This document shows, piece after piece, positions 1 through 64,000 of a DNA stretch of 64,000 bases. The stretch spans positions 2,356,001 through 2,420,000 of the forward strand of contig BPGE01000001.1 in assembly GCA_026002875.1 (NCBI GenBank), given 5' to 3'. This stretch comes from Bryobacteraceae bacterium. Its GTDB lineage: Bacteria > Acidobacteriota > Terriglobia > Bryobacterales > Bryobacteraceae. Position numbers and translations under genes: made by a program. Below the pieces are notes generated by a model that was given only the letters and a program-made list of their open reading frames with translations, did no database searches and was not told the origin of the DNA. Position 1 is the stretch's first letter. The number at the start of each line of letters is the position of its first letter.

Positions 1-24
1 GCGGAGGAGGAAGGCGCGCCGTGA
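1..24 (+). CDS. probable 3' end of hypC (partial)
   Basis: The first 24 bases read in frame 1 as seven residues ending in an acidic stretch (Ala-Glu-Glu-Glu) and then TGA at 22-24. This stop overlaps the GTG start of hypD by 4 bp, the same coupling seen at the other junctions of this operon. HypC is the usual neighbour directly before hypD and often has a short variable C-terminus. The identity is inferred from position only; the fragment itself carries no diagnostic motif. Confidence 0.35.
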
Positions 25-1112
25 AGCATCTGGACGAGTATCGCGATGCGGGGCGCGCGCGGGCGCTGGCGGCGGAGATCGCGCGCACGGCGACGCGTCC
101 GTGGCGGATCATGGAAATCTGCGGCGGACAGACGCACGCCATCCTGCGTTTCGGCATCGATCAGCTTCTTCCGCCGGGGCTGGAGCTCGTTCACGGTCCC
201 GGCTGCCCGGTGTGCGTGACGCCGCTGGAACTGATCGACCGCGCGATCGAGCTGGCGCAGACGCCGGGCGTCGTACTGGCTTCGTTCGGCGACATGCTCC
301 GCGTGCCGGGCTCGAAGACCGATCTGCTCGCGGCGCGCGCCGCCGGCGCGCGGGTGGCGATGGTGTACTCGCCGCTCGAGGCCGTGCGGCTCGCCGGAGA
401 AAAACAGGATCAGCAGATTGTGTTTTTCGCCGTGGGCTTCGAGACCACCGTGCCCGGCGTCGCGCTCGCCGTGCGCGAGGCGCGCCGTCTCGGCCTGCAG
501 AACTTCTCCATCCTGCCGGCGCACGTGCTGGTGCCGCCCGCTCTGCGCGCCATTCTCGGCTCGCCGCAGAGCCGGATTCAGGGCGTCCTCGCGGCGGGCC
601 ACGTCTGCACGGTGGAAGGCTACGAGGACTACGAGCCCCTTGCGGCGGATTTCGGCGTGCCGGTGGTCGTGACCGGGTTCGAGCCTGTCGATCTGCTCCA
701 GGGCATTCTGCTCTGCGTGCGGCAGCTGGAGCAGGGCCGCGCAGAGGTGGAAAACCAGTATGCACGCGCCGTGCGGCGCGAGGGCAACCGCGAGGCGAAG
801 GCGCTGGTGCGGGAGATGTTCGAGCCGGTGGACCGCAAATGGCGCGGCATCGGCGTGATTCCGTCGAGCGGCCTTGCGTTGCGCCCCGCGTGGCGCGAAT
901 TCGATGCCGAGGCGCGCTTCGCCCTGTCGACGGGCGCGGTGGAAGAGCCTTCCGAGTGCATCAGCGGCCTGGTGCTGCAGGGTGCGAAGAAGCCTTACGA
1001 ATGCGCTGCGTTCGCCACGCGCTGCACGCCGGAGCGGCCGCTGGGCGCGCCGATGGTGTCGAGCGAGGGCGCCTGCGCCGCGTATTACCGATACGGGAGG
1101 CACCATGTCTGA
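21..1112 (+). CDS. hypD: [NiFe]-hydrogenase maturation scaffold HypD
   Basis: HypD works with HypC as the scaffold on which the Fe(CN)2CO group of the [NiFe] site is assembled in the cytoplasm. The 363 residues match the family's normal length and keep its conserved cysteines: GCPVC near residue 68, GHVC near 195, and a C-terminal group ([20 protein letters not shown]) that holds the [4Fe-4S] cluster. The start is a GTG preceded by a strong GGAGGAGGAAGG ribosome site at 3-14. It lies in an operon with hypE, hypA, hypB and a maturation protease; its stop overlaps the hypE start by 8 bp. The hydrogenase subunits and hypF are not in the window. Confidence 0.96.
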
Positions 1113-2124
1113 CTTCGCGCTTTCCTGCCCTGCTCCGCTCGCGCAACACGACCGCGTGCTGATGGCGCATGGCGGCGGCGGGCGGCTGATGCGCGAACTG
1201 ATCGAACGGATGTTCGCCGCGCGTCTGGATCCGCAGCACGAAACGGATGCCGCGACGCTGGCATTGGGCGGCAGGAGGCTCGCGCTGACAACGGATTCAT
1301 TCGTCGTGCGCCCGATTTTCTTCCCCGGCGGGGACATCGGCTCGCTGGCCGTGCACGGCACGGTGAATGACCTGGCGATGGCCGGCGCGGAGCCGGTGGC
1401 GCTGTCCGCCGCGTTCATCCTGGAAGAAGGGCTCGAGATGGAAACGTTGAGCCGCGTGGTCGACTCCATGGCCGAAGCGGCGCGGCGGGCGGGCGTGCGG
1501 ATCGTCACCGGCGATACGAAAGTGGTGGAGCGAGGCCACGCCGACCAGCTCTACGTCACCACCACGGGCGTCGGCGTCCTGATCCACGACGGCGAACTGG
1601 CGCCCTGGCGCGTGACAGAAGGCGATGAGGTCGTGCTGTCGGGCGACATCGGGCGCCATGGCATGGCCGTCATGAGCGCGCGCGAGGGCCTGGAATTCGA
1701 ATCGGAAATTGTTTCCGATTCCGCCCCCGTGCACCGCGAAGCGCTGGGACTGCTCTCGAGCGGCATCCGCGTGCACTGCATGCGCGACCTGACGCGCGGC
1801 GGGCTGGCTTCGGCCGTCATCGAAATTGCGCGCTCGGCCCGCGCGCGGGTGGAGCTGGACGAGACGCGCATCCCGGTGCGCGAGGACGTCCGCGCTGCCT
1901 GCGAGCTGCTGGGCTTTGATCCGCTGTATGTCGCCAACGAGGGGCGCTTCATCGCCTTCGTCGCGGAAGGCGATGGCGAGCGCGCTGCGGCGTTGCTGCC
2001 GGGCGGGGCCGTGATCGGAAGAGTGAAAGAAACGGGCGCGGGCGTGGTGACGCTGCGCTCGCTGATCGGCGCGGAGCGCGTGCTGGACCTGCTCAGCGGC
2101 GAGCAGCTGCCGAGGATCTGCTGA
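1105..2124 (+). CDS. hypE: Hydrogenase maturation carbamoyl dehydratase HypE
   Basis: HypE (339 aa) dehydrates the carbamoyl group delivered by HypF to its own C-terminal cysteine, giving a thiocyanate that becomes the cyanide ligand of the [NiFe] site. The protein ends in the family's Pro-Arg-Ile-Cys tail, so the acceptor cysteine is intact. AIR-synthase-like features are visible: a glycine-rich AHGGGGRLM near residue 20 and [10 protein letters not shown] in the middle. The open frame extends upstream inside hypD, but ATG 1105 is chosen because GGGAGG at 1095-1100 sits just before it and the family starts here. The stop overlaps the ATG of hypA by one base. Confidence 0.95.
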
Positions 2125-2471
2125 TGCACGAGCTGGGCATCACCGAGGCGATCCTGGACATCGTGCTGCGGCACGCCGGCGGCGCGCGCGTGCGCACGGT
2201 GCAGGTGACCGTGGGCGAGTGGACCGGCTACGCGGGCGATTCCATCGAACTGTTCTGGCAGGAGCTCGCCCGCGGGACTGCGGCGGAAGGAGCCCGGCTC
2301 GAATTCCGTTTCGAGCCGGCGACGCTGAAATGCCGTTCCTGCGGAACCGTATTCGGCGCAAACGGCTCTGATCTGCAGTGCCCGCAGTGCAGCGCGTTGG
2401 GCGGCGAGCCCGCTGGAGGAAGGGACTGCACCGTGGACGCGATTGAAGTGGAAGGAGGCGATGCGGCATGA
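2124..2471 (+). CDS. hypA: Nickel chaperone HypA
   Basis: HypA (115 aa) delivers nickel to the hydrogenase large-subunit precursor with HypB. The Ni-binding N-terminus Met-His-Glu is present, followed by the normal alpha/beta domain. The structural zinc site shows as CRSC near residue 73 and CPQC near residue 94. The start shares one base with the hypE stop and the end overlaps hypB by 4 bp, so translation is probably coupled along the operon. Confidence 0.94.
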   Translation: MHELGITEAILDIVLRHAGGARVRTVQVTVGEWTGYAGDSIELFWQELARGTAAEGARLEFRFEPATLKCRSCGTVFGANGSDLQCPQCSALGGEPAGGRDCTVDAIEVEGGDAA

Positions 2472-3130
2472 GCACGCGGGTTCCCGTGGTCGAGCGCGTG
2501 TTGTCCGCCAATGACGCGGTGGCGGCGGAGGTGCGTGCGCAGCTCGACGGCAGAGGCATTTTCTGCGTCAACCTGATGGCCAGCCCCGGCGCGGGCAAGA
2601 CGTCGCTGATTGAAAGAACCGTCGAGGCGCTGAAAGGCGAGATTGCCATCGGCATGATCAACGGAGACACCTCCGCGGCGGCGTTCGACGCGGAGCGCAG
2701 TCAGCGCGCGGGCGCGGTGTCGGTGCACGTCAACACGGGCGGCAAATGCCATCTCGAAGCCGCGATGGTGCGCGACGCGCTCTCTCTGCTGCCTCTGGAT
2801 GAGATCCGTCTTCTGCTGATCGAAAACGTCGGCAATCTCGTGTGCCCGATGAGCTGGAAACTTGGGGCTCACGTGAATGTGCTGATCGGCTCGACGCCGG
2901 AGGGCGACGACAAGCCGTACAAGTACCCGAAGATGTACGCGGGCGTGGATGTGGTGGTTCTGAACAAGATCGACCTGCTGCCGTACGTCGGCTTCGACTG
3001 CGAGCGTTTCCTGCGCGGCGTTGAAGCGCTGAATCCCGGGCTTCGGCATTTCCGCGTGAGCTGCCGCACCGGCGAAGGGCTGGAGGAGTGGATCGCATGG
3101 CTGAAGCAGCAGATCGGCGCCAGGCGCTGA
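2468..3130 (+). CDS. hypB: Nickel-inserting GTPase HypB
   Basis: HypB (220 aa) is the SIMIBI-class GTPase that drives nickel transfer from HypA. Visible motifs are the P-loop SPGAGKTS near residue 40, the metal-binding GGKCHLEAA of the G domain, VGNLVCP, and NKID for guanine recognition. It lacks the His-rich stretch and the CCxxC metal site that many HypB proteins carry at the N-terminus, so nickel storage is not expected and only the dimer-interface metal site remains. Its end overlaps the next gene by 34 bp. Confidence 0.95.
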   Translation: MSTRVPVVERVLSANDAVAAEVRAQLDGRGIFCVNLMASPGAGKTSLIERTVEALKGEIAIGMINGDTSAAAFDAERSQRAGAVSVHVNTGGKCHLEAAMVRDALSLLPLDEIRLLLIENVGNLVCPMSWKLGAHVNVLIGSTPEGDDKPYKYPKMYAGVDVVVLNKIDLLPYVGFDCERFLRGVEALNPGLRHFRVSCRTGEGLEEWIAWLKQQIGARR

Positions 3131-3651
3131 TCGCCGCTCTGGGCAATCCGCTGATGGGCGACGACGGCGCGGGGCCGGCGATTCTGTCGGAGCTGGCGCG
3201 GCGCGGGGCGGAGAAACGGGCGCGGCTGTGCGATGTGGGCGCGGCGGGCGCAGACCTGCTGATCGAGCTGGAATCCGAAGACGTCCTGATCCTGCTGGAC
3301 GCGATCGCTGGCGCGGACGCGCCGGGCACGGTGCGGGTGTTTCGCGGAGAGGAATTGTTCCGCTACGCGGAGTCGCGCGGCGGGGGCTCGCACCAGCCCT
3401 CGCTGGCGGACACGCTGCGGATGGCGGAGCGGCTCGGGATGCGGCTCAAACATCTGGCGCTAGTGGGCATCGCCGCCCAACAGTTCGAACTGGGCGAGGG
3501 CCTGTCGCCCGCGGTGGCCGCCGCCGTGCCGCTGGCGGCGGGCGAGGCCGAGCGTCTGCTGGACGAATTTTGCGCCGCCCCGCCGGAAGAGGCTGCCGGC
3601 GGCCGTCAAGAAGGCAGGCTCAATCCTCCAGCTGGACCGACAGAGTGTTGA
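3097..3651 (+). CDS. Hydrogenase maturation endopeptidase (HyaD/HoxW/HycI type)
   Basis: This 184-residue protease would cut the C-terminal tail of the hydrogenase large subunit once nickel is in place. It begins with the family signature [14 protein letters not shown], has the second acidic residue in [12 protein letters not shown], and a histidine in GSHQPSLAD. These are the usual nickel-sensing positions. A GTG at 3088 is also in frame, but ATG 3097 lies 8 bp behind GGAGGAG at 3082-3088 and is preferred. The gene starts inside the end of hypB. Its 3' end overlaps that of the convergent leuD by 32 bp. The particular hydrogenase it serves cannot be told from here. Confidence 0.9.
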
Positions 3652-4243
3652 CGGGCGCCGGATGGCTCTGCTCGAACGCCGCGATCTCGGCTTCGTGTTT
3701 CAGCAGGAAGCCCAATTCGTCAACGCCTTCGAGCAGGCAAGTCTTCGCGAACGGATCCACCGGAAACTCGACGGCTGCGCCGTCCGGCAGCGTGAGCGTC
3801 TGCGAAGCGAGATCCACGCGCACCGTCCCGAGCGGATCCGCTTCCAGCATCTTCAGGAGCCGGGAGTGGATTTCCGCCGGAACAACAATCGGCAGGAGCG
3901 CGTTTTTCAGCGCATTTCCCTTGAAGATATCGGCGAATGAAGTTGAAATCACCGCCTTGAATCCGAACTGCGTCAGCGCCCACGGGGCATGCTCGCGCGA
4001 GCTGCCGCAGCCGAAATTGTCTCCGGCCAGCAGCACCTGGGCCCGGTTGCCGGGCGGGCGGTTCAGCACGAAATCCGGCTTCGGATTGCCGTCGGCGCCG
4101 TAGCGCCAGTCGTAGAAAAGCTGATCGCCGAGCCCCGCTTTGGATGTCGTTTTCAGAAAGCGCGCCGGAATGATCTGGTCCGTGTCGATATTGTCCACGG
4201 GCAGAACGGCGACCCATGATTCAAAAGCCGTGAATTTCTCCAT
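3620..4243 (-). CDS. leuD: 3-isopropylmalate dehydratase small subunit
   Basis: LeuD (207 aa) forms the swivel-domain subunit of isopropylmalate isomerase, which turns 2-isopropylmalate into 3-isopropylmalate in leucine synthesis. It shows the family motifs [14 protein letters not shown] near residue 18 and [17 protein letters not shown] near residue 75. It is the last gene of a leuA-leuB-leuC-leuD run on this strand, 19 bp behind leuC. Its last 32 bp lie opposite the end of the hydrogenase protease gene, leaving no room for a terminator between them. Confidence 0.96.
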
Positions 4244-4262
4244 GGTGCGACTCTCCCTTGCT

Positions 4263-5672
<1,410 letters not shown>

Positions 5673-5677
5673 GGCTT

Positions 5678-6760
5678 TCAGATCGCTTCGCAGACGGCGC
5701 TGCCAACTTCGCTTGTGGAGCGCGGCGCGCCTTTCGGTTTCAGATCCGCCGTGACGTGGCCGCTGTTCAGGACGGCTTCGATGGCGCGCTGCACGGCGGC
5801 GGCTTCTTCTTTCAGCCCGAACGAGTACTCGAGCATCGCCGCCACGCTGCCGATGGCGCCCAGCGGGTTCGCTTTGTTCTGTCCGGCGATGTCCGGCGCC
5901 GAGCCGTGGACCGGTTCGTAGAGTCCCACCCACGCGCCCGATGGCCGCTTCGGCCCGATCGACGCCGACGGCAGCATGCCGATCGACCCGGCCAGCACGG
6001 CGCCCTCGTCGCTCAGGATGTCGCCAAACATGTTCTCCGTGAGCACGATGTCGAACCTCGTCGGATTCAGGATCAGCTGCATCGCGCAGTTGTCCACCAG
6101 TACGTGCTCCAGCTCGACGTCCGGGTATTCGGCGGCCAGCTCCGTCACTACGCGCCGCCACAGCTGCGAGCACTCCAGAACATTGGACTTGTCGACGCTC
6201 GCGAGCTTGCGCCGCCGCTGCCGGGCCAGCTCGAACGCCATGCGCGCGATGCGCTCGATCTCCGCCCGCGTGTACGCCATCGTGTTCACCGCGCGCTCTT
6301 CGGCGCCCGAGCCCTCGATGCCGCGCGGCGTGCCGTAATAAATGCCCCCGGTCAGCTCGCGCACGATGATCATGTCGGTGCCGCGGACCCGCTCGTTCTT
6401 GAGCGGCGAGGAATCGAGCAGAGCTTCAAAAGCCCGTACCGGCCGGAGGTTCGCAAAGACGCCGAGCAGCTTGCGGATGCCCAGCAGCCCGCGCTCCGGC
6501 CTCTGCGCCGGAGGAGCATTGTCGAACTCCGGCAGCCCCACGGCGCCGAGCAGCGTTGCGTCGGCCTGTGCAGCCAGCCGCGCCGTCTCTTCCGGAAACG
6601 GGTTGCCCGTCTTGTGGATCGCCACGCCGCCGAGCAGCCCCTCGGACAGCGCGAGCTCATGGCCGAACTTTGCGGCGACGCGCTCCAGCACGCGCACGGC
6701 CTCGCGCGTCACTTCGGTTCCGATGCCGTCGCCTGGCAGGACAAGGATATTCAGCTTCAT
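5678..6760 (-). CDS. leuB: 3-isopropylmalate dehydrogenase
   Basis: LeuB (360 aa) oxidises and decarboxylates 3-isopropylmalate to 2-oxoisocaproate with NAD+. It begins with LPGDGIGTE. The loop typical of isopropylmalate rather than isocitrate dehydrogenases ([23 protein letters not shown]) and the catalytic VDKSNVLE and metal-binding [11 protein letters not shown] motifs are present. It lies 64 bp downstream of leuA and 5 bp upstream of leuC, within one operon. Confidence 0.96.
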
Positions 6761-6824
6761 AGATCGACTTTCGTCTTCAGGCGCAAATCGAGAGTGTAGC
6801 GCGGCGCGCCGCCACGGCGCAGGC

Positions 6825-8024
6825 CTAGTCCGCCGCCACGCGGTCCGCGCGCACCTGTTCTCCCGCCTTCAGCGTATGGATCAGCGCCAGGATCTCCTGG
6901 TCCGTGACGCCCTTCTTGCGGTCGGCGATCTCGATGAAGCCGTGGTAGACGGCTTCCAGCTCTTCCTTGGTCAGCTGGTAGCCGAGATGCTCGCACTTGG
7001 CCCGCAGGGCGTGGCGCCCCGAGTGCTTGCCCAGCACCAGGCGCCCTTCCGGAATGCCCACGGTCTTCGGATCGATGATCTCGTAGGTGGACTTCTCTTT
7101 CAGATACCCGTCCTGATGAATGCCCGCTTCGTGCGCGAACGCATTCGAGCCGACGATCGCCTTGTTCGGCTGCGGTCCGAACGTGATCAGCGAAGACAGA
7201 AGCTGGCTGGCGGGGAAGATCTGCTCCGTGACGATGTTCGTATAGAACGGGAAACGGTCGGCGCGGGTCTTCATCGTCATCACGATCTCTTCCAGGGCGC
7301 AGTTGCCCGCCCGTTCGCCGATGCCGTTGACCGTGCACTCCACCTGCCGCGCCCCGGCCAGCACTGCGGCGAGCGAGTTCGCCGTGGCCAGCCCCAGGTC
7401 GTTGTGGCAGTGCACGCTGATGATCGCCCGGCCGTTGACCGCCCGAACCATGCGCCCGATCAGCTCGGCGTGCTCTTCCGGCACCGAGTAGCCCACCGTG
7501 TCGGGCAGGTTCACGGTCTTTGCGCCCGCCTCCACCACCGCCAGCGTCACCTGCTCCAGATAGTCCGGATCGGTGCGCGTCGCATCCTCGGCCGAGAACT
7601 CGACGTCATCGGTGAACTGCCGCGCCAGTTCCACCGCCGCGCAGGCCTCTTCCAGCACCTGCTGGCGCGACTTGCGCAGCTTGTACTTCAGGTGAATGTC
7701 GCTGGTGGCGATGAACGTGTGAATGCGGCTCAGCCGGGCAGGCTCCAGCGCGCTCGCCGCGCGCTCCACGTCCAGACGGCAGGCGCGCGCCAGCGCCGCC
7801 ACGCGCACCCACGGCAGTTCCGTGCTGATCAGCCGCACCGCCTGATAGTCGCCTTCGCTGGCGATCGGGAACCCGGCTTCCAGAATGTCCACTCCCAGCT
7901 CCGCCAGCTTCTGCGCCATGCGCAGCTTCTCCGGCACCGTCATCGAGCAGCCGGGCGATTGCTCGCCGTCCCTCAATGTGGTGTCGAAGATGTAAACACG
8001 CTCACGCTCCTGGACAACATCCAT
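6825..8024 (-). CDS. leuA: 2-isopropylmalate synthase, short form without regulatory domain
   Basis: This enzyme would condense acetyl-CoA with 2-oxoisovalerate, the first committed step of leucine synthesis. It has the DRE-TIM motifs [12 protein letters not shown] near residue 12, the metal-binding HCHND, and [14 protein letters not shown]. It stops at 399 residues, whereas leucine-inhibited LeuA proteins carry about 110-130 more residues forming the allosteric dimer domain. ATG 8024 is preferred over the longer open frame because the family N-terminus begins there and an AAGGAG-type site lies upstream. Related short enzymes include homocitrate and citramalate synthases, but position in a complete leu operon favours LeuA. 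Confidence 0.88.
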
Positions 8025-8100
8025 ACTCAGGTTCGAGCTCCTTCCGTTTTCGACTCTCGCTGCGCGGCCGACTGGTTGGCCTGATGCCGCGTTTCCTTTT

Positions 8101-8129
8101 ATTGTGCTCGACCCGACAGCATAGATCAA
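8101..8129 (-). promoter_or_regulatory. candidate sigma-70 promoter of the leuABCD operon
   Basis: Read on the minus strand, TTGATC (8129-8124) and CACAAT (8106-8101) are separated by exactly 17 bp. Each matches 4 of 6 consensus bases, and the start site would fall about 70 bp before the leuA ATG. The region is clearly more AT-rich than the genes around it. Assignment rests on pattern and spacing only. Confidence 0.45.
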
Positions 8130-8132
8130 ATT

Positions 8133-8138
8133 TATAAT
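8133..8138 (+). promoter_or_regulatory. candidate -10 box of the lysR gene
   Basis: A perfect TATAAT lies about 75 bp before the proposed TTG start of the LysR gene. No good -35 element is found at 16-18 bp upstream, so a promoter here would need an activator or be weak. The downstream palindrome at 8170-8184 would then sit in the untranslated leader, a place suited to autorepression. Confidence 0.4.
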
Positions 8139-8169
8139 GCAAGGATGTTGAATAACGGAGACATATGTG

Positions 8170-8184
8170 ATAAACATAGTTTAT
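8170..8184. promoter_or_regulatory. perfect LysR-type operator (T-N11-A palindrome)
   Basis: ATAAAC-ATA-GTTTAT has two exact 6-bp arms around a 3-bp centre and contains the T-N11-A core of LysR-type binding sites. It lies between the divergent leuA and lysR starts, roughly 80 bp upstream of the inferred leuA transcription start. This is the normal place for the recognition site of a LysR activator that also controls its own gene. The site falls inside the longer possible reading frame of lysR, which supports the shorter TTG start. Confidence 0.6.
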
Positions 8185-8211
8185 ACGAGACGGAGGAAGG
8201 AGGATGCTGAC

Positions 8212-9120
8212 TTGGAACTGTACCTGCTCAAAGTCTTTCACACGGTTGCCACGGAGGGCAGCTTCTCGCGCGCAGCTGAAAAGCTGATGCGCACCCAGCC
8301 TGCGGTTTCCCTCTCGCTACAGAAGCTGGAGTCGGAACTCGGCGAGAAGTTGGTCGATCGCGCCGGACGCGACCTCATTCTGACCGACGCCGGCAAGATT
8401 GTGCTCGATTACTGCCGCCGTTTCCAGAACCTCGAAGCCGAGATGATGAATGCCCTCGCCGAGCTGCGCGATCATGCCGCCGGGCGTCTCTCCATCGGCG
8501 CCAATGAATCCACCGCTCTCTATCTGCTCAAGCATATCGAGGCTTACCGCCGCCTCTATCCGAAGGTCAAGGTGCAGGTGCGCCGTTGCCTCTCCAGCCG
8601 GATTCCGGTTCAGCTGCTCGACGGCGACCTGGAGATGGGCGTCATCAGTTACGACCCGGAGGATGACCGCCTGGAGACGCGGGTGATCTACATCGACCAC
8701 CTCGCGTTCGTCGTCAGCCCGGAGCACCGTTTCGCCAGCCGGCAGAGCGTCTCCATCTCCGAGCTCGGCATGGAGACCTTCATCGCCCACAACGTCCTGT
8801 CGCCTTACCGCGAGGTCGTTCTGCGGGCATTCCAGCGGGCGCGCGTGCCGCTCAACATGGACGTCGAGATGCCCACCGTCGAGACCATCCGCCGCATGGT
8901 GCAGCAGAACGAGGGCGTCGCCTTCCTGCCCAAGATGTGCGTCGAACAGGAGATCGAGCAGGGTCTGCTGAAGGAAGTGGAGGTGGAGGAGCTGCGCGTG
9001 GAGCGCAAGATCCGGCTCGTTTACCCGGCGCGGCGCGCCCTGAGCCACGCCGCGCGCGCGTTTCTTGAAATCGTCGGAGCGCAGGCCCCGTCCCCGCAGG
9101 CGGCCGCAGCTCTGGAGTAA
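8212..9120 (+). CDS. LysR-family transcriptional regulator, likely controls leu operon
   Basis: The 302 residues start with a standard LysR winged helix-turn-helix (LYLLKVFHTVATEGSFSRAAEKL, then QPAVSLSLQKLESELG) followed by a periplasmic-binding-protein-like sensor domain. A GTG at 8167 opens the same frame, but TTG 8212 is preceded 8 bp upstream by AAGGAGG (8197-8203) and begins exactly where LysR proteins begin. Divergent placement from leuA and a perfect operator palindrome between them suggest that it regulates leucine synthesis and itself. The effector may be isopropylmalate or leucine; that is inference. Confidence 0.88.
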   Translation: MELYLLKVFHTVATEGSFSRAAEKLMRTQPAVSLSLQKLESELGEKLVDRAGRDLILTDAGKIVLDYCRRFQNLEAEMMNALAELRDHAAGRLSIGANESTALYLLKHIEAYRRLYPKVKVQVRRCLSSRIPVQLLDGDLEMGVISYDPEDDRLETRVIYIDHLAFVVSPEHRFASRQSVSISELGMETFIAHNVLSPYREVVLRAFQRARVPLNMDVEMPTVETIRRMVQQNEGVAFLPKMCVEQEIEQGLLKEVEVEELRVERKIRLVYPARRALSHAARAFLEIVGAQAPSPQAAAALE

Positions 9121-9139
9121 ACTGGAATAAAAGAGTTTA
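9118..9139. repeat. inverted repeat over the lysR stop codon
   Basis: TAAACT and AGTTTA form exact 6-bp arms separated by 10 bases and start at the lysR stop codon. The arms are AT-rich and no T-run follows, so a terminator is unlikely. The half-site TAAAC also occurs in the palindrome before lysR, so a second regulator site upstream of the TonB receptor gene is possible. Confidence 0.3.
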
Positions 9140-9161
9140 CTGTCCGCTATCCCTAGTGCGT

Positions 9162-10973
9162 ATGTGGAGAATCGCCCGCTCAGCGTGTCTCGTGTTCCTG
9201 GCCGCCGCGCTCTCGGCCCAGCCTCCGCAGCCGGAACAGGAACAGCCGAAACAGCAGGATTCCCTTCCACCACGCCGGGACGTGATTGTCGTCACCGGAA
9301 CCTGGGAGCCGCTGCCGCTGGAAGAAGCCGACCGCTCCGTCGCTTCCCTCCCCGTGAAGGAACAGTCCCTGCTCTTCTTCAACATGATCGACTTCCTGCA
9401 GCTGGACTCCTCCCTCGACGTGCGGCGGCGCGCGCCCGGCGGCGTGCAGACGGATCTGTCCATCCGCGGCGCCACGTTCGGTCAGACTCTGGTTCTGCTC
9501 AACGGCCGCCGCATGAACGACCCCCAGTCCGGGCACCATTCGCTCGACATCCCGGCGCCTCTGGATGCAGTGAAAGCCGTCGAGGTGCTGCGCGGCTCCG
9601 GCTCGGCGCTGTACGGCTCGGATGCGCTCGGCGGCGTGGTCAACATTCTCACCGCGCCGCCGGAAGGATGGCAGGCGCGCCTGCGGCTGGCGGGCGGCAG
9701 CTTCGGCACGCAGCAGCAGATGGCCACGCTTTCCGGCTCCATCGGCAAGGCAGCGCAGTCGCTGTCCGTCTCCCGCGATTTCAGCCGCGGATTCATGCCG
9801 AACCGGGATTTCCGCAACCTTGCGGCCAGTTCCCACACTCTTGTCGAATCCCGCCATGGCCGCACGGGGCTGGACCTCGGATACGCGGACAAGCCGTTTG
9901 GCGCGCAGGATTTCTACGGTCCGTATCCTTCCTGGGAGCGGACCAAAACGTGGTTCGCCGGGCTGCATCACAACTTCCCCGAGAAGTGGGAAGCTGCGCT
10001 GAGCTACCGCCGCCACTCGGACCTCTTCTACCTGTTCCGGGACAACCCGCAGCGCTACCAGAACCACCATGTCGCCGACGGTCTGCACGCCTCCCTGCGC
10101 CGCAGCAGCCGCTGGCAGAATGGCGTCACGCTGCACACCGGGGCGGAGGCGTTCACGGACCATATCGAGTCGTCCAACCTCGGCGTGCACAGCCGCGCCC
10201 GCGGAGCGGCTTACGCGGCGCTCGACGTGCGGGCGCTGCGCCGCTTCTCCCTGTCTCTTGGCCTTCGCAGCGAAAGCTACCGCGGCGCCTTCGATCAGCT
10301 GAGCCCCACGCTCGCCGGCGGCTGGTGGGCCAGTCCGCGGCTGAAACTTCGCGCCTCCGTCAGCCGCGCCTATCGCCTGCCCACGTTCACCGATCTTTAC
10401 TACCGCGACCCCGCCAACCGCGGCAACGCCTCGCTCCGGCCGGAAACCGCCTGGAGCTATGAAACCGGCGCCGAATACCGCCCGTCGGGCTCATGGCGCC
10501 TGCAGGGCACGCTGTTCCACCGCCGCGACCGCGACGGCATCGACTATGCCAGCGCCTCTCCGCTCGGCCCCTGGGAGGCGCGCAACATCACGCGATTGAA
10601 TTTCACGGGCGTGGAAGCCTCGGCCTCCTGGCGCCGGCGGGCTCACCTGGCGGAGTTTTCCTACACGGGAATGCGCGCGGTTTCCTCTCTTCCGGAAGGG
10701 ATTTTCACGAAATACGTGATGAATTATCCCATCCATTCCGGCGTGTTCACCTGGACCGGAACGGCCGGAAAATTCACCGCTCGCACGCGGCTGGGCGCCG
10801 TGGAACGCCGGGCCCGTGCTCCATACGCGGTCTGGGATGCCGCGCTCGCCTGGCGCGGCCGCCGTCTCTCGCCTTTCATTCAGGCGGCAAACCTCGCCAA
10901 CACCCGCTACGAGGAGATTCTCCGCGTCCCCATGCCCGGCCGGACCCTGCTGGCCGGGATCGAGCTCCGCTGA
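9162..10973 (+). CDS. TonB-dependent outer-membrane receptor
   Basis: A 603-residue receptor with a signal peptide (about residues 1-22 ending in LSAQ), a Pro/Gln-rich linker and a plug domain. Plug motifs are RDVIVVTGTWEP (TonB-box region), TDLSIRGATFGQTLVLLNGRRMNDP and VEVLRGSGSALYGSDALGGVVNI. A 22-strand beta-barrel-type region follows, with the usual terminal aromatic-rich strands. The plug resembles the BtuB/vitamin-siderophore group, but the ligand cannot be assigned. ATG 9162 is chosen over an in-frame GTG at 9156. No riboswitch was recognised before it. The following PhoD-like gene is 54 bp away. Confidence 0.9.
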   Translation: MWRIARSACLVFLAAALSAQPPQPEQEQPKQQDSLPPRRDVIVVTGTWEPLPLEEADRSVASLPVKEQSLLFFNMIDFLQLDSSLDVRRRAPGGVQTDLSIRGATFGQTLVLLNGRRMNDPQSGHHSLDIPAPLDAVKAVEVLRGSGSALYGSDALGGVVNILTAPPEGWQARLRLAGGSFGTQQQMATLSGSIGKAAQSLSVSRDFSRGFMPNRDFRNLAASSHTLVESRHGRTGLDLGYADKPFGAQDFYGPYPSWERTKTWFAGLHHNFPEKWEAALSYRRHSDLFYLFRDNPQRYQNHHVADGLHASLRRSSRWQNGVTLHTGAEAFTDHIESSNLGVHSRARGAAYAALDVRALRRFSLSLGLRSESYRGAFDQLSPTLAGGWWASPRLKLRASVSRAYRLPTFTDLYYRDPANRGNASLRPETAWSYETGAEYRPSGSWRLQGTLFHRRDRDGIDYASASPLGPWEARNITRLNFTGVEASASWRRRAHLAEFSYTGMRAVSSLPEGIFTKYVMNYPIHSGVFTWTGTAGKFTARTRLGAVERRARAPYAVWDAALAWRGRRLSPFIQAANLANTRYEEILRVPMPGRTLLAGIELR

Positions 10974-10990
10974 TCCCGCCGCGACGGGAT
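10973..10990 (+). terminator. weak hairpin after the TonB receptor gene
   Basis: ATCCCG and CGGGAT pair around a 6-base loop starting at the last base of the stop codon. There is no T-run after it, so it may be only a weak or Rho-assisted end, or chance. Confidence 0.25.
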
Positions 10991-11027
10991 TGACACCGGC
11001 CGCAGGCTGCATTAAGAAACCTGCGTG

Positions 11028-12407
11028 ATGAGGTATTGCGCATTTTTCGTCCCGGCTTTGCTTCTCGCTCAGGGCCCCTACCTTGCGGAAGGCTTGCGGA
11101 TCGGCGAGATCACGGAAAACTCGGCATCGGTGCGTTTCCGTCTTTCGCAGCAGCCCCGGCAGAACAAAGGGCGGTACGAGCCGCCGAAGTACGAAGGCCA
11201 GCGCCCCCCGGCGCTTCCCGAGGACCAGGATCCCTGGCTCCTGCCCGGCGGCGTGCCCGGACTGCCCGGCCGCGCGCGGCTCTGGGTGGCCACGCGCCCG
11301 GATATGAAAGACGCCAAACCCGGCGAGTGGCTCCAGGCGGAAACCAAAAGCGACTTCGTCCTGAAAACCTCCTTCACCGGCCTTCGCCCGGGAAGAACCT
11401 ATTACGTCGGCGTGGAAATCCACTCGAAACCCGACAAACCCGCGGCATCCTTCACTACCGCTCCGGAATCGAACCGCCGCGCGCCAGTCAAATTCACCGC
11501 GGTCACCTGCCTTGCCTACCGTTCTCTCGACCATGAAGAGGGATTTGAAATCTTCCCGTCCATGGAGAAAATCGCCCCGCAATTTGTCGTATTCGCCGGG
11601 GACAATGTCTATTACGACAACGACCCGCCTCTGGCCAACACCACCGAGGCCGCCCGCTATCACTGGCAGCGCCTCTACGCCATGCCCCGCCCCCTGGCCT
11701 TCTTCTCCAGGACCCCGCAATACTGGATGAAGGACGATCACGACACGCTCTGCGACGATTGCTGGCCCGGCCGCGATCCGGACTGGATGAAGCCGATGAC
11801 CTTCGCCGAAGGGCAGCGGATTTTCCTCGAACAGACGCCCATTGAAGGAAAAACCTACCGGACCTTCCGCTGGGGCAAAAGCCTGCAGATCTGGCTCCTG
11901 GAGGGCCGCGATTCCCGGTCCCCGAACGACGCGCCCGACGGCCCCGCGAAAACCATCCTCGGCGCCGAACAGAAAGCCTGGCTGAAGTCGACGCTCGACC
12001 AGAGCGACGCGGACTGGCGCATTATCATCAGCCCCACTCCCTGGGTCGGCCCCGACCGCCCCGATAAGGCCGACAATTACGCCAATGCCGCCTTCGCGAC
12101 GGAAGGGAAGGAAATGCGCGCCTGGGCGTCGCAGAAGAAAAATGTCGTCGTCATTTGCGGCGACCGCCACTGGCAATATCATTCCGTGGACCCCGAGACC
12201 GGGCTGCACGAGTTCAGCACGGGTCCCGCGTCAGACTCGCACGCCGGAGGCAGCCCGGGCGAGGACAAGCGCTACCACCGCTTCCATCGCGTGGCCGGCG
12301 GCTTCCTCAGCGTGAGTGTCGAACCATCCGCTGCGGGCAGCAGGCTGATTCTGCGCCACCACGACGTCAAAGGCGCCGTCGTGTACGAATTCTCCTTGGG
12401 CAGCTGA
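11028..12407 (+). CDS. PhoD-like metallophosphatase, exported
   Basis: The 459-residue protein has a short hydrophobic leader (MRYCAFFVPALLLAQG) and an N-terminal beta-sandwich-like region with PGRTYYVGVEI as in PhoD-type enzymes. A calcineurin-like catalytic domain follows. Metal-binding motifs are FAGDNVYYDND near residue 195, KDDHDT near 237 and CGDRHWQYH near 380. PhoD enzymes hydrolyse phosphomonoesters or phosphodiesters outside the cytoplasm; the substrate here is unknown. ATG 11028 directly follows an alternative GTG. The spacer after it holds a large tandem repeat array. Confidence 0.82.
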   Translation: MRYCAFFVPALLLAQGPYLAEGLRIGEITENSASVRFRLSQQPRQNKGRYEPPKYEGQRPPALPEDQDPWLLPGGVPGLPGRARLWVATRPDMKDAKPGEWLQAETKSDFVLKTSFTGLRPGRTYYVGVEIHSKPDKPAASFTTAPESNRRAPVKFTAVTCLAYRSLDHEEGFEIFPSMEKIAPQFVVFAGDNVYYDNDPPLANTTEAARYHWQRLYAMPRPLAFFSRTPQYWMKDDHDTLCDDCWPGRDPDWMKPMTFAEGQRIFLEQTPIEGKTYRTFRWGKSLQIWLLEGRDSRSPNDAPDGPAKTILGAEQKAWLKSTLDQSDADWRIIISPTPWVGPDRPDKADNYANAAFATEGKEMRAWASQKKNVVVICGDRHWQYHSVDPETGLHEFSTGPASDSHAGGSPGEDKRYHRFHRVAGGFLSVSVEPSAAGSRLILRHHDVKGAVVYEFSLGS

Positions 12408-12501
12408 GCGCACACTGCCCCCCTGCGCGAAACCGCCCCCGGGGTGCGAGCCGCGCGCGAATGACCGCTGACTCCCGGCGGCTCACAACCGTGCCTCGCT
12501 G

Positions 12502-13195
12502 CCCTCTCCCAACGGATTTCCCCTCGCGCTTGCGCGAGGACTGCATCCCAACTGTGCCGCCCATGCCCTCTCCTTCGGATTTCCCCTCGCGCTTGCGCGA
12601 GGACTGCATCCCAACTGTGCCGCCCGTGCCCTCTCCTTCGGGTTTCCCCTCGGCCTTGGCCGAGGGCTGCATCCCAACTGTGCCGCCCGTGCCCTCTCCT
12701 TCGGATTTCCCCTCGCGCTTGCGCGAGGGCTGCATCCCAACTGTGCCGCCCGTGCCCTCTCCTTCGGGTTTCCCCTCGGCCTTGGCCGAGGGCTGCATCC
12801 CAACTGTGCCGCCCGTGCCCTCTCCTTCGGGTTTCCCCTCGCGCTTGCGCGAGGGCTGCATCCCAACTGTGCCGCCCGTGCCCTCTCCTTCGGATTTCCC
12901 CTCGGCCTTGGCCGAGGACTGCATCCCAACTGTGCCGCCCGTGCCCTCTCCTTCGGATTTCCCCTCGCGCTTGCGCGAGGGCTGCATCCCAACTGTGCCG
13001 CCCGTGCCCTCTCCTTCGGATTTCCCCTCGGCCTTGGCCGAGGACTGCATCCCAACTGTGCCGCCCGTGCCCTCTCCTTCGGATTTCCCCTCGCGCTTGC
13101 GCGAGGGCTGCATCCCAACTGTGCCGTCCGTGCCCTCTCCTTCGGATTTCCCCTCGCGCTTGCGCGAGGGCTGCATCCCAACCCTGCCCCCCAGG
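12502..13195. repeat. tandem array of eleven 63-bp hairpin units
   Basis: Eleven near-identical units begin at 12502, 12566, 12629, 12692, 12755, 12818, 12881, 12944, 13007, 13070 and 13133; the first is 64 bp, the rest 63 bp. Each holds a GC-rich hairpin with 8-9 paired bases and a TT loop. Two stem versions occur: A = CCCTCGCGC/GCGCGAGGG and B = CCCTCGGCC/GGCCGAGGG, in the order A A B A B A B A B A A. The two versions differ by two swapped base pairs, so pairing is kept. Other changes are ggattt/gggttt before the stem and gagga/gaggg after it. The whole 12408-13371 spacer between the phosphatase and hydrolase genes holds no credible gene; flanks 12408-12501 and 13196-13371 look unique. Long reading frames cross the array on both strands only because 63 is a multiple of three. 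Confidence 0.93.
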
Positions 13196-13371
13196 CTGCG
13201 ACAGCAGGCGGTCTCCAACAAGACCATGCGGGTGACCACTCGTTCCTGCCTCGTTGCGGGCTCTGGTCAGCGTAGCTCCAGCCCCTGCCCCCGTGTTGCT
13301 GTCTCGCATGGCCCCCGGCCCTCCCTTGTCCGCGCACGCAGGACTCTGATACCAATCAGGCAGGAGTTTCC

Positions 13372-15438
13372 ATGCATCGGAGAACTTTCCTCGCCGTTTC
13401 TGCTCTTTCCGCAGCCGCTCCCCTGCCAGCCCGAGCGCAGCGCCTGGGCGAATGGACGGCCCTCGGCACGCTGGCCGAAAAAGACGGCGCCACGCCCATC
13501 GACGGCGCACGCTGGTTCGAGGCCGAAAAGACGGGCGACGGCATGGCCTACAGCTTCCGCCCCGGACTGCTGGCGGGCGCGAAAGCCATCGCCTGCGACA
13601 TGCTGATCGACGGCCGCGACGTCGTCGCTTTCCGCATCACGCTGGGCGAAGGCGAAAAGGGACGCCGCTTCCGCTTTGATTTCGGCGGACTGCCGCAGTG
13701 CAGTTTCCGCGTGCGGATGGACCTGTCGCTCGTCGACCAGAACCGCTGGATGGCGGACCGCGAAGCCGCGTTCCTCAAGCCTCTCTGCGGAGGAGACCGC
13801 GTGGACCTCGCCCTGGTCGACCGGTTGACCTTCACCGTGCTGCGCAAGGCTCCGCGCACCGCCCGCTGGTGCATGACCGATCTTCAGGTGCTTCCGAGAA
13901 TGCCCGAAAAGCCGGCCGAGCCCGTGCTGCCGAAAGGCCCCCTGATCGACGAGTTCGGCCAGAGCACGCTGCACGAGTGGCCCGGAAAGACCCGCAGCGC
14001 GGATGAACTGAAGCAGCGCCTCTCCGTGCAGCTCCAGCTGGCGCCGGAACAGAAGTGGCCGGAAACGTTTTCCCGCTGGGGCGGCTGGAAAGAGCGGAAA
14101 CTGGGCGAGGGCAGCGGCTTCTTCGCGGTGAAGAATGAAGGCGGCCGCTGGTGGCTGGTCGACCCGGACGGCTACGCCTTCTGGTCCACCGGGCTCGACT
14201 GCGTGCGCGTGGACTGCGAGGCGCGCGTCGACGGGCTCGAGACGGCGCTGAAATGGCGCCCGGAAAAGCCCGAATACGAAGCCGCCTGGAGCCAGGACCG
14301 CCCCGGTCGCCAGGGGGCGCGATTCGTCAATTTCCTCGCCGCCAATTTCATCCGCGTCTTCGGCAGCGAGGGATGGCGCGAAAAGTGGGCCGCCATCGCC
14401 CTGGCCGAGATGCGCCGCCTCCGCTTCAACACCGTCGCCAACTGGAGCGAGTGGGAGATCGCCGCCCGAGCCTCGTTCCCCTATGTCCGCCCCCTGAATT
14501 TCCGCCCGGCGCGCAGCGGCGCCATCTACCGCGACTTTCCCGACATCTTCCATCCCGGCTTCGAGCAGGACGCCGCCGACTTCGCCCGCCAGCTCGAGAG
14601 CACGGCGAAAGACCCGGCCTTCATCGGCTACTTCCTCATGAACGAGCCCACCTGGGGCTTCTCGTCCGAGCTGCCCGCCGCCGGCATGCTCTACACGTCA
14701 GACCTCTGCCACACGCGCGAGGAACTCGCCCGCTGGCTGGCAGGAAAATACGAAACCGCCGCCGCGCTCTCGAAAGCCTGGTCCATGGAGGTGACTTTCG
14801 ACCAGATCGCCCGCGGGCGCTGGCGCAGGCCGCTCTCCAGAGAGTCGCAAGCCGACCTGCGCGAGTTCAGCGTGCGGATGGTGGAGCGCTACTTCACGGC
14901 GCTGTCCCGCGCCTGCCGCAAGGTGGACCCCAACCACCTGAACCTGGGCATGCGCTGGGCCGGCGTGCCCCCCGAGTGGGCCGTGGCCGGCATGAAGAGC
15001 TTCGATGTCTTCAGCCTGAACAACTACCGCGAGAAGCTCCCCCGCGACGTCTCGGACAGGATCCACGCCATGCTCGGCATGCCCGTGCTGATTGGCGAGT
15101 GGCACTTCGGCGCGCTGGACGCGGGGTTGCCAGCCACCGGACTCGGCCACGTCCGGACGCAGGCCGACCGCGGCCGCGCCTACCGCGTCTATCTCGAGGA
15201 CGCCGCCGCCAACCCCAACTGCGTGGGCGCGCACTGGTTCACGATGTACGACCAGAGCGCGCTGGGCCGTTTCGACGGCGAGAACTACAACATCGGCTTC
15301 CTCGACATCTGCAACCGGCCGTATGCGGAAATCTGCGCCGCAGCCGCAGCTTCTCACGAGCGCATGTACCAGGTCGCTTCCGGCGCGGCAGAGCCTTTCT
15401 CCGACGCGCCGGAATACCTGCCGATACTCAGCGTCTGA
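13372..15438 (+). CDS. exported glycoside hydrolase, clan GH-A (agarase/beta-galactosidase-like)
   Basis: The 688-residue protein starts with a Tat-like signal (HRRTFLAVSALSAAAPLPARA). An N-terminal beta-sandwich-like region of about 200 residues follows, then a TIM-barrel. GH-A features are the acid/base glutamate in FLMNEPTWGF near residue 424 and a likely nucleophile in LIGEWHFGALD near residue 573. The segment GRWWLVDPDGYAFWSTGLDCVRVD resembles agarase-like and GH42/GH50-like enzymes. The polysaccharide it acts on is not known. AGGAG precedes ATG 13372. It follows the hairpin repeat array. Confidence 0.72.
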   Translation: MHRRTFLAVSALSAAAPLPARAQRLGEWTALGTLAEKDGATPIDGARWFEAEKTGDGMAYSFRPGLLAGAKAIACDMLIDGRDVVAFRITLGEGEKGRRFRFDFGGLPQCSFRVRMDLSLVDQNRWMADREAAFLKPLCGGDRVDLALVDRLTFTVLRKAPRTARWCMTDLQVLPRMPEKPAEPVLPKGPLIDEFGQSTLHEWPGKTRSADELKQRLSVQLQLAPEQKWPETFSRWGGWKERKLGEGSGFFAVKNEGGRWWLVDPDGYAFWSTGLDCVRVDCEARVDGLETALKWRPEKPEYEAAWSQDRPGRQGARFVNFLAANFIRVFGSEGWREKWAAIALAEMRRLRFNTVANWSEWEIAARASFPYVRPLNFRPARSGAIYRDFPDIFHPGFEQDAADFARQLESTAKDPAFIGYFLMNEPTWGFSSELPAAGMLYTSDLCHTREELARWLAGKYETAAALSKAWSMEVTFDQIARGRWRRPLSRESQADLREFSVRMVERYFTALSRACRKVDPNHLNLGMRWAGVPPEWAVAGMKSFDVFSLNNYREKLPRDVSDRIHAMLGMPVLIGEWHFGALDAGLPATGLGHVRTQADRGRAYRVYLEDAAANPNCVGAHWFTMYDQSALGRFDGENYNIGFLDICNRPYAEICAAAAASHERMYQVASGAAEPFSDAPEYLPILSV

Positions 15439-15453
15439 GACGGGATCGCCGGC

Positions 15454-15867
15454 TCAGGCCGACAGCAGCTTCACGGCCTTTTTGATGTCGCCCTGCGCAA
15501 CCTGAATCAGAGCCCCGAAGCGGCCTTCGCCCGAAGCGATCGCCTGCATTGCATGGATGCCGATGCCTGCCGCAGCCAGCTTCGCCGTGGCGTCGGCCGC
15601 CGCCCCCGGGCGGTCCTCGCCGTTCCAGCAGATGACATTCTGCTTCGGTCCGCACTCCAGCTTCAGCTTCTTTGCGGCTTTCGCGAACAGCTTCGGGTCC
15701 GCGGGCACCAGGTCGAACTGCGCTTTCTTGCCCTTCACCGGATAGGCCCACAGTCCGAGCAGATTCACTCCGGCGTCGCGCAGGGTCCCCAGGAGCTTGG
15801 CGCCTTCTCCCGTCTTGTTCGGCACGGTCACGGAATAATACGGCAGCACGGCAATGTTGTCACCCAT
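15454..15867 (-). CDS. ACT-domain protein
   Basis: A 137-residue cytoplasmic protein built from two ACT-like beta-alpha-beta repeats: residues about 8-70 (YYSVTVPNKTGEGAKLLGTLRDAGVNLLGLWAYP) and about 78-137 (NGEDRPGAAADATAKLAAAGIGIHAM). ACT domains bind small ligands, most often amino acids, and there is no catalytic domain attached. It may be a free-standing sensor, but the ligand is unknown. It ends 15 bp from the convergent hydrolase gene. Confidence 0.75.
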   Translation of the reverse strand: MGDNIAVLPYYSVTVPNKTGEGAKLLGTLRDAGVNLLGLWAYPVKGKKAQFDLVPADPKLFAKAAKKLKLECGPKQNVICWNGEDRPGAAADATAKLAAAGIGIHAMQAIASGEGRFGALIQVAQGDIKKAVKLLSA

Positions 15868-15920
15868 CGGTTTCTCCTTCAGCAGAGGACGGTATCAGAC
15901 CGATTGTATCCCGAAGACCG

Positions 15921-15968
15921 AAAAAAACGGCGGCTTGCCGGGGAAATTTCTTTCCCCGGCAGCCGCCG
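15921..15968 (-). terminator. strong Rho-independent terminator
   Basis: On the minus strand an 18-bp stem with one bulged base (arms 15968-15951 and 15946-15928, loop of four) is followed by seven T (15927-15921). It lies 25 bp after the stop of the small exported protein gene at 15994 and separates that gene from the ACT gene. Confidence 0.85.
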
Positions 15969-15993
15969 ACGCGATGCAGCGTGCAGGCAAAAA

Positions 15994-16395
15994 TCAGGAA
16001 GCTGGCACGCGCTTGGCCTCGAAGGGCCGCCCCTGCCCCTGGCCGCCCTCCCGGCGCGACGTGCCCTTCAGCATGTCGCCCTCGACGGTGCCTTCATAGA
16101 CGGAGGTCATCGTGCCATTCGGCGTCTCCATCACGGTCTTGAACGAAAACTTGTTGCCTTCGATTTTGCCTTCCTGGATCTCCATCGTGCGCGGCTCCAT
16201 CTGGCCGAACTGCATGGAGACGGTCCCGGTCAGCTTGCTGCCGTCCGATTTCAGGTCGAAGGTCTGGCGGACGGTCACTTCCTCGCCGCCGCGGTTCATG
16301 GTGCGCTCCGACACCCATTTGCCGTCGATCTGCCCGGCGACGGCCAGACCGGCGGCCACGAGAAGAACAGTCAAAATGGAGAGACAGGTTTTCAT
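15994..16395 (-). CDS. small exported protein of unknown function
   Basis: A 133-residue protein with a clear signal peptide (KTCLSILTVLLVAAGLAVAGQ). A single beta-rich domain follows (GKWVSERTMNRGGEEVTVRQTFDLKSDGSKLTGTVSMQ), with repeated strand-turn-strand patterns like those of lipocalin-type or DUF-type periplasmic proteins common in Acidobacteria. ATG 16395 is selected because AAGGAG lies 7-8 bp upstream and the signal peptide begins there; the open frame itself extends to 16464. Divergent from priA, with 50 bp between the starts. A strong terminator follows. Confidence 0.7.
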   Translation of the reverse strand: MKTCLSILTVLLVAAGLAVAGQIDGKWVSERTMNRGGEEVTVRQTFDLKSDGSKLTGTVSMQFGQMEPRTMEIQEGKIEGNKFSFKTVMETPNGTMTSVYEGTVEGDMLKGTSRREGGQGQGRPFEAKRVPAS

Positions 16396-16445
16396 CAGGT
16401 GCTCCTTCAAGCGCAGAAGCGCAGACGGAACGCCCCAGGTTACGC

Positions 16446-18869
16446 ATGCAGTCAAATTTTGCATTCGCCGACGTGAGCCTCCCCGTCCCGCTCGACCGCA
16501 GTTTCACGTACCGGCTGCCGGAAACCCTCCGCCACCGCGTGCAGCCGGGCTGCCGCCTCCTGGTGCCCTTCGGAACGAGAAAAATGGCGGGCGTCGTTCT
16601 CCGCGTCCACAACGACCCGCCCCCCGTCGAGGCCAGGGAAGCCCTGCGCCTGCTCGACCCCGAGCCCGCTTTCGACAACGATCTGCTCGAACTCGGCCGC
16701 TGGGTCGCCCACTATTACTGCGCCCCGCTGGGCGAAGTCCTGCGCTCGATGGCGCCCATCTCGGCTGAAGTCCGCCACGCCCGCATCTGGGCGCTCACAG
16801 CCAAAGGCGTTGACATCACCCGCCAGCTCGGTCTCGACGGCGCGGAGACAGACCCCGCCACCGAAATCCTCCGCGCCCTGGAAGCCCGCCCGCTGGCTGA
16901 AGCCACTCTCGAACGCAAAGTTCCGGGCGCGAAAAAGCTGCTCGCAAACCTCGAAAGAAAGGGCCTCGTCGAGTCCGAACACTCCGCCGGCGTCCGCGAT
17001 CCTCTGCGCGCTCCCGCCGCCCGGCTGCTCGCCGAGTTTCTCGCGAGGCCGGCGGAAGGCGCAAAACTGCCCCGCGCTGAGCGCGAGCTGCTCGCCTATC
17101 TGGAACTCCACCCCGGCCCGCACCGGCTCTCCGATCTCGAACAGGCCGTCAAAGGCGCATCCAAGGCCGGCCGCGCCCTCGCCCGCAAGCACTTCATCCG
17201 CCTCCGCTACGATCTGGCCGCCGGCGACGCCTCCTGGGCGCGCCCGCGCCACACGCTCACCGCACCGCAGCAGCAGGCGTTCGACTCGATCCGCGCCGCC
17301 CTCGCTGAAGGCCGCTACCAGGCTTTCCTCCTCCACGGTGTCACCGGCTCCGGCAAAACCGAGGTCTACCTCAACGCCATCGAGGCCGCCCTCGAACTCG
17401 GCCGCGGCGCCCTGCTGCTGGTTCCGGAAATCGCCCTCACGCCCGCCGTCGCCGGTCAGTTTCACGCGCGCTTCGGCGATCAGGTCTCCATCCTCCATTC
17501 CGCCTTCAACGACGCCGAGCGCGCCGAACAGTGGCGCCGCCTGCGCTCCGGCGCCGCGCGCGTCGGCGTGGGCACGCGCTCGGCCGTGTTCGCGCCCGTG
17601 CAGAACCTCGGCCTCGTCATCGTCGACGAGGAGCACGACCACAGTTACAAGCAGGAAGAGACCCCGCGCTACAACGGCCGCGACGTGGCCGTGCTGCGCG
17701 CGCAGCGCGCCGGCGCGGTGGCCGTGCTCGGCTCCGCCACGCCATCGCTCGAGAGCCGCTACAACGCCGAGCGCGGCAAGTACGCGCTGCTGGAGCTGCC
17801 CGCGCGCATCGCGGACCGCCCCCTGCCATCGGTGGAAATCGTCGACATGCGCGAGGAGTTTCTCGAAACGCGCCAGAGCGCGCTGTTTTCGCGCCGCCTG
17901 CTGGAATCCATCGCCGCCAAGCTCGAGGCCGGCGAGCAGACCATCCTTCTGATGAACCGCCGCGGCTTCTCGTCTTCCGTCTCCTGCCGCTCCTGCGGCG
18001 AGCGGCTCCAGTGCGTCCATTGCGCCATCGGGCTCACCTTCCACCGCCGCGACAACCGCCTGCTCTGCCATTACTGCAATTACGCCCAGCGCGTGCCCAA
18101 AGTCTGCCCCCAGTGCGGCAGCGAGTATCTTTACTTCCTCGGCTCCGGCAGCGAAAAAGTCGAAGACGAGCTGCGCCGCCATTTCCCTGAAGCCCGCATC
18201 GCCAGGCTCGACCGCGACACCGCCGCCGGAAAAAACCAGTACGAGCGCATCCTCGGCGGCTTCCGCGAAGGCGCTTTCGACATCCTCGTCGGCACGCAGA
18301 TGATTGCCAAAGGGCACGACATCCCCAACGTGACCCTGGTGGGCGTCATCAACGCCGACATCGGCCTTGCGCTGCCCGATTTCCGCGCCGCCGAGCGCAC
18401 CTTCCAGCTCCTCACGCAGGTCGCCGGCCGCGCCGGCCGCCACCATCTGCCCGGCCTTGTGATCATCCAGACCAACTCGCCCGACCATTACGCCATCCGT
18501 TGCGCCGCCGCCCAGGACTACGCCAGGTTTTACGAGAAGGAACTCGAGTTCCGCCGCCTCATGCGCTATCCGCCCTTCTGCGCCATGGCCAACGTGCTCG
18601 TCCGCGCCGCCACGCAGGAAGCGGCGATGCGTCTCAGCGCGGAAGCCGCACAGCAGCTCGGCCCCGGCGGCGATGGCATCAAAATCCTCGGCCCCGCGGA
18701 AGCCCCCGTGCCGCGGCTCAAGAGCGAATACCGCTACCAGATCCTCATCAAGGCCCTCTCGCGGCCGCGCCTCAACGAAATGCTCCACGCCCTGCGCCGC
18801 TACGCCGCCGAACAGAAGTGGCCCGCCACCGCGCTCGTAGTGGACGTCGACCCGGTCACCCTGCTATGA
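16446..18869 (+). CDS. priA: Primosomal protein N' (replication-restart helicase PriA)
   Basis: PriA (807 aa) recognises stalled forks, unwinds DNA 3' to 5' and reloads the replisome. The N-terminal 3'-end-binding domain (DVSLPVPLDRSFTYRLP) is followed by Walker A GVTGSGKTEVYL near residue 297, the DEEHDHSYKQEE box, and GSATPSLES. A zinc-binding region with paired cysteines follows (CRSCGERLQC, CHYCNYAQ, CPQCGS, about residues 516-560), and helicase motifs in IGTQMIAKGHD-like and QVAGRAGR segments. Length is slightly above the common 730-800. The gene is immediately followed by a GNAT gene. Confidence 0.96.
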   Translation: MQSNFAFADVSLPVPLDRSFTYRLPETLRHRVQPGCRLLVPFGTRKMAGVVLRVHNDPPPVEAREALRLLDPEPAFDNDLLELGRWVAHYYCAPLGEVLRSMAPISAEVRHARIWALTAKGVDITRQLGLDGAETDPATEILRALEARPLAEATLERKVPGAKKLLANLERKGLVESEHSAGVRDPLRAPAARLLAEFLARPAEGAKLPRAERELLAYLELHPGPHRLSDLEQAVKGASKAGRALARKHFIRLRYDLAAGDASWARPRHTLTAPQQQAFDSIRAALAEGRYQAFLLHGVTGSGKTEVYLNAIEAALELGRGALLLVPEIALTPAVAGQFHARFGDQVSILHSAFNDAERAEQWRRLRSGAARVGVGTRSAVFAPVQNLGLVIVDEEHDHSYKQEETPRYNGRDVAVLRAQRAGAVAVLGSATPSLESRYNAERGKYALLELPARIADRPLPSVEIVDMREEFLETRQSALFSRRLLESIAAKLEAGEQTILLMNRRGFSSSVSCRSCGERLQCVHCAIGLTFHRRDNRLLCHYCNYAQRVPKVCPQCGSEYLYFLGSGSEKVEDELRRHFPEARIARLDRDTAAGKNQYERILGGFREGAFDILVGTQMIAKGHDIPNVTLVGVINADIGLALPDFRAAERTFQLLTQVAGRAGRHHLPGLVIIQTNSPDHYAIRCAAAQDYARFYEKELEFRRLMRYPPFCAMANVLVRAATQEAAMRLSAEAAQQLGPGGDGIKILGPAEAPVPRLKSEYRYQILIKALSRPRLNEMLHALRRYAAEQKWPATALVVDVDPVTLL

Positions 18870-18879
18870 CTATCGAATC

Positions 18880-19659
18880 ATGCGGCCGTGGGAGCGCAAC
18901 GCAGCCAATCTCGCCGCCTCGCTTGCCTTCTACGGCCCGGTCACTCTCGAGCCCGGCCTCCGCCTCATCACGAGTTGGGTGACGCATCCCGTCTTCAACA
19001 TCGCCCTGCTCGACGGGCCCGCCCCCGATCCCTCCAATCACGGTCCCGGCGAGCTCGAGCGCCGCATCGAACGCGCCTCGGCCCACTACCGCGCGCGCAA
19101 CCGTTCCTGGTCGTTCTGGATCTGCGAGCACCTGATCGGTCCGCGCACCCTGCGACGCCTTTACAGGATCTTCGACGCCTGCGGCATGACCTGCATCGCC
19201 GAGCCGCCCGGCATGGAAATCGACGACCTGCCCCCTCCCCGCAGACCCCTGCCCGCGCTCACGGTGCGCACCGCGTCAGACGCCCAGGCACGCCTCGACT
19301 TCGCCGACATCATCGGCCAGTGCTTCTACATCCCGCCCGCCCTCGCCCACGAGGTCTATGACGACCCCTCGAAATGGTGCGCCCCGCTGGAAATCTTCGT
19401 CGGCTACGACGGATCGCGCGCCGTCACCTGCGCGGCACTCATTGAAGCCGCCGGCGCCATCGGCATCTACTCCGTCGGCACCCTGCCCGGCTGGCGCCGC
19501 AGGGGCTTTGCCGAAGCCATGATGCGCCACGCCGTGGCCGAGTTCCGCCGCCGCGGCGCCGCCGGTCCCGTCGTCCTGCAGTCTTCTCCCGGCGGCATGG
19601 AACTCTACCGCCGCCTCGGCTTCCGCCGCTGCACCCGCTACTACGTCTTCTCCACCTGA
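18880..19659 (+). CDS. GNAT-family N-acetyltransferase
   Basis: A 259-residue protein whose C-terminal half has the GNAT acetyl-CoA fold. The signature is SVGTLPGWRRRGFAEAMMRHAV near residue 200, followed by the closing segment MELYRRLGFRRCTRYYVF. The N-terminal half (about 1-125) is less clear and may be a substrate-side domain. The acceptor is unknown. It begins 10 bp after priA and overlaps the convergent hutH at its 3' end by 19 bp. Confidence 0.78.
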   Translation: MRPWERNAANLAASLAFYGPVTLEPGLRLITSWVTHPVFNIALLDGPAPDPSNHGPGELERRIERASAHYRARNRSWSFWICEHLIGPRTLRRLYRIFDACGMTCIAEPPGMEIDDLPPPRRPLPALTVRTASDAQARLDFADIIGQCFYIPPALAHEVYDDPSKWCAPLEIFVGYDGSRAVTCAALIEAAGAIGIYSVGTLPGWRRRGFAEAMMRHAVAEFRRRGAAGPVVLQSSPGGMELYRRLGFRRCTRYYVFST

Positions 19660-21164
19660 ACCCCGCCCCACGGCTTCGGAAGGCTGCGCCATCCCGCCAG
19701 CCAGTGCGAGACCCTCTCCATCGCCCCGGATGCCGGGCTGTCCTTCCTTTGCACTGGCGCCTGCTCGCGCAGCAGCTCGAGAAACGCTTCCAGCGCCGGG
19801 CTCGTTCTCAGCGGGCGCAGAAACTCGATCGCCTGCGACGCCGCCATCATCTCGATCGCCAGCACCATCCGCGCCATTTTGACCCCCTCCCACAGCTTCA
19901 GCGCGGACGTCATCCCCATGCTCACGAAGTCCTCCTTGTTGCCGCTCGTCGTGATCGAACCCGTCGACGCCGGCGCCGCAAGCACCCTCAGCTCCGCCAC
20001 CAGCGCCGCCGCTGCCACCTGCCACATCATCAGCCCGGACTCGAGCCCCGGATGCTGCGCCAGAAACGCCGGCAGCCCCTCGTTCAGCATCGGGTTCACC
20101 ATGCGGTCGATGCGCCGCTCGCTGATCCCCGCAAGCGAACACAGCGCCACCGCGAGCCCGTCCAGCGCCAGCGCCAGCGGCTGCCCGTGGAAATTGCCTC
20201 CCGAAAGAATCTCCCCGTCGAACACCAGCGGGTTGTCCGTGGCCGAATTCAGCTCGATCGAGAAAATCCGCCGCGCCTCCGCCGCCGCGTCGCGCACCGC
20301 CCCGTGCACCTGCGGCGCGCACCGCAGCGAATAGGCGTCCTGCACGTGGCGGCACGTGCGGTGCGACTCGCGGATCTCGCTGCCCTCCATCAGCCGCTCC
20401 AGCAGCCGCGCGCTCGCCAACTGCCCAGGATGCGGCCGCGCTTCATGAATCCGCCGATCGAACGCCCGCGGCGTCCCCCGCAGAGCATCGGTCGAAAGCG
20501 CGCAGGCGACATCGGCCATCTCGCACAGGTCTTCCATGTCGAGCAGCGCCAGCGCCCCCATTCCGAGCATCGCCTGCGTGCCGTTCACCAGCGAGATCCC
20601 TTCCTTCGCCCGCAGGCTCAGCGGCGTGATGCCCGCCGCCTCGAGCGCCTTCGCTCCATCCATCCGCTGCCCCTGATATTCCGCCTCGCCCTCGCCCAGC
20701 AGCACCAGCGCCATGTGCGCCAGCGGCGCCAGATCCCCGCTCGCGCCCACGCTGCCGCGCGACGGCACCACCGGCGTCACGCCGTGGTTCAGCAGCGAGC
20801 ACAGCCGCCGCGCCACCACGGGACGGATGCCGCTCAGCCCCTTGGCCAGCACGTTGGCGCGGATCAGCATCATCGCCCGCACCACTTCGCGAGGCAGCGG
20901 GTCGCCCACGCCGCAGGCGTGCGAGCGCACCACGTTCTCCTGCAGCTGCTCCAGCTCGCCTGCGCTGATCCGCGTCTCCGCCAGGTACCCCACGCCCGTA
21001 TTCACCGCATAGACCGGAGTCTCGCCCTCCGCCATCCGCTCCACCTGCTCGCGCGACGCGCGCATCCGCCGCGCCGCCTGCGCGTCGATCTCCACCTCTT
21101 CCCCGCCCCGCGCCACCGCCGCCACCTGCTCCAGCGTCAGCGACTCCCCGTTCAACGTCACCAT
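19641..21164 (-). CDS. hutH: Histidine ammonia-lyase
   Basis: HutH (507 aa) removes ammonia from histidine to give urocanate. The Ala-Ser-Gly triad that forms the MIO electrophile is at residues 141-143 within GSVGASGDLAPLAH. Other family blocks are YAVNTGVGYL, NGTQAMLG, SATDNPLV and the tail region around STGSITTSGNKEDFVSMG. Tyrosine and phenylalanine lyases share this core, so substrate is probable rather than certain. No hutU, hutI or other hut gene lies nearby. The start shares bases with a divergent reading frame. Confidence 0.9.
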   Translation of the reverse strand: MVTLNGESLTLEQVAAVARGGEEVEIDAQAARRMRASREQVERMAEGETPVYAVNTGVGYLAETRISAGELEQLQENVVRSHACGVGDPLPREVVRAMMLIRANVLAKGLSGIRPVVARRLCSLLNHGVTPVVPSRGSVGASGDLAPLAHMALVLLGEGEAEYQGQRMDGAKALEAAGITPLSLRAKEGISLVNGTQAMLGMGALALLDMEDLCEMADVACALSTDALRGTPRAFDRRIHEARPHPGQLASARLLERLMEGSEIRESHRTCRHVQDAYSLRCAPQVHGAVRDAAAEARRIFSIELNSATDNPLVFDGEILSGGNFHGQPLALALDGLAVALCSLAGISERRIDRMVNPMLNEGLPAFLAQHPGLESGLMMWQVAAAALVAELRVLAAPASTGSITTSGNKEDFVSMGMTSALKLWEGVKMARMVLAIEMMAASQAIEFLRPLRTSPALEAFLELLREQAPVQRKDSPASGAMERVSHWLAGWRSLPKPWGGVQVEKT

Positions 21165-21189
21165 GGCTTCAGGCTATCCTAGCCTGCGG

Positions 21190-21681
21190 ATGCCAGCCCA
21201 GCGTCTGCCCGTTGTCGTCGTGCTCGACAACGTCCGCTCCATGTACAACGCCGGCGCCTTCTTCCGCACCTGCGATGCCGCGGGCGTCGAGAAGCTCGTC
21301 CTCTGCGGCATCACCGCCCACCCGCCGCAGCCCGGCGTGGCGAAGACCGCGCTCGGCGCCGAGCGCAGCGTACCCTGGCAATACGAAGTCGACACCCTCG
21401 TCGCTCTGCGCATGTATCAGGCGCGCGGCTATCAGCTCGCCGCCATCGAAACCGCCGAGCCCGCGGTCGATCTCTTCGACTGGCAACCCCGCTGGCCTGT
21501 CTGCCTCGTCTTCGGCAACGAAGTCGACGGGCTTTCCGACGGCGTGCTGGAAGTCTGCAGCGTCCGCGTCCGCATCCCCATGCGCGGCTCGAAAAGCTCC
21601 CTCAACGTCGCCACCGCCGGCGGCATCGCCATCTACGAACTCCTCCGCAAGTGGCGCGGCGCCCGGCATGGCACACTGTAG
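21190..21681 (+). CDS. TrmH/SpoU-family RNA methyltransferase
   Basis: A 163-residue SPOUT enzyme that would methylate a ribose 2'-O in tRNA or rRNA using SAM. Motifs are VVVVLDNVRSMYNAGAFFRTCDAAG (motif 1), LVFGNEVDGLS (motif 2) and IPMRGSKSSLNVATAGGIAIYE (motif 3, forming the trefoil knot). It lacks the extra N-terminal domain of larger TrmH proteins. An in-frame ATG at 21163 overlaps the hutH start codon on the other strand; ATG 21190 avoids that overlap and fits the family start better. Neither has a clear ribosome site. Confidence 0.85.
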   Translation: MPAQRLPVVVVLDNVRSMYNAGAFFRTCDAAGVEKLVLCGITAHPPQPGVAKTALGAERSVPWQYEVDTLVALRMYQARGYQLAAIETAEPAVDLFDWQPRWPVCLVFGNEVDGLSDGVLEVCSVRVRIPMRGSKSSLNVATAGGIAIYELLRKWRGARHGTL

Positions 21682-21696
21682 GCATCCCGACGCCTG

Positions 21697-23094
21697 ATGT
21701 CATCCACCATGGTCGGCCATTCCGGAATGAGGGGCGCGCTGCCGCTTGCCCGCGCGGCGCTTGCCCTGTGGCTCGCCCTCTCGCTCTGGTTCTTCTACTT
21801 CGCCTGGCCCGGACTTCTGGCCTGGTTCACGCCCGACGACCTGATGAACCTGCACGGCGTCGCCTTCCTCAGTCCGTGGCAGATTCTCTCGGCAAAAGAA
21901 AGACCCGCCGGAAACCTCCTGCTGAAGGGGCTGTGGGAGCTGTTCGATCTCCACCCGCGCCCGTATCGCGTCTTCTGCTTCGGCCTGCTGCTCGTGAATC
22001 TGTGGATGGCGCTGCGGCTGTTTTTCGCGTGGTCAGGATCCATGCGCGCGGCCCTCTTCGCCGGCCTGTTCTTCTCCTACCACTCGCAACTGCAGGACCT
22101 GTATTTCAGCAGCGGCACCATCTACGACCTGCTGTGTTTCCTGTTCTTCATCGCAGCGCTGCTGGCCGCTGATCCCCTGCTGAAGCCCGGCGCGCCGCCA
22201 GACTGGCGCCGCCTCGCTGCCATCGCCATGCTCTCGGCGCTGGCCGGCGGCTCGAAAGAAATCGCCGTCTCGCTGCCCGTGGTTCTCGCAGCCGCGGCTC
22301 TCGCCCGGAAAACCGGGCGCGCCGGCTGGGCGGCAGCAGCCGTCTCCGCCATTGGCGCATGGGGCGCCATCGCATTCGTCATGGGTCGCACGGCCATGAC
22401 CTCCAACCCCGCTTATCAACCCGAGTTCACCCTGGCAGTCCTGAACGCGCGCTGGAAACTTTTGACCGGCGACCTGCTCTACCGCGGCCCGGAGTGGAGC
22501 ATCGTTGCGGCGTGGCTCACGCTGCTGGCAGCCGTTCTTCTCGCCGCATGGACGCGGAACCGCGCCGCCTGGCCCGCGCTGGCGCTGCTCGCCGTCACGC
22601 CCCTCCCGCTGCTGTTCCTCCCGCAGCGCAGCTTCTACGCGTTTTACATTCCTTATGCCGGATGGTGCCTGCTGGCGGGTCTCGTGCTGGACCGCCTCAC
22701 CCGCCTCGTCCAACCCCGCGGCTGGCAGCTGTCCGCGGCGCTCGCCGTGGCGCTGGCCCTCTGGCTGGCGCCGCAACACCGCTGGCTCTCCGGCTGGCTG
22801 CGCGAGCACTACTATCAGCCCTATGAATCGAGAACCGCCGCCCCCGGCAACGTGCTTCGCCGCAACCTGCCGCCCCTGCCCCGCGGCGCATTCATCTATT
22901 TCGCCGATGATCCTCTGCCTCCGCCGGAGGAGCACGAGCACCTTCTCTCCTTTCTCTGCCGCCTCAGGGCGCGCGATGATCAGCTGACCGTCTGGCGCGC
23001 GCGCAACCCCGGCCAGAGCGTGCCGGAGACAGAGTGGAACCGCTTTACCGCCGTGTTCCGCTTGACGGAGTCCGAGCTGATCAGGATACGGTAG
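21697..23094 (+). CDS. polytopic membrane protein, GT-C glycosyltransferase-like
   Basis: A 465-residue inner-membrane protein with about 10 hydrophobic helices and a soluble C-terminal tail of about 90 residues. The first loop carries an Asp-Asp pair (FTPDDLMNLHG) in the position used by GT-C enzymes that transfer sugars from lipid-linked donors. This is a resemblance in layout, not a firm family match. It lies 15 bp after the RNA methyltransferase gene and 16 bp before a hydrolase gene, so the three may be co-transcribed. Confidence 0.6.
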   Translation: MSSTMVGHSGMRGALPLARAALALWLALSLWFFYFAWPGLLAWFTPDDLMNLHGVAFLSPWQILSAKERPAGNLLLKGLWELFDLHPRPYRVFCFGLLLVNLWMALRLFFAWSGSMRAALFAGLFFSYHSQLQDLYFSSGTIYDLLCFLFFIAALLAADPLLKPGAPPDWRRLAAIAMLSALAGGSKEIAVSLPVVLAAAALARKTGRAGWAAAAVSAIGAWGAIAFVMGRTAMTSNPAYQPEFTLAVLNARWKLLTGDLLYRGPEWSIVAAWLTLLAAVLLAAWTRNRAAWPALALLAVTPLPLLFLPQRSFYAFYIPYAGWCLLAGLVLDRLTRLVQPRGWQLSAALAVALALWLAPQHRWLSGWLREHYYQPYESRTAAPGNVLRRNLPPLPRGAFIYFADDPLPPPEEHEHLLSFLCRLRARDDQLTVWRARNPGQSVPETEWNRFTAVFRLTESELIRIR

Positions 23095-23110
23095 GAAGAT
23101 AAGGAGGCCT

Positions 23111-24088
23111 ATGCAGGGGGTGTTTCTGCTCGCGCTTCTCGGCGGCATCGGCGGCACGGAGAAGCTGAGTGTCGCCGACGGTCATGTGGTTGTCTGGCGG
23201 ACGCATGAATTGCAGAGCGGCGTCCACCGCGGCGTCGAACGCGGTTATGTCATGGTGCACGGCACCAACCGCAACGCAGAGGATTATTTCCGCTGGGCCC
23301 TCGCGTCCACCATCGCCGCGGACCGCCTCGCCGGCACCGCCGTCGTCGCGCCGCACTTCAAGGCCCGCACGCGTGCGGGCCGCGGCGACGCCGTCGAACC
23401 TGGCGAGTGGTTCTGGACGAACGAAGGCTGGAAGGCCGGCCTCGCCGCTCTCAACGGCGCCGTCACTTCCTATGACGTGATGGACCGCATCCTCGAGTGC
23501 TTCAACGACGCCGCCCGCTGGCCCGATCTGCGCGAAGTGGTCGTCGCCGGCCACTCCGCCGGAGGCCAGTACGTGCAGCGCTACGCCGCCTTCAACCGCC
23601 AGGAGCCGAAGATGCGCGTGCGCGTCCGCTACGTTCCCGCCAATCCCTCCAGCTATGTCTATCCCGACGAGCTGCGCCTCAGCCAGGGAGGCGTCTGCAC
23701 GCCGCAGGGCGAGTGCACGGGCGAGTTCCGCGAATACTGGGACGGCGCAAATTGCACCACGTATAACCACTACCGCTACGGTCTGGAAAAACTCGAAGGC
23801 TATGCCGCTGGCATGAATCCGGAGCAGATCCGCAAGCAGTTCGCCGCGCGCGACGTCACATATCTCGTCGGCGAACTCGACACCAACACTGCGGATCCCA
23901 CGCTCGACAAAAGCTGCCCGGCGCAGGCCCAGGGACCCAACCGCCGCGAGCGCGGCATTACGTTCTGGAACTACATGAAGCAGCGCTACCAGGCGCGCCA
24001 CGGATTCGGCATCGCCGCCGGATGCGGCCATGCCGCCGTCTGCGTCTTCGCCGGTCCCGCCGGCGTCAAAGCCGTCTTCCGCGATTGA
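23111..24088 (+). CDS. alpha/beta-hydrolase, probably exported
   Basis: A 325-residue protein with a short hydrophobic start and an alpha/beta-hydrolase core. The oxyanion region is MVHGTNRNAEDYF near residue 50, the nucleophile elbow GHSAGG near residue 150, and a likely catalytic histidine lies in the GCGHAAVC segment near residue 306. The aspartate is probably in LVGELDTNTADP. Several cysteines in the second half could form disulphides outside the cytoplasm. A strong AAGGAGG site lies 5 bp before ATG 23111. Substrate unknown. Confidence 0.72.
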   Translation: MQGVFLLALLGGIGGTEKLSVADGHVVVWRTHELQSGVHRGVERGYVMVHGTNRNAEDYFRWALASTIAADRLAGTAVVAPHFKARTRAGRGDAVEPGEWFWTNEGWKAGLAALNGAVTSYDVMDRILECFNDAARWPDLREVVVAGHSAGGQYVQRYAAFNRQEPKMRVRVRYVPANPSSYVYPDELRLSQGGVCTPQGECTGEFREYWDGANCTTYNHYRYGLEKLEGYAAGMNPEQIRKQFAARDVTYLVGELDTNTADPTLDKSCPAQAQGPNRRERGITFWNYMKQRYQARHGFGIAAGCGHAAVCVFAGPAGVKAVFRD

Positions 24089-25480
24089 TCAGGCGTACTT
24101 CTCGCGCCACTCGGCCAGCCGCTTTTCCAGCCGCGTCCGCACCGTCGTGAACCCGGCGTCCTGATACAGGTTCACGCGCTCGTTCGGGTCCTTGCGGATG
24201 TCGTAGAGTTCGCCCGGCCCCGTGCCCGGCTCGCGGACCACCAGCTTGTAATACTTGTCGCGCGCCATCTCCGTATAGCGGAAGTGGCCGAACACCAGAT
24301 CCGGCCACGGATTCTTGCGCGGCAACGGCTGGTTCAGCAGCAGTGAAAGATAGCTCCGCCCGCACAGGTTGCGGTCGTTCGGCGGCTCGACGCCCGCCGC
24401 TTCGCACAGCGTCGGCAGAAAATCATAGAAGCTCACCAGCTCCGGCCGCACTGCCTGCACCGGAATCCGGCCGGGCCACGACCAGATCATCGGCACCCGC
24501 ATCACTTCCTCGTACATGTTGATCGGATGCGAGGCGTGCCCCTTGCTCCACAACCCGTGCCGCCCCAGCAGGAACCCGTTGTCGCTCGTGAAGATGAAAA
24601 TCGTGTTGTCGAAGAGCCCCTTCTCCATCAGCTTCCGGTGCAGCGCCCCCACCTGATCGTCCAGCGCCGTCACCGAGGCCGCGCACTTGCGGATGTGCGG
24701 CACCGGATCTTCCAGATACTTCTTTTCGCGCAGCGCGTTGGCAGCCGCCGGCTGGATGCCGAACGTCTCGAAACGCGCATCCCGGTACATGTCGTAGTAG
24801 CGCTGCGGGTGGCCGTCGTACGGCAAATGCGGATTGAGATGCGCCACCGTCAGGAAAAACGGCCGGTCTTTCTGCTGCCGGTCAATGAAATCCGAGGCGT
24901 ATTTCGTCAGAATTTCGGCCAGATATCCTTTTTCCGAAACTGGGCTTCCCTGCACCGACAATCGCGGATTTTCGTAGCGCTGGCCGAGCAGCGTGGCCGT
25001 AAATTCAAATCCGTGCCCCGGTTTTTCATCCCCGCCCATGTGCCACTTGCCCACGTAGCCGCAGCGGTAGCCGGCCCCAGCCAGCACGTCGCTGATCATG
25101 ATCTCGCGGGCGAAAGACTCCGGCGGCGCTTTCTGCCCCTGCTCCGGCTCGGCCACCGGATTGTCCGTCAGGAAATCCTGGATGCCGTGCTGGCGGGGCG
25201 TGCGGCCCGTGAACAGGGTCGCCCGGCTCGGCGAACACACCGGCGTGCAGACGAACGATTGCGCCATCCGAGTGCCCGCATCCGCCAGCCGGTCGATGTT
25301 CGGCGTGCGGATCTCGCGGTTCCCGTAGCAGCCCGTCATCCACGCCGCCAGGTCGTCGGCCAGCACCAGCACGATGTTCGGCCGCGGTCCTGCCGCGCGC
25401 CGCTGCATCAGAAACGGGCCGGCCACGGAGGCCATCAGCCCGCGCCGCGTCAGTTCCATAGAATTCCGTTGCTCCGTCAC
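24089..25480 (-). CDS. Tat-exported sulfatase
   Basis: A 463-residue arylsulfatase-family enzyme. A twin-arginine signal (ELTRRGLMASVAGPFLM) is followed by metal-binding NIVLVLADDLAAWMTGCYGN. The formylglycine motif Cys-Ser-Pro-Ser-Arg has its active cysteine at about residue 82, and later motifs include GKWHMGG and SDNG. The cysteine must be oxidised by a formylglycine-generating enzyme. The GTG start at 25480 has GGAG 6 bp upstream; ATG 25459, seven codons later, is the alternative. It is 12 bp downstream of an ABC permease gene. Likely acts on sulfated polysaccharide. Confidence 0.88.
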   Translation of the reverse strand: MTEQRNSMELTRRGLMASVAGPFLMQRRAAGPRPNIVLVLADDLAAWMTGCYGNREIRTPNIDRLADAGTRMAQSFVCTPVCSPSRATLFTGRTPRQHGIQDFLTDNPVAEPEQGQKAPPESFAREIMISDVLAGAGYRCGYVGKWHMGGDEKPGHGFEFTATLLGQRYENPRLSVQGSPVSEKGYLAEILTKYASDFIDRQQKDRPFFLTVAHLNPHLPYDGHPQRYYDMYRDARFETFGIQPAAANALREKKYLEDPVPHIRKCAASVTALDDQVGALHRKLMEKGLFDNTIFIFTSDNGFLLGRHGLWSKGHASHPINMYEEVMRVPMIWSWPGRIPVQAVRPELVSFYDFLPTLCEAAGVEPPNDRNLCGRSYLSLLLNQPLPRKNPWPDLVFGHFRYTEMARDKYYKLVVREPGTGPGELYDIRKDPNERVNLYQDAGFTTVRTRLEKRLAEWREKYA

Positions 25481-25492
25481 AGTCGTCTCCGG

Positions 25493-26302
25493 CTACAGCA
25501 CGTCGGCGAAGCCGCGCTTCAGATGGCGGAAAAACATCCCCCCGATGAAAAACGCCGCGCCCGCCACCGCCGCCAGCGTCAGCAGATCCGAGACCTGCGG
25601 CAGCTCGTACGTCATCAGCCTCTGCCGGTAGCCCTTCACCACCAGCGCCAGCGGATTGTACTTCACCAGAAACCGCGCCGCCGGCGGAAAGTACGATTCG
25701 TCGATGAAGATCGGCGTCAGCCAGAACCAGCCTGTCAGCAGCACCACCACCAGCTGCGCCGTGTCGCGCAGGAACACCTGCAGGCTCGCCGCCAGCCAGC
25801 CGATGCCGATCGCAAACAGTCCCAGCAGCGCCGTATACACCGGCAGCAGCAGAACCAGCACGCTGAAGTGTCCCGCCATCGCGCGCACCATCACGATCGC
25901 TACCAGCAGGGCGAATCCGTGGCTCGCCAGCGACGACAGAAACAGCGTCACCGGAATGATCTCCGCCGGAAACACGGTCTTCGTGATCAGGCTCGACTGC
26001 TCCACCAGCGAATTCGCCGAGCGCTGCACCGTCTCCTGAAACAGCATCCACGGCAGATACCCGCAGAACAGAAACAGCGTGTAGCTGTCTCCCGCCCCGG
26101 GCGGCGGCGGCACCTTCAGGCAATACTGGAACACAAACACCCAGCTCACCAGCAGCACCAGCGGGTGGATCAGCGTCCACAACCACCCTGCCGCGCTGCC
26201 GACGAAACGCTGCTCGAAATCCCTCCGCACCATCTGGTAGATCAGCGAACGCCGCTCGCGCAGCACCCGCAGAAACATCATCCCCGGAAGGCGGAGAGGC
26301 AT
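25493..26302 (-). CDS. ABC-2 type polysaccharide/polyol-phosphate export permease, orphan
   Basis: A 269-residue integral membrane protein with six hydrophobic helices and the Wzm/TagG/KpsM-type layout. An amphipathic N-terminal segment (RERRSLIYQMVRRDFEQRFVGSAAGWLWTLIHP) precedes the helices, and there is a late NPLALVVKGYRQRL segment. Such permeases export O-antigen, teichoic acid or capsule chains with a partner ATPase. No ATPase gene is beside it; the upstream side is taken by an IS1380-type element about 60 bp away. ATG 26302 is preferred over an in-frame TTG at 26326. It may be non-functional or work with a distant ATPase. Confidence 0.82.
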   Translation of the reverse strand: MPLRLPGMMFLRVLRERRSLIYQMVRRDFEQRFVGSAAGWLWTLIHPLVLLVSWVFVFQYCLKVPPPPGAGDSYTLFLFCGYLPWMLFQETVQRSANSLVEQSSLITKTVFPAEIIPVTLFLSSLASHGFALLVAIVMVRAMAGHFSVLVLLLPVYTALLGLFAIGIGWLAASLQVFLRDTAQLVVVLLTGWFWLTPIFIDESYFPPAARFLVKYNPLALVVKGYRQRLMTYELPQVSDLLTLAAVAGAAFFIGGMFFRHLKRGFADVL

Positions 26303-26360
26303 GGAGATCGCGCTGGCCTGGCTCAAGAGACGATTCTAGCAGGCCGGTCAAAGACGCCCG

Positions 26361-26381
26361 CATCCCCGTGATCCGTCCGTA
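26361..26381 (+). repeat. left inverted repeat of the IS1380 element
   Basis: Pairs with 28119-28139; 19 of 21 bases agree, with an unbroken 11-base block ATCCGTCCGTA at the inner side. Confidence 0.75.
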
Positions 26382-26489
26382 AGGAATTGAGCCGTTGCTT
26401 GGTGAGGCCTGAAGGAGTGGGGCTGGGGTGCAGAAGGGGCGGGGGGCTGAGTTGCACCCAATGGGTGCAAACGTGCAAGCGATTCTGGC

Positions 26490-27920
26490 ATGAGGTTGAA
26501 ATCGAGGCGATCTCCGGCCGAGGGCGAGTTTCTGTTTGAGATCGATCCGGAGCCGCTGGAGGAGTGCGTCACGGCATTGGGCGGCCTGCCGCTGTTGTTG
26601 CGGGCGGTGCGGAGCCTGGATGTGCCGGGCAGCGTGAAGCGCCATTTGCGTCTCAAGCAGCGAGAGCGGGGCTTGGACGAAGCGGCTTACGTGGAAAGCT
26701 TCCTGACGTTGAACGCGGTGGGTGGGGATTGCCTGGAGGACTTCGACCAATTGCGCGAAGCCCCCGATGTGACCCAGATGGCGGGCTACCAGATGCCGAG
26801 CGCGGAGGCGGCGCGGAAGTTTCTGTACCGCTTTCACGAGGAGGCCCTGATCGAGCAGGCGCAGCAGGAATTGGCGGTGGGCCAGGTGAGCTATATCCCG
26901 GAGGAGAGCGCGGGGCTGCGCGCTTTGGCGCAGGTCAATCAGGATGTGGTGCGGGAGTTGGGCCGCCGCTGCGCGGAGCAGAAGATCGCCACGGTGGACC
27001 TGGACTCGACGATCATTGAGAGCTGGAAGAAAGAGGCCAGGCGGACCTACGAAGGATGCACCGGCTACCAGCCGGTGCTGGCGCTGTGGGCGGAGATGAA
27101 CGTGGTGCTGGCCGATGAATTCCGGGACGGCAACGTGCCGGCGCAGCAGCAACCGCTGCGGGTGGCGCAGCGGGCCTTTGCCGCGTTGCCGGAGACGGTG
27201 GGCGAGTATTACTTCCGTGGCGACTCGGCCTGTGAGGAGGAGGGCCTGCTGACGTGGTTGCGCAATGAGCGGCGGCCGGACGGGCCGCAGGGATTCATCG
27301 GCTTTGCCGTCAGTGCGCGGATGAGTGCGGCGTTGCGGGAAGAGATTCTGGCCACGCCAGAGGAGTGCTGGCAGCCCTACGCCGAGGACAGCCAGGGGAT
27401 CCAGGAGTGCGCGCAGGTGGACTACTTCCCCGAGGAGACGGCGGAGAACCGCTACCGCGAGCCGCTGCGCACGATCGCCATCCGGATCCGCAAGAAGCAG
27501 GGCGAGCTGTTTTCCGGCGGGGAGGCGGTGAAGTACTTCGCGGTGCGGACCAACCTGTGGGACTGGAAGCCGCAGCGGCTGCTGGAGTGGCATCGCGAGA
27601 AGGCGGGTTCGATCGAGGCGGCGCACGCGGTGATCAAGAACGAGCTGGCCGGAGGGGTGCTGCCTTGCGCCCGCTTCGGGGCCAATGCCGCCTGGTTCCG
27701 CTTCGCGGTGCTGACCTTCAATGTGCTGACGGCGCTGAAGCGGCTGGCGCTGCCGGCCGAGCTGCTTGCGGCGCGGCCCAAGCGGCTGCGGTTTCTGATC
27801 TTCAACACCCCGGGCAAACTGGTGCGGCATGCGCGGCGGACGATTTTGCGGCTGCTGCGCACGCTGAACCGCTTCAGCAACTGGCACGGCGCCCTGCGGC
27901 TGCTGCCCTTGCCGGGTTGA
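26490..27920 (+). CDS. IS1380-family transposase
   Basis: A 476-residue DDE transposase. Catalytic features are the first aspartate in ATVDLDST near residue 170, GDSACEEEG near residue 250 and the late glutamate in a region with REKAGSIEAAHAVIKNELAGG near residue 375. The N-terminal part (LKQRERGLDEAAYVESFLTLNAVGGDCLEDFDQL) is typical of IS1380. It is full length and has no frameshift, so the element may be active. It is flanked by matching inverted repeats. Confidence 0.92.
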   Translation: MRLKSRRSPAEGEFLFEIDPEPLEECVTALGGLPLLLRAVRSLDVPGSVKRHLRLKQRERGLDEAAYVESFLTLNAVGGDCLEDFDQLREAPDVTQMAGYQMPSAEAARKFLYRFHEEALIEQAQQELAVGQVSYIPEESAGLRALAQVNQDVVRELGRRCAEQKIATVDLDSTIIESWKKEARRTYEGCTGYQPVLALWAEMNVVLADEFRDGNVPAQQQPLRVAQRAFAALPETVGEYYFRGDSACEEEGLLTWLRNERRPDGPQGFIGFAVSARMSAALREEILATPEECWQPYAEDSQGIQECAQVDYFPEETAENRYREPLRTIAIRIRKKQGELFSGGEAVKYFAVRTNLWDWKPQRLLEWHREKAGSIEAAHAVIKNELAGGVLPCARFGANAAWFRFAVLTFNVLTALKRLALPAELLAARPKRLRFLIFNTPGKLVRHARRTILRLLRTLNRFSNWHGALRLLPLPG

Positions 27921-28118
27921 CGAGCCCAGCTGAGTGGGTACGAGGCGGCCAGATCCTTTCAGCACCGCTTGAAGTGTGCGGCCGCTTCTGCCTCACCGGC
28001 CTGAAAAGCGCCAAAACGCAAATCCCGTCCCCCCTGCCCCGCAGTTCGCCTCCCGCATCTGCGCTGATTGCGCCGCAAGTCCCCCTTCAGCACCACTGTG
28101 CTCCCTTCCGCCCGCCGC

Positions 28119-28139
28119 TACGGACGGATTACGGGCATG
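28119..28139 (-). repeat. right inverted repeat of the IS1380 element
   Basis: The reverse complement matches 26361-26381 at 19 of 21 positions. It ends about 5 bp before the first terminal repeat of the neighbouring ISNCY-type element. Confidence 0.75.
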
Positions 28140-28143
28140 TCAA

Positions 28144-28194
28144 GGCAAAGTAGAAACTTCCGGTTTCGGGCAAAGTAGAAAGTTCCGGTTTTGA
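28144..28194 (+). repeat. two direct terminal motifs, left end of the ISNCY element
   Basis: Two adjacent copies, GGCAAAGTAGAAACTTCC and GGGCAAAGTAGAAAGTTCC, each followed by GGTTT. They differ at one base in the shared core and probably bind the transposase. Confidence 0.75.
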
Positions 28195-28302
28195 GCGGTG
28201 GTTTGGGCCGCCCGTGGTATGTTCGGTCAGCCGCGCCGGGGTCGCGCCTGGCGCGGATGCCCAAAGCCGAAGCGACGGGGCTGGCTCCGGAGCAATCGGC
28301 AG

Positions 28303-28359
28303 AAGCCCCGCTGGAAGCGGGAATCGTTGAGCGATTCCTGGTTGTCCGCGGGGCTTTTT
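28303..28359 (+). terminator. inward-facing hairpin terminator in the ISNCY element
   Basis: AAGCCCCGC (28303-28311) pairs with GCGGGGCTT (28348-28356), enclosing an inner hairpin GAATCG/CGATTC, and is followed by TTTTT. It would stop transcription entering from the left side and so protect the transposase gene from antisense read-through. Confidence 0.6.
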
Positions 28360-28472
28360 CGTGGAAGACGGATTGCATGGGTGGAGCCTCCGAGCGAGGC
28401 TTTGGGCACAGCAGGCGCGAAGCCCGCCGGGCCGCTTCGGCCCGGCGCTCGAATTCCCTCAGCGGCCCCGCT

Positions 28473-29765
28473 TCAGCCATGGCGGTTGGACTCCTCGATG
28501 GCCAGCCACATCGGCGGGGCGGGCCGCTCCCAGAAGCCCTCCATCCACCGGCTTTTGCCACCGGCATTGTGGTTCCGGCGCGGCGGCTTGCGCGGCGCCG
28601 CAGGCGCAGCCGGCGCCGGCGGCCCGCACTCAGCGATCTCTACGTAGCGGCCTTCATACCGGGCTTTGAGCGTTCCGTCCAGCCGCAGTTCCACCCGCAG
28701 GCTCTGGCGCTTCATCCCGGCCTGCACGTCCTGCCGCGCGATCTGATACCGGCGGCCGGCGAACGAGATCGTGTAGTCGTTGTCGATCACCCGCGTCTCG
28801 ACATGGCTCAAACTGGCCCCCAGATCGATCTCCGCCGTCAGCGGCCGGTGTGCATTCGCCACGCCCTCCAGAGGCAGCGCGAAGCGCTCGTTCCACTCCG
28901 GCCAGTACTCCTGCTCCAGAAACCGGTTGGCTTCCGCCAGAGTCCTCACCCTGGCCAGCCGCAGCAGCTTCACCAGCCGGTCCTGGTCCGTGCCGAAACT
29001 GCGCTCCACCCGCCCCTTGGCCTGTGGCGACAGCGCCCCGATCCAGCCGATGCCCAACTCCCGCAGCGCCCGCCCGATCTGCGTCAGCCGGTCCGCCGCA
29101 CGCCACTCGTCTTCGCTTTCCCTCCCCCTCCGCGCCACCACAAACATCGAGTGCCGGTCCGTGTACACATCCACCATCCGCCCATACCGCTCCAGGTACT
29201 CCCACAGCACCCCCATGTTGGCCCGCGTGCTGTCGCTCGCCACAAACCGCCCCCAGCTCCGGCTCGTCGCGTCATCGATCATCCGCACCAGATACCGCAC
29301 CGGCTCGCCCCGGCCCTCCAGCCAGTCGTGCTCCGACGTGTCCCACTGCACCAGCTCCCCCCATGCGCTCCGCCGCGGCCGCCACTCGTGCACCTCCCTC
29401 GCCTTCCGCCGCCGGCTCTCCCACAGCCCCGCCGCCATCATCCACTGCCGCACCGTCTCCTTGCTCGCCCCAATGCCGCACCTGGCCAACTGCTCGCTCG
29501 CAAACGTCGGCCCGAAATCATGCCAGTCCGGCTGCCGCAGCAGCTTCATCGCTTCTTCCCGCTTCGCTTCCTCGATCCGCCGGTTCCAGGCCCGCCCCCG
29601 CAGCCCGTGCACCACCACCCCGTCGCCCACCCGCTCGTAGCGCCGCACCAGCTCCCTCACCCACCGCTCGCTCACATCCATCCACTCCGCCGCCTGCCGC
29701 TGCGTGATCTCGCCTTCCTGCACCCGCTTCAGCCAGTGCAACCAGTCCCGTTCCTTTTGGCTCAT
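28473..29765 (-). CDS. ISNCY-family transposase
   Basis: A 430-residue protein with an N-terminal helix-turn-helix (KRVQEGEITQRQAAEWMDVSERWVRELVRRYER). An rve-type integrase core follows (QWDTSEHDWLEG near residue 135, VYTDRHSMF near 196, then a late catalytic region AKGRVERSFGT near 250) and a C-terminal beta-barrel-like domain. ATG 29765 is preferred to ATG 29780 because AAGGA lies 6 bp upstream and the family starts with MSQKERD. It appears intact. Family name is from recall of the sequence style. Confidence 0.85.
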   Translation of the reverse strand: MSQKERDWLHWLKRVQEGEITQRQAAEWMDVSERWVRELVRRYERVGDGVVVHGLRGRAWNRRIEEAKREEAMKLLRQPDWHDFGPTFASEQLARCGIGASKETVRQWMMAAGLWESRRRKAREVHEWRPRRSAWGELVQWDTSEHDWLEGRGEPVRYLVRMIDDATSRSWGRFVASDSTRANMGVLWEYLERYGRMVDVYTDRHSMFVVARRGRESEDEWRAADRLTQIGRALRELGIGWIGALSPQAKGRVERSFGTDQDRLVKLLRLARVRTLAEANRFLEQEYWPEWNERFALPLEGVANAHRPLTAEIDLGASLSHVETRVIDNDYTISFAGRRYQIARQDVQAGMKRQSLRVELRLDGTLKARYEGRYVEIAECGPPAPAAPAAPRKPPRRNHNAGGKSRWMEGFWERPAPPMWLAIEESNRHG

Positions 29766-29798
29766 CGCGATTCCTTCCATCCCTCAGCCCATCGGCTG

Positions 29799-29846
29799 TC
29801 AACAGGAACTTTCTACTTTGCCCATATAGGAACTTCTCACGTTGCC
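29799..29846 (-). repeat. two terminal motifs, right end of the ISNCY element
   Basis: On the minus strand the inner copy reads GGGCAAAGTAGAAAGTTCC, identical to the inner left copy. The outer copy reads GGCAACGTGAGAAGTTCC and is diverged. Confidence 0.7.
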
Positions 29847-29868
29847 GCGACAGCCGTCCCTGCCCGCA

Positions 29869-29897
29869 TTGACCTATACAGGAGATTTCGATACGCT
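29869..29897 (+). promoter_or_regulatory. candidate promoter of the corrinoid operon
   Basis: TTGACC (29869-29874) and TACGCT (29892-29897) are 17 bp apart and lie about 50 bp before the first gene of the operon. They are 23 bp beyond the ISNCY right end, so the element did not remove this promoter but replaced everything upstream of it. Confidence 0.4.
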
Positions 29898-29948
29898 TAT
29901 CGCAGCCGGCCTGTGCGTAGAGATTCACTCCGGCCGAAGGAGTCTTCG

Positions 29949-30587
29949 ATGGCTGATCTCGCCAAACTCTATGACGCCATCCTCAACGGCGACCAGAAGA
30001 CCGCTGTGGCGGTCACCCAGGAAGCGCTGGCCGAAGGCTGCGACCCCATGGAGCTGATCACGAAACACATGGTGCCCGCCATGGACGAAGTCGGCCGCCG
30101 GTTCGAGTGCGAGGAATACTTCGTTCCCGAACTGCTGCTCTCCGCGCGCGCCATGAAGGGCTCGCTTGAACTGCTCCGTCCGCTGCTCGCCGCCAGCGGC
30201 GCCCAGCCCGCGGGACGCGTCGTCATCGGCACGGTCAAGGGCGACCTCCATGACATCGGCAAGAATCTCGTGGCTTCCATGCTGGAAGGCGGCGGCTTCG
30301 AGGTCATCGACCTCGGCGCAGACGTGCCGCCCGAGCGCTTCATCGAAGCCGTCCGCGAGAAGAACGCCCGAATCGTCGCCCTGTCGGCGCTTCTCACCGT
30401 CACCATGCCCGCCATGCGCAAGACGATCGACGCTTTGAAGGAAGCCGGCATCCGCGATCAGATCAAGGTCATGGTCGGCGGCGCCCCTGTCACGCCGCAG
30501 TTTGCCGAAGAGATCGGCGCCGACGGTTACGGCGAGAACGCCACGGCTGCAGTCGCTCTGGCCCGGAAGTTCGTCCAGGCAGGTTGA
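29949..30587 (+). CDS. corrinoid (B12-binding) methyltransferase protein
   Basis: A 212-residue protein of the MtaC/MtbC/MttC type that shuttles a methyl group on its cobalt. Residues 1-88 form the four-helix cap domain and the rest the Rossmann-like B12 domain. The motif GDLHDIGKN puts the cobalt-ligating histidine at residue 101, and VMVGGAPVT near 180 binds the nucleotide loop. ATG 29949 is preceded by AAGGAG at 29937-29942; the much longer open frame upstream is an antisense shadow of the transposase. It is the first gene of a five-gene corrinoid operon and 6 bp ahead of the homocysteine methyltransferase gene. Confidence 0.93.
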   Translation: MADLAKLYDAILNGDQKTAVAVTQEALAEGCDPMELITKHMVPAMDEVGRRFECEEYFVPELLLSARAMKGSLELLRPLLAASGAQPAGRVVIGTVKGDLHDIGKNLVASMLEGGGFEVIDLGADVPPERFIEAVREKNARIVALSALLTVTMPAMRKTIDALKEAGIRDQIKVMVGGAPVTPQFAEEIGADGYGENATAAVALARKFVQAG

Positions 30588-30593
30588 CTGCAT

Positions 30594-31466
30594 ATGTCGA
30601 GACTCGCCGAATGGACCGCCCAGCGTGTCCTCATCACGGACGGCGCATGGGGCACACGCCTTCAGGAACTCGGCCTCGATCCCGGCGAAATTCCGGATGC
30701 ATGGAACCTCGCCCACCCTGAGCGTGTCGAACAGGTGGCCCGGGAATATGTGGAAGCCGGCAGCGACGTGATCCTGACCAATACGTTCCGCGCCAACCGC
30801 ATCACGCTCGCCGCCGCCGGTCTGGCTGACCGTTCCCGCGAGATCAACCAGTCCGGCGTCGAACTCAGCCGCCGCGCGGCCGCTGGCCGCGCCCGAGTCG
30901 CCGCTTCCATTGGCCCGAGCGGCAGGATGCTGATGACCGGGGAAGTCACGCCGGAAGAGCTTCACGCCGCTTTCCTCGAGCAGGCTGAGGCTCTGGCCGC
31001 CGCGGGCGCCGACGCGCTCCTCGTCGAAACGATGAGCGATCTCGAAGAGGCGCGCATCGCTCTCCGCGCCGCGCGCACGACCGGCCTGCCCGTCATCGTC
31101 TCGTTCGCCTTTGATACAGGCAGGAACCGCGACCGGACCATGATGGGCGTCACCCCGGAGCAGGCCGCCGCGGAAATGCAGGCGGAAGGCGCGGACGCCG
31201 TCGGCGCCAATTGCGGCGCCGGCATCGACCGCTTCCCGGCCCTGTGCGAGCGCATGCGCCAGGCGTGCACGTTGCCGGTCTGGATCAAGGCGAATGCAGG
31301 CCTGCCCGAGTGGCGCGAGGGCCGCGCCGTCTACACTGCGGAACCAGCGGCATTCGCCGCTCATTTGCGGGCGCTGGTCGAAGCCGGCGCATCGTTTGTG
31401 GGCGGCTGCTGCGGCACCTCGCCGGACTTCGTCCGCGCCCTCGTCGCCGCCAGGGAGGCTCTGTGA
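30594..31466 (+). CDS. homocysteine S-methyltransferase family protein
   Basis: A 290-residue TIM-barrel protein like the homocysteine domain of MetH, MmuM and BHMT. It has the start LITDGAWGTRLQELG, the first zinc cysteine in GANCGAG near residue 206, and the Cys-Cys pair in GGCCGTSPDFVRAL near residue 272. These three cysteines bind zinc and activate homocysteine. Its place beside a corrinoid protein and the absence of a folate-binding domain suggest that it moves a methyl group from methylcobalamin to homocysteine, making methionine. It ends overlapping the next gene by 4 bp. Confidence 0.88.
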   Translation: MSRLAEWTAQRVLITDGAWGTRLQELGLDPGEIPDAWNLAHPERVEQVAREYVEAGSDVILTNTFRANRITLAAAGLADRSREINQSGVELSRRAAAGRARVAASIGPSGRMLMTGEVTPEELHAAFLEQAEALAAAGADALLVETMSDLEEARIALRAARTTGLPVIVSFAFDTGRNRDRTMMGVTPEQAAAEMQAEGADAVGANCGAGIDRFPALCERMRQACTLPVWIKANAGLPEWREGRAVYTAEPAAFAAHLRALVEAGASFVGGCCGTSPDFVRALVAAREAL

Positions 31467-32209
31467 AACTCCGCCTGATCAGTTGCGAAGTGCTCTTCCG
31501 GGAAATGTGCGATGCGGTGGCGCGGTCTCCCCATCAGATCGACGCCGAATTCCTCCCCAAGGGTTGGCACGATCTCGGCGGCCGCCGCATGGCCTCCCTG
31601 ATTCAGGAGAAAATCAACGCCGTCCCCGCAGGCTCCTATGACGCCATCCTCCTCGGCTACGGGCTCTGCGGCAACGGCCTCGACGGCGTGCAGGCCCGCC
31701 ACACGCCGCTCGTCCTGCCCCGCGCCCATGACTGCATCGCCCTCCTCATGGGCAGCCGCAGCCGGTATCAGCAGTTTTTCGAAGAATATCCCGGGACGTT
31801 TTACCGCTCCACGGGCTGGCTGGAACGGGGAAAAGGCCTCAAGCAGCTTACCCACGGCACCACGGGGCTGGAAAATTCGCTGAATGATCTGATTGCGAAA
31901 TACGGCGAAGAAAACGGCCGTTATTTATATGAAGAACTGACCCGCTACCGCTCCGCCTACCAGCGGCTGGTTTTCATCGAAACCGGCCTCGAACCGGACG
32001 CCCGCTTCGAGGAAGAAGCCCGCTGGGAAGCGGCCGAGCAGGGCTGGGAGTTCGTCAAGATCCCGGGCAGCCTCGAGTGGTTCCGCCGCCTCGTCAACGG
32101 CGACTGGCGCAGCGAAGACTTCCTCTTCGTCCAGCCGGGCGAACAGGTGCGCGCCACCTATGGTGACGGCGTCGTCCGTGTCGAGCCCGCCCGCGAACCC
32201 GCATCATGA
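31463..32209 (+). CDS. DUF1638 protein of a corrinoid methyltransferase cluster
   Basis: A 248-residue cytoplasmic protein starting with GTG, with GGGAGG just upstream. The DUF1638 signature is clear: LGYGLCGNGLDG, PRAHDCIALLMGSR, YPGTFYRSTGWLERG. Conserved His, Asp and Cys residues (residues about 60-90) suggest a metal or cofactor site. The family has no established function but is known to occur with corrinoid methyltransferases and their activators; that is also the context here. Confidence 0.85.
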   Translation: MKLRLISCEVLFREMCDAVARSPHQIDAEFLPKGWHDLGGRRMASLIQEKINAVPAGSYDAILLGYGLCGNGLDGVQARHTPLVLPRAHDCIALLMGSRSRYQQFFEEYPGTFYRSTGWLERGKGLKQLTHGTTGLENSLNDLIAKYGEENGRYLYEELTRYRSAYQRLVFIETGLEPDARFEEEARWEAAEQGWEFVKIPGSLEWFRRLVNGDWRSEDFLFVQPGEQVRATYGDGVVRVEPAREPAS

Positions 32210-32246
32210 GCACCCGTCCCATCCACCACCGAACAGAGGACCGCGC

Positions 32247-33260
32247 ATGACCGGAAAAAAGCGTGTTCTGGCCCGCATCCGCCATCAGCAGCCCGATCAT
32301 CTGCCCCTGATGCCCATCACCATGATGTTCGCAGCCGATGTGGCGGGCGTCCGCTACGGCGACTATGCCCGGGACCACCGCGTGCTCGCTCAGGCGCAGC
32401 TGACCGTAGCCCGCCGCTTCGGATTCGACTATGTCAGCGCCATCTCCGACCCGGCGCGGGAGACCGCCGACCTCGGCGGCGCCATCGAGTGGTTCGACGA
32501 TCAACCCCCAGCGGTCATCGAGAGCCGGGCCGTTCTCCATGAAAAGAGCGTTCTGGACCGCCTCCCTCTCCCCGATCCTCTGGCGCCCGGCAGCCGGATG
32601 AAGGACCGCGTCGACGGCGTGGCCCTCCTCGCCCGGGAAGCCGGCGATGAGCTGATGGTGGAAGGCTGGGTGGAAGGCCCCTGCGCGCTCGCCGCCGATC
32701 TCCGCGGACTCAACACGCTGATGCTCGATTTCATCGATGATCCGCCTTTCGTCGAGGCGCTGTTCGACTTCTGCGTCCGGCTCGAGGTCCGCTTCGCCCG
32801 CGCCCAGGTCGAGGCCGGGGCGTCGCTGATGGGCATCGGGGATGCGGCCGCCTCTCTCATCGGCCCCAGGCTGTATCACCAGTTTGTTCTTCCTTTCGAG
32901 CAGAAACTGGTGGCCGCCATTCACGAAATGGGCGTCCCTGTGCGCCTTCATATCTGCGGCAATACACGGAAAATTGCCAAAGGAATGGGCGAAACCGGAG
33001 CCGATATTGTCGATCTGGACTTCCTCACTCCGATGCACGAGGCCCGCGCCGCCATGCCCGAGCCGCAGGTGCTGCTCGGCAACATCGATCCCGTGCGCGT
33101 GCTGCGCGACGGCACGCCGGAACAGGTGGAAGCCGCGCTCGAGGAGTGCTTCCGCGCTGCAGGCCCCTCTTACATCGCCGGGCCCGGCTGCGAGACGCCC
33201 CGCGGCACGCCGTTTGAAAACATCGAAGCCATGGCGCGTTTCGCCCAATCCCGCCTGTGA
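32247..33260 (+). CDS. uroporphyrinogen-decarboxylase-fold methyltransferase (MtaA/MtbA-like)
   Basis: A 337-residue protein of the UroD superfamily. It is not a heme enzyme: it carries the zinc-type motif LHICGN near residue 236 and a later cysteine in PGCETPRGTP near residue 312, the H-x-C...C pattern of corrinoid methyltransferases. Such enzymes either load a methyl group onto the corrinoid protein from a substrate (as in O-demethylases) or take it off. In this operon the first role is more likely, since a homocysteine methyltransferase is present to take it off. ATG 32247 follows GAGGA. The stop overlaps the next start by 4 bp. Confidence 0.87.
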   Translation: MTGKKRVLARIRHQQPDHLPLMPITMMFAADVAGVRYGDYARDHRVLAQAQLTVARRFGFDYVSAISDPARETADLGGAIEWFDDQPPAVIESRAVLHEKSVLDRLPLPDPLAPGSRMKDRVDGVALLAREAGDELMVEGWVEGPCALAADLRGLNTLMLDFIDDPPFVEALFDFCVRLEVRFARAQVEAGASLMGIGDAAASLIGPRLYHQFVLPFEQKLVAAIHEMGVPVRLHICGNTRKIAKGMGETGADIVDLDFLTPMHEARAAMPEPQVLLGNIDPVRVLRDGTPEQVEAALEECFRAAGPSYIAGPGCETPRGTPFENIEAMARFAQSRL

Positions 33261-34687
33261 AACTCACCCTGCGCCCTCTGCCCGGCAAGCGCCTCGCCGA
33301 CCAGCTCCAGCAGGCTGGCGTGGAATTCCCCTGCGGCGGCGAAGGCATTTGCGGAGGCTGCCGCGTGCGCGTACTGCAGGGCGACGTCCCCATCACGGAG
33401 GCCATGCGGCTCCAGCTCAGCGAGCAGGAGCTGCGCGACGGCTGGCGGCTGGCCTGTTCCGCTCAGGCTTCGGCGCCCGTCACCATCGAGGTCGAGCAAT
33501 GGTCGGTCCGCGTTCTTGCCGATGAATCGGAGGTCCCCGTCGAGCCGCGCCGCGGCTGGGGCGCCGCCATCGATCTCGGCACCACAACCGTGGTCGCCCA
33601 GCTCGTCAACCTCGAAACCGGCGAAGTGGAGGGCATCGAGACGGCGCTCAACGCCCAGTCCCGTTTCGGGGCCGATGTCATGAGCCGCATCCAGTTCGAG
33701 CTGCGCCAGCCGGGCGAGCTCGGCCGCGTCATCCGCGAGCAGATCGCCGCCATGCTCGCCCGTCTCGCCGCCGGGCGCCGTCTGGAAGAGGTTCTGCTCG
33801 CCGGCAACACGGCCATGCACCACCTCTTCTGCGGGCTGGATGTCTCGCCGCTGGCTGCCGTGCCTTTCCTGTCCCCGCATCTGGGCGCGCAGCGGCTGAG
33901 TGCGGATGCCCTGCCCTGGCCCGCGCCCACGCTGTTCCTTCCCTGCCTCGGCGGCTTCGTCGGCAGCGATCTGCTGGCCGGCCTTGCCGCCACCCGGCTC
34001 GACAAAAAACGGAATTGCCACGTTTTGTTCGATATTGGCACCAACGGCGAGATTGTCTGCGCCTCCCGCGAATCCATCCGTTGCGCCTCCACCGCCGCCG
34101 GACCCGCATTTGAAGGCGGCCGCATCAGCTGCGGCATGCGCGCCTGCGACGGCGCCATCGATTCGGTGCGCGTAGAAGATGGCCGCCTCGTGCCGCACGT
34201 GATCGGCGGCGGCGCGCCGCGCGGCATCTGCGGCAGCGGACTCGTCGATGCCGCTGCGAAAGCTCTGGATCTCGGCCTGCTGCTGCCGAACGGCCGCCTC
34301 CCGGGCGGCCCCATCCTTCTGGCCGAAGACGTTTCCCTCACCCAGGCCGACATCCGCCAGCTGCAGCTTGCCAAAGGCGCCATGGCGGCGGGCCTCAGAA
34401 TGATGGCCGGCGAGGCTCGCCGCCTGCTGCTGGCCGGCGCCTTCGGCAACTACCTTCATCTCGGCAGCGCGCGCCGCATCGGACTGCTGCCGGAGGACGT
34501 AGAGGTCGAGCCTGTCGGCAATGCCGCTCTCCGCGGCACGCGGCTTCTCCTGCTCTCGCCCGAGTCGCGCGAGGAACGGATCGCCCGCATTCTGGCCGTC
34601 ACGGAGCATATCGAACTCGCTGCGGATCCAGGCTTTCAGGATCTCTTCGCCGAGAGCATGTTGCTTGCCCCCTTCCGCCTCCCGTGA
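33257..34687 (+). CDS. reductive activator of corrinoid proteins (RACo-like), [2Fe-2S] ASKHA ATPase
   Basis: A 476-residue protein that would re-reduce accidentally oxidised Co(II) to Co(I) using ATP. The N-terminal ferredoxin domain has cysteines at about 26, 32, 35 and 71 (EFPCGGEGICGGC, RLACSA). The ASKHA ATPase part shows AIDLGTTTVVAQL near residue 107, LAGNTAMHHLF, DIGTNGEIV near 262 and LAGAFGNYLHLGSA near 396. It is shorter than RACo of Carboxydothermus-type (about 630 aa). GTG start with 4-bp overlap to the UroD-like gene. Its presence shows that the operon uses a free corrinoid protein rather than a full MetH with SAM reactivation. Confidence 0.92.
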   Translation: MKLTLRPLPGKRLADQLQQAGVEFPCGGEGICGGCRVRVLQGDVPITEAMRLQLSEQELRDGWRLACSAQASAPVTIEVEQWSVRVLADESEVPVEPRRGWGAAIDLGTTTVVAQLVNLETGEVEGIETALNAQSRFGADVMSRIQFELRQPGELGRVIREQIAAMLARLAAGRRLEEVLLAGNTAMHHLFCGLDVSPLAAVPFLSPHLGAQRLSADALPWPAPTLFLPCLGGFVGSDLLAGLAATRLDKKRNCHVLFDIGTNGEIVCASRESIRCASTAAGPAFEGGRISCGMRACDGAIDSVRVEDGRLVPHVIGGGAPRGICGSGLVDAAAKALDLGLLLPNGRLPGGPILLAEDVSLTQADIRQLQLAKGAMAAGLRMMAGEARRLLLAGAFGNYLHLGSARRIGLLPEDVEVEPVGNAALRGTRLLLLSPESREERIARILAVTEHIELAADPGFQDLFAESMLLAPFRLP

Positions 34688-34731
34688 CCGCAGTCACTGC
34701 GGCCCGGCGCCGTCGGCTTCACGCTGAGATC

Positions 34732-35253
34732 ATGATCCCTGCCGAACAGCTCTTTTCTGGCGCCGGGCCTGCCCCGGAGCAGGTCGAACAGTTTCTGATG
34801 GCGTGCCACCGCCGCATCGAACAGCGGCTCGACACGCTGGAGCGGGCCGCCCAGGCAATCGCCTTGCGCCCAGAGGAAGCCATCGCAGCGCTTCGGTCCG
34901 CTCTCCAGTTCCTCGACTCCAGCGGCGCTCTGCACACACAAGACGAGGAAGAGAGCGTATTTCCGCGTCTCCGCGCCCGCATGGAACCTGGCGAGCGTGT
35001 ATATCTCGCCCAGCTTGAACATGATCACGCGGAGGCTGGCGCAATTCATCGCCGCCTCCGCCGGCTCGCGGATGAAGCTTCCATAGGAAACGTCGATGCC
35101 GCCGCCGTTCAGGAGGCCGTTCAGCAGCTCACATCCCTCTATCGCCGCCACATCGCCAGCGAGGACTCGACGCTTGTCGATTATGCATCGCGGCTGCTTT
35201 CGCCAGAAGACCGGGAGGCGATCGCCGCCGAAATGCGTGCGCGCCGCGCCTGA
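34732..35253 (+). CDS. hemerythrin-like domain protein
   Basis: A 173-residue all-helical protein with the hemerythrin iron-ligand pattern: CHRRIEQRL near residue 24, HTQDEEESVFPRL near residue 67, EHDHAEAGAIH near residue 97 and YRRHIASEDSTL near residue 140. Such proteins bind a diiron centre and sense or carry O2, or help repair iron centres under nitrosative stress. The reading frame opens at 34684, but ATG 34732 matches the domain start. It directly follows the corrinoid operon, which is oxygen-sensitive chemistry. Confidence 0.82.
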   Translation: MIPAEQLFSGAGPAPEQVEQFLMACHRRIEQRLDTLERAAQAIALRPEEAIAALRSALQFLDSSGALHTQDEEESVFPRLRARMEPGERVYLAQLEHDHAEAGAIHRRLRRLADEASIGNVDAAAVQEAVQQLTSLYRRHIASEDSTLVDYASRLLSPEDREAIAAEMRARRA

Positions 35254-35289
35254 CCGCCAGGCCCCGCCGTCGCGTCCTTCAGCGGCGTC

Positions 35290-36345
35290 TCAGGCCATCG
35301 CCGCGGGCACGTAGGCGCACCGTGGATCTGCCGCCAGGAAATCCCCGGTGAGAGCCCAGGCGCGCGACCGCGATCCGCCGCACAGGTTCCGGTATTCGCA
35401 CACTCCGCACTTGCCGCCGAGCGCATCTCCGTTCCTCAGGACCCGGAACAGGCGGGACTGGCGGTAGGCGTCCGCGAGAGAAACAGACCGGACGTTTCCG
35501 GCCGACACCTCCAGAAATCCGGAAGGATAAATCTCGCCGGTGTGGGAAATAAACAATAGCCCTTTACCGTCATTGATCCCCGCCTGCCGCGCAATCGCTC
35601 CGCCGGGCTTTCCGCCCGGCGCCGCTCCTCCCGCCTTTTTCTGCTGCGCGACAAAACGGCGGTAGTGCTGGGCCTCCGTCGTTTTGACGTCGAACGGAGC
35701 CGTCAGGGAGATCTGGTACAAGGTCTCGAACACCTGCTCGTACTCTTCCGCCGAAAGATCATCTTCGAGTTGCGCCCGGCCAGTCAAGACAAGAAAAAAC
35801 ACGCTCCATAACCGGGCCTGCGCACTGCCCACCAGATCCGCAATCCTGCCCAAGGACGCGGAATTCCGCCGCGTCACCGTCGTGTTCACCTGCGTCTCCA
35901 GCCCGCATTCCCGCGCCGCCCGCAGCGCTTCCAGCGTGATCTGAAAGCTTCCCGCCACCCCGCGGAATCCGTCATGCTGCTCGGCGTCCGCCCCGTCGAG
36001 GCTGACCGCCATGCGGGCGACGCCGATGTCCCGGAACCGGCGTACCGCATCGCGAGTGAGCAACGGTGTCGCGCTCGGCGTGATCGTGGTTCGCAAGCCT
36101 GCCCGGACGCTTGCCTCCAGCAGATCGAACAGATCGGCGCGTTTCAGAGGGTCTCCGCCTGTGAACACCATCAGCGGATCGCCGAACTGTTTCACTTGCC
36201 GGATCACTGCCAGCCCTTCCGCCAGATCCAGCTCCGCCGGATGCCGCTCGGGCTGAGCCGACGCCCTGCAGTGCCGGCACGCCAGATCGCACGCCTGCGT
36301 CACCTCCCAGATCACGAGAAACGGAGCTTCGGAAAAATCGCGCAT
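35290..36345 (-). CDS. radical SAM/SPASM protein, NirJ/AhbD-like
   Basis: A 351-residue protein with the radical SAM cluster motif CDLACRHC near residue 19 and a C-terminal SPASM-type cysteine set (CGVCEYRNLCGG, then C in DPRCAYV). The N-terminus DFSEAPFLVIWEVTQACD is that of the subgroup related to heme and heme d1 synthesis enzymes NirJ and AhbD. The exact product is not known. ATG 36345 is chosen over GTG 36363. It shares strand with the Crp/Fnr gene upstream (115 bp gap) and converges with the hemerythrin gene. Confidence 0.82.
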   Translation of the reverse strand: MRDFSEAPFLVIWEVTQACDLACRHCRASAQPERHPAELDLAEGLAVIRQVKQFGDPLMVFTGGDPLKRADLFDLLEASVRAGLRTTITPSATPLLTRDAVRRFRDIGVARMAVSLDGADAEQHDGFRGVAGSFQITLEALRAARECGLETQVNTTVTRRNSASLGRIADLVGSAQARLWSVFFLVLTGRAQLEDDLSAEEYEQVFETLYQISLTAPFDVKTTEAQHYRRFVAQQKKAGGAAPGGKPGGAIARQAGINDGKGLLFISHTGEIYPSGFLEVSAGNVRSVSLADAYRQSRLFRVLRNGDALGGKCGVCEYRNLCGGSRSRAWALTGDFLAADPRCAYVPAAMA

Positions 36346-36460
36346 GCTTGCTGAGCCTTTCACTCTTCAGCGTGCACGCGATGCCTGCACTCGGGCAGTG
36401 ACTTCGATCACCGACCCCGCCGCCGTGATCGTCAACAATAGGGCTGTGATCAGCCGCGGC

Positions 36461-37135
36461 TCAAAACTCGGTTTCGGCTTCGGCGCGCAACGCCTCGGCG
36501 TCAGTGATGACAATCTGCCGCCGGTCGATCTTCACCATCCCCTCCGCCTGAAACCGCGCCAGGTTGCGGCTCACCACTTCGCGCACCGTTCCCAATCGCA
36601 TCGCCAGTTCCTCGTGGGTCAGCGGCGCGCTCTCCATCTCGCCCCGTTCATGCGACTCCAGCAGCAGCCGCGCCAGCCGCTGGCGCACGCTGCCGAATGT
36701 GATCGCCTCGATCAGTCCGACAAGCTGCCGCAGCCGCCTGCCCAGAATGGCGAACACCCGCAGCGCCACCTCGGGATGCGCCAGGCAATAGCGCCGGAAA
36801 TCCTCTTTGCGGATCAGGTACGCCGTCACCGGTGTCAGCGTCCGTACCGTCGCCGGGTAGTCGCCTTCATCGAACAGGGGCACTTCCGCCACAGAAGAGG
36901 GCGCGGTTTCCATTGCCAGCATGATCTCCCTCCCCGTGGGGCTCGTCTTGCAAATCTTCACCGTCCCCTCGCCCACGACGAAGAGGCCCTCGCAGGGGTC
37001 GCCCTCGTAAAACATCACCTCCCCTGCTTCGTACCGCTTCTCCACCGCCATCTCCGCCAGCTCCCTGCGCAGCTCCTCCGGCAGCGTGCGGAACAGCGGC
37101 GTCGCACGAAACACGTCTTCCCGTCGTACAGCCAT
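36461..37135 (-). CDS. Crp/Fnr-family transcriptional regulator
   Basis: A 224-residue regulator with a cyclic-nucleotide-binding-type sensor domain (residues about 10-125, with EGDPCEGLFVVGEGTVKI). A C-terminal helix-turn-helix follows (LTHEELAMRLGTVREVVSRNLARFQAEGMVKID). It lacks the N-terminal cysteines that hold the Fe-S cluster in FNR, so it is closer to Dnr or Crp-like proteins that sense NO, heme or small ligands. It is divergent from a ferredoxin gene with only 11 bp between start codons. It probably controls this redox group. Confidence 0.87.
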   Translation of the reverse strand: MAVRREDVFRATPLFRTLPEELRRELAEMAVEKRYEAGEVMFYEGDPCEGLFVVGEGTVKICKTSPTGREIMLAMETAPSSVAEVPLFDEGDYPATVRTLTPVTAYLIRKEDFRRYCLAHPEVALRVFAILGRRLRQLVGLIEAITFGSVRQRLARLLLESHERGEMESAPLTHEELAMRLGTVREVVSRNLARFQAEGMVKIDRRQIVITDAEALRAEAETEF

Positions 37136-37146
37136 GGAGAACCCCG

Positions 37147-37455
37147 GTGAACCTGCGGATCAGCCTTCAATGTACACACTGCGGCCTTTGCGTGGCAATT
37201 TGCCCGGACGGCGCCATCACGCGCCGCCGCCGCGCAATTGTTCTCGATCAGGCGCGCTGCGGCTCCTGCGGCGGCTCGCCTCTCTGCGTGTCCAGCTGCC
37301 CGGCCGGGGCCGTCATTCCCGTGCCGCAGCGCATCCATCACCCCGGAATGGAGACCGATGATGACCCAGCCTTACTTCTTTCTCGAAAACCTCGCCGAAC
37401 ACGCCGGACTGCCCCCCAACGGCATCCTCAGCCGCACCCTGCATGCGGACGATAG
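37147..37455 (+). CDS. 2[4Fe-4S] ferredoxin-like protein
   Basis: A 102-residue protein with two cysteine clusters: CTHCGLCVAICPDGAI at about residues 9-24 and CGSCGGSPLCVSSCPAG at about 39-55. The second cluster has wider spacing than in classic ferredoxins. The start is GTG. The last 35 or so residues, rich in Arg and Pro, overlap the first 95 bp of the cupin gene in another frame, so the true functional protein may be only about 66 residues. It could supply electrons to the nearby radical SAM or RACo proteins; that is inference. Confidence 0.72.
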   Translation: MNLRISLQCTHCGLCVAICPDGAITRRRRAIVLDQARCGSCGGSPLCVSSCPAGAVIPVPQRIHHPGMETDDDPALLLSRKPRRTRRTAPQRHPQPHPACGR

Positions 37456-37693
37456 AGCCAAAATCCTCCAGTTCTGTTTCGCCCCCGGCACGGAACTCTC
37501 CGCCCACACGGCCCCGGTCCCGGCGCTGCTGTACTTTGTCCGCGGCGAAGCCGAACTTCAGCTTGGCGAAGACCGCATGGAGGCGCGCGAAGGCGCTCTT
37601 GCCTACATGACCCCGCGGCTCGAGCACGCCATCCGCGCCCGCACGGAGGTGGTCATGCTCCTCGTCATGTTCCGCGAAACCGCGAGATCCTGA
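37361..37693 (+). CDS. cupin-domain protein
   Basis: A 110-residue single-domain cupin. The pattern GTELSAHTAPVPALLYFVRGEAELQLGEDRMEAREGALAYMTPRLEHAI covers both cupin motifs, with possible metal ligands His, Glu and the later His. Small cupins of this sort are often sensors or simple enzymes; function unknown. ATG 37361 has GGAG 8 bp upstream; ATG 37358 is also possible. It overlaps the end of the ferredoxin gene by 95 bp and is likely co-transcribed with it. Confidence 0.72.
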   Translation: MTQPYFFLENLAEHAGLPPNGILSRTLHADDRAKILQFCFAPGTELSAHTAPVPALLYFVRGEAELQLGEDRMEAREGALAYMTPRLEHAIRARTEVVMLLVMFRETARS

Positions 37694-37738
37694 GCTACCG
37701 CGCCCGCGCTGGCCCGCTCGGAGATAATACGGCATGAG

Positions 37739-40700
37739 ATGCCGCACGCCCAGCCGCCCGCCATTGCACTGAATCCTGAGCAACAGGCCGCTGTCGAACG
37801 AGAAAATCAGGACGTCTGCGTCGTCGCCGGACCCGGTTCCGGCAAGACCCGCGTCCTCGTCGAACGCTTCGCCTGGCTGACGGGCAAAGGCGTCGACCCC
37901 GAGCGCATCCTCGCCATCACATTTACGGAGAAAGCCGCCACCGAACTCAAGGAACGCCTCGCCTCCCGCTTCCAGTCCCAGCCCGAGAAACGCCGCAAGA
38001 TCGAGCGCGCCCAGATCTCCACGATTCACGGTTTCTGCCACGCCATTCTGCGGGAACACGCCCTCGCCGCCGGCATCGATCCCCGCTTCGAACTTCTCGA
38101 CGATCTCGAGGCTGCCTCTCTCCGATACGAGGCCATGCAGGAGACCCTCGACGAAGTCGCGCGCCAGCGGCCGCGGGATTTCGTCCGCCTTGCAGAGGTT
38201 TGGCCCGCTCCCGAAATGGACAAGTCGCTTCTGGCCGCCCATGAGGCCATGCGCGCCGCGGGAAAAATCACAGAGGCGCTTGGAGACTCAATCGACATAG
38301 ACAGAATCATGGCGGATCTCCGGAATCAGTTGCGTCAGGCGCTTCGCGATGCAGCGGATGCCATCAATCCGAAATCCGATGCCCGCAGAAAAAAGCTCGC
38401 CGCCATCCACGATCTGCTGAAGGATTTTGACTCTCTGGACGACCTTCAACTTCAGCTGAGAGCCGACCAGATCAAGCCCCACGGATCCGACGAAGAGGCT
38501 TTCAAGGCTGCTGCCAACCGTTCGAGGAAAGAACTTGCGCCACTCTTGCTGAAGGCGGCGGTGCTCAAACGTTTCCTCCCGCAGCGGGAACTCCTCCTCG
38601 AAATCCTCCGCCGCTTCCACGATCGGGCCCGCCAGAAACGCCGATCCGCCGGCCTGCTCGACTTTTCCGATCTCGAAGAATACACGCTGGAATTGCTCCG
38701 CAACAACGAGACGATCCGCCGCGCTGTCGCCGGGCGCTTCGAACACATCCTCATGGACGAACTGCAGGACACCAACCCCGTCCAGTGGGAGATCCTGTCC
38801 CTCGTCCGCCAGCCCGGGCGCTTTTTCGCTGTCGGCGATGTGAACCAGTCGATTTACGCGTTCCGCCACGCCGAACCTCAGCTCTTCAGGGATTACGAGC
38901 GCTCTGTCGCCGGACGCGGCTGGGCCATTGACCGGCTCGAGAACAACTACCGCTCCCGCAGGGAGATTCTCGAGGCTGTGTCCCGCATTCTGGTCTCGCC
39001 GCCCCAGCCGGGCATCGAACCGCACGCTCTGCGCGCCGCCGCCGCTTTCCCGCCCGCCGCTAGCCCCTGCGTCGAAATTCTTTGCGCCGACGGCACCAGG
39101 GACTCAGACACTGACGTCATGCTCTGGCTCGCCGCCCGCCTGCGCGAACTCTACGGCTCGCCCCTCGCTGACGGTCAGCCCGCCCGTTTTGACGACATGG
39201 CCGTTTTCGTCCGCAATACCTCTTCCTTCGCTGCAATCGAAAACGCCCTGCGCCGCTTTTCCATCCCCTACGTGGTCGCCGGCGGCAAGTCGTTTTTCGA
39301 CGCAATCGAAGTCGTGGATGTGATGAACGCCCTTCGCGTGCTCGCCAGACCCGAGGACGGCATCGCGCTCTTCGCTCTTCTCCGCTCTCCGTTCTTCGGA
39401 CGGAGCGACGAGGAGCTGCTGCTCAACCGCATCCGCATCAGGACGCTCGCATCGGACGAAGACGCTGCATTCCTCGCCCGAATGCGCGAGTCTCTTGACG
39501 CTCAACCCGCATCTCTGGCTCTCGCCCGCCTGATTGATGAAACAGGGTACTCTTCGCGCCTCTCTGCAGGGGAACTGGCGAACGTCGAGAAGCTTCTTTC
39601 TCTCATCGAGCAAGCCGAGCGCCGTCTTGGGCGCGATGTTCAGGCGCTCCTCGACCACATTGAAAGCCTTCAGGACGCGTCCTCCGAAGCCCATGCGCCC
39701 GCTCTGGAGGCCGGCGACGCCGTCCGCGTCATGACCATCCACAAGGCCAAGGGCCTCGAATTCCCCATCGTCGCCATCGCCGACCTGCAGAAGGGCGGGC
39801 GGAATCATAACGAAGCCGCTCTGTACCACCCGGAATGCGGCCTCGGATTCAAATGGCTCAGCGAGGACGGCAGGAAAATCGATGACATTTTCTTTGCAAG
39901 GGCCGTCGAAAAACTCAAGGACAAAAACTCCCTCGAAGGATACCGCCTTCTGTACGTCGCCCTGACCCGTGCAAAAGAGCGCCTCATCCTCTCCTTCACT
40001 CAAACGGCGAGACCCGGCCCATGGCCCGGACTCATCCTGAACGGGCTCGGTCTGGAAATCCCTGCCGAGCCCAACACACAATCCGTCTCCGATCTCGCCG
40101 TGCTCACCCGCGTCGCCGGCGATCCCGAGATTCCCGAGGCGCCCCATTCCGAGACGCCTGCTGCTCCTCCGGAATTCGATCCGCTCTCTCCGCCCCGTCA
40201 GGCGCCGGCGGAGATCGCCGTCACTGCTCTCGCCACCTTCGCCCGTTGCCCCCGCCGCTATCTCCTCGACTCCGTCCTTCATTGGCCCCTTCCTCCCGCG
40301 GGCGGCGAAGGCGCCATGGCGCTCGGCACGGAAGTGCACGAATTCCTCGCCGGTCTCCGCACGGATGTCTCTGACAAGGCCCGCCAGCTCGCGCAGGCCT
40401 TCGAACAGAGCACGCTCAACCGCCGCGCTGCGCAGGCAGCCCGGAAACATCAGGAGATGGATTTCCTCGTCGAAATCGGCGGCGTGTTGCTCCGGGGCCA
40501 GATCGACCTCTGGTTCGACGAGGGCGGCGGCCCGGTGCTCGTCGATTACAAGACGGACCGCTATCTCAGCGAAGAACGCATGCGGGGGTACGAGCTGCAG
40601 CTGCGCCTCTATGCTCTCGCGCTGCGGAAACTGACCGGAACACCCGTCCGCGAAGCCTGGCTCGTCCCTCTGCGCGAACCTGAGCCTCATGCCGTCGACA

Positions 40701-40861
40701 TCTCGGAACCGGCGCTGCAATCCGCCCTCGATGTCCTCGGCCAGTGGCGCGCCGCTGAAGAGTCCGGCGAATTTCCCGTCAACGAAGCGCCGGACTGCCG
40801 GTGGTGCCCTTACGCTTCAGGCCCCTGCCCGGTTCAGCGGCCTGCAGACCCCGGCTTGTAG
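37739..40861 (+). CDS. UvrD/AddA-type helicase with Fe-S PD-(D/E)XK nuclease domain
   Basis: A 1040-residue helicase-nuclease for double-strand break processing. Helicase motifs are GPGSGKTRVLVERFAWL near residue 31, TFTEKAATELKERL, DELQDTNPVQWE near 340, VGDVNQSIYAFRHA, NYRSRREIL, VMTIHKAKGLEFPIV and LYVALTRAKERL. The C-terminal nuclease has GQIDLWFDEGG and VLVDYKTDR near residue 930, plus four cysteines (RCPRRY near 837; CRWCPYASGPC near 1020) that would bind [4Fe-4S], as in AddB, AdnA and Cas4. No AddB gene is beside it. Its start is ATG 37739. Confidence 0.9.
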   Translation: MPHAQPPAIALNPEQQAAVERENQDVCVVAGPGSGKTRVLVERFAWLTGKGVDPERILAITFTEKAATELKERLASRFQSQPEKRRKIERAQISTIHGFCHAILREHALAAGIDPRFELLDDLEAASLRYEAMQETLDEVARQRPRDFVRLAEVWPAPEMDKSLLAAHEAMRAAGKITEALGDSIDIDRIMADLRNQLRQALRDAADAINPKSDARRKKLAAIHDLLKDFDSLDDLQLQLRADQIKPHGSDEEAFKAAANRSRKELAPLLLKAAVLKRFLPQRELLLEILRRFHDRARQKRRSAGLLDFSDLEEYTLELLRNNETIRRAVAGRFEHILMDELQDTNPVQWEILSLVRQPGRFFAVGDVNQSIYAFRHAEPQLFRDYERSVAGRGWAIDRLENNYRSRREILEAVSRILVSPPQPGIEPHALRAAAAFPPAASPCVEILCADGTRDSDTDVMLWLAARLRELYGSPLADGQPARFDDMAVFVRNTSSFAAIENALRRFSIPYVVAGGKSFFDAIEVVDVMNALRVLARPEDGIALFALLRSPFFGRSDEELLLNRIRIRTLASDEDAAFLARMRESLDAQPASLALARLIDETGYSSRLSAGELANVEKLLSLIEQAERRLGRDVQALLDHIESLQDASSEAHAPALEAGDAVRVMTIHKAKGLEFPIVAIADLQKGGRNHNEAALYHPECGLGFKWLSEDGRKIDDIFFARAVEKLKDKNSLEGYRLLYVALTRAKERLILSFTQTARPGPWPGLILNGLGLEIPAEPNTQSVSDLAVLTRVAGDPEIPEAPHSETPAAPPEFDPLSPPRQAPAEIAVTALATFARCPRRYLLDSVLHWPLPPAGGEGAMALGTEVHEFLAGLRTDVSDKARQLAQAFEQSTLNRRAAQAARKHQEMDFLVEIGGVLLRGQIDLWFDEGGGPVLVDYKTDRYLSEERMRGYELQLRLYALALRKLTGTPVREAWLVPLREPEPHAVDISEPALQSALDVLGQWRAAEESGEFPVNEAPDCRWCPYASGPCPVQRPADPGL

Positions 40862-40949
40862 CGCCCCGCCCGGAGGCATTATTCTCATCTGTTAGACCGC
40901 CGCGCAGTGGGCCTGCTGCGCCATCCGAAACTCGGAAGGGGACCTCCGC

Positions 40950-41546
40950 ATGACGATGCCCGTCAAAGATGAAGGTGAATTCGAGCTGATCCTCGGCAAC
41001 AAACAGATCATCGCCGTCTTTGTCATCGTTCTTCTGCTGATGGGGCTCTTCTTCTCCATTGGCTTCATCGCCGGCAGGCGTTCCGCTTCCTCCGCCGACG
41101 CGGGCTCGAAAGCTCCAGTGGACATTCCCATCACCGTCGACGCGTCCAAACAGCCCTCTGCCGCGGCCGAATCCAGCCAGCCTCAGCAGAAGTCGGAAAC
41201 CAGCAGGCCGCAGGAATCCTCTGACGCCGACAATGAGCCGGCGCCCCCTGCTCCCGAGCCGGCGCAGCAGAAGCCCCAGCCCGCCGTCCCCGCCCGTCTC
41301 TTCGTCGATCAGCCGCCTGCAGGCATGTATCTTCAGGCCGCCGCCACCCAACGCGCCGACGCCGAGGCCATGCTCAGCTACATCATCGGCAAGACGGGAC
41401 TCTCCGGCTACGTCGCTCCTTCGCCCAAGTCGCCGGAGCTTTTCCGCGTTCTGATCGGGCCTCTGAATGGCAACGAGCAGATGGCCGATGCCCGGGCCAA
41501 GCTGACGTCTCTGGGCGTCTCGAACGCTTTCCCGGTCAAGTATTGA
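40950..41546 (+). CDS. SPOR-domain membrane protein
   Basis: A 198-residue protein with a short cytoplasmic start, one transmembrane helix (residues about 20-42: IIAVFVIVLLLMGLFFSIGFIAG) and a Ser/Pro/Gln/Ala-rich linker to about 118. A C-terminal SPOR domain follows (GMYLQAAATQRADAEAML to the end), which binds denuded peptidoglycan at division sites. FtsN-like layout without clear FtsN identity. Its stop overlaps the possible TTG start of lnt by 4 bp. Confidence 0.82.
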   Translation: MTMPVKDEGEFELILGNKQIIAVFVIVLLLMGLFFSIGFIAGRRSASSADAGSKAPVDIPITVDASKQPSAAAESSQPQQKSETSRPQESSDADNEPAPPAPEPAQQKPQPAVPARLFVDQPPAGMYLQAAATQRADAEAMLSYIIGKTGLSGYVAPSPKSPELFRVLIGPLNGNEQMADARAKLTSLGVSNAFPVKY

Positions 41547-41575
41547 CCCGCTCACGGAAGGGGGCTGCGCTCTTC

Positions 41576-43075
41576 ATGATCGCCCCACCGATGACTCTCG
41601 CCGGACTTTGCGCCGGCGGCGCCGTGCTTACGGCTCTGCTCCTCGCTTCCCTGTTCCCGCCTTTCAATCTGGTTCTTCTCGCGCCCGTTGCGCTCGCGCC
41701 CCTGCTGTACGCTCTTGCGCACGAGCCGCGCCCTCTGCGCCGTTTCCTCTCCGGCTGGCTCTGCGGCGTCCTTTACTGGCTCGCCGTCTGCCACTGGATC
41801 GGCGATGTCCTCGCTTCCTACGGCGGACTCAACCGCCCGCTCTCCTGGCTCGCCCTTTTCCTCTTCGCACTGGCCAAGGGGCTGCACATGGCCGTCTTCG
41901 CCGCTCTCGCGGGTCCCATCATGCGCCGTTCCTGGGCCATCCCCGCCATCGCCGCTCTCTGGACGGGAATCGAAAGAACGCACGGTCCGCTGGGCTTCGC
42001 CTGGCTTGCTCTCGGCAACGCCGGCATCTCCATGGCGGTTCCTCTTCGCCTTGCCCCGTGGGTGGGCGTCTACGGCCTCTCGTTCCTCTTCGCGATGATT
42101 GCTGCAGCCGCCGCAGCTCTCGCCCTCCGCCGCCGCCGCATGGAGCTTCTCTGGCTCGCCCCGCTCCTTTTTCTGCTGATTCTGCCGCCGCTGGAACGCC
42201 GCAGTCTCTACGACCGCGAGGCGGCCGCCCTGCAGCCCAACATCCCCGGCGACGCCCGCTGGGACGAGCCGACTTTCCGGGCAACCACGCGCCGCCTCGC
42301 CTTCCAGACCCTGCAGACGGCCCTCGACCCTTCCCGCCCGCCAGCGGCCATTCTGCTGTGGCCTGAGGTTCCTGCGCCCTTCTACTACTACGACGACGCC
42401 GAGTTCCGCCGCCAGGCCACCGAAACCGCCCGCCTCGCCCGCGCCCCTTTTCTGTTCGGAACCGTCGCCTACACGCCTGCGCGGGATCCCCTCAACTCCG
42501 CCGTCCTTCTGGACTCCTCCGGCCGACTCGCCGGCCGCTACGACAAAGCTCGGCTCGTCCCGTTTGGAGAATTCATCCCGCCCGGTTTCCGCTGGATTCA
42601 CAAGATCTCTTCCGAAGCCGGTGACTATGCCGCCGGCGAGGGCGCGCGCACGCTCCAGATCGGCGAGCACAGCCTCGGCGTGTTCATCTGCTACGAATCG
42701 GCCTTCCCCGATTACGTCCGCCAGTTCGCCGGCGAGGGCGCGGAAGTGCTTGTCAATCTCACGAACGACGGCTACTTCGCCCGCAGCGCCGCCCGCGCCC
42801 AGCACCTCCTGCTGGCCCGCATGCGCGCCGTCGAAAACCGCCGCTGGCTCCTCCGCCCCTCCAACGATGGCATCACCGCCTCCATCGACCCCTCCGGCCA
42901 GGTCTGGAATGCGTTCCCTGAACACCGCATGCACGCCGGACGCCTGCCCTTCCGTTTCCTCAACGAACGCACCTTCTATACCCGCCACGGCGACTGGTTC
43001 GCCTGGCTCGCTCTTGCCGCAGGGCTCGCCGCGTTTGTGGCCACCCAGATTCCCGTCTACCGCCCGCTCGAATAG
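41576..43075 (+). CDS. lnt: Apolipoprotein N-acyltransferase
   Basis: Lnt (499 aa) adds the third acyl chain to lipoproteins in the inner membrane. About seven hydrophobic helices fill residues 1-210. The nitrilase-type catalytic domain then shows the triad: Glu in LLWPEVPAPFYYY near residue 265, Lys in YDKARLVPFGE near 325 and Cys in GVFICYESAFPD near 372. A final helix ends the protein. ATG 41576 is chosen; a TTG at 41543 would extend it by 11 residues and overlap the SPOR gene. It implies an outer membrane with lipoproteins. Confidence 0.93.
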   Translation: MIAPPMTLAGLCAGGAVLTALLLASLFPPFNLVLLAPVALAPLLYALAHEPRPLRRFLSGWLCGVLYWLAVCHWIGDVLASYGGLNRPLSWLALFLFALAKGLHMAVFAALAGPIMRRSWAIPAIAALWTGIERTHGPLGFAWLALGNAGISMAVPLRLAPWVGVYGLSFLFAMIAAAAAALALRRRRMELLWLAPLLFLLILPPLERRSLYDREAAALQPNIPGDARWDEPTFRATTRRLAFQTLQTALDPSRPPAAILLWPEVPAPFYYYDDAEFRRQATETARLARAPFLFGTVAYTPARDPLNSAVLLDSSGRLAGRYDKARLVPFGEFIPPGFRWIHKISSEAGDYAAGEGARTLQIGEHSLGVFICYESAFPDYVRQFAGEGAEVLVNLTNDGYFARSAARAQHLLLARMRAVENRRWLLRPSNDGITASIDPSGQVWNAFPEHRMHAGRLPFRFLNERTFYTRHGDWFAWLALAAGLAAFVATQIPVYRPLE

Positions 43076-43084
43076 AATGGCGCC

Positions 43085-44137
43085 ATGATGCGCCTGCTCT
43101 GGCTCACGCTCCTCGCCCTCTCCGCCGCGGCCGAGCCCCTCCCCGTGCGGGGCATCCATCTCTCCGCGCCGCGCCCGGACGAGATGGACCTCGCCCTGCG
43201 GTTCATCCGCGAAGCCCTTCCCAAAGAGGGCGTCAACACGCTGGTTCTCGAGTTCAATTACCGTTACCGGTTCTCATCCCGCCCGGAGGTGGTCGACGAG
43301 CCGGCCCTCTCCCGCCAGGATCTCGAGCGCCTTGCCGCCGCCTGCCGCGAATCTGGCGTCCGCCTCATCCCCATGATCAACCTCCTGGGCCACCAGTCGT
43401 GGGCGAAAACGACCTTCGGCCTTCTCCGCGCCCATCCGGAATTTGACGAAACTCCGGGAAAATACCCGGACAATGAAGGCATTTACTGCCGCAGCTATTG
43501 CCCGCTGCATCCGCGGGTCCATGAAGTCGTTTTCGACCTGATCAACGAATTGATGGACGCTGCCGGCGCAGCGGATTTCCACGCCGGAATGGACGAAGTT
43601 TTCCTGCTGGGCGAGGACGATTGCCCGCGCTGCCGCGGCCGGGACCGCGCGGAGTTGTTCGCCGGCGAGGTGAAACTTCTTCACGATTTCCTCGCCCGCC
43701 GCAACGCCCGCCTCTGGATCTGGGGCGACCGCCTCCTCGACTCGGACCTGACCGGCATCGGGAAGTGGGAGGCCTCGGAAAACGCCACCGCCCGCGCCAT
43801 CCAGCTTATCCCCCGCAGCGTGGTCATCTGCGACTGGCACTACGAAGCGCCCCACCCCACCGCCCCCTTCTTCGCCCTTCACGGATTCCCCGTCGTCAGC
43901 TCTCCCTGGCGCAAACCCTCCGTCGCGCTCGAGCAGCTGCACATCGTGCGCCGCACCCGCGCCACCGCCGCCAGGCCCGTGCGCGAACGCATGCTCGGCA
44001 TGCTCCAGACCACATGGGTCGGCTTCGGCCCGTTCGTCCGCGCCTATTTCGGCCAGGAGAAGACGCCCTCTCCGCAGGTCGCCGAGGCGGTGCTCTGCTT
44101 CCGGGAACTGTTTCAGGAACTCCGGCGGACCGAGTGA
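43085..44137 (+). CDS. exported GH20-like glycoside hydrolase domain protein
   Basis: A 350-residue protein with a short signal peptide (MMRLLWLTLLALSAAAEP) and a TIM-barrel resembling family GH20 beta-hexosaminidases. Features are NTLVLEFNYRYRF near residue 55, PMINLLGHQSW near residue 100 and the paired Asp-Glu of the catalytic site in AGMDEVFLLGEDD near residue 165. The usual N-terminal GH20 beta domain is missing. It follows lnt by 9 bp. Substrate unknown. Confidence 0.72.
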   Translation: MMRLLWLTLLALSAAAEPLPVRGIHLSAPRPDEMDLALRFIREALPKEGVNTLVLEFNYRYRFSSRPEVVDEPALSRQDLERLAAACRESGVRLIPMINLLGHQSWAKTTFGLLRAHPEFDETPGKYPDNEGIYCRSYCPLHPRVHEVVFDLINELMDAAGAADFHAGMDEVFLLGEDDCPRCRGRDRAELFAGEVKLLHDFLARRNARLWIWGDRLLDSDLTGIGKWEASENATARAIQLIPRSVVICDWHYEAPHPTAPFFALHGFPVVSSPWRKPSVALEQLHIVRRTRATAARPVRERMLGMLQTTWVGFGPFVRAYFGQEKTPSPQVAEAVLCFRELFQELRRTE

Positions 44138-44147
44138 CCGGTCCGTC

Positions 44148-45221
44148 TCACCCGTGCCGGATCACCAGCACGTCGCCGTCTTTCACGATGTAGTCCCTGC
44201 CCTCCAGCCGCAGCAGGCCCTTCTCGCGCACGCCCGCATAGCCCCCGTGCTCCACCAGAGCCTGCCAGGGCACCACTTCGGCGCGGATGAACTTCTTCTC
44301 GAAATCCGTGTGGATCGCTCCCGCCGCTTTCACCGCCGTCGAGTTCACCGGCACCGTCCAGGCGCGCACCTCCGTCTCGCCCGCCGTCAGAAAGCTCATC
44401 AGCCCAAGCAGCCGGTACATGGAGGCCACCAGCCGGTCCAGACTCGACCCCGGCAGCCCGTAGGAAGCGAGGTACTCTTTCTGCTCCTCCGGGTCCAGCT
44501 CCGCCAGCTCCGCCTCGATCTTCCCGCACACGGCCGTCACCTCGCAGCGGCGTCCTTCCTTCACCAGAGTCTTCCGGTATTCCTCTTCAATTTCCTGCAT
44601 CCGCCCCGCATCATTTTCTCCGACATTCAGCACGAACAGAATCGGCTTTTGCGAAAGAAACTGGAATCCGCGCAGCCTCTTTTCGTCCTCGCCCTCGAGC
44701 GCCCATCCGCGCAGGGGCTCGCCGTTTTCCAGCATCTTTTTCGCCTGCTCCAGCAGCTCGTATTCGCGGTCCAGCCCCGGATCCTTGATCTTTTTCCGGT
44801 CCTTTTCCAGCCGCTCCAGCCGCTTTTCGACAACCGCCAGGTCGCTCAGCACCAGCTCCGCGTCCACGTCCCCGATGTCCCGCATCGGGTCCACGGAGCC
44901 CTTCTCGTGCGGCACCACGTCGCTTTCGAAGAGCCTCACGACATGCGCCATCGCATCCGCCACGCGCAGGCTCGCCAGATAGGACGGATCCCGCAGGGAC
45001 TCCTTGGAAATCGACGGAAAATCGATGAACTCGATCGTCGCGTGCGTCACCTTTTCCGGGGCGAACACCTTCGCCAGCGCTTCCAGCCGCGCGTCCGGCA
45101 CCTTCGTCACGCCCACGCGCGTCTCCATCGCGCCCGTTCTGGCTGTCTCGTGCACGCCCGTCAGAATCGTGAACAGGCTCGTCTTGCCTGTCATCGGCAA
45201 CCCGATAATTGCTGTTTTCAT
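44148..45221 (-). CDS. divergent YchF/DUF933-type NTPase with TGS domain
   Basis: A 357-residue P-loop protein of the OBG/YchF group. The P-loop reads GLPMTGKTSLF rather than the usual GLPNVGKST. The G3 region is DFPSIS without the standard glycine, and G4 is FVLNVGEND in place of NKxD. A coiled coil lies at about 120-165, and a C-terminal TGS domain ends in DYIVKDGDVLVIRHG. YchF binds ATP and the ribosome; the altered switch region suggests a distinct subfamily. It is 17 bp downstream of a MoxR ATPase gene. Confidence 0.82.
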   Translation of the reverse strand: MKTAIIGLPMTGKTSLFTILTGVHETARTGAMETRVGVTKVPDARLEALAKVFAPEKVTHATIEFIDFPSISKESLRDPSYLASLRVADAMAHVVRLFESDVVPHEKGSVDPMRDIGDVDAELVLSDLAVVEKRLERLEKDRKKIKDPGLDREYELLEQAKKMLENGEPLRGWALEGEDEKRLRGFQFLSQKPILFVLNVGENDAGRMQEIEEEYRKTLVKEGRRCEVTAVCGKIEAELAELDPEEQKEYLASYGLPGSSLDRLVASMYRLLGLMSFLTAGETEVRAWTVPVNSTAVKAAGAIHTDFEKKFIRAEVVPWQALVEHGGYAGVREKGLLRLEGRDYIVKDGDVLVIRHG

Positions 45222-45238
45222 GTCTGGAATGACCGCCG

Positions 45239-46198
45239 TTACAAGGGAACTTCCACGAGCTTGAGGATCTCGTTCAGGATGCGCTCGCTCGCTTCGGTCG
45301 AGCGCGTGATCAGCGTCGTCCGCTGGTTCAGCACCACCCGGTGCGCAAACACCGGCACCGCCAGCCGCTTGATGTCGTCCGGCAGCACGTAGTCCCGGCC
45401 CTCCACCAGCGCCATCGCTTGAGCCGCCCGGTACAGTCCCTGCGCGCCCCGCGGGCTCACGCCCAGCGCCAGCTGCTCGTGCTTCCGGGTCTGCTCGACG
45501 ATCGCGAGAATGTAGTCCACCAGCGCATCATCCACCCGGATCCGCTCCACCGCCCGCTGCATCTCCACCAGCTCCCCGGGGCTGATCACCGGTTTGACAT
45601 CGGGCGCCGTCGCCGCCCGCGCGAACCGCACGATCTCCCGCTCGCTCGCCGCGTCCGGATATCCCACCCGGATCCGCATCAGGAAACGGTCCATCTGCGA
45701 CTCCGGCAGCGGGTATGTCCCATGGTGCTCGACCGGGTTCTGCGTCGCGATCACCATGAACGGCTCCGCCATCGGATAGGTCAAGCCGTCGATCGTGATC
45801 TGCTGCTCGTTCATCGCTTCCAGCAGCGCAGATTGCGTCTTCGGCGTCGTCCGGTTGATCTCGTCCGCCAGCAGCAGATTCGTGAAAATCGGCCCGCGCT
45901 TGAACTCGAACTCCCCCGTGCGCGCGTTGAAGACCGTAACGCCCAGAATGTCGCCCGGCAGCATGTCCGACGTGCACTGCAGCCGGTGGAAGCTGCAATC
46001 CACGCTTCGCGCCAGCGCGTGCGCCAGCGTCGTTTTCCCCACTCCGGGCACGTCTTCGATCAGCAGGTGCCCCCGCGACAGCAGGCACACCACCGACATC
46101 CGCACCACGTCCGCCTTGCCGCGCACCACGGCGTTCAACGCTGCTTCCAGCGCTTGCAGCTTTGCGGATGCAGTCGCCACTGCCTCGGGCGCGGTCAT
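45239..46198 (-). CDS. MoxR-family AAA+ ATPase
   Basis: A 319-residue MoxR/RavA-type chaperone ATPase. Motifs are Walker A EDVPGVGKTTLA near residue 55, Walker B LLADEINRTTPKTQSALLEAM near 115, sensor 1 IATQNPVEHHGTYPLPESQMDRFL and the C-terminal lid SPRGAQGLYRAAQAMA. MoxR proteins usually act with a VWA-domain protein and DUF58 proteins encoded next to them. Neither is present here, where the neighbours are pgi upstream and the YchF-like gene downstream. Confidence 0.92.
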   Translation of the reverse strand: MTAPEAVATASAKLQALEAALNAVVRGKADVVRMSVVCLLSRGHLLIEDVPGVGKTTLAHALARSVDCSFHRLQCTSDMLPGDILGVTVFNARTGEFEFKRGPIFTNLLLADEINRTTPKTQSALLEAMNEQQITIDGLTYPMAEPFMVIATQNPVEHHGTYPLPESQMDRFLMRIRVGYPDAASEREIVRFARAATAPDVKPVISPGELVEMQRAVERIRVDDALVDYILAIVEQTRKHEQLALGVSPRGAQGLYRAAQAMALVEGRDYVLPDDIKRLAVPVFAHRVVLNQRTTLITRSTEASERILNEILKLVEVPL

Positions 46199-46232
46199 TC
46201 TCCTCTCATGATAGCCGCCCGCGTTCCGCCCC

Positions 46233-47753
46233 TCATACGCTGTAGCCCGCCTTCGATGCCTTCACCCGCCCGTTCGCCGCCAGATGCTCGAGGATGTGCG
46301 CCGCCGTTTCCTCGCTGTCAGCTCCGCTTTCGGCGGCGATCTGATCCAGCGGCTTCGGCGCGCCAGACAGCACGCTCAGGATTCTTTTCTGCAGATCGAG
46401 AATCGCCGCCGCCGCTTTCTTGCCCGCTTCGACGCCCGGCTGGTGATACGCATTGATCCGCACGAGCGACGCGTAGAACCCTACGGCGCGCTCATACAGC
46501 GCGATCAGCGCTCCCACGCTGCGCGCGTCCACGCGCCGGATCGTAATCATCATCGACTCCCGCCCGTTCTCGGTCAATGCCGCCCGCGTTCCCAGCAGAA
46601 AGCCGTCCAGGTAATCGCCGGTCCTCACGCCGGGCTCCAGCTCGAGCTCGTCCCCCCCGTCCTCCAGCACCCGGATGAAGGTCACGAAGAAATTGTTCAC
46701 CCCTTCGCGCAGCTGCTGCACATAGGCATGCTGGTCTGTCGACCCCTTGTTGCCGTACACCGTAATGCCCTGTTCCACCACGCGCCCTTCCAGGTCGTAC
46801 TGCTTGCCCAGAGACTCCATGATCAGCTGCTGCAGGTAGCGCGAAAACAGCAGCAGCCGGTCCTTGTAGGGCAGGATGACCATGTCCTTCCGCCCGCGCC
46901 CGCCCGTCGCGTGATGCCACATCAGCGCCAGCAGCGCCGCCGGATTCTGCCGCGTCAGCCGGACCCGCGTCGCCTCGTCCATCAGCGCGGCGCCTTCCAG
47001 AAGCGCGTCCGTGTCCAGCCCCTGCAGCGCCGCCGGCAGCAGTCCAACCGCCGACATCACCGAAGTCCGTCCGCCCACCCAGTCGAACATCGGGAACCGT
47101 TCCAGCCACCCGTTCGCCTGCGCATAGGCGTCCAGCTTCGAACCCGGCATCGTCACCGCCACCGCCCGCGGACCGAACGCCACGCCCGCCCGGGCGAACG
47201 CCGCCTCCGCCACCTTCATCCCGTTTTGCGTCTCCGGCGTGCCCCCGCTTTTCGAAATCACCAGAACCAGCGTCCGGTCCAGCCTGCCTTCCAGTCCTGC
47301 CAGCACCCGCTCCATCCCGTCCGGATCCGTGTTGTCGAAGAAATGCAGCCGCATCCGGTCCCGCCGTGCGTGCCCCAGCGCATCAGCCAGAAACATCGGT
47401 CCAAGAGCCGACCCCCCGATCCCGATGCTCAGCACCTCGGTGAACGCCGATGACTCGTGGATCCGCGCGGCGAACTCCTGCACCCGCCTCCGCGTCTCTT
47501 CGATCTCGATCCGGAGCTCCGCCCGCGGCGCAAGCTGCGGCGCCCGCAGCCAATAATGGCCCACCATCCGGTTCTCGTCCGGGTTGGCGATCGCCCCGCG
47601 CTCGAGCTCTGCCATTTCCGCGAACGCCCGCTGCATCTCGGGCTCCATCGAATCCAGCCACGCGCTGGAGAAGTTCATGCGCGACACATCCAGGCTCAGC
47701 TCCACCGCCGGCACGGTCGCCAGATACTCGAGATAACGCTTGTACAGTGGCAT
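46233..47753 (-). CDS. pgi: Glucose-6-phosphate isomerase with C-terminal winged-helix-like extension
   Basis: A 506-residue enzyme interconverting glucose-6-phosphate and fructose-6-phosphate. Sugar-phosphate-isomerase motifs are [18 protein letters not shown] near residue 130, [11 protein letters not shown] near 190, [14 protein letters not shown], and the catalytic histidine region [16 protein letters not shown] near 350. From about residue 450 a helical tail ([45 protein letters not shown]) resembles a small winged helix. ATG 47753 has GGGAG 7 bp upstream; the frame opens to 47813. It leads a pgi-moxR-ychF run. Confidence 0.9.
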
Positions 47754-47824
47754 GGCGCTCTCCCCCAGCATATCGGTTCCCCGCCCTGCGGGAAGCCGCG
47801 CCGCCGTGCTCATAATGAAACCAT

Positions 47825-50476
47825 ATGAAGTGGCTCGCCTCCGTTCTGCTTTGCCTCTCTCTCAACGCTGCCGAAAAGTGGACCGTCGATGACATCCTGC
47901 TCCAGGAACAGGTCGGTTTCATCGACATCTCCCGGGACGGACGCTTCGCCGTTTACACCACATCGCGCATCGACAAAGACAAGGGCGAATCCGTCTCCCA
48001 CATCTGGCTCCGGCGCTTCGACGATCCCGAACCCATCCAGCTCACCCGCGGTCAGGACAGCGCCTCCAGCCCGAAAATCTCCCCCTCGGGCAAACTCATC
48101 GCCTTCCTCACCAGCCGCCGCTCTGCACCGCAGGGTTCGGGGTCCTCCCCTGGCTCATCCTCTTCCGAGCCTTCCGGCCAGCAGATCTGGCTCATGAACA
48201 CCTCCGGCGGCGAACCCTGGCAGCTGACCCGCATGGAGCGCGGCGTCCGCACATTCGACTGGATTTCGGACGATGCCCTCGCCGTCGCCGCTCAGGAAGA
48301 TCCCACCCTGTACCACCAGAAAATCAGGGAGGCCAAGGACACTTCCAACGTCGTCGATGACGAGGAAAACGAGCCGCCCGTCCGGCTGTTCCGCGTCGAA
48401 ATCAAGGGCGGGAAAGTCACCCGCCTGACCACCAACAACGACCGGATCACCAGCGTCGACGTCTCTCCGGACGGCCAGTGGGCGCTCACCGTCCACAACC
48501 GCAGCCTCGCAGAAATTTACAACCAGAAGATCAAGCCCGTCACGTTCCTCCATCATCTTTCCACCGGACGCAGCGTCGAACTGTTCTCCGGTCAGAAGCT
48601 CTACCCTCGCTCTTTCCACTGGAAGCAGGACTCGAAATCTTTCTATTTCACCGCCCCGTACACCACGCACCCGTATCTGTTCAACGCCAGTGTCACGAAG
48701 CTCTACCACTTCCCTCTTTCTCTTGCCGAGCCTCTCGATGCTGCTGCCAAAGCCCGTCCTGCGGAGGTCGCGCTCGACTGGGAGAACGGTCTCGCGGGCT
48801 CTCCCGCCGCGATGCCGGACGGGTTCCTCGCCCTTCTGGCGAACGGCGCCCGCAATCGCGTGGCACGCTACTTCGAGTCCGGCAATTCCTGGCGCCGCGA
48901 GTGGGTGGAAACCCCGGACGCCCACCAGATCGTCTCCTCGCTCGACGGCAGCCGGATCATCTACATGCGCTCCAACGCGTCTTCCCCGGCTGTCTATGTC
49001 GCTGCGCGTCCTGCCGGCAACCGCCTTGAAGACGCGAAGACCATCATTGAACCCAACGAGAACTTCCGGAAGAAAACGATCGCCAGGACCGAAGTCATCC
49101 GGTACAAGGGCGCCCTGGATGATGAAATCGAAGCCATTCTGTACTACCCCCACAATTACGAGCCCGGCAGGAAATACCCGCTCGTCGTCATGATCCACGG
49201 CGGACCTCACGGCCACGACGCCGACGCCTTCCGGGAAAGCTGGGCTTACCCGCATCAGCTCTACGCGCAGCGCGGAGCCTTCATCCTCAAGCCGAACTAC
49301 CACGGCTCCTCCAACTACGGCCTGAGGTTCGGCGAATCCATCTCAGGCGGCAAGTACAACGATCTGGAGTGGATCGACGTCGAGAAGGGCGTCGATCATC
49401 TGATCGCCAGAGGCCTCGTGGATCCGGAGAAGCTCGGCGTCATGGGGTGGTCCAACGGCTCCATCATCAGCATCGAACTCTCCGTCCGCACTTCGCGGTA
49501 CAAGGCCGTGGGCGCCGGCGCCGGCGACGTCAACTGGATCAGCGACTGGGGCAACGCCGTCTTCGGCGATGCCTTCGAGCAGTATTACCTCGGCAGAACG
49601 CCCATGGATGATCCCGATTTTTACGTGAAAAAGTCGCCGTTGTTCCAGATGAACAAGGTCACCAGCCCCACCATCATTTTCTTCGGAACCGAGGATCGCC
49701 AGGTTCCCACCGAACAGGGCTGGCAGCATTATCGCGCCCTGCAGCACTACGGCAAGACGCCCGTCCGCTTCATCCTCTTCCCGAGCGAGGCCCACAGCCT
49801 GCGCAAATACGTTCATCAGAAGCGCAAGGTCGAGGAAGAACTTGCCTGGTTCGACCGCCACCTGTTCGGCACGGCCAGGGCTGACAATCCCGCATTAAAA
49901 CCGGCCTCCCCGCTCGCCGCTCTCGTCCGCCTCAGACAGGTGTCCGACATCCCCGAAACCGTCGAGCGCGGCGCCATCTCGGTTGGCCGCTTCGAAGTCA
50001 CCCGCGCCCAGTTCCGCGCCTTCGATCCTTCTTATCCCGTTCCTCCGGGTACCGAAAACTATCCCGCGACGAACATCTCCTTCGAGCAAGCCCAGCAATA
50101 CTGCGAGTGGCTCTCGAAGAAGACGGGCCGCAAATTCCGCCTCGGCACGGAGGAGGAAATGAGCGGACTTCTCAACCGCAGCCGCAGTGAAAATACGCTC
50201 GATTTCTGGGCTGGTTATTCCGTCAACCACGATGACGCCGCCCGGCTCGAACCGCTCGTCCGGGATGCGGGACCGGGCGCCCTGCTGAAGCCCGTGGGTT
50301 CCTTCCCCGGTTCGGGCGATGACCCCGTCTTCGACCTCGGCGGCAATGCTGCCGAGTGGGTCGTCGGAAAAGACGGCAAGCCGAAGGTGCTCGGCGGCAG
50401 CGCCGACATGCCGGCAGACTCCAAAGCCCCGGTGACCTCGCGCCCGGATTACATCGGCTTCCGCGTCGTCCGCTAG
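47825..50476 (+). CDS. exported S9 prolyl-oligopeptidase-like peptidase fused to an FGE/SUMF1-like domain
   Basis: An 883-residue protein with a signal peptide (about 1-16). A WD40/beta-propeller-like region extends to about 430 ([32 protein letters not shown]). The S9 catalytic domain has Ser543 in MGWSNGSI, Asp624 in FGTEDRQVP and His657 in PSEAHSLRK. From about residue 715 a second module follows ([16 protein letters not shown] ... [28 protein letters not shown] ... [11 protein letters not shown] ... YIGFRVVR), which is the formylglycine-generating-enzyme fold. It has only one cysteine, so it is probably a non-catalytic binding module. Divergent from pgi by 71 bp. Confidence 0.88.
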
Positions 50477-50507
50477 AAAAGGGGACAGGAACACAATTCC
50501 CCTTTTC
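50476..50507 (+). terminator. hairpin after the S9 peptidase gene, REP-like
   Basis: A 10-bp perfect stem (arms GAAAAGGGGA at 50476-50485 and TCCCCTTTTC at 50498-50507) starts at the last base of the stop codon, with a 12-base loop; the four T of the 3' arm resemble a terminator tract. The GGGGACAGG beginning is like repeated palindromes seen in many genomes. Only one copy was noticed here. Confidence 0.55.
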
Positions 50508-50584
50508 CCTGGACGCGCGGCCGACCGGCCAGCGTGGACCGGCGCACGGTATCACAGTTATCACAATCGTGCTACCATACAGAC

Positions 50585-52540
50585 ATGCCGTCTCCGTGCT
50601 TCGCTTTCCGGATCTTTTTATCGGCGTTCATCCTTGCATTCGCCTGCGCTGCTGCCGAGATCATCGTGGTGGATCCTTCTGGCGCAGTCATTCCAAACGC
50701 CGCTGTGGAGCGTCTCGGCGCGGCGGCGCGCATCACGGCGCCCGGATTCGCCCCGAAAACGGTCGCTTTGCCCAAAGATCAGTCCGAGGTTCGCGTCACT
50801 CTCGATCCCGCCCCTCTTCAGACGACAGTGGATGTTGTTGTCCGCGCCGCGGGCGCGGAGACCGTGCAGTCCATTGCGACTTCTGCGCTCGAGATCGAGA
50901 GCACGGGCGCCCGCACCGTCCTCGACGCTGTCGACCGGCTTGCTCCGGGCGCTTTCGTTACGCGGCGCGGCGTCATGGGCTATGGCATCGCCTCGAATGG
51001 CACCGGCGCCGTCAGCATCCGCGGAATCGGCGGCTCGCCCAACACCGGCGTGCTGATTGTCATCGATGGCCGTCCCGATTTTCAGGCTCTGATGGGGCAT
51101 CCCCTCCCGGATCTCTACACTCTTTCCGACGCCTCCTCGGTCCGTGTCACTCTCGGACCCGCCTCCGTTCTGTACGGCTCCAACGCCATGGGAGGCGCCG
51201 TCGAAATCATCCCCTCCCGCCCCGAGTCCGGTTTCCAGACAAGGCTGACTTCTTCACTGGGCTCGTGGTACACGACCCAGCACCGTCTGAATCACGCCGC
51301 CGCTTTCAGCCGGAGTTTTTATTCCGTCAACGCCGGTTATTCCGGCACTTCGGGCGAACGGCCGTCATCGGATTTCCGCAACCCTGATGGCACATTCACC
51401 TTCGGCGCCGACCTTTCCGAACACTGGAAATTCTCCCTCGAAAGCCGGTACGGCTTCTTCCATGTCGAGGATCCCGGAACCATCTTCGCCCCTCTGCAGG
51501 GGAGTTTCGCCCGCGTCGGCCGCGGCGGCTACAGCTTCAACCTGAACAATGCGTACGGCCGCTCCCACGGCTACCTGCGCCAGTACGGCGCGTGGGGACG
51601 CCACTTCATCACCGACGGATTCCGCTCCACAGACTCCACGAAGGGCCTCCGCGCCATGCAGACCCTTCTCCTTGCTCCATCCCTGACGCTGGACTTTGGC
51701 GGCGACTTCAATCACTTCGGCGGCGCGGCCAGAAACATCAAATCGTTCCTGAATTACGGCCAGCATGAGATCCAGGAAGGCGGCGGATTTTCCCGAACAC
51801 AGTGGGCTGTCTCTCCCCGCTTTTCTCTCTCTGGCGGCTACCGCCATCACCGCCATTCCGTCTATGGCGGCATGTCCGTTCCCGAAGCATCCGCCACCGT
51901 CCGCCTCTCCCAACGCATCTCCTGGTCGGGCGGCGTCAGCCGCGGCTTCCGCAACCCCACCATCCGCGAGCTGTACCTTTTCCCCGCGCCCAATCCTGGA
52001 CTTCAGCCGGAGCGGCTCTGGAACACCCAGTCCACGCTTTATGTCCAGCCTCACCGCTCCCTCACTGCCTGGGCCACCGGCTATTACTCGTCGCTGTCGA
52101 ACCAGATTCTCACTCTTGGCCGCTTCCCGAACCTGCGCCTCGAGAATTCCGGCCGCGCCATTCTGCGCGGCGTGGACATTCAATCCCAGTGGCGCCCTGC
52201 GCGCTCCTGGATGATGAGCGCGGGAACGGCGATCCTTCGCTCTGGTCAGATCGCTCCGCTCTTGCCCGCCAACAAGTTCAACGGCGCAGTCCACTACCAT
52301 CAGCGCCGCCTGTCCGCCAGCCTGTCGGCCATGATTGTCGGCCGACGATACGCCAACGCCGCCCGCACCGCAACGCTCGGCGGCTATCCGCTCCTCACTT
52401 TGCAAACAGGCTGGAAAGCCAGCCGCCGTCTTTCCCTGTTCGCGCTCGTGGACAACCTCCTCGATCGCCGCTACGAGGTCTTGCCCGGGTACGTCATGCC
52501 CCGCATCAACGCAGCCGGCGGCATGACCATCCAGTTCTGA
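50585..52540 (+). CDS. TonB-dependent receptor linked to an ECF transporter
   Basis: A 651-residue outer-membrane receptor. A signal peptide (about 1-23) is followed by a short carboxypeptidase-regulatory-like segment (IIVVDPSGAVIPNAAVERLG). The plug domain has TGAVSIRGIGGSPNTGVLIVIDGRPD and VRVTLGPASVLYGSNAMGGAVEI, and the barrel ends in an aromatic residue (Phe). It is the first gene of a run with an ECF S component, a methyltransferase, a T component and an ATPase. The receptor and ECF complex may therefore carry one nutrient across both membranes. Ligand unknown. ATG 50585 begins the signal peptide; a GTG at 50534 is less likely. Confidence 0.9.
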   Translation: MPSPCFAFRIFLSAFILAFACAAAEIIVVDPSGAVIPNAAVERLGAAARITAPGFAPKTVALPKDQSEVRVTLDPAPLQTTVDVVVRAAGAETVQSIATSALEIESTGARTVLDAVDRLAPGAFVTRRGVMGYGIASNGTGAVSIRGIGGSPNTGVLIVIDGRPDFQALMGHPLPDLYTLSDASSVRVTLGPASVLYGSNAMGGAVEIIPSRPESGFQTRLTSSLGSWYTTQHRLNHAAAFSRSFYSVNAGYSGTSGERPSSDFRNPDGTFTFGADLSEHWKFSLESRYGFFHVEDPGTIFAPLQGSFARVGRGGYSFNLNNAYGRSHGYLRQYGAWGRHFITDGFRSTDSTKGLRAMQTLLLAPSLTLDFGGDFNHFGGAARNIKSFLNYGQHEIQEGGGFSRTQWAVSPRFSLSGGYRHHRHSVYGGMSVPEASATVRLSQRISWSGGVSRGFRNPTIRELYLFPAPNPGLQPERLWNTQSTLYVQPHRSLTAWATGYYSSLSNQILTLGRFPNLRLENSGRAILRGVDIQSQWRPARSWMMSAGTAILRSGQIAPLLPANKFNGAVHYHQRRLSASLSAMIVGRRYANAARTATLGGYPLLTLQTGWKASRRLSLFALVDNLLDRRYEVLPGYVMPRINAAGGMTIQF

Positions 52541-52543
52541 GCC

Positions 52544-53077
52544 ATGCGCCCTCTGAACAGATCCACGCTCCGCTCCATGGTTCTCAGCGCCGCCATGGGC
52601 GCTCTGGCTCTTGCGTTGCCCGTCGCCTTCCACGCCGCCGGACTCGGCTCGCGTTTCCTGCCGATGCTCCTTCCACTGCTGGTGAACGGGTATCTGAGCC
52701 GCTGGCCGTGGGCTGTCGCCACCGGCTTCTGCATCCCCTGGATTTCGGCTTTCGCCACGGGAATGCCTCCGCTCTATCCGCCCATTGCCGCCATCATGAG
52801 CGCGGAGGGCGCTGTGCTGGCCGCCGCTGCCGCCGCGACGGCGCGTCTGCCCCTCGCCCTCTCCGTCGCCATCGCTGTCGCCGCGGGGCGCATGACAGCC
52901 CTTGCGGCAACGTATGCTGCCGCCGCCTGGCTCGATCTGCCTCCCGGATTCGCCTCGCTCGCCCTTCTCGTTCAGGGCCTGCCCGGCGTTGTGCTGCAAT
53001 TGATAGCGACCCCGCTCGCCGTCGCCGCCCTGCGCCGGCGCGGCGGCATTCTGCTCCATGAAACAGGCCTGGTTTGA
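52544..53077 (+). CDS. ECF transporter substrate-binding (S) component-like membrane protein
   Basis: A 177-residue protein with about six hydrophobic helices and the S-component layout: an N-terminal helix, then LGSRFLPMLLPLLVNGYLSRWPWAVATGFCIPWISAFATGMPPLYPP, which resembles S components of vitamin or metal transporters. It lacks the N-terminal Met-His site of CbiM/NikM, so direct Ni or Co binding is not supported. It starts 3 bp after the TonB receptor stop and overlaps the methyltransferase gene by 20 bp. Confidence 0.72.
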   Translation: MRPLNRSTLRSMVLSAAMGALALALPVAFHAAGLGSRFLPMLLPLLVNGYLSRWPWAVATGFCIPWISAFATGMPPLYPPIAAIMSAEGAVLAAAAAATARLPLALSVAIAVAAGRMTALAATYAAAAWLDLPPGFASLALLVQGLPGVVLQLIATPLAVAALRRRGGILLHETGLV

Positions 53078-53657
53078 CCAACTCGCCCCCGCCTGGGATT
53101 CGCTCCCCGGACAGCCGGAGACGGCCGCGCGTGCCAAAACATTTCTTGAAAAAGTTGTTCCACCCGGCTGCCGCCGCCTGCTGGATGCCGGCGCAGGAAC
53201 GGGCGTCCTTGTCGAACCCCTCCTGCGGCTCCCCGATCCACCGCGCCGGATCATCGAACTCGACTTCGCCCCCGCCATGCTTGCGGAAAACCGCCGCAAG
53301 CACGGCTGCCGCGCTCAGGTCGGCTATGTCTGCGCCGATCTCTCTTTCCCTCCTTTTCCTGGTGCCTGCTTCGATTGCATCCTCGTCTTCAGCGCCCTGC
53401 CTCACGTGGAAAACCAGCACGCCGCCCTGTCCGCGCTTCTCGAGCTTCTCCGCCCCGGCGGGCGCCTCGCTGTCGGCCACCTCATGTCGAGCCGGGCGCT
53501 GAACGCCATGCACGCTTCCATCGGCGGCGCTGTCGCCGGGGACCGCCTGCCTCCCGCTGCGGAGCTTGCCTCGCTCTGCGCGTCTCTCGGCGCCTGCATT
53601 CTCGTCGCGGAGGAAAACGATAACGAATACACCGTCCTCATGGAGAAATCCGCGTGA
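53058..53657 (+). CDS. class I SAM-dependent methyltransferase in ECF operon
   Basis: A 199-residue Rossmann-fold methyltransferase. SAM motif I is LLDAGAGTGVLVEPLL near residue 40, motif II is IELDFAPAMLAENRR and motif IV is FDCILVFSALPHVENQ, followed by LRPGGRLAVGHLMS. It sits between the S and T components of an ECF transporter, overlapping the first by 20 bp and the second by 4 bp. It may modify the imported compound or a metal-binding ligand, but substrate is unknown. Confidence 0.83.
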   Translation: MKQAWFDQLAPAWDSLPGQPETAARAKTFLEKVVPPGCRRLLDAGAGTGVLVEPLLRLPDPPRRIIELDFAPAMLAENRRKHGCRAQVGYVCADLSFPPFPGACFDCILVFSALPHVENQHAALSALLELLRPGGRLAVGHLMSSRALNAMHASIGGAVAGDRLPPAAELASLCASLGACILVAEENDNEYTVLMEKSA

Positions 53658-54067
53658 GATTGCCCGCCGCGTGGTTCGGACTTCTTGTCTTTGCCGCAGT
53701 TCTCGCCGCTGTCGAGTTCTTCGCTGCGCACCGTCCGCCCCTGCTAGCCATGCGCATGATTCTGGCCGCCGCCGCAGGTCTTCTATTCTTCCGTGCGGTT
53801 CCCTGGAAGCGTCTTGCCGGATGGTGTCTCCAGCGCCGGGGTTTTCGCAACCCCGCTTTGTATTTTCTCTTCCTGCGCCACTTTTTGCGGATTTTTCTAG
53901 AAGAATGCACCGGCCTTTTCCGCGCCTGGCGTCTCGCCGCTCCCCGCCGGTGGCGCGCCGGGTGGTGGCGCTCCGTCCATTACGCCACAGCTTCGCTCTT
54001 CCCCCGGGTGATCCGCCGCGCCGAGCGCTTCTATGCGGCGCTCCTGGTCAAAGGCCTCGCGCAATGA
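53654..54067 (+). CDS. short ECF transporter T component-like protein
   Basis: A 137-residue protein with two N-terminal hydrophobic helices (about 1-50). A helical region follows (NPALYFLFLRHFLRIFLEECTGLFRAWRLAA near 80-108), then RRAERFYAALLVKGL near 120-135. The two Arg-containing segments match the coupling helices of CbiQ/EcfT. Normal T components have 200-260 residues and more membrane helices, so this is a reduced version. It overlaps the genes on both sides by 4 bp. Confidence 0.65.
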   Translation: MRLPAAWFGLLVFAAVLAAVEFFAAHRPPLLAMRMILAAAAGLLFFRAVPWKRLAGWCLQRRGFRNPALYFLFLRHFLRIFLEECTGLFRAWRLAAPRRWRAGWWRSVHYATASLFPRVIRRAERFYAALLVKGLAQ

Positions 54068-54729
54068 CACCTGCCGTCATCGTTGACTCTCTCGAATTCC
54101 GTTACGGCGCCCGGACGGTCTTCAGCGGCATCTCTTTCTCAATCGCCGCAGGGGAAAGCGTCGGCCTCGCCGGGCCGAACGGGGCCGGCAAAAGCACTCT
54201 GCTCTGGTGCCTCATGGGCCTGCTTCGCCCTCATGCCGGCCGGGCGGAGATCCGCGTCCCTTTCGGCGCCGTCCTCCAGAACCCTGAAGATCAGCTGTTC
54301 ATGCCGTCCATCCTCGAGGATGCCGCCCTGCCTCTTCAGAATCGCGGCCTCTCCCGCCAACAGGCCCTGCAGCGCGCCCGCGAAGCTCTGGCGGCTGTTG
54401 GTCTCGATCATGCGGCCGGCCGCCCGGGCCACGCGCTCAGCGCTGGCGAGCGCAAGCGCGCCGCTCTCGCCTGCGCTCTGGCTCTGCAGCCCGGCGTTCT
54501 TCTGCTCGACGAGCCCACGAGCGAGCTGGACCCGCGCTCGGCGCGCGTCCTCGCCGCGCACCTCGACGATCTTCAGTGTGCGAAGTTCATCGCCAGCCAC
54601 GACCTCCCGTTCCTCCGCCGGACGACATCGCGCCTGCTCATCCTCGACGAGGGTCTCATCGTGGCTGACGGGCCGGCCGCAAGTCTGCTTGCGGACGAAG
54701 CCCTGCTCCTCAGCCACGGGCTGAAATGA
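54064..54729 (+). CDS. ECF transporter ATPase subunit (CbiO/EcfA-like)
   Basis: A 221-residue ABC ATPase. Walker A is GPNGAGKST at residues 37-45, the Q-loop region QNPEDQLFMPSILED is typical of ECF/CbiO ATPases, the signature is LSAGERKRAALA, and Walker B is LLLDEPTSELDPRS, with the switch histidine in IASHDLPFLRR. A single ATPase would form a homodimer. ATG 54064 overlaps the T-component stop by 4 bp; the longer open frame is not used. Confidence 0.9.
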   Translation: MTPAVIVDSLEFRYGARTVFSGISFSIAAGESVGLAGPNGAGKSTLLWCLMGLLRPHAGRAEIRVPFGAVLQNPEDQLFMPSILEDAALPLQNRGLSRQQALQRAREALAAVGLDHAAGRPGHALSAGERKRAALACALALQPGVLLLDEPTSELDPRSARVLAAHLDDLQCAKFIASHDLPFLRRTTSRLLILDEGLIVADGPAASLLADEALLLSHGLK

Positions 54730-54761
54730 CCGCAACCGGCTTGTCACAATAGTACGAGCTC

Positions 54762-56447
54762 ATGGGCATCGCCGCCGATTTTGTTCTGATCGTCGTCGCC
54801 GGCCTCGTTGGCGCTGTTGCCGCGCGCCTCCTCCGCCTGCCCCTCCTCGTCGGCTACATCGCCGCAGGCGTGATTGTCGGTCCGAACACCGCCGGACCCA
54901 CGGTGCAGTCCATCCACGACATCGAACTGCTTGCCGAAATCGGCGTCGCGCTGCTGCTGTTCAGCCTCGGCCTTGAGATCTCCATCCGCGACATGCTCGC
55001 CGTCCGCCGCGTCGCCCTGATTGGAGGCCCCATCCAGATTCTCGGTTGCGGCGCTATGGGATGGCTCGCCGGCCATCGCCTTTTCAGCATGACGTCCACC
55101 GAGGCCCTCTGGTTCGGCGCGATGGTCGCCATGTCCAGCACTACCGTAATCGTCAAGCTCGCCGACGAGCGGGGCGTCTCCAGAGCCCTCGCCACACGCG
55201 TCATGGTCGGCATGAGCGTCACCCAGGATCTCGCCGTCATTCCTCTCCTGATCCTGCTGCCTCAGGCCAACCTCACGTCCGACGCCTTCCAGAAAATCCT
55301 GCAGTCCATGGCCGTGGCCGCCTCCATTCTCGCCGCCATCGTCTTCCTCGGCATGCGGTTTTTCCCATGGCTGCTGCGCCGCGTCCTCCGCTGGGGCTCC
55401 CGGGAAATGTTCCTCGTCGCCGTCGTCGCCGTCAGCGTCGGCGTCGGTTATGCCGCGAATCTGGTCGGACTCAGCTTCGCCATCGGAGCTTTCATCGCCG
55501 GGCTGATTCTCAGCGAGAGCGAGTTCAGCCACCAGGCGCTGAGCGAGCTCGCACCCCTGCGCGACGTCTTCGGCCTCCTCTTCTTCGTCTCCGTCGGCAT
55601 GCTCTTCGATCCGACTCTCTTCCTGGCCCAGCCCTGGAAGGTTCTCGGCGGCGTCGCTCTCATCTATCTGGCGAAATCCGTGTTGATCGGCCTTCTCGCG
55701 CGCTCCTTCGGGTACATCTACATGGCGCCGTGGATCATCGGCCTCGGGCTGGCGAACATCGGCGAATTCTCCTTCGTGCTGGCCCGCGCCGGCATCCGCG
55801 GCGGCTTCATTTCCAAAGAGACTTACGATTTCGTTCTCATTTGCACGATTCTTTCGATCGCCGTCGCCCCGCTCGTGGCGAGCCTCGCCCTGCCTCTCGG
55901 CCGATGGTGGCGCCGCCGTTTTCCGCCTCCGAAAAACGTACGCCACTTCGAAACTCCGCGCGAGCTGCTCCGCGACCACATCCTCGTGGCCGGTTACGGA
56001 CGCACCGGCCGCGCCGTGGCAGGCGTTCTCCGCGCGGCCGGCCTGCCCGTCGTCATCATCGAACTGAACCATGCCATCTTCAATGACATCCGGGCCGATG
56101 GCGTGCCAGCCCTGTGGGGCGATGTCACTAGCGAAGAGATCCTCCGCGCTGCCGGCCTCAAGAACGCCCGCCTGCTCATCCTCACTGTGCCCGACGGCGA
56201 CGTCGTCCGCCTTGCCACCGAGCGTGCGCGCAAGCTTGCGCCCCATGTCCCCGTCATCGCCCGCGCCGCCCGCGTCCAGCTTCTCGACGAGCTGCGCCGC
56301 CTCGGCGCCGCCTCCGCCGTCCTGCCCGAGTTCGAAGCCGGCATGGAAATGGCCCGTCAGGCCATGCTCCGCAGCGGCATCGATCCCGGCCGCGCCGAGG
56401 AAATCATCCTCCAGATCAAGGAAAAGTACGTCGGAGAGGGAGTCTGA
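54762..56447 (+). CDS. CPA2-family cation:proton antiporter with TrkA-N domain
   Basis: A 561-residue membrane protein with about 12-13 helices (LPLLVGYIAAGVIVGPNTAGP, IGVALLLFSLGLEIS, SSTTVIVKLADERG, FGLLFFVSVGMLFDP). A cytosolic RCK/TrkA-N domain follows from about residue 400 (ILVAGYGRTGRAVAGVLRAAG), which binds NAD(H) or nucleotides. It belongs to the KefB/YbaL/RosB group of K+ or Na+/H+ antiporters. A Kef-type ancillary protein is not encoded nearby. It lies 32 bp after the ECF ATPase gene. Confidence 0.9.
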   Translation: MGIAADFVLIVVAGLVGAVAARLLRLPLLVGYIAAGVIVGPNTAGPTVQSIHDIELLAEIGVALLLFSLGLEISIRDMLAVRRVALIGGPIQILGCGAMGWLAGHRLFSMTSTEALWFGAMVAMSSTTVIVKLADERGVSRALATRVMVGMSVTQDLAVIPLLILLPQANLTSDAFQKILQSMAVAASILAAIVFLGMRFFPWLLRRVLRWGSREMFLVAVVAVSVGVGYAANLVGLSFAIGAFIAGLILSESEFSHQALSELAPLRDVFGLLFFVSVGMLFDPTLFLAQPWKVLGGVALIYLAKSVLIGLLARSFGYIYMAPWIIGLGLANIGEFSFVLARAGIRGGFISKETYDFVLICTILSIAVAPLVASLALPLGRWWRRRFPPPKNVRHFETPRELLRDHILVAGYGRTGRAVAGVLRAAGLPVVIIELNHAIFNDIRADGVPALWGDVTSEEILRAAGLKNARLLILTVPDGDVVRLATERARKLAPHVPVIARAARVQLLDELRRLGAASAVLPEFEAGMEMARQAMLRSGIDPGRAEEIILQIKEKYVGEGV

Positions 56448-56507
56448 TCCAGGAAAGCCGCCGGCCGGGAACCAGAATCAGGGCAGGACTTTCTCGCGGA
56501 GCTCTGT

Positions 56508-58226
56508 TTATTCCTGCTCTTCTTCTTCGGGAACTTCCCCGAACCCGGCAGTCCGCCTCAGGCTTTCCAGCTTGTCCGACCGGACCGGCAGGAGAATCCT
56601 CCTGTAATCGTTCCAGTTGGACGCGACCAGGAAGATGGCGAACAGAATCGACCCGACCACCATCAGCGTGACGGCGATCACCGCGCCGTAATGCAGCGCC
56701 GTCATCTGCTCTCCGGCGAAAAACATGCGCTCGAATTCCCGGCCGAAATTCATGCCGAAATACCCGGTGATCATCGCCCCGCCGCCCAGGATCATGCTCA
56801 GCATGGCCAGCCGGTTGATCGATTCCGTGTTCCGCTGCTGATAGATCCGCTCAAGCGTGTTGTTCAGCTTCTCGATCTCCTGTTCGATCTCCGCCTTCAT
56901 CTGGGGCACGCGGAACTCGGAGCACTGCATCTGGAAGTGCTCCATCTCTTCGTCCTTGTTCGCCAGTTCGCTGAAGTACCAATAATTCGAGAAAAGCTGC
57001 ACCTCGGCCATCAGCCGCGTCACCATCCGCGTGTCTTCTTCCGTGATGTCATAGGAGCCGAACTTGCGGCTTAGCAGACGCGACACCAGCGCCGTGCGCT
57101 CGCTGAAATCAAGCAGCGTCGCCCGGTAAAACAGCGCCACCACCGCCTGCAGGTAATACCGCGACATGAACATCCGGTGCACCAGGAAGCCTTCCCGCAA
57201 CTGGTGCTCGTCGCAGTCGAACCGTCCCATCACGAGCGTCACGTTCGAGTAGCTGGAAAACCCGTACAGCGTTCCCTGGTGCGCCCATCGGCGGTACACC
57301 TGCCGCCGCATGGCTTCGCGCGTGAATTCGCTGTCGTAGCGGTAACCCTCGCCCCAGCGGTCCACGTACAGGAAGCGCGCCATCAGCATTTCGTACTCTT
57401 CGCTCTGGTCGAAGTCGGGCTCCACGCTCGCCGGATCCAGAGACATGTAGGAGTACACCGTCATCCGCTCGTCCAGCAGCGGCTCGAATTCCTGCCCGGC
57501 GTAGTTCAGGAAATACAGCAGCTCGGTGATCAGTTTGCTCAGCGGCGGCAGGTAGCCGCGCATCACGCACCGCGTGAACCGCTCTTCAGCCACCACCTGC
57601 GGCTCGCCCCCGCCTTCCAGCCGGAGCTCCATCCGGCACGGCACGCGCCCTTCGCGGATCTGGCGCCCGCTCGACGGGTACACCTTCCGCATCATCTCGT
57701 TGATCCAGAGCGCCTGCGGAACGGGGATGTCGTTCGCCTCCACTCCGATCGTCAGAATCCCGATGCCGTTGGCGAACATGAACAGCCGCAGATCCGTCAC
57801 CCGCACCGATGCGTTGCGGCCGCGCGAGTCCTCGGCGTAATAGATCAGCTTCCGTCCGGTCTCTCCCAGATGCGCGAGCGGAATCGAGTACACCCGGAGC
57901 ATGTTCTCCGGCGCCCCTTCCTCGCCCGCAATCCCCTCGCCCACGTCGAAAAACACCCGCCGGACGAACGGATGGAAAAAGACCATGTCCTGGTAGGCGA
58001 ACGAGTCCATGTCGAAGCGCCGGAACGGGTCGCGCTGCCAGCGCCCCAGCTTGCCGGGAACCGGCGAACCCGCGCCCATCGCATGGTCTCCGATCCACTC
58101 GTCCAGCCCGGCGGTCCATAGCCGCTGTTTCTCCCACACGCGCTGATGGTCCTGCATCACGGCTTCCTTGTCCACCGCGAAAGGAAACAGGAAATACGTG
58201 TGCAGGTGCTGCGCGCGCGCTTCCAT
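56508..58226 (-). CDS. large protein with C-terminal CorA-like membrane region
   Basis: A 572-residue protein with a long soluble N-terminal part (about 1-480) of unknown fold. A helical stretch (QMKAEIEQEIEKLNNTLERIYQQRNTESIN) follows, then two transmembrane helices. The segment after the first helix reads ITGYFGMNFG, matching the Gly-Met-Asn selectivity motif of CorA Mg2+ channels. The N-terminal region is larger than in ordinary CorA (about 320 aa in total). The tail is acidic (EEEEQE). ATG 58226 is selected inside a longer frame. Likely a metal-ion transporter relative, not proven. Confidence 0.68.
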   Translation of the reverse strand: MEARAQHLHTYFLFPFAVDKEAVMQDHQRVWEKQRLWTAGLDEWIGDHAMGAGSPVPGKLGRWQRDPFRRFDMDSFAYQDMVFFHPFVRRVFFDVGEGIAGEEGAPENMLRVYSIPLAHLGETGRKLIYYAEDSRGRNASVRVTDLRLFMFANGIGILTIGVEANDIPVPQALWINEMMRKVYPSSGRQIREGRVPCRMELRLEGGGEPQVVAEERFTRCVMRGYLPPLSKLITELLYFLNYAGQEFEPLLDERMTVYSYMSLDPASVEPDFDQSEEYEMLMARFLYVDRWGEGYRYDSEFTREAMRRQVYRRWAHQGTLYGFSSYSNVTLVMGRFDCDEHQLREGFLVHRMFMSRYYLQAVVALFYRATLLDFSERTALVSRLLSRKFGSYDITEEDTRMVTRLMAEVQLFSNYWYFSELANKDEEMEHFQMQCSEFRVPQMKAEIEQEIEKLNNTLERIYQQRNTESINRLAMLSMILGGGAMITGYFGMNFGREFERMFFAGEQMTALHYGAVIAVTLMVVGSILFAIFLVASNWNDYRRILLPVRSDKLESLRRTAGFGEVPEEEEQE

Positions 58227-58284
58227 CGAACCCGTATTGTAACTCGCCCCCCTCCGAGCCGTGCGATGATGGCCTTGATCGGCC

Positions 58285-59064
58285 ATGAAATTCGCTGTCG
58301 TTACCGGCGCATCCAGCGGCCTCGGCGAAACCTTCGCCCGCAAGCTCGCCGCCCGCGGGTATTCCCTCCTGCTCGCCGCCCGCCGCGTCCAGCGTCTCGA
58401 AGCCCTCAAGCTCGAGCTGGAGCGCAAGAACAAAATCGAGGTGGAATGTTTCCCCTGCGATCTCTCAAAACCTGCCGAAGCCGACGGGCTCGCCGCGCGG
58501 ATCGAAAGCGGCGCCACGCCCGACCTTCTCGTCAACAACGCCGGCTTCGGCACGCTCGGCTTTTTCCATGAAACGGATTACGCCCGCCAGGTCGAAATGG
58601 TGAACCTGCACGTGCTCGCCACAATGCGCCTGACGCGCGCCGTGCTCGGTCCGATGATCCGCCGCGGCAGCGGCGCCATCATCAACGTCAGCTCCGTCGC
58701 CGGCTTCTGGCGCAGCGGCGGCAACACCAGCTACTGCGCCACCAAGGGCTGGATGAACGATTTCACCGAGGGGCTGCGGATCGAGCTCGACCTGCTTGGC
58801 TCGCCTGTCGTCGTCCAGGCTCTCTGCCCAGGCTTCACTTACACCGAGTTTCACGACGTGCTCGGCGTCGACCGCAACAAGGTCCCCGGATGGCTCTGGA
58901 TGGATGCAGACACGGTCGTGGAAGCCAGCCTCCGCGGTCTCGAGTCCCGCAAGCTCTTCGTCATCCCGGGCTGGCAGTACCGCATCGGGGCCGCTTTGGG
59001 CGAACTGCTCCCCTTCGGTCTCCGACTGTTCCTCGAGCGCAAGAGCCCCCACAAACGGACCTGA
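58285..59064 (+). CDS. short-chain dehydrogenase/reductase
   Basis: A 259-residue SDR oxidoreductase. The cofactor motif is VVTGASSGLGETFA at residues 5-18 with an Arg-Arg in LLAARRVQRL that favours NADP(H). NNAGFG near residue 88 and the catalytic Ser (INVSSVAGFW near 136) and Tyr-x-x-x-Lys (SYCATKGW near 151) are intact. The C-terminal tail is hydrophobic and may touch the membrane. Substrate unknown. It is divergent from the CorA-like gene, 58 bp apart. Confidence 0.85.
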   Translation: MKFAVVTGASSGLGETFARKLAARGYSLLLAARRVQRLEALKLELERKNKIEVECFPCDLSKPAEADGLAARIESGATPDLLVNNAGFGTLGFFHETDYARQVEMVNLHVLATMRLTRAVLGPMIRRGSGAIINVSSVAGFWRSGGNTSYCATKGWMNDFTEGLRIELDLLGSPVVVQALCPGFTYTEFHDVLGVDRNKVPGWLWMDADTVVEASLRGLESRKLFVIPGWQYRIGAALGELLPFGLRLFLERKSPHKRT

Positions 59065-59073
59065 AAGCTCCCG

Positions 59074-60327
59074 TCAGAATTTCAGCCGCTCGTAATCCAC
59101 CGGCTCGTTCGCCAGGTGCAGCTCCGGCTCTCCCGGCATGCGCAGGTAGATGCTCTTCAGCTCCTGGCGCGGAAAGTCGGTCAGTTTGCGGGGAACCGGG
59201 CCATCGTCCGTCCACTCGTACAGATCCACTTCCCACGGATTGAAGGTGTCGCTCAGCCCGCGTTCTTTCGCGATCCGGTACAGGTACACGTTGCCCGGCT
59301 CGTGTCCTCCCAGCCACAGGCCGATGATGTCGAGCCGGAACTTGTCTCTGGAGAACATTACCAGGTTCGTCAGATAATCGTTGCCGATTCCGAAACCGTC
59401 CCCGTCGCGCGCGTAGATGCCCTCGATCATCGCGAGGCCCGTCTTCAGCACGCTCTGATTGTCCAGCGTCTTGTGCGCCCAGATCTCCTGCGCCAGAGGG
59501 CTGACCAGGTTGTCCTCCGCCCGAGCCTGATAGCGGCGGTATCCCGTCTTCAGGTGATTTTCGAAATAGCGCTGCACGCGCTCAACCGCGTCGCGGCACA
59601 TGTGCGGCTTCATCACGTCCGGCACGTTCGCCACCATCCGCATGCCCTGGCAGAAGCGGATGAACGGCAGGCATACGAGCCCCTGCTCGTTCTTCACCGC
59701 CTGCGTCAGGCACATCGAGTGGCCCTTCCACTTGGCGATGTTCAGAAGCCATGTGTCCGGCGCGTTCACCGGCCAGTGATGGGGGATGCGGTCGTAAATG
59801 ACGCCATCGGGCACTTTCGACCACACGATCTCGCGCTCCGCGCGCGGGGAACGGTAGTTCTGCTCCGTCTCGTTCAGCTCCACGCCATGGCGCTCGTAGA
59901 TGTCCATGAAGCCGCGGTAGTGCCACGAATGATAGAGGTTCGTCTCGACGGAGTGAAACTTGCGCACCCCCAGCTCTTTCAGGCCCAGAATCAGCCCTTC
60001 GCAGAATTCCGGGTCCGTGCCCGTGCCCCAGTTCTCTTCATCGGCGCGTCCGCGGCTGCGCACGCTCGTCATGTTCGGCTTGAGAATCACGCGGTGCGAG
60101 ACGGGCACGCCGGGCGCGGTCTTCGGAACAAAGATCTGCCGCGCCAGCGCGAGTCCTTCGCGCAGCTTCGCCTCGCCGTCCATCTTGTGCGGCACGCGCG
60201 TGCGGCGGATGAAGACGGCCTTCGGGTGCTTCTCGATGAATTCATGCAGCCCGAAATAGGGGGTGGAAGCGGCCGAGGCCGGCGCGGCGGCCAGCGCGCC
60301 CAGCATTGCGCGGCGGGTGAGGGTCAT
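59074..60327 (-). CDS. Tat-exported DUF362-like protein
   Basis: A 417-residue protein with a twin-arginine-like leader (TLTRRAMLGALAAAPASAAS) and the DUF362 pattern: RVILKPNMTS near residue 78, VKFHSVETN-like segment, and a central LLNIAKWKGHSMCLTQAVKN. DUF362 proteins have no agreed function; some carry Fe-S ferredoxin parts, which are absent here. Its start overlaps the stop of the upstream gene by 4 bp, so the two form an operon. Confidence 0.7.
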   Translation of the reverse strand: MTLTRRAMLGALAAAPASAASTPYFGLHEFIEKHPKAVFIRRTRVPHKMDGEAKLREGLALARQIFVPKTAPGVPVSHRVILKPNMTSVRSRGRADEENWGTGTDPEFCEGLILGLKELGVRKFHSVETNLYHSWHYRGFMDIYERHGVELNETEQNYRSPRAEREIVWSKVPDGVIYDRIPHHWPVNAPDTWLLNIAKWKGHSMCLTQAVKNEQGLVCLPFIRFCQGMRMVANVPDVMKPHMCRDAVERVQRYFENHLKTGYRRYQARAEDNLVSPLAQEIWAHKTLDNQSVLKTGLAMIEGIYARDGDGFGIGNDYLTNLVMFSRDKFRLDIIGLWLGGHEPGNVYLYRIAKERGLSDTFNPWEVDLYEWTDDGPVPRKLTDFPRQELKSIYLRMPGEPELHLANEPVDYERLKF

Positions 60328-61700
60328 CGCACAGCCTCCTCAAGCGTGATGACTGCGATCCGGTGAAGCCCAGGCTGGTTCCATTCTACACGTCCGCCCC
60401 GCGGCATCAGCTTCAGCGCCGTTGCTTCCGAGCCGGGCTGTTCCAGGCGCGCGGAGCGGAATTCCCCGCGCGCGCCGGCCAGAAAATCGTGCCCGATCCA
60501 GCGCCCGTATCCGATCAGCACGACAGTCAGCTCGCCTTCCTTCTGCCTCCGCAGCACGGGCAGCGCCGTCGCCGCATGCCAGATGCGTACGTCGAGACCA
60601 TGCAGCCCGCGGCCAAGCGGATTGTCCATTCCCAGCTGCTCGCGCAGATCGAGCGCGAACACGAACGGATCCAGCGCCGGCTCCTCCATCACGCGCACCG
60701 TGCCGCGCCCCAGGCGGAACGTCTCCAGCCCGTCGACCCTGCTTTCGCGTTTCGCACCGCTCCACCAGGCTTTCCCCGCCGCACCGGGCTCAGGCGCCAC
60801 AAGCACATGCCCGCCCGCCCCAGCAAACTCGCGCAGCCGCTCCAGCGTCTGCTGCAGAGGCGTGTGATTCACCACAACCGCCATGCGCAACCCGCGCGGC
60901 GCGGAAAACGCGGCGGACGGAATCACGCGCGGCGAAAGCTGCTGCCGCCATGCCAGGTTCAGAATCTCTTCGAACTCCTCGTCCCATTGAGGCACGAGCA
61001 CAGCCAGCGTAGACGCAGCCTGGCGCAGTCCGCTGCCTTTCTGCCGGAGAAAAGCAGCCACGCTGCGCAGCCGCTCCCACGCCGCACGCGCCCGTGGATC
61101 TTCTCTCGCCAGCCCCTCCCGATAAGCGGGCGGAAGCCGCAACACCACCGCGCCGCCGAAAGCCCATGCCTCGGCCAGCGCGATCTCCGCACCCTCATAC
61201 AGCATGCTGTCAGCGGGCGGTTCGTAATCAAGCACAGGCGCGCGCTTCGGGAAGAAGCCCTCGAGCCAGGCGAATGTGTGCAGGTTGCCGTTTATCCAGG
61301 GCTGTTCGGTTGCAGCCGCTTCTCCGTCAAGCGCCATCAGCCCCGGCCACTGCCCGGCGCGGACGGCGGCCATCGCCGGGCTCACATCCCAGTGAGCCTG
61401 TTCGCGCTTCAGCGTCACGATCCGGATGAATGGGCCGTGCCGTTCGAGCAGCGCCCGCAGGGCGGTCTCGCTCTCCGGCGCCGCGATCATGACACCCGGG
61501 AATCCGGCCCGCTTCGCCCCCTCGATGGCGTCCGCATCCACGTCTGCGGCCGCGAGAATCTCGATCCCCTGCGGCGCCGCCGGCGCCCGCGCGGCAGCGG
61601 GCACGACGAGGACGCCTGCCCCGAGCTCCGACGCTCTGCGCACAGCCTCCGGCGACGCCTCGGGCCAAGACAGGATCACCGAGAAAACCGCAAGCAGCAT
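60324..61700 (-). CDS. exported protein of unknown function
   Basis: A 458-residue protein starting with a hydrophobic leader (LLAVFSVILSWPEAS). No family was recognised. The middle has a segment resembling a glutamine-amidotransferase-like or beta-galactosidase trimerisation fold (residues about 225-300: TLAVLVPQWDEEFEEIL, VVVNHTPLQQTLERLREFAGAGGHVLVAP), and the last 60 residues look like a beta-sandwich. ATG 61700 is chosen; TTG 61703 just before it is an alternative. It is co-transcribed with the DUF362 gene. Confidence 0.6.
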   Translation of the reverse strand: MLLAVFSVILSWPEASPEAVRRASELGAGVLVVPAAARAPAAPQGIEILAAADVDADAIEGAKRAGFPGVMIAAPESETALRALLERHGPFIRIVTLKREQAHWDVSPAMAAVRAGQWPGLMALDGEAAATEQPWINGNLHTFAWLEGFFPKRAPVLDYEPPADSMLYEGAEIALAEAWAFGGAVVLRLPPAYREGLAREDPRARAAWERLRSVAAFLRQKGSGLRQAASTLAVLVPQWDEEFEEILNLAWRQQLSPRVIPSAAFSAPRGLRMAVVVNHTPLQQTLERLREFAGAGGHVLVAPEPGAAGKAWWSGAKRESRVDGLETFRLGRGTVRVMEEPALDPFVFALDLREQLGMDNPLGRGLHGLDVRIWHAATALPVLRRQKEGELTVVLIGYGRWIGHDFLAGARGEFRSARLEQPGSEATALKLMPRGGRVEWNQPGLHRIAVITLEEAVR

Positions 61701-61875
61701 CAATGCCGTTATCCCCTCCTGATGCTCTCCGCGCCGTTTCCCGCGGCATTCTCAGCATACAGCGTGCAGGCTCGCCGGGACTGCGCCAGCCACGCAGGGC
61801 TGCCTCGTTCGCATTCCTCCGCGGACGCGGGGTGATTGTATGATGAGAGCAGAGCGCGCCTGCAGCTCACAATCC

Positions 61876-61952
61876 GGGACCGTAGCTCAGCTGGATAGAG
61901 CATCTGCCTTCTAAGCAGAGGGTCGCAGGTTCGAGTCCTGCCGGTCCTGCCA
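61876..61952 (+). tRNA. tRNA-Arg (anticodon TCT)
   Basis: A 77-nt cloverleaf: acceptor stem GGGACCG paired with CGGTCCT, D-arm GCTC/GAGC, anticodon stem TCTGC/GCAGA around loop CTTCTAA giving TCT, T-arm with GTTCGAGTC, and an encoded CCA end at 61950-61952. The anticodon reads AGA arginine codons. Its 3' end is followed by an integrase gene, marking it as the likely integration site of a mobile element. Confidence 0.95.
61918..61952 (+). other. probable attachment site in the tRNA 3' end
   Basis: Tyrosine recombinases of the type encoded at 62111 often use the T-arm and acceptor end of a tRNA gene as attB. The second copy that would define the core lies outside the window, so the exact limits are not known. 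Confidence 0.35.
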
Positions 61953-62110
61953 GAGCAACTCCCTTTCCTTTCACCACTTCCACACTAGCCCAGCCCCCTG
62001 GATTGGTCAATCCATGCCTGGATTCTTGCCGGCGTCTTGCCCTGAATCTTGCCTCCGGCATGCCAATTTTCCACAGCCTGCCGGATGCCACCTGGAGGGA
62101 GTGGTAAGCC

Positions 62111-63403
62111 ATGTTCCGGCTGTTCCGCCCCACCTACACCGTACACGGAGACACCCGGCAGTCTAGAGTGTTCTGGGCTGAATTTACCATGATGAACGGA
62201 GTCAAACTTCGAGAAAGCCTGAAGACTCGCACCTGGGAGACGGCCTGGAAAGTCGCACAGGCACGCGAAGAAGCACTGCTGCTGGAACAGGCCAGGAATG
62301 CGCAGAAATCGCCTCAGACGCGCCGGCGGCCCCGGGATGGGTCCAAGCCTTCCCCCGCCCCCGCCGATCCGTCCACGGCCATTCTGGACCAATTGCAGCC
62401 CATACTGGCTCAGGCGCTCGCACAGGCCATCTCGGGCTTGCTGGCAGGTCAGCTTCCCCAGGCCGGCGGGAAGACTCTCCGGCAGGCCTGCAACGATTTC
62501 CTCCGCACCCTGAAAGCCACTCGGGACAAGTCCACGTTCATGACCGCCCGGTCCGCCCTGAAGCGGGTGCTGGAAATCCTCGGCCGGGACCGGCCGGCGG
62601 AGTCGATCACCCAGGCCGAGGTCATCCGGCTTATCGAACGCCTGAAAGCGGAGAAGCTGTCAGCCCGCACCATCAACCTCGCCGTCTCTCATCTCGCCCG
62701 CGCTCTGGGAGGGACGGTGCGATCCCTCTGGCCGTCCATCCGCAAGCTGAAAGAGAACACCGATGCCGGCCGAGCACTGTCGGATCAGGAAATCCGCCGC
62801 CTGCTGGAGGAAGCCGATCGCCTGGCCGCGGGGCAGGAAAAGCTGATCCTCAGCGACAGCCGCCGCGGCGAGTGGACCCAGACCGCCGGCCCCCGCGGCG
62901 TCCTGCTTCCCTGCTTCCTCCGCCTGCTGCTGTTCACCGGCATGCGCTCCGGAGAAGCAAAGACCCTGCAATGGCGCCATGTGGATTTCCAGAAGGGCCT
63001 CATCTCCGTTCCCGGCACAAAGACCGACGCCGCCAGAAGAGTCATCCCCATGCACCCGGATCTGCAGCGGGTGCTGGAGACGCACAAGGCCTGGTGCGAA
63101 GAACGCTTCGGCGAGATCCGCCCGGAGTGGTTCGTCTTCCCAGCCGGCAGCCCGGCGCCCAACAATCCCCGAAAGCCCGTCTCGGATTTCAAGCACGGCT
63201 GGGAGACGATCCGGGAGAGATCCGGCGTCCAGTGCCGGATGCATGACCTCCGCCACACCTTCATCTCGCGGCTGGCGGAATCCGGCGTGCCGGAAGTCAC
63301 CCTGATGGAACTCGCCGGCCACGTCAGCCGGTCCATGATGCTGCGCTATTCCCACCCGCGCATCGAAGCCCGGCGGGAAGCTGTGCAGGCCATCAAGCTG
63401 TGA
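62111..63403 (+). CDS. tyrosine recombinase/integrase of a tRNA-Arg-linked element
   Basis: A 430-residue phage-type integrase. The N-terminal part includes a region rich in Gln and Lys (about 50-115) and a SAM-like core-binding domain (GKTLRQACNDFLRTLKATRDKSTF). The catalytic domain has Arg in FTGMRSGEAKTLQWRHVD near residue 280, HDLRHTF near 380, His in LAGHVS near 404 and Tyr in MLRYSHPR near 415. All residues of the R-H-R-H-Y set are present. GGAGGGAG precedes ATG 62111. It lies 158 bp from the tRNA and points into the element. Confidence 0.93.
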   Translation: MFRLFRPTYTVHGDTRQSRVFWAEFTMMNGVKLRESLKTRTWETAWKVAQAREEALLLEQARNAQKSPQTRRRPRDGSKPSPAPADPSTAILDQLQPILAQALAQAISGLLAGQLPQAGGKTLRQACNDFLRTLKATRDKSTFMTARSALKRVLEILGRDRPAESITQAEVIRLIERLKAEKLSARTINLAVSHLARALGGTVRSLWPSIRKLKENTDAGRALSDQEIRRLLEEADRLAAGQEKLILSDSRRGEWTQTAGPRGVLLPCFLRLLLFTGMRSGEAKTLQWRHVDFQKGLISVPGTKTDAARRVIPMHPDLQRVLETHKAWCEERFGEIRPEWFVFPAGSPAPNNPRKPVSDFKHGWETIRERSGVQCRMHDLRHTFISRLAESGVPEVTLMELAGHVSRSMMLRYSHPRIEARREAVQAIKL

Positions 63404-63444
63404 TGGGTCCAGATTGCGTGTAAATGGCTTATAACGAGGCGAAA

Positions 63445-63477
63445 CAGGCCGGAGGATACCTGACATCCCCCGGCCTG
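63445..63477. repeat. inverted repeat between convergent genes
   Basis: CAGGCCGG (63445-63452) and CCGGCCTG (63470-63477) form an 8-bp stem with a 17-base loop after the integrase gene. No T-run follows on either strand, so a terminator role is uncertain. Confidence 0.3.
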
Positions 63478-63584
63478 CCCGAACGCTTATAGGCCAATTC
63501 TGGGCTTGCTTGCATGAAAATCTTGCTATATGATGCGTGGGCTGAATTTCTCTAACGCCCCGCCCGTCCCTTGATCCATCAGTC

Positions 63585-63908
63585 TTACGGCACCACCTGC
63601 ACCACTGCCTGGATTGCCGCCATCTCCTCCGCAGCCCGGGCCTGGGCAAGCTGCGCCTCCAGCTGGGCCACCTGCTGCCCGGCGGCGCCGGCAAGCTGAC
63701 GCACACTCAATCCCTGCCTCTCCAGCACCGGCTTCAGCCAGTTCTGCCAGGTCATGCGGATGAATAGATCCGTCTTTCCCTGCACCGTCTGGCCTTCCGC
63801 TTGCAGCCAGGCGACGTGCTGGTCCAGCACGGCTGCAATCGCATCAGGAATCTCAATCACTGCGGGCTCGCTGCCCTCCTCATGGAACGTGATGGTGATC
63901 TTCGGCAT
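63585..63908 (-). CDS. small phage-like protein of unknown function
   Basis: A 107-residue protein. Residues about 1-30 are beta-rich (KITITFHEEGSEPAVIEIPDAIAAVL) and the C-terminal half is a helical, Gln/Ala-rich likely coiled coil (GAAGQQVAQLEAQLAQARAAEEMAAIQAVVQV). ATG 63908 is chosen because AGGAGGAAG lies just upstream; the frame opens further upstream. It is convergent with the integrase gene and probably belongs to the integrated element. Confidence 0.6.
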   Translation of the reverse strand: MPKITITFHEEGSEPAVIEIPDAIAAVLDQHVAWLQAEGQTVQGKTDLFIRMTWQNWLKPVLERQGLSVRQLAGAAGQQVAQLEAQLAQARAAEEMAAIQAVVQVVP

Positions 63909-63934
63909 CTTCTTCCTCCTCCTCGAACTCATCT

Positions 63935-64000
63935 TCACGGAGCCGTGGTCGTGTGCACCCACGTCACTCCTGTGCCGGCCAGGTCCAGATACTTATACCG
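63935..64000 (-). CDS. 3' end of a gene of unknown function (partial)
   Basis: On the minus strand the frame entering at the window edge reads 21 residues (YKYLDLAGTGVTWVHTTTAP at its end) before a stop at 63937-63935. This is 26 bp upstream of the small phage-like gene on the same strand. The style resembles the ends of phage structural proteins, but too little is visible to assign it. Confidence 0.35.
   Translation of the reverse strand, partial: RYKYLDLAGTGVTWVHTTTAP

Follow-up and report, generated by a model that had tools for sequence, protein, structure and literature searches.

Direct-oriented tandem arrays of a possibly REP-like hairpin family dispersed across a Bryobacteraceae genome

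According to the consulted part of Quentin et al. (2018, PMC6006769), class 3 TnpA-Y1 proteins are rare, occur in Planctomycetes, Acidobacteria and Proteobacteria, carry a Y----Q motif and go with atypical hairpins having a CnGA foot. The same text gives about 600 copies of class 3 hairpins for Solibacter usitatus, states that experiments on class 3 are still needed, and describes IS200/IS605 transposases as acting on the lagging-strand template. For P. fluorescens SBW25, the part consulted of PMC3116915 describes evenly spaced tandem REP arrays whose orientation is reversed between the two chromosome halves. A literature search returned no description of arrays like those reported below and no paper on tandem repeats of Bryobacteraceae.

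The window, meaning the whole stretch of 64,000 nucleotides that was analysed (2356001-2420000 of a single-contig genome of 4,863,736 bases), yielded six rows in Tandem Repeats Finder, by far the strongest of which is a 63-bp period repeated 11.1 times at 12486-13182 (score 1168). The first-pass annotation had claimed an 11-copy array of 63-bp hairpin units, head to tail, in which both arms of the stem are swapped together; its register is kept in Table 1, and the claim is confirmed by this row and by the stems, which follow the order A A B A B A B A B A A with matching arms in 11 of 11 units. On the G-rich strand the arms read CCTCGCGC/GCGCGAGG in class A and CCTCGGCC/GGCCGAGG in class B. The hairpin itself also stands, and the TT loop assigned to it is better replaced by CTTG on the plus strand, the predicted fold of a unit being an 8-bp stem with a 4-nt loop as DNA and mostly also as RNA. 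The folding energy of single units is not exceptional when compared with dinucleotide shuffles (z of -0.8 to -2.0 as DNA and -1.4 to -2.1 as RNA); what lies above chance is the tandem repetition and the recurrence across the genome. The alternation of A and B is mildly unusual, 15 of the 330 orders of seven A and four B alternating as much. An assembly artefact, a concern raised in the first-pass annotation, is an unlikely source of the array since its units differ from each other, the assembly consists of a single contig and elsewhere the unit is found between different flanks. No stop triplet occurs in the array on either strand and, consequently, four spurious ORFs of 290-483 aa run through it (12155-13606). 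A protein-coding repeat was rejected, other arrays stepping by 61, 62, 64, 50 and 103 bp. A CRISPR, which shares regularly spaced tandem palindromic repeats with the array, was rejected too, the spacers being nearly identical in the window array and related between arrays.

Table 1. Features of the window (positions counted from its first nucleotide)
Feature	Position	Strand	Remark
tandem array, 11 units of 63 bp	12502..13194	-	G-rich, GCAG-footed strand = minus
hairpin 1, stem class A	12522..12539	-	stem reading
hairpin 2, stem class A	12585..12602	-	stem reading
hairpin 3, stem class B	12648..12665	-	stem reading
hairpin 4, stem class A	12711..12728	-	stem reading
hairpin 5, stem class B	12774..12791	-	stem reading
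hairpin 6, stem class A	12837..12854	-	stem reading
hairpin 7, stem class B	12900..12917	-	stem reading
hairpin 8, stem class A	12963..12980	-	stem reading
hairpin 9, stem class B	13026..13043	-	stem reading
hairpin 10, stem class A	13089..13106	-	stem reading
hairpin 11, stem class A	13152..13169	-	stem reading
left flanking gene, PhoD-like phosphatase (PF09423)	11025..12407	+	context only
right flanking gene, 688-aa protein without Pfam match	13372..15438	+	context only; present in 4/4 congeners

As the first-pass annotation had proposed, the unit was searched against the complete genome. The unit pattern, with at most one mismatch, gave 445 matches (259 forward and 186 reverse) in dozens of mostly intergenic arrays, and 0 matches when read backwards as a control. 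The window array is one of dozens of related arrays across the genome and not a local oddity. Copy number was taken from this pattern; a DNA search with the window unit gave 322 matches in the source genome, and the covariance-model counts reported further on are limited per genome by the number of candidates scored (28). In 32 loci including the window, 29 of which hold units, 350 units form 42 clusters or arrays (the unit regular expression gave 351, and a false unit at 1453657 was excluded from the array, gene and orientation counts); 36 of these have at least two units, 32 at least three, and the largest has 24. Mixed orientation was found in none of the 36 multi-unit arrays. Units are mostly spaced by 61-65 bp, with lesser groups at 39-40, 50, 85-88 and 102-103 bp and some gaps of up to 353 bp. 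With a crude codon-usage gene caller and without genome-wide control, 41 of the 42 arrays were placed in predicted intergenic regions and the remaining one within the end of a predicted ORF, the neighbouring gene pairs being convergent in 16 cases, divergent in 5, co-directional in 19 and undetermined in 2. Among 248 A/B-like stems with a CAAG loop, the foot on the G-rich strand is GCAG in 239, and that on the C-rich strand is mostly TTTC (168) or CTTC (54).

The statement that no known repeat class fits overlooked the REP-type elements. Like REP, REPIN and BIME sequences with their RAYT proteins (class 2 TnpA-REP), the family consists of short, GC-rich, intergenic palindromes in hundreds of copies with a conserved 5' tetranucleotide, and the tandem arrangement is known from SBW25, as far as the consulted part of PMC3116915 goes. 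Unlike canonical REPs, it has GCAG in place of the GT[AG]G foot (0/248 stems), shows no inverted pairs of REPIN or BIME type (both orientations in 0/36 arrays), and the RAYT-like gene of the genome (3427295) is without flanking repeats. With class 3 TnpA-Y1 systems, as described in the text consulted of PMC6006769, it shares an acidobacterial host, a small Y1 protein and a gene near hairpins abundant in the genome; the class 3 motifs HVH, W[TA] and Y----Q correspond loosely to THVH, WAD and YVVEKQ in a 149-aa protein encoded here, the published forms being NHVH and an E before the Q. The CnGA foot of class 3, on the other hand, is present in 0/248 stems on either strand, GCAG standing there instead (CnGA occurs within 12 nt on the C-rich strand in 80/248), and head-to-tail tandem arrays are not mentioned in the consulted part of PMC6006769, this comparison being by description and not by the published sequences. 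IS200/IS605 elements such as IS608 and ISDra2 resemble the family in having a Y1 HUH protein nearby, hairpins on the same strand and an apparent link to the lagging-strand template, and differ in that the unit here is without a gene and without identified left and right ends. Since both the GT[AG]G and the CnGA foot tests fail, the family was filed neither as canonical nor as class 3 REP; it is regarded as a REP-like variant, perhaps served by a class-3-like protein.

The arrays most likely descend from a small palindrome of mobile type that dispersed into the spaces between genes and then grew through local duplication. It is with moderate confidence that the family is read as REP-like elements, a hairpin spread by a Y1/HUH protein and multiplied as direct-oriented tandem arrays. 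Each element would consist of the conserved GCAG lying 5' of the GC-rich hairpin on the G-rich strand. While the DNA is single-stranded, chiefly as lagging-strand template, a TnpA-like Y1/HUH protein would recognise the hairpin and spread copies of it into intergenic regions; the most promising candidate encoded in the genome is the 149-aa protein, whose gene lies amid repeat copies. The element (a core of about 40 bp plus spacer) would then be multiplied head to tail, all units pointing one way, by unequal recombination, slippage or further TnpA action. The hairpin would have to stay paired in order to be copied or tolerated, stem classes persisting as fully paired alternatives and arrays becoming mosaics of them. 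The strongest alternative, held here to be rather unlikely, is a passive satellite, i.e. a palindrome amplified by nothing but slippage and recombination and dispersed by ectopic recombination or gene conversion, into which an IS200-like element with its own 58-bp ends landed and brought the Y1 gene. Flanks that are more alike within than between arrays (6.4 vs 11.2 mismatches over 44 flank positions, A-A comparisons) are in keeping with such passive amplification; a core better conserved than the spacers is not.

The orientation of the arrays follows a replication-type strand asymmetry and is independent of gene direction. In 37 of 42 arrays (p = 4e-7) the G-rich strand of the array coincides with the strand carrying more G at third codon positions, and at the level of loci the agreement is 26/29, with 8/9 in the hold-out loci (p = 0.04); the few exceptions include the arrays next to the 149-aa gene. 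When genes of one strand were considered at a time (the mixed locus L024 being left out, and genes of one locus not being independent), plus-strand genes had a skew of +0.16 near plus arrays and -0.25 near minus arrays (p = 2e-8), and minus-strand genes +0.36 and -0.04 respectively (p = 6e-11). If the G-rich strand is the leading strand, the G-rich strand of the repeat would be the lagging-strand template. Such a gene-independent bias is not an obvious product of recombination and speaks against passive dispersal, even though slippage on one template could give it. A two-replichore test around dnaA (4.445 Mb) was weak (28/42 arrays, p = 0.04; 20/29 sites, p = 0.06). The third-codon GC skew flips sign often between loci, e.g. 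L023/L024 and L039/L040/L041, as if the chromosome had often been inverted, and most arrays keep step with it. Among the other hairpins, 9 of 10 locus-level counts of a second family accord with the skew, largely at the same loci, a third family agrees at its one locus, the hairpin beside the Y1 gene disagrees at its one locus, and a fifth hairpin (TCGCGCCTGCGGCGCGA) is split 2 to 2.

All eight stem pairs are Watson-Crick in 320 of the 350 units and in 24 of 30 units from a hold-out set of nine further loci, whose six imperfect stems include half-swapped arms; in total, 344 of the 380 stems read are fully paired. Class A comprises 245 units in 38 arrays, class B 58 units in 20 of 42 arrays, class C (CGCCGCCC/GGGCGGCG) 12 units in 7 arrays and class D (CATCGCGC/GCGCGATG) 5 units in 4 arrays. 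The covariation test suggested in the first-pass annotation was run on 127 of the 257 distinct units found among the 350, drawn at random with at most five per locus, against shuffles that break the relatedness among units. Cells of the inner stem were paired in 99.1% of cases, two-sided changes were found in 57 cells (8.3 in shuffles, no more than 5 after sliding), and the covariation score was 0.172 vs 0.064. Paired change thus exceeds the shuffles, two other measures being weak: further pair types showed a mild excess (11 vs 8.9, reached in 22/500 shuffles), and the number of pairs with any two-sided change did not lie above the shuffles (4 vs 3.6, reached in 262/500). An outer helix (columns 8-11 with 39-42) was rejected, the column pair 10-40 being unpaired in 92/127 units. 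The comparison of unpaired with paired stem changes, which the first-pass annotation had named as decisive, came out divided, unpaired changes being more numerous as types (21 vs 3) and paired variants as units (75 vs 30). The imperfect stems, 30 of 350 units, fall into 21 rare one-sided or recombinant types and the paired variants into three classes only (58, 12 and 5 units), and there is therefore no sign of a continuing arm-to-arm correction. These alignments support a constraint on the stem genome-wide, and the persistence of paired stem classes argues against an entirely passive repeat.

For the origin of the paired swap, the first-pass annotation had offered either a structure under selection or a copying process acting on whole hairpins; the constraint on the stem holds genome-wide, and an origin of the swap at this site by such copying is not supported. 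This class appears to be an old variant that did not arise in the window array, since it occurs in 20 of 42 arrays and is linked elsewhere to its own flank allele: T at column 40 accompanies 35/58 B units vs 46/245 A units genome-wide (Fisher p = 1.3e-9, the units not being independent), and among the 10 arrays that have two or more units of each class, 6 show A and B flanks 11.4-13.0 mismatches apart, as distant as the flanks of A units from different arrays (11.2). In the window array the flank differences are 2.9 mismatches for A-B, 4.4 for A-A and 1.3 for B-B, and these nearly identical flanks of A and B units point to hairpin exchange or flank homogenisation inside the array. The earlier suggestion of growth by duplication of an A+B pair fits the window array; unit 3 equals unit 5, unit 7 equals unit 9, and units 4/6 and 8/10 are one base apart, so that at least two duplications of an A+B pair are probable. 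What looks like a paired swap is old stem classes mixed together in an element of mobile type; it is neither a local curiosity nor a regulatory RNA.

The genome has two matches to PF01797, the RAYT-like gene at 3427295 and the 149-aa gene at 2167718 (28.1 bits, cut-off 23). The former scores 78.6 bits against NF047646 (cut-off 80) and has no match to the repeat in the surrounding 10 kb. The 149-aa gene is embedded among repeats: full units of array type begin about 57 bp past its stop and occur again about 2 kb upstream, and a partial core ends 100 bp before its start. Its protein is a candidate for acting on the array hairpins. However, an exact 58-bp repeat (L069 7548-7605 and 8369-8426, genome 2167-2168 kb) stands on either side of the gene in direct orientation; it begins in array-type sequence and contains not the array hairpin but a different one, GCAGCCGCACCAGCGGCTGC, and no exact copies of the latter were found elsewhere in the loci examined. 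This makes the role of the gene uncertain: rather than the partner of the repeats, it may be an IS200-like insertion inside the array, bounded by ends of its own, as passive amplification supposes, and it is this 58-bp repeat that lowered confidence in the REP-like reading to the moderate level given above. In 60 other genomes, four congeners included, the next best match to the protein is 38% identical, and the array repeat is absent or scarce in those of the 60 that were searched for it. An anti-phage role of the protein was rejected, with no PADLOC match.

Two homologues of the 149-aa protein are encoded at 2182253 and 800893, and all three proteins carry HVH or HAH and Y----Q. At L070 4974-5781 (genome 2182 kb), hairpins of a second family (GCAGCCCGAAGGGCTGC, 45 copies in the loci examined) stand on both sides of one class-3-like gene, and at L071 4300-5522 (genome 800 kb) those of a third family (GCGGTCCGAAGGACCGC) on both sides of the other. 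The class-3-like ORFs of L070, L071 and L073 had no Pfam match at 0.001, and phmmer searches of two of the Y1 proteins against solved structures returned no Y1 transposase. Outside the source genome, repeated perfect hairpins were found at 2 of 18 homologue loci, and this rarity of repeats near class-3-like genes elsewhere also favours passive amplification.

Matches were found in 3 of 41 genomes by DNA search, the source genome included, and in 5 of 200 genomes of the family Bryobacteraceae by covariance model, with 18, 4 and 1 model matches in three congeners, 1 in one other genus and 0 in the fourth congener. By the model search, the repeat family is nearly confined to one genus of Bryobacteraceae. 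The richest congener (G004, 18 matches) has no copy of the 149-aa gene, which counts against the REP-like reading; four of its matches are on one possibly misbinned contig, G004:C28, where the array at 2246368 has 4 units against 23 here. Identity of this contig to the source genome is 99.4% left of the array and 93.8% right of it, as compared with mostly 80-86%, with extremes of 70 and 90%, along other long stretches of G004. Identity so far above most of G004 indicates possible misbinning or recent transfer; the contig may be from a misbinned strain of the source species with its array collapsed in assembly. The difference of 23 and 4 units would suit passive growth of arrays, and may equally reflect such a collapse.

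Between two convergent genes, a repeat-rich stretch of about 1.1 kb holds the array at 2600683-2601282; the site of this array is empty in 4/4 congeners, the matched flanks being 12-31 bp apart. That an array sits between genes which nearly touch in four congeners speaks against passive amplification alone. At 2940182 the gap is about 1.15 kb here and 0.38, 0.78 and 0.51 kb in G004, G003 and G002, the flanks being on different contigs in G001. The flanks of the second array of L031 are apart in all four congeners, and those of the unit at 2934478 are separated in G002, a closed genome, and split between contigs in the remaining three. As for the window array, its two neighbouring genes are 3.8 kb apart in G004, with a 1103-aa outer-membrane-receptor-like gene on the opposite strand between them, 5.7 kb apart in G003 and far apart in G001 and G002, and the syntenic stretches of all four contain nothing that matches 12409-13314. 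In congeners, the flanks are not neighbours at the second array of L031, the first unit of L032, the third array of L024 and the window array. Arrays may mark rearrangement points, breaks away from arrays also occurring.

An extension of the REP-like reading, doubtful at present, is that direct neighbouring hairpins serve as left and right ends for a class-3-like TnpA, a single-stranded circle of about 63 nt being excised from the lagging-strand template and reinserted beside another hairpin. Were this true, the family would be a transposase-driven satellite, a gene-less miniature IS200-like element producing a tandem array, and excision and reinsertion of units would together explain uniform orientation, strand bias, common period and array growth. 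Three class-3-like genes occur in the genome, all of them close to hairpins, along with a hairpin family that numbers 445 copies or more in dozens of arrays, congeners having few or none. This genome is a natural system in which to ask whether hairpins are spread by class-3-like proteins, whether their orientation is determined by replication and by what route REP-like elements become satellites.

It is very improbable that the arrays act as RNA, i.e. as attenuators, 3'-end stabilisers or small RNAs with pairing selected in the transcript. The pairing fits RNA as well as DNA, and the convergent neighbours outnumber the divergent ones by the crude gene calls given above; paired stem changes, however, need not imply a functional RNA, some arrays lie between divergent genes, the orientation tracks skew rather than gene direction, and in 200 genomes the family hardly occurs outside one genus. 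Attenuation or an RNA product, as put forward in the first-pass annotation, found no support. Intrinsic terminator and promoter roles were rejected, no such site being found within the array (12300-13500 holds one terminator-like site, outside the array, with 0.7 expected by chance, and no promoter-like site), and so was a known RNA family, Rfam at gathering threshold giving none in the array and only a tRNA in the window. Gyrase or IHF bind the BIMEs of E. coli, and least credence of all is given to the possibility that the host uses the arrays as protein-binding sites organising the chromosome and thereby keeps their orientation and pairing, as the orientation bias relative to strand asymmetry and the placement outside genes would allow, given that the spacing is variable and that such sites would not be essential in the genus because three of four congeners have few or no copies (0, 1 and 4 model matches).

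Two minor observations were made alongside. A MAG labelled Chloroflexi (L047 1696-1717) has one exact match to the core pattern, without neighbouring units. An unrelated tandem repeat of 122 bp, in about five copies, lies near a repeat array at L028 4063-4677.
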